This document shows, piece by piece, positions 1 through 9,548 of a stretch of DNA of 9,548 nt. The first letter of the stretch is position 1, and the number at the start of each line of letters is the position of its first letter. The position numbers were made by a program, and so were the translations under genes. Source of the DNA: Nostocaceae cyanobacterium CSSed10_463m (lineage in GTDB: Bacteria > Cyanobacteriota > Cyanobacteriia > Cyanobacteriales > Nostocaceae); contig PWQB01000658.1 of the NCBI GenBank assembly GCA_003556955.1, positions 1-9,548 on the forward strand, in the 5' to 3' direction. The notes beneath the pieces were generated by a model. It was not told the origin of the DNA. It did not search any database and saw only the letters and a list, made by a program, of their open reading frames with translations.

Positions 1-405
1 AGGTAATCGGGCTGGATTATAGTGATAGAATTCTTGCGAGAGAAAAAAGCCGACTTCTTTACACAATCTGACTAAGAGTTCATATTGGTAGATACTTCTG
101 ACAGGATTACCACGCAGGTAAGCGCCACCTAAGTCTAAAATAAATGAGCCATCATCTGTGAGAACTCTTTTAAATTCTGTGGCGAAAGGTAGAAACCATT
201 CAATATATTTTTCCGCGCTTTCATTACCATATTCTTTTTGACGTGTGAGAGCAAAGGGTGGTGAAGTGAGGATGAGATTAATACTATTTTGCTCAACAGA
301 TTTAATCAGTTCTAGACTATCACCCAAATACGCTTTTCCTAATTTTTGGGTGTAATAAGGATTTAAACTTATCTCATTTGATGTTTTAATTGTTTCTTCT
401 TGCAA
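1..405 (-). CDS. DNA methyltransferase of the TSPPF type (partial, C-terminus beyond left edge)
   Basis: An open frame runs from the left edge to an in-frame TAA at 430-432 and gives about 135 residues. It contains KAYLGDSLELIK, then LILTSPPFALTRQKEYGN, then VLTDDGSFILDLGGAYLRG, and reaches YHYNPARLP at the edge. SPPF/SPPY is the catalytic motif IV of amino-methyltransferases, most often of the N4-cytosine group. These enzymes transfer a methyl group from S-adenosylmethionine to a base in a specific DNA site. The SAM-binding and target-recognition parts are probably partly beyond the edge. No ATG or GTG exists between the upstream stop and the first conserved block. The best start is TTG at 403-405, with no clear ribosome binding site, so the 5' end is uncertain. 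No restriction endonuclease is visible, so it could be solitary. Class is fairly sure; specificity is unknown. Confidence 0.8.
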   Translation of the reverse strand, partial: MQEETIKTSNEISLNPYYTQKLGKAYLGDSLELIKSVEQNSINLILTSPPFALTRQKEYGNESAEKYIEWFLPFATEFKRVLTDDGSFILDLGGAYLRGNPVRSIYQYELLVRLCKEVGFFLSQEFYHYNPARLP

Positions 406-468
406 GAGTTGTAACTGGTTAAGAAGGATTTAAATTTTATACAACAGATTTAATTTAGATGCAACACA

Positions 469-573
469 TAAACCTTGTCTACTTTGAGAACTGTAGTTTT
501 TAGTCAAGATGGTGAGATTGCTTCCTTACGTCGCAATGACAAAAACTTCACTTTTCATGATGGACAAGGTTTA
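469..573. repeat. Fold-back (MITE-like) element, 105 bp
   Basis: The ends are a perfect 11-bp inverted repeat, TAAACCTTGTC at 469-479 and its complement at 563-573. Inside lie a second nested pair (AGTTTTTAGTCA at 495-506 against TGACAAAAACT at 537-547, one bulged base) and a short third pair (ATTGC 517-521 against GCAAT 533-537). The element can fold on itself almost end to end. Each end carries a TA, which would fit TA-target insertion as in IS630/Tc1-type MITEs, but this is inference. The inner segment around GAGATTGCTTCC resembles a short repeat I associate with cyanobacterial intergenic DNA. It lies within 65 bp of the probable methyltransferase start. Confidence 0.55.
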
Positions 574-585
574 ATTATAAAACTG

Positions 586-603
586 CATCTGTGTTCATCT
601 GTG
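586..603. repeat. Short tandem repeat CATCTGTG, two copies
   Basis: CATCTGTG occurs at 586-593 and again at 596-603, a 10-bp period. The wider string resembles a common intergenic repeat of bacteria. The rest of the gap between the methyltransferase and cynS shows nothing coding. Confidence 0.3.
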
Positions 604-679
604 GTTGATATATCTTTAGTAACTCCAAGATTAGTCAAGAAAGGATGAGTAATAGCCCACCCTACGCATAACTGAAAGT

Positions 680-1120
680 TTACCACTTTTTGTAAGAGAG
701 GAATTTACCAGACATAATAACTTTAACGCGATCGCCTTTGGGGTCTGATTCTTTTTCCACATCTAAAGTAAAGTCAATGGCGCTCATAATACCGTCACCA
801 AATTTATCATGAATTACGGCTTTAATGGGCATTCCGTATACCTGCATAATCTCGTAAAAACGATAAATTAGTGGATCAGTGGGGACAACTGGACCTAGTC
901 CTTTGAGAGGACATTCAGTCAACGCTTGAATATAAATAGCACCTAATCCCAATGCTTCCACCAATAATTTAGCTTCTTCTGGGGAGGCGCTAGCTTGTCG
1001 GTAGAATACAGCCGCAATCCATACTTCGTCACGACCGATAATTTTTTCTAAATCGGCAAAACTTAATCCTTTCTCTTGTTTTGCTGCTAACAGCTGTTGT
1101 GTAATTTCGGGAATAGACAT
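680..1120 (-). CDS. cynS: Cyanase (cyanate hydratase/lyase)
   Basis: This complete 146-residue protein decomposes cyanate with bicarbonate to carbamate, which breaks down to ammonia and CO2. Residues 1 to about 75 form the helical, HTH-like N-terminal domain. The C-terminal catalytic domain starts near [11 protein letters not shown] and continues through [18 protein letters not shown] and [10 protein letters not shown]. The three catalytic residues of the family are present as Arg87, Glu90 and Ser113, with the same spacing as Arg96, Glu99 and Ser122 of the Escherichia coli enzyme. Length is close to the usual 147-156. The ATG at 1118-1120 is preceded by a GAGAG stretch that can serve as ribosome binding site. 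No cyanate transporter genes (cynABD) are adjacent, so it seems to be a single-gene unit. In cyanobacteria cyn genes are often nitrogen-regulated, but I found no GTA-N8-TAC NtcA site upstream. Cytoplasmic decamer in known relatives. Confidence 0.96.
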
Positions 1121-1201
1121 ATTAAAACTTCTCTCAGACGTAAAGTTAATTTTAGGCGATCGCTGGTTACAAAAGGAAGGACAAAATATAATAAGTTTTC
1201 A

Positions 1202-1207
1202 ATTATA
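1202..1207 (-). promoter_or_regulatory. Possible -10 box for cynS
   Basis: A perfect TATAAT lies on the minus strand about 82 bases upstream of the cynS ATG. No good -35 hexamer lies 16-18 bases further upstream, so this is only a candidate. AT-rich alternatives lie closer to the gene. Confidence 0.3.
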
Positions 1208-1261
1208 CTAACTTTCACAGCAAAAACAGGTAACCACATTGGCTTAGTGACTGAGGATGTA

Positions 1262-1282
1262 GGGGAGCGGGGAGCCGGGGAG
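1262..1282. repeat. G-rich heptamer tandem repeat (STRR-like)
   Basis: GGGGAGC occurs twice in direct succession (1262-1268, 1269-1275), followed after one C by GGGGAG. Short tandemly repeated heptamers of this kind are known from heterocystous cyanobacteria. It abuts the left direct repeat of the MITE-like element. Confidence 0.45.
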
Positions 1283-1392
1283 ATTCTGAGCCAATACTGC
1301 TCGGTTAAGCAAACTCGTGAGCCGAAAACCCTTGTAGAGACGTTCCATGGAACGTCTCTACATCCCTTAACCGAAAGGTATTGGATTCTGAG
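1283..1392. mobile_element. MITE-like element with 8-bp target duplication
   Basis: A 94-bp body (1291-1384) is bounded by 19-bp inverted repeats. The left arm CCAATACTGCTCGGTTAAG matches the complement of the right arm (1366-1384) at 16 of 19 positions. Directly outside each end lies the same octamer ATTCTGAG (1283-1290 and 1385-1392), as expected for a target-site duplication. The body has no coding capacity and holds a 30-bp palindrome. Together this is the architecture of a non-autonomous miniature transposon. An 8-bp duplication is seen for several IS families, so the mobilising transposase cannot be named. Confidence 0.65.
1333..1362. repeat. Perfect 30-bp palindrome (core repeat, copy 1)
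   Basis: TGTAGAGACGTTCCA followed by its exact complement; every one of the 15 pairs matches. The arm TAGAGACGTTCC recurs at 5083-5109. Inside the MITE-like element it would form a strong hairpin or cruciform. Confidence 0.8.
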
Positions 1393-1395
1393 CAA

Positions 1396-1643
1396 CTAAA
1401 TTTATTTATGCTCAAAGGAGAAATATTTATTACTTATAGAGAAGCCGCTCCGCCTAGCGATCGCATCTTACTTAAGGCTGAATTATTTAAATATTTCAAA
1501 GAACAATAGTTCACTTATTTTTTCTGTAAAGTATTTGCCAAAATGCCGCAATTTGATGAATTTTAAATAGTATCCTGTTCTGTATTCTGAGAACAAGAAG
1601 TTAGATTATAGGTCTAACAATTACACATATCACGCGACTGTCC
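1396..1643. other. Leader region of the CAP-domain gene
   Basis: This 248-bp stretch closes the 523-bp gap between the divergent cynS and CAP genes. It holds one HIP1 site (1457-1464), AT-rich sequence and the dyads described separately. A 33-codon ATG frame at 1408-1509 has no ribosome binding site and is not supported as a gene. Confidence 0.5.
1576..1618 (+). promoter_or_regulatory. Two adjacent dyads upstream of the CAP gene
   Basis: TGTTCT-N8-AGAACA (1576-1595) is followed after four bases by GTTAGA-N7-TCTAAC (1600-1618). They end 25 bp before the CAP-protein ATG. They could be operators or small hairpins in the 5' leader. Six-base arms can arise by chance, so the assignment is weak. 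Confidence 0.3.
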
Positions 1644-2192
1644 ATGTTCCGACAACCTGCTTTTGGCATCGCTTTAAGTACGCTTGTCCTGGCGAGTGGA
1701 TTCATGAATGCTCCCATAACAGGTCAAACTTCTACAGAAAAAAACACTCGTAATCAACAGCTATTAATTTCTTCAAGTCAGGCCGCAACATTAACTACTA
1801 ATTTTGACACAAATGCCCTAGAAAAATCAGTTTTTGACGACATTAATCGATATCGAGTTACTCATAATCTGCCAAAGTTGACTTTAAATGCAAATATCAC
1901 TCAACAGGCAAGGATTCACAGCGAAAACATGGCTAATGGTAAAGTTCCTTTTAGCCATGATGGATTTGAACAGAGAATTACAGCTATTCCCTTACGCTAC
2001 AACAATGCGTCAGAGAATGTCGCAGTCAATCGGGGATATAGCAATCCTGCTAGTCAAGCTGTTACAGGTTGGTTGGAAAGTCCCGGACATTTGAAGAATA
2101 TTCAAGGCAATTTTAACCTCACAGGGGTTGGTGTGGCTACCAATCAAAAAGGCGAAGTTTACCTTACCCAAATTTTCATTAGCAGTAGATAG
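1644..2192 (+). CDS. Secreted CAP/SCP-domain protein (YkwD-like)
   Basis: This is a 182-residue protein. The N-terminus MFRQPAFGIALSTLVLASGF reads as a signal peptide with Arg3 and a hydrophobic core to about residue 21, so export to the periplasm or outside is likely. A linker rich in Ser, Thr, Asn and Gln follows. The CAP domain (PF00188 type) spans about 57-182. It shows IHSENMA at 91-97, His105 in FSHDGF, Glu124 in ASENVA, and the signature GWLESPGHLKNI at 142-153 with His149, then GVGVA and TQIF near the end. His105, Glu124 and His149 match the conserved CAP cavity residues. Bacterial CAP proteins have no single agreed activity; ligand binding or hydrolysis has been proposed. The ATG at 1644 has no obvious Shine-Dalgarno sequence, but it precedes the signal peptide well. 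Transcribed away from cynS and 87 bp before the exonuclease gene. Confidence 0.9.
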   Translation: MFRQPAFGIALSTLVLASGFMNAPITGQTSTEKNTRNQQLLISSSQAATLTTNFDTNALEKSVFDDINRYRVTHNLPKLTLNANITQQARIHSENMANGKVPFSHDGFEQRITAIPLRYNNASENVAVNRGYSNPASQAVTGWLESPGHLKNIQGNFNLTGVGVATNQKGEVYLTQIFISSR

Positions 2193-2223
2193 ATTTATTT
2201 ACTGAGTTTCTGCACAATACTAA

Positions 2224-2262
2224 TGTAGTGTCTGATAGTATTTTTATCTACAAGACACTGCA
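2224..2262 (+). terminator. Hairpin between the CAP and RNase D genes
   Basis: Arms at 2224-2238 and 2248-2262 pair at 12 of 15 positions around a 9-base AT loop, including the perfect block AGTGTCT/AGACACT. It begins 32 bp after the CAP stop. No strong T-run follows, only a T-rich stretch, so it is a possible terminator or a leader structure of the next gene. Confidence 0.4.
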
Positions 2263-2279
2263 TTTATTATTCAGGATTC

Positions 2280-2909
2280 ATGACATTACAAGATTTTCAA
2301 GTAGGCGATCGCGATTTGAGTGACGCTGTTCTAGCTGAATATTTAAAATCCGAGGCGATCGCTGTCGATACCGAAACGATGGGATTATTACCGCAGCGCG
2401 ATCGCTTGTGTCTGATTCAGCTATGCAATCAGGAGGGTAAAGTCACAGCAATTCGCATCGCCAAAGGACAAACCGAAGCTCCCAATTTAAAAAAACTCAT
2501 GGAAGCAGCGAATGTGGTGAAAATTTTTCACTTCGCGCGTTTCGATGTGGGGACTTTGCGCCATAACCTGGGGATTCAGGTTCAGCCTGTGTTTTGTACC
2601 AAAATTGCTAGTAAGCTGGCTCGCACCTACACCAATCGCCACGGACTCAAAGACGTAGTACAAGAGTTAGAACACATAGAATTAGATAAAAGTTCACAAA
2701 GTTCCGATTGGGGTAATGCGGCTAATTTATCTGAGGCTCAACTCAATTATGCTGCCAATGATGTCCGTTACTTAATCAGTATCCGGCAAAAACTCACAGA
2801 AATGCTCAAACGAGAAGAGCGTTGGCAAATTGCTCAGGAATGCTTTCAAGTTTTGCCAACTTTAGTTACCTTAGATTTACTGCAATTTAAGGATATATTT
2901 GAACATTGA
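2280..2909 (+). CDS. Ribonuclease D-like 3'-5' exonuclease (DEDDy)
   Basis: This 209-residue cytoplasmic nuclease is predicted to remove nucleotides from RNA 3' ends with two metal ions. The DEDDy exonuclease motifs are all visible: Asp30 and Glu32 in AVDTETMGL, Asp89 in IFHFARFDVGTL, and Tyr157/Asp161 in LNYAANDVRYL. Supporting family blocks are RDRLCLIQL near 40-48 and the KDVVQELEHIEL-SDW segment at 124-144. The protein ends soon after the exonuclease fold and lacks the HRDC domains of the roughly 375-residue E. coli RNase D. It therefore belongs to the short, single-domain group; the true substrate (tRNA, other RNA, or DNA) is not known from sequence. The ATG is preceded by AGGA at a rather short distance. 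Three HIP1 sites fall within its first 126 bases. Convergent with the rhodanese gene. Confidence 0.93.
   Translation: MTLQDFQVGDRDLSDAVLAEYLKSEAIAVDTETMGLLPQRDRLCLIQLCNQEGKVTAIRIAKGQTEAPNLKKLMEAANVVKIFHFARFDVGTLRHNLGIQVQPVFCTKIASKLARTYTNRHGLKDVVQELEHIELDKSSQSSDWGNAANLSEAQLNYAANDVRYLISIRQKLTEMLKREERWQIAQECFQVLPTLVTLDLLQFKDIFEH
2305..2405. repeat. Cluster of three HIP1 octamers
   Basis: GCGATCGC occurs at 2305-2312, 2355-2362 and 2398-2405. Other copies in the window are at 728, 1156, 1457, 7288, 8699 and 9136 (first base). This palindrome is strongly over-represented in many cyanobacterial genomes and supports the taxonomic reading. Confidence 0.9.
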
Positions 2910-2985
2910 GAAAACCCTGAAAAGAAATTTTTTGAATTGATTAATTGTGAGTACAGACTCCCACTGAATTTTAGTTAATAGTGTT

Positions 2986-3018
2986 CAATCAGTGATGATT
3001 TCAACCTCTCACTGATTG
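2986..3018. terminator. Hairpin between convergent genes, possible bidirectional terminator
   Basis: CAATCAGTGA (2986-2995) and TCACTGATTG (3009-3018) form a perfect 10-bp stem with a 13-base loop. It sits in the 182-bp gap between the ends of the RNase D and rhodanese genes. Neither side has a long T-run, so termination is inferred mainly from position. Confidence 0.5.
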
Positions 3019-3091
3019 TAATTTGCAATAGTTTTAACCATTAACATCTGTGTGGTAACCATCCAAAATACCAAATTCTATGACTAGAAAA

Positions 3092-3589
3092 CTAGACATC
3101 TTTGTTGAGATTGTCCAAGTGGTTTTGCATCCGAGATACCACATTCAGATCATCTGCACCTGCGGGAGTTTTCGATTCAATAATGCCTTCTGTGGGACCG
3201 CCAATTTCCTTCCATGCAGCTAAACCACCTTTAAGTTCAGAGACATGGGTAAATTGAGCATCACGCAGCATTCGCGCCGCTTGAGCAGTTTCTTGATCAT
3301 TCGCACCGTAGACATATATATCACGATTTTTATCTAAAGATGACCTAGCCCTATCGACTAACTCATCCATAGGCATTGACATCGCCCCCATAATATGACC
3401 CTCATTATAGGTTTGACGATAGCTTTGCTCTCTTTGAGACACTGCGCCTACCTCGCCGCCATCGCGCACATCTATGATTGTAAAAGCTGGTTCACCCCAT
3501 TCCAAACGAGATTTAACTGCATAAACATCAGATTGCGGTGTAACGGGTGGTTGTTGAGGGATAATAGCATTTAGTGGATTGGCATTCAT
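3092..3589 (-). CDS. Rhodanese-fold protein lacking the catalytic cysteine
   Basis: This is a 165-residue cytoplasmic protein. A proline-rich N-terminus (about 1-20) precedes a rhodanese domain at about 21-135. Family landmarks are IIDVRD at 38-43, the substrate-side block YNEGHIMGAMSMPMDEL at 61-77, and the C-terminal KGGLAAWKEIGGPTEG at 120-135. Sulfurtransferase rhodaneses carry a cysteine at the end of the strand read here as IYVYGANDQE. That position is Gly95, and the whole protein has no cysteine. Thiosulfate or persulfide transfer by the usual mechanism is therefore not expected; a binding or regulatory role is inferred. The tail (136-165) is polar and probably helical. The ATG has no clear ribosome binding site. 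Convergent with the exonuclease gene and divergent from the response regulator across 767 bp, so it is likely transcribed alone. Confidence 0.88.
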   Translation of the reverse strand: MNANPLNAIIPQQPPVTPQSDVYAVKSRLEWGEPAFTIIDVRDGGEVGAVSQREQSYRQTYNEGHIMGAMSMPMDELVDRARSSLDKNRDIYVYGANDQETAQAARMLRDAQFTHVSELKGGLAAWKEIGGPTEGIIESKTPAGADDLNVVSRMQNHLDNLNKDV

Positions 3590-3938
3590 AATTTTTTGTC
3601 TAAACTTACTAAGCGTAACTTAGCAAAATCTAGATATAATTATTCTCTTTCTCAGGTATGAATAGCTTCAACTTCTATCCACAGCTAGATTAGCTGATTT
3701 ATTTTTTAATATTTAATATCGTGTCCGTTACATCCAAAATCCTGTTTTGCTGGCTTAAATGAGTCGGCGAGAAAAATGCCAAAAAATATATGAAGAAGTA
3801 TAAATTATTTCTAGGGTGTTATAAGCTGTTAATCCACCGCATCTTGCCAGCAAGTTTAGCACCAATTTACTGGTATCTAATTTTTGTTGAATACCTTTAA
3901 CTTTATGCCATCTGAGATATTTAAGAATTACGCAAAAT

Positions 3939-3954
3939 TCACGTAATTACGTGA
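3939..3954. promoter_or_regulatory. Perfect 16-bp palindrome, possible operator
   Basis: TCACGTAATTACGTGA is self-complementary over all 16 bases. AATTACG also occurs just upstream at 3926-3932. It lies about equally far from the two divergent genes. A dimeric repressor site would look like this; the protein is unknown. Confidence 0.4.
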
Positions 3955-4216
3955 TTAATTTGGCGCTAGCTTCCTTGGAGTAGCCTCCGATACCATATCT
4001 CAAGTCAGGGACTTTGGCTCGCTCTTTGGTAAGTACTGATATTTAATAATTTCAGTCTTAGATAATTCTAACTGTTGACAAATTTCATAGCTGAACTTTT
4101 AATAAAATGAAGAGAAAATTAAGTGAAGCGAAGCAATATAGTGGGAAAGTTTTGCGAGCAACTGCTATACACGTAAGTACTCAACTAAGATAGGCGTAAA
4201 TCATCACACTAAAACT

Positions 4217-4262
4217 AGGAAACAGCTTTCCTGATTGGGCGCAGTCCTAACTCCAGGTTAGG
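4217..4262 (+). promoter_or_regulatory. Two tandem hairpins upstream of the response regulator
   Basis: AGGAAA-CAGC-TTTCCT (4217-4232) has a 6-bp stem and 4-base loop. CCTAAC-TCCAG-GTTAGG (4246-4262) has a 6-bp stem and 5-base loop. They lie 95-140 bp before the gene, just upstream of the candidate -10. They may be binding dyads or the end of a short transcript. Confidence 0.35.
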
Positions 4263-4280
4263 TGTAATTACAACATATCC

Positions 4281-4286
4281 TATAAA
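4281..4286 (+). promoter_or_regulatory. Possible -10 box for the response regulator
   Basis: TATAAA lies 71 bp before the first ATG. The hexamer 17 bases upstream (TTAGGT) is a poor -35 match, so an activator or another start is possible. Confidence 0.25.
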
Positions 4287-4356
4287 AGAATGGTTTACCG
4301 TCAAGTAGCTACAACAACAAAAATCAATCGCCAGATCAAAAATAGGCTAAAACTTT

Positions 4357-5076
4357 ATGGTGATGCTTCCTATGACAAATCCTAAAATTCTTGTTGTAGA
4401 TGACGATTTAGGCATCCGCAATCTTATACAGCGCTTTTTAAGTCGAAAATATGAAATAGAGTCAGTGGCTGATGGTAAAACAGCTTTGTCATTGTTTGAT
4501 AAATTCAATCCTGATTTAGTAATTTTAGATTGGAATTTACCAGATATCAATGGCTATCAATTGTGTCAAGAAATGCAGAGTCGCACTGATGTATTAGTGA
4601 TGATACTGACTGGAAGAACGGCTGAGTCTGATAAAATTAAGATTCTTTCAGCAGGTGCTGATGATTTTATGACTAAGCCGTTTAGCCTAGCAGAAATTGA
4701 AGTGAGAGTACAAGCTCTTTTGAGACGCATTCGCTGTATTCACCACTATTCAACACAGCGCCTGAATTTCAAGCAGCTAACAATTAACCCAGATGATCGG
4801 GTGGTGACACTTAATGATCAACCTCTGTCTTTAACAGCTCTAGAATTTAATATTTTACATTTTTTAGCAAGTCATCCTGGTCAAGCTTGGAGTCGTCCCC
4901 AGCTAATTCAAAAAATCTGGAATTGCGAGTATGTGGGCGACTGTCGGGTGGTTGATGTGCATATAGGACAACTGCGTAAAAAGTTGGAGGTTGATAGTAC
5001 TGTTCCTGAGTTTATTAAAACTGTGCGCGGTTATGGTTACAAGTTTGAATTAGCAGAATCTACTGCAATTAGTTGA
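4357..5076 (+). CDS. OmpR/PhoB-family response regulator
   Basis: This two-domain DNA-binding regulator has 239 residues from the first ATG. The receiver domain (about 9-126) has the acidic pair in ILVVDDD (Asp15-Asp17), phosphoacceptor Asp58 in VILDWNLPDINGYQ, Thr85 in ILTGRT and Lys107 in FMTKPFS, so it should be phosphorylatable. The winged-helix output domain (about 136-232) ends with VVDVHIGQLRKKLE and FIKTVRGYGYKFE, typical of the family. Three in-frame ATGs (4357, 4363, 4372) precede the conserved NPKILVVDDD. The first has AGG about ten bases upstream, while the third gives the usual short N-terminus, so the start is uncertain by five codons. No histidine kinase is adjacent, so it is an orphan here and its signal and targets are unknown. 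A palindrome directly after the stop may end the transcript. Confidence 0.92.
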   Translation: MVMLPMTNPKILVVDDDLGIRNLIQRFLSRKYEIESVADGKTALSLFDKFNPDLVILDWNLPDINGYQLCQEMQSRTDVLVMILTGRTAESDKIKILSAGADDFMTKPFSLAEIEVRVQALLRRIRCIHHYSTQRLNFKQLTINPDDRVVTLNDQPLSLTALEFNILHFLASHPGQAWSRPQLIQKIWNCEYVGDCRVVDVHIGQLRKKLEVDSTVPEFIKTVRGYGYKFELAESTAIS

Positions 5077-5082
5077 GAATTG

Positions 5083-5109
5083 TAGAGACGTTCCGGCGGA
5101 ACGTCTCTA
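5083..5109. repeat. Core palindrome, copy 2 (possible terminator)
   Basis: TAGAGACGTTCC and its complement flank a GGC centre, giving a 13-bp stem that starts six bases after the response-regulator stop. The arms are identical to those of the palindrome at 1333-1362, but the outer inverted repeats of that element are absent. Without a T-run it is not a canonical terminator, although the stem is strong. Confidence 0.75.
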
Positions 5110-5158
5110 ACAAAATTTGCTCTCATGCAACATACCAAGCATGGCTTTAAAAATTAAA

Positions 5159-5186
5159 GGTGCGTTAGCCTACGGCATAACACACC
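5159..5186. repeat. REP-like hairpin in a convergent gap
   Basis: GGTGCGTTA (5159-5167) pairs with TAACACACC (5178-5186) at 8 of 9 positions, with an inner GCC/GGC pair. Sequences of this look (GTAGGGTG-type) are dispersed in Nostoc-like intergenic DNA. It lies between the ends of the response regulator and cup genes. Confidence 0.55.
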
Positions 5187-5256
5187 CTACTAGTAATTTG
5201 TATTTCTTCATATACATGGAATTTTTCTCGCCTACTGACTTAGCGGTGAGAAGATA

Positions 5257-6477
5257 TCAACGATAATCTTGGCTTTGAATATCACGCATACGCGCCGCAT
5301 CACGCATACCGTAATCAGTCCGAGTAAAACGATTTAACTGCGCCTCATAAAAGTCTCTATTGGCTTGTAAATGCTCAGGATCAGGGTCATCTAAAGGATG
5401 ATGTAATGCTGTACGTAATGCTTGAATTACCGCAGATGTAACATTGTACATTGACCGTTGGAAAGTAATTCCCAACTGAATCAACATATCATCTTCGCCT
5501 CGGCAATGTTTTTTGTAATCTTCAATTAGATATTCTGGCAAGAAATGCAACATATCTTGCATTAATAATGTTGGGGGAATACCTGCTGTTCCCACCGGAA
5601 ATACATCAGCATAAAGAATACCATAGTGGAAATCTTCTTGCTTATTTGGTACTTGACCCGCTTGAGCATTATAAGATTTTGTTCCCCTAAAAGGTGCTGT
5701 GCGATAAAAAACAGCTTCTACATAAGGTAATGCAGCTTCATACAACCAGACAAAACCTTCAGATTTGGGAATGATTTCGTAGCATTCACCACGGATATAA
5801 ACATGATGGTAAATAGGACGACTTGCGACGGCAAAAATCCCATTTACCAGAAAATTCATAGCTTCTGGGACAGTGGTAATTTTCCCCTCGTCATATAAAT
5901 CTGACATTTCAAAAAATACCGGAGCCATAACTTCCCAGAATAGCCCCAAATTAGAATAGTAAGACATTTGGCGGCACTGTTCTAAAAACATATCTGGGAA
6001 CAGTTTATAAAGCCCCAACATTACCGGGTTTCCTTGGAAATAAGCTTTGATAGCTCTATCAGCGTTGGCTTTATATTCTGGACTATCTAAATAAGGGTCA
6101 AATTTCCCACCCATTCCCCTGTGCCAAAACATAGCCCGCATACAAGCTTCAGCAAATTCCATATTGATGCGGTCATGGAATAAGTGATGTAATAACTTGG
6201 GCATTTTCAAGGTTTCACCCTTTTCCATAAATGCCAAAAGTTCAGGATGTGCAGTAGCTTCACCACGCCAAACTCTCAATTCAGCGTCATCCCCAGCATA
6301 ATGATTATGCAATTCCAAATACTCTTTCGGCAAGAAGTATTTAAAAAAGGGCAAAGGATTTAAAAATACTCGTTCAGCGATATAAAGCAAATTACGCCAG
6401 TAAAAATCCATCGGTACAGCATAAGCTTTATAAATGCCGATAATTTGTTTTAAATTTTCAGGTGTATCTGGCAACAT
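5257..6477 (-). CDS. CO2 hydration protein, CupA/CupB (ChpY/ChpX) family
   Basis: This is the peripheral protein of the CO2-uptake NDH-1 complexes, which converts CO2 to bicarbonate on the cytoplasmic side of the thylakoid membrane, driven by the complex. The ATG frame gives 406 residues. Recognisable blocks are MLPDTPENLKQIIGIYKAYA at the start, FMEKGETLKMPKLLHHLFHD at 83-102, FWHRGMGGKFDPYLD at 117-131, SRPIYHHVYIRGECYEI at 219-235, and FHYGILYADVFPVG near 283-296. His and Arg clusters (His97, His98, His101, His119, Arg120) are candidates for the zinc site of the family, but I cannot assign them firmly. It is the last gene of ndhF-ndhD-cup. No cupS follows, which mildly favours CupB. The true N-terminus is probably longer: family-like sequence continues in frame upstream of this ATG to about 6522, where the frame breaks. 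AGGTGG just before 6477 could permit internal initiation. Confidence 0.92.
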   Translation of the reverse strand: MLPDTPENLKQIIGIYKAYAVPMDFYWRNLLYIAERVFLNPLPFFKYFLPKEYLELHNHYAGDDAELRVWRGEATAHPELLAFMEKGETLKMPKLLHHLFHDRINMEFAEACMRAMFWHRGMGGKFDPYLDSPEYKANADRAIKAYFQGNPVMLGLYKLFPDMFLEQCRQMSYYSNLGLFWEVMAPVFFEMSDLYDEGKITTVPEAMNFLVNGIFAVASRPIYHHVYIRGECYEIIPKSEGFVWLYEAALPYVEAVFYRTAPFRGTKSYNAQAGQVPNKQEDFHYGILYADVFPVGTAGIPPTLLMQDMLHFLPEYLIEDYKKHCRGEDDMLIQLGITFQRSMYNVTSAVIQALRTALHHPLDDPDPEHLQANRDFYEAQLNRFTRTDYGMRDAARMRDIQSQDYR

Positions 6478-6517
6478 CGAACCACCTGCTTCTAACCGAT
6501 GAATTATCTCAGCAAAT

Positions 6518-6568
6518 TCATGAAGAAGGAGGTAGTTTATTCGTAGATTTTTCTGGAGTTTGTACCAT
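6518..6568 (-). pseudogene. Out-of-frame N-terminus of the cup gene (apparent frameshift)
   Basis: ATG at 6566-6568, preceded by AGAGG nine bases upstream, starts MVQTPEKSTNKLPPS and hits TGA at 6518-6520 after 16 codons. In the frame of the cup gene, the bases from 6522 down to 6478 read HEFAEIIHRLEAGGS and join MLPDTP without a stop. Removing one base near 6523 (minus-strand CCTCCTTCTTCATG) would fuse both parts into one protein about 30 residues longer. From memory, related Cup proteins have such an N-terminus, which needs an alignment to confirm. Confidence 0.7.
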
Positions 6569-6610
6569 GACTATTGCCTCTAAACTTTGATAGTTAAATT
6601 AATTGCTCCC

Positions 6611-6633
6611 TTGGCGTTCTTGGCGGCTTGGCG
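6611..6633. repeat. TTGGCG short direct repeats between ndhD and cup
   Basis: TTGGCG occurs at 6611, 6620 and 6628 with 9- and 8-base spacing. Repeats of this CGCCAAG type are scattered in cyanobacterial intergenic regions. Here it lies inside a likely operon. Confidence 0.45.
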
Positions 6634-6659
6634 GTTCGCTCATCTTCATATTCTGTTAC

Positions 6660-8162
6660 TTACTTCACAACAACTTGAGCAATGACGGTTTTTTCTATAG
6701 GGGGAATTGTCGCCACCATAGCTGTAGTTGTGGTTTCACTCCAACGCACTAACCAAGTCGGTTGTACACCCAAAAAGATAATTAGAACTGCCAAAACTAA
6801 AGCCGGAATTTTTTCCGCCCAGACAACTTTGGGGAAGTAAGCTAAATTATTATCCAGCTTGCCAAAACAGGTACGGTTGAGGAGAATCACAAAATACACT
6901 GCTGTTAAGCCGCTAGATGCTACACATAAGAGTGTGGGTAAGGGAAAAGCTGAAAAACTACCTTGAAATACAATAAATTCCGCTACAAATCCTGTTAAAC
7001 CAGGTATTCCCGCACTAGCCATCCCACTGAGAACCAGTAAAGCACTAATTAAAGGTAAACCGCGAATAGGACTCATTAAGCCATTGAGTTTATCTAATTC
7101 ACGCGTACCAACTTTGGCTTCTATTACCCCGACTAAGTGGAAGAGAATAGCTAGAATTAAACCGTGGCTAAACATTTGCGCCACTGCACCCACAAGTGCT
7201 AACGGTGTGCTAGAGGCGCTGGCTAGTAAGACATAACCCATGTGACCGATAGAACTGTATGCTACCATGCGCTTGATATCTGTTTGCGCGATCGCAATTA
7301 CTGCCCCATAAATCGCACTAATAGCCCCCCAAATTGCTAAAGTTGGTGCAACCACAGTCCAAGCTTGGGGAAACATTCCCATCCCAAAGCGTAACAGTCC
7401 ATAGGTTCCTAACTTCGCCAACACACCACCCAACAAAATCGCAATGGGTGCGGAAGCTTCAACATAAGCATCTGGTAGCCAAGTATGGAAGGGAACCAGA
7501 GGTATTTTAATTCCAAAGCCGATAATAATTCCTATCAGGAGGAGGAGTTGTAAACCTGCGGAAATATTTTGGGTAGATACAGCATTGAAGGCAAAACTGT
7601 TCGCACCAGTCAGGAATACCATCCCTAAGAAGGTGGCTAAAATGAAAGCACCGGAAACAGCAGTATAAATTAAGAACTTGATGCCAGCATAAGCTCGTTT
7701 TTCTCCTCCCCAAATGGAAATTAATAAATAGAAGGGGATTAATTCTAGTTCGTAGAATAAGAAGAATAACAACAGGTTTTCTGCTAAGAATGCCCCAGCT
7801 ACGCCACCACTAATAAATAAAATCAGGGAATAAAAAAGTCGTGGGCGTTCGGTTTGTTTATCACTGCTGTAAATAGCAACCCAGGTGAGTAAACTATTGA
7901 GTACTAACATCAAAATTGATAACCCATCAACCCCTAGTTGATAAGTTAAACCCAAAGTTTCATTCCAAGGCAGATATTCTTCAAATTGCATCCCTGGGGT
8001 GCTGATATCGAATTTCAGCAAAATAAACAAATTCCAGGATAAAACTACACCTGCTACGGTTAAAGATACTAAGCGGATGCGACTAGCCGGAACGAGTTTA
8101 CCAGGTAAAAACCCAATAATTACAGCACTGATAATTGGTATCCAAATCAGAAAACTCAACAT
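6660..8162 (-). CDS. ndhD: NAD(P)H-quinone oxidoreductase subunit 4, CO2-uptake type (NdhD3/NdhD4)
   Basis: This 500-residue polytopic membrane protein is the NuoM/ND4-like antiporter subunit of thylakoid NDH-1. It has about 14 hydrophobic segments and a proton_antipo_M core at about 125-415. Visible proton-channel residues are Glu138/Glu140 in FYELELIPFYLL, Lys219 in GFGIKIPLVPFHTWLPDAY, Lys250 in GVLAKLGTYGLL, His333 in MFSHGLILAI and Glu395 in GFVAEF. AQTDIKRMVAYSSIGHMGY at 292-310 is the conserved subunit-M signature. Length is normal. It starts 24 bp after the ndhF stop and ends 91 bp before the upstream cup ATG (6568), so co-transcription is likely. Linkage to ndhF and cup places it in a specialised CO2-uptake complex rather than the respiratory NdhD1/D2 form. 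D3 versus D4 is not decided; the lack of cupS leans to D4. Confidence 0.95.
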   Translation of the reverse strand: MLSFLIWIPIISAVIIGFLPGKLVPASRIRLVSLTVAGVVLSWNLFILLKFDISTPGMQFEEYLPWNETLGLTYQLGVDGLSILMLVLNSLLTWVAIYSSDKQTERPRLFYSLILFISGGVAGAFLAENLLLFFLFYELELIPFYLLISIWGGEKRAYAGIKFLIYTAVSGAFILATFLGMVFLTGANSFAFNAVSTQNISAGLQLLLLIGIIIGFGIKIPLVPFHTWLPDAYVEASAPIAILLGGVLAKLGTYGLLRFGMGMFPQAWTVVAPTLAIWGAISAIYGAVIAIAQTDIKRMVAYSSIGHMGYVLLASASSTPLALVGAVAQMFSHGLILAILFHLVGVIEAKVGTRELDKLNGLMSPIRGLPLISALLVLSGMASAGIPGLTGFVAEFIVFQGSFSAFPLPTLLCVASSGLTAVYFVILLNRTCFGKLDNNLAYFPKVVWAEKIPALVLAVLIIFLGVQPTWLVRWSETTTTAMVATIPPIEKTVIAQVVVK

Positions 8163-8186
8163 ATTAATTTGGTAGTTATGAATGGA

Positions 8187-9548
8187 CTAAAACATCAAAC
8201 TCAAGAACTGGAATTTCCACAATGGCCAAGTTATCCAGGCACAGAAAATGCCTACTCCCAAAAGCACTGTAAAAGCATAAGTTTGGGTCTGTCCAGTGGT
8301 ACTGTATTTCAAACCTTCGCCACCTAAGAGGGAAAATAAACCCACTAAATTCACTATGCCATCAACTATGAAGCGGTCAATCATATCAGCAAATTTGGAA
8401 AGTTGGGCAACGCCGAAAATGATGGTGACGCGATAGAGTTTAGGGGTGTAAAAGTCGTAAGCGAATAAGTCTTGTAAGGGTTTCCAAGGCAGACGAATTG
8501 GTTTGGTAATATTGCCTAAATAAATGACGGCGCTAATGCTGCAACCAAAAATACTTGACCAAATGAGTAATAGCACGACATCTTTATTCAGACTTGCCCA
8601 ACTGGGTAAAATTGATAAACTTTGTAACACTAAAGGCAAATGTAGAACAAAGCCAAATAAAATCATCATTGGCATGACCATCGGCCAGTGAACTTCAGGC
8701 GATCGCTCACTCATTTGTTTAGCTTTACCACCGAAAATTAAGCCAAATTCTCTAGTTAAACTGAAAGCTGTTAAGGCGTTGACTAGAACAATAATTCCCA
8801 CTAACCAAGGGGAAGTTTCCCACAGTCCATCTGCTAATTCCACCAAAGCCCAAAAGCTACCTAACGGGGGAAAAGCAATTAATCCCAATATCCCCACAAT
8901 GAAAGCTAACCCAGAAATCGGGCGACGTGTCCACAAGCCTCCCAGTTGAGTGACATCTTGGGTGATGCTATTCCAAACAATACCGCCGGTACTCATGACC
9001 AATAATGCGGAAGCTAAAGCATGGGTAAGGACTAACAATAGTGCTGTTTCTTCTTGTTGTGTGCCGACAGCAATAAACACTAAGCCCATGTAAGCACTAA
9101 CAGAATAAGATAAGCAGCGTTTCACGTCAATTTGAGCGATCGCAATTAAGGATGCACCCACAGATGTCACTACACCAATGGCGATAATAAACGATGAAAC
9201 TACAGGCGATAAAGTTAAGACAGGTTGCAGTTTAATTAATATCCACGCACCACTTGCAACCACTACCGAGTTCCGCAAAATTGTACTGGGAACAGGGCCT
9301 TCCATCGCTTCATCTAACCACAAATGCAAAGGAAATTGAGCGCATTTACCCATCGGCCCAGCAACTAATGCTAAACCGACTAATGTAATCACCGTGGGAT
9401 CGACTTGAGCATTATTTGCCCATGCTGCTAATTCTGTATAATCCCAAGTACCTGATAAAGTCCATAAACCCAAGACTCCCATGAGTAAGAATAAGTCTCC
9501 TACCCGCTTGGTTAAGAAAGCATCTCTAGCACCAGTGACTACCAAAGG
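8187..9548 (-). CDS. ndhF: NAD(P)H-quinone oxidoreductase subunit 5, CO2-uptake type (NdhF3/NdhF4), 5' part missing
   Basis: The frame is open through the right edge, so this is the C-terminal 450 or so residues of a protein of roughly 600; the N-terminal part and the start lie outside. The TTG near 9545 is internal, because the reading continues as PLVVTGARDAFLTKRVGD. It is the NuoL/ND5-like distal antiporter subunit with many membrane spans. Counting that TTG as residue 1, it shows GKCAQFPLHLWLDEAMEGPVP at 66-86 and IAQIDVKRCLSYSVSAYMG at 136-154. The C-terminal FIVDGIVNLVGLFSLLGGEG followed by a last hydrophobic span fits the lateral-helix end. Where respiratory NdhF usually has ALIHAATMV it reads ILRNSVVVASGA, which I associate with the CO2-uptake NdhF group. 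First gene of the visible ndhF-ndhD-cup unit; its promoter is not in the window. Confidence 0.93.
   Translation of the reverse strand, partial: PLVVTGARDAFLTKRVGDLFLLMGVLGLWTLSGTWDYTELAAWANNAQVDPTVITLVGLALVAGPMGKCAQFPLHLWLDEAMEGPVPSTILRNSVVVASGAWILIKLQPVLTLSPVVSSFIIAIGVVTSVGASLIAIAQIDVKRCLSYSVSAYMGLVFIAVGTQQEETALLLVLTHALASALLVMSTGGIVWNSITQDVTQLGGLWTRRPISGLAFIVGILGLIAFPPLGSFWALVELADGLWETSPWLVGIIVLVNALTAFSLTREFGLIFGGKAKQMSERSPEVHWPMVMPMMILFGFVLHLPLVLQSLSILPSWASLNKDVVLLLIWSSIFGCSISAVIYLGNITKPIRLPWKPLQDLFAYDFYTPKLYRVTIIFGVAQLSKFADMIDRFIVDGIVNLVGLFSLLGGEGLKYSTTGQTQTYAFTVLLGVGIFCAWITWPLWKFQFLSLMF

Follow-up and report, generated by a model that had tools for sequence, protein, structure and literature searches.

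A cupA gene with its reading frame broken at codon 16 in a Nodularia-like cyanobacterium

The cupA gene and its operon

CupA (ChpY) is the CO2 hydration subunit of the cyanobacterial NDH-1MS complex, and a model of its active site has been built from the cryo-EM structure of Tlr0906 (PDB 6tjv chain P) (PMC6981117). Its gene belongs to an operon with the order ndhF3-ndhD3-cupA (PMC11456788). The window, i.e., the whole stretch of 9,548 nucleotides of contig PWQB01000658.1 that was analyzed, includes a CO2 hydration gene at the end of the same arrangement. Table 1 lists the features of this locus. The 406-residue frame matched TIGR01964 with 730 bits (cut-off 293.7) starting at profile position 17, so that the first 16 positions are missing, and PF10216 with 533 bits starting at profile position 11, with the first 10 missing. 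The match to the solved CupA (6tjv_P) reached 680 bits over chain residues 33-436. The family matches, the score against the solved protein and the ndhD and ndhF3 genes located upstream identify the gene as cupA of the ndhF3-ndhD3-cupA operon; judged by similarity and gene order, its product is the CupA of the low-CO2 NDH-1MS complex.

Table 1. Features of the cupA region (positions in the window).
Feature	Position	Strand	Remarks
Main cupA reading frame	5257..6477	-	406 aa, zinc-site residues kept
Orphaned in-frame piece, then internal ATG 6477	6475..6522	-	HEFAEIIHRLEAGGS
AGGTGG, possible ribosome-binding site	6482..6487	-	four bases before ATG 6477; predicted paired in hairpin
Leader remnant of cupA start	6518..6568	-	MVQTPEKSTNKLPPSS then TGA, 16 codons
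Break site	6520..6526	-	lone base 6523 vs one codon in relatives; net -2 bases
ndhD-type gene (NADH-quinone oxidoreductase subunit M family), intact	6660..8162	-	ndhD3 by operon place
ndhF3 gene, runs off window	8187..9548	-	TIGR01960 ndhF3_CO2, 720 bits

All eight active-site residues checked are kept and sit downstream of ATG 6477: Phe70, Lys78, Tyr79, His130, His133, Arg135, Glu139 and Glu142 (numbering of the Tlr0906 cryo-EM model). Unlike in Tlr0906, the first 31 residues are cut off from the body by a frame break. A second Cup gene was found in all five genomes G001-G005 (those of loci L001-L005; the locus and genome sets overlap), with 50-51% identity and 315-331 bits over query residues 90-387. 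This paralogue belongs to the same ChpXY family by its similarity to the query, with a score far under that of the CupA match, and its probable assignment as CupB is based on similarity scores rather than on its operon. The window gene is nearer to the solved CupA (680 bits) than to the second Cup gene of these genomes. The locus also resembles the ordinary case of a conserved gene with a frameshifted allele, in which a small loss affects one gene, the neighbors are intact and the relatives examined do not share the change; no feature distinguishing it from such an allele was found. Either a known gene is broken or shortened here, in an ordinary way, or the sequence contains an assembly error.

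The frame break and its absence from relatives

On the minus strand, translation from ATG 6568 gives the 16 residues MVQTPEKSTNKLPPSS before the TGA at 6520-6518. The leader and its stop had been predicted correctly, except that the length is 16 rather than 15 residues, and residues 1-15 are identical to those of the relative P0001 at 14 of 15 positions. The Shine-Dalgarno sequence of ATG 6568, described as good, is a moderate match only: when the 181 minus-strand ATGs were ranked by their match to the 16S tail, 33 were equal or better, itself included. As had been noted, the cup frame is open upstream of 6477: no stop interrupts it between 6570 and 5257, a stretch that includes HEFAEIIHRLEAGGS and ATG 6477. 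The two frames differ by +1, so the N-terminal part of the gene is not contained in one frame, with the break at 6523, and the cupA body is one open frame. Starting at ATG 6477, the protein has 406 residues versus 437 in P0001; the loss, predicted to be about 30 residues, is 31. The break site is outside any homopolymer run and combines the loss of two bases with a change in the remaining one.

The start of the gene was compared at 80 loci, those kept from genome contigs of the 566 relatives found. In every one of them, a single open frame contains an upstream Met and the motif S-x-HEF, where x is always exactly one residue (T in 22, K in 20, R in 16, N in 10, Q in 6 and others in 6). In the window, one base stands in place of the codon for x. 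Since both frames of the window match this one continuous frame in 80/80 loci, the point at which they were said to meet reflects homology and not chance. A one-base insertion near 6523 had been proposed. The frame arithmetic fits it, but the relatives show that the window is shorter by two bases: as all 80 loci carry one residue between S and H, the change is a net two-base loss, and a one-base gain is ruled out. Pairwise alignments also found the window two bases short, at 6523 or 6525, in comparison with five of five genomes from the genus to which G001 belongs, G001 among them. Identity to these genomes over 5260-6600 is 96-97% in four and 86% in one, and the nearest is G001 itself (locus L001), Nodularia sp. 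MAG LCM1.Bin15. The comparison with close strains thus upheld a change that these relatives do not share, with two extra bases in each genus genome, though not its description as an insertion.

A family search of 192 genomes was carried out with P0001 (437 residues) as the query, taking matches with E values of 1e-150 or better as CupA. CupA was present in 188 genomes, and the remaining four had only a CupB-like match (46-52% identity, E 1e-20 or better); in G021, CupA was accompanied by no second Cup match. In 185 of the 188, the open match began at query residue 10 or lower and extended to residue 437. The other three have breaks elsewhere in cupA, an internal TAA in G048 and mid-gene frame changes in G073 and G179, which may be real or assembly errors. 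Loss of the N-terminal part alone was found in none of the 188 (0/188). The exact junction sequence had no matches in viral contigs. A plasmid or phage origin was rejected, as megablast-mode searches of the whole window against plasmids and of 5260-6660 against phages returned no match.

The upstream part could in principle never have been protein, ATG 6477 being the native start. Two database proteins, P0046 and P0101, do have MLPDTP as their N-terminus, and they are the only ones under 426 aa among the 120 matches listed; their short starts may stem from the way the genes were called, from truncated contigs or from comparable breaks. Homologues that all start at MLPDTP with nothing upstream would have spoken against the original prediction, and what was found is the reverse: the conserved upstream part is present in 80/80 loci, and the solved CupA 6tjv_P (437 aa) aligns from residue 1, upstream part included. 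A native start at MLPDTP is ruled out by these loci, and we give this explanation practically no credence. Furthermore, an alignment of 35 CupA proteins out of the 120 listed showed conservation of 90% or higher at H17, E18, F19 and I23 to G30 (P0001 numbering).

The +1 offset and the TGA at the junction are also what would be expected if programmed +1 frameshifting at a pyrimidine-rich site led to full-length CupA. Such recoding would be unneeded in the relatives examined, with 80/80 loci open, and none of them (0/80) has the break there. In addition, judged by codon-anticodon rules, re-pairing of the UCA tRNA on CAU is not expected and shifts at CCU or UCU pair weakly, and the product would lack the residue that intervenes between S and H in the 80 loci. 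The recoding that had been offered as an alternative found no support, and programmed frameshifting, which the relatives do not need and whose codons re-pair poorly, was dismissed as highly improbable.

Taking these comparisons together, we lean toward the view that the cupA of this Nodularia-like cyanobacterium carries a young, real net two-base loss in codon 16. The loss would then exist in the organism itself, or in a fraction of its population, and normal 437-residue CupA would not be made from this allele.

Translation from the internal ATG

If the two-base loss is real, the allele would yield at most a CupA short by 31 residues from ATG 6477, where ribosomes would either reinitiate after reading the 16-codon remnant or enter directly. 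This protein would be without H17, E18, F19 and I23 to G30. The available portion of PMC6981117 states no function for the N-terminal part of CupA. With full CupA missing, NDH-1MS would be weakened or lost, and CO2 uptake would continue through a CupB-type paralogue, provided that the organism has one like its near relatives.

In its Shine-Dalgarno match, ATG 6477 ranks near the top, with three of the 181 minus-strand ATGs equal or better, itself included. Intact relatives have the same ATG preceded by a G-rich hexamer (AGGTGG in 7/80, AGGCGG in 36/80), which exists because two Gly codons are conserved in the 80 loci. This arrangement was therefore not created as a bypass of the break. The window showed no Rfam match at the gathering threshold that would point to an RNA element.

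A more specific proposal is that the leader is translated, the ribosome melts the hairpin that hides AGGTGG, and reinitiation at 6477 provides useful amounts of shortened CupA. This would be a sub-case of the two-base loss and does not exclude it. The distance from the leader stop to ATG 6477 is 40 nt, the zinc-site residues are kept, and AGGTGG is predicted to pair with the stretch just before the leader stop (mean unpaired 0.01), all of which are consistent with the proposal; a ribosome on that stretch could open the paired hexamer. However, 20 of 200 shuffled sequences fold as well, which places the hairpin at chance level, and in six relatives that lack the break, the hexamer is largely paired as well (mean unpaired 0.03-0.17). 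Together with the origin of the hexamer in conserved Gly codons, these observations indicate that reinitiation is possible but not designed. Moreover, 11 of the lost residues show conservation of 90% or higher, and the loss reaches into both family models, by 10 positions in Pfam and 16 in NCBIfam. As such, reinitiation at ATG 6477 is plausible, while useful amounts of a functional shortened CupA are unlikely. Less likely still, by a good measure, is that a natural strain has a working short CupA in which translation of the leader uncovers the ribosome-binding site as a translational control of high-affinity CO2 uptake.

A search of the literature for a CO2 hydration protein with a frameshift produced only PMC3788122, whose available text concerns glpK and an expression table, and searches for Nodularia with cupA, ndhD3, a CO2-concentrating pseudogene or NDH-1 CO2 uptake found none. 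If real, this is a natural allele in which the conserved N-terminal segment is separated from the zinc-bearing body of CupA, and it would suggest that some Nodularia-like cyanobacteria can do without inducible NDH-1MS or manage with less of it. Otherwise, it calls for caution in annotation: calling a 406-residue protein from ATG 6477 does not give the ancestral one.

Sequence quality, age of the break and other features of the window

The chief rival of a real young allele is an assembly or sequencing error: cupA would be intact in the organism, and two bases at 6523 would have been dropped from the consensus, e.g., because strain variants were mixed in a metagenome. The analysis covered a single copy of the sequence, and an error would look the same as a real allele. 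The quality of the surrounding sequence bears on this point. No gaps were found in ndhD, ndhF and the cupA body versus six loci (L106-L111), or in the nuclease, CAP-domain, response-regulator and methylase genes versus L107. An in-frame difference of 21 bases was seen in the rhodanese gene, and the cyanase gene had no usable match in this gene-by-gene comparison. The lack of frame-breaking gaps in the other genes compared argues against an error, as does the nature of the site, which is not a homopolymer and where the two-base loss is combined with a base change.

Codon changes private to the window were then considered. In the cupA body, four are silent and two replacing; four relatives have 6-9 silent and 1-2 replacing changes each (summed 32 and 5; Fisher p 0.25 versus the window). 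Within these small numbers, no further decay or relaxed selection of the cupA body was detected, which indicates that the break is young or not real; a body under normal constraint is also what an assembly error predicts. The first 31 codons without the broken one include 4/30 private codons versus 6/407 in the body (Fisher p 0.003, post hoc and with hand-entered counts). This cluster of substitutions at the break could be that of a patched consensus, but three of the four are silent in the old frame, resembling natural divergence and not noise. Considering the evidence on both sides, an assembly error is a serious contender that we hold to be somewhat less probable than a real two-base loss.

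The private codons amount to 27/501 in ndhD and 21/453 in ndhF, versus the 6/407 of the cupA body. As both neighbors are also richer in private changes, the body rather than the start may be the unusual part of the gene. The low private change in the body compared with ndhD and ndhF may be due to recombination.

Other features were observed in the window. The cyanase gene, cynS, is located at 680-1120 on the minus strand (TIGR00673, 204 bits). L107 (from G006) had no blastn match to window positions 779-1139, with both flanks matched, and cynS may be absent there. A perfect palindrome with 15-base arms, TGTAGAGACGTTCCA/TGGAACGTCTCTACA, occupies 1333-1362, and a similar stretch, GAGACGTTCCG/CGGAACGTCTC, is found at about 5081-5110; together they resemble a dispersed intergenic repeat.
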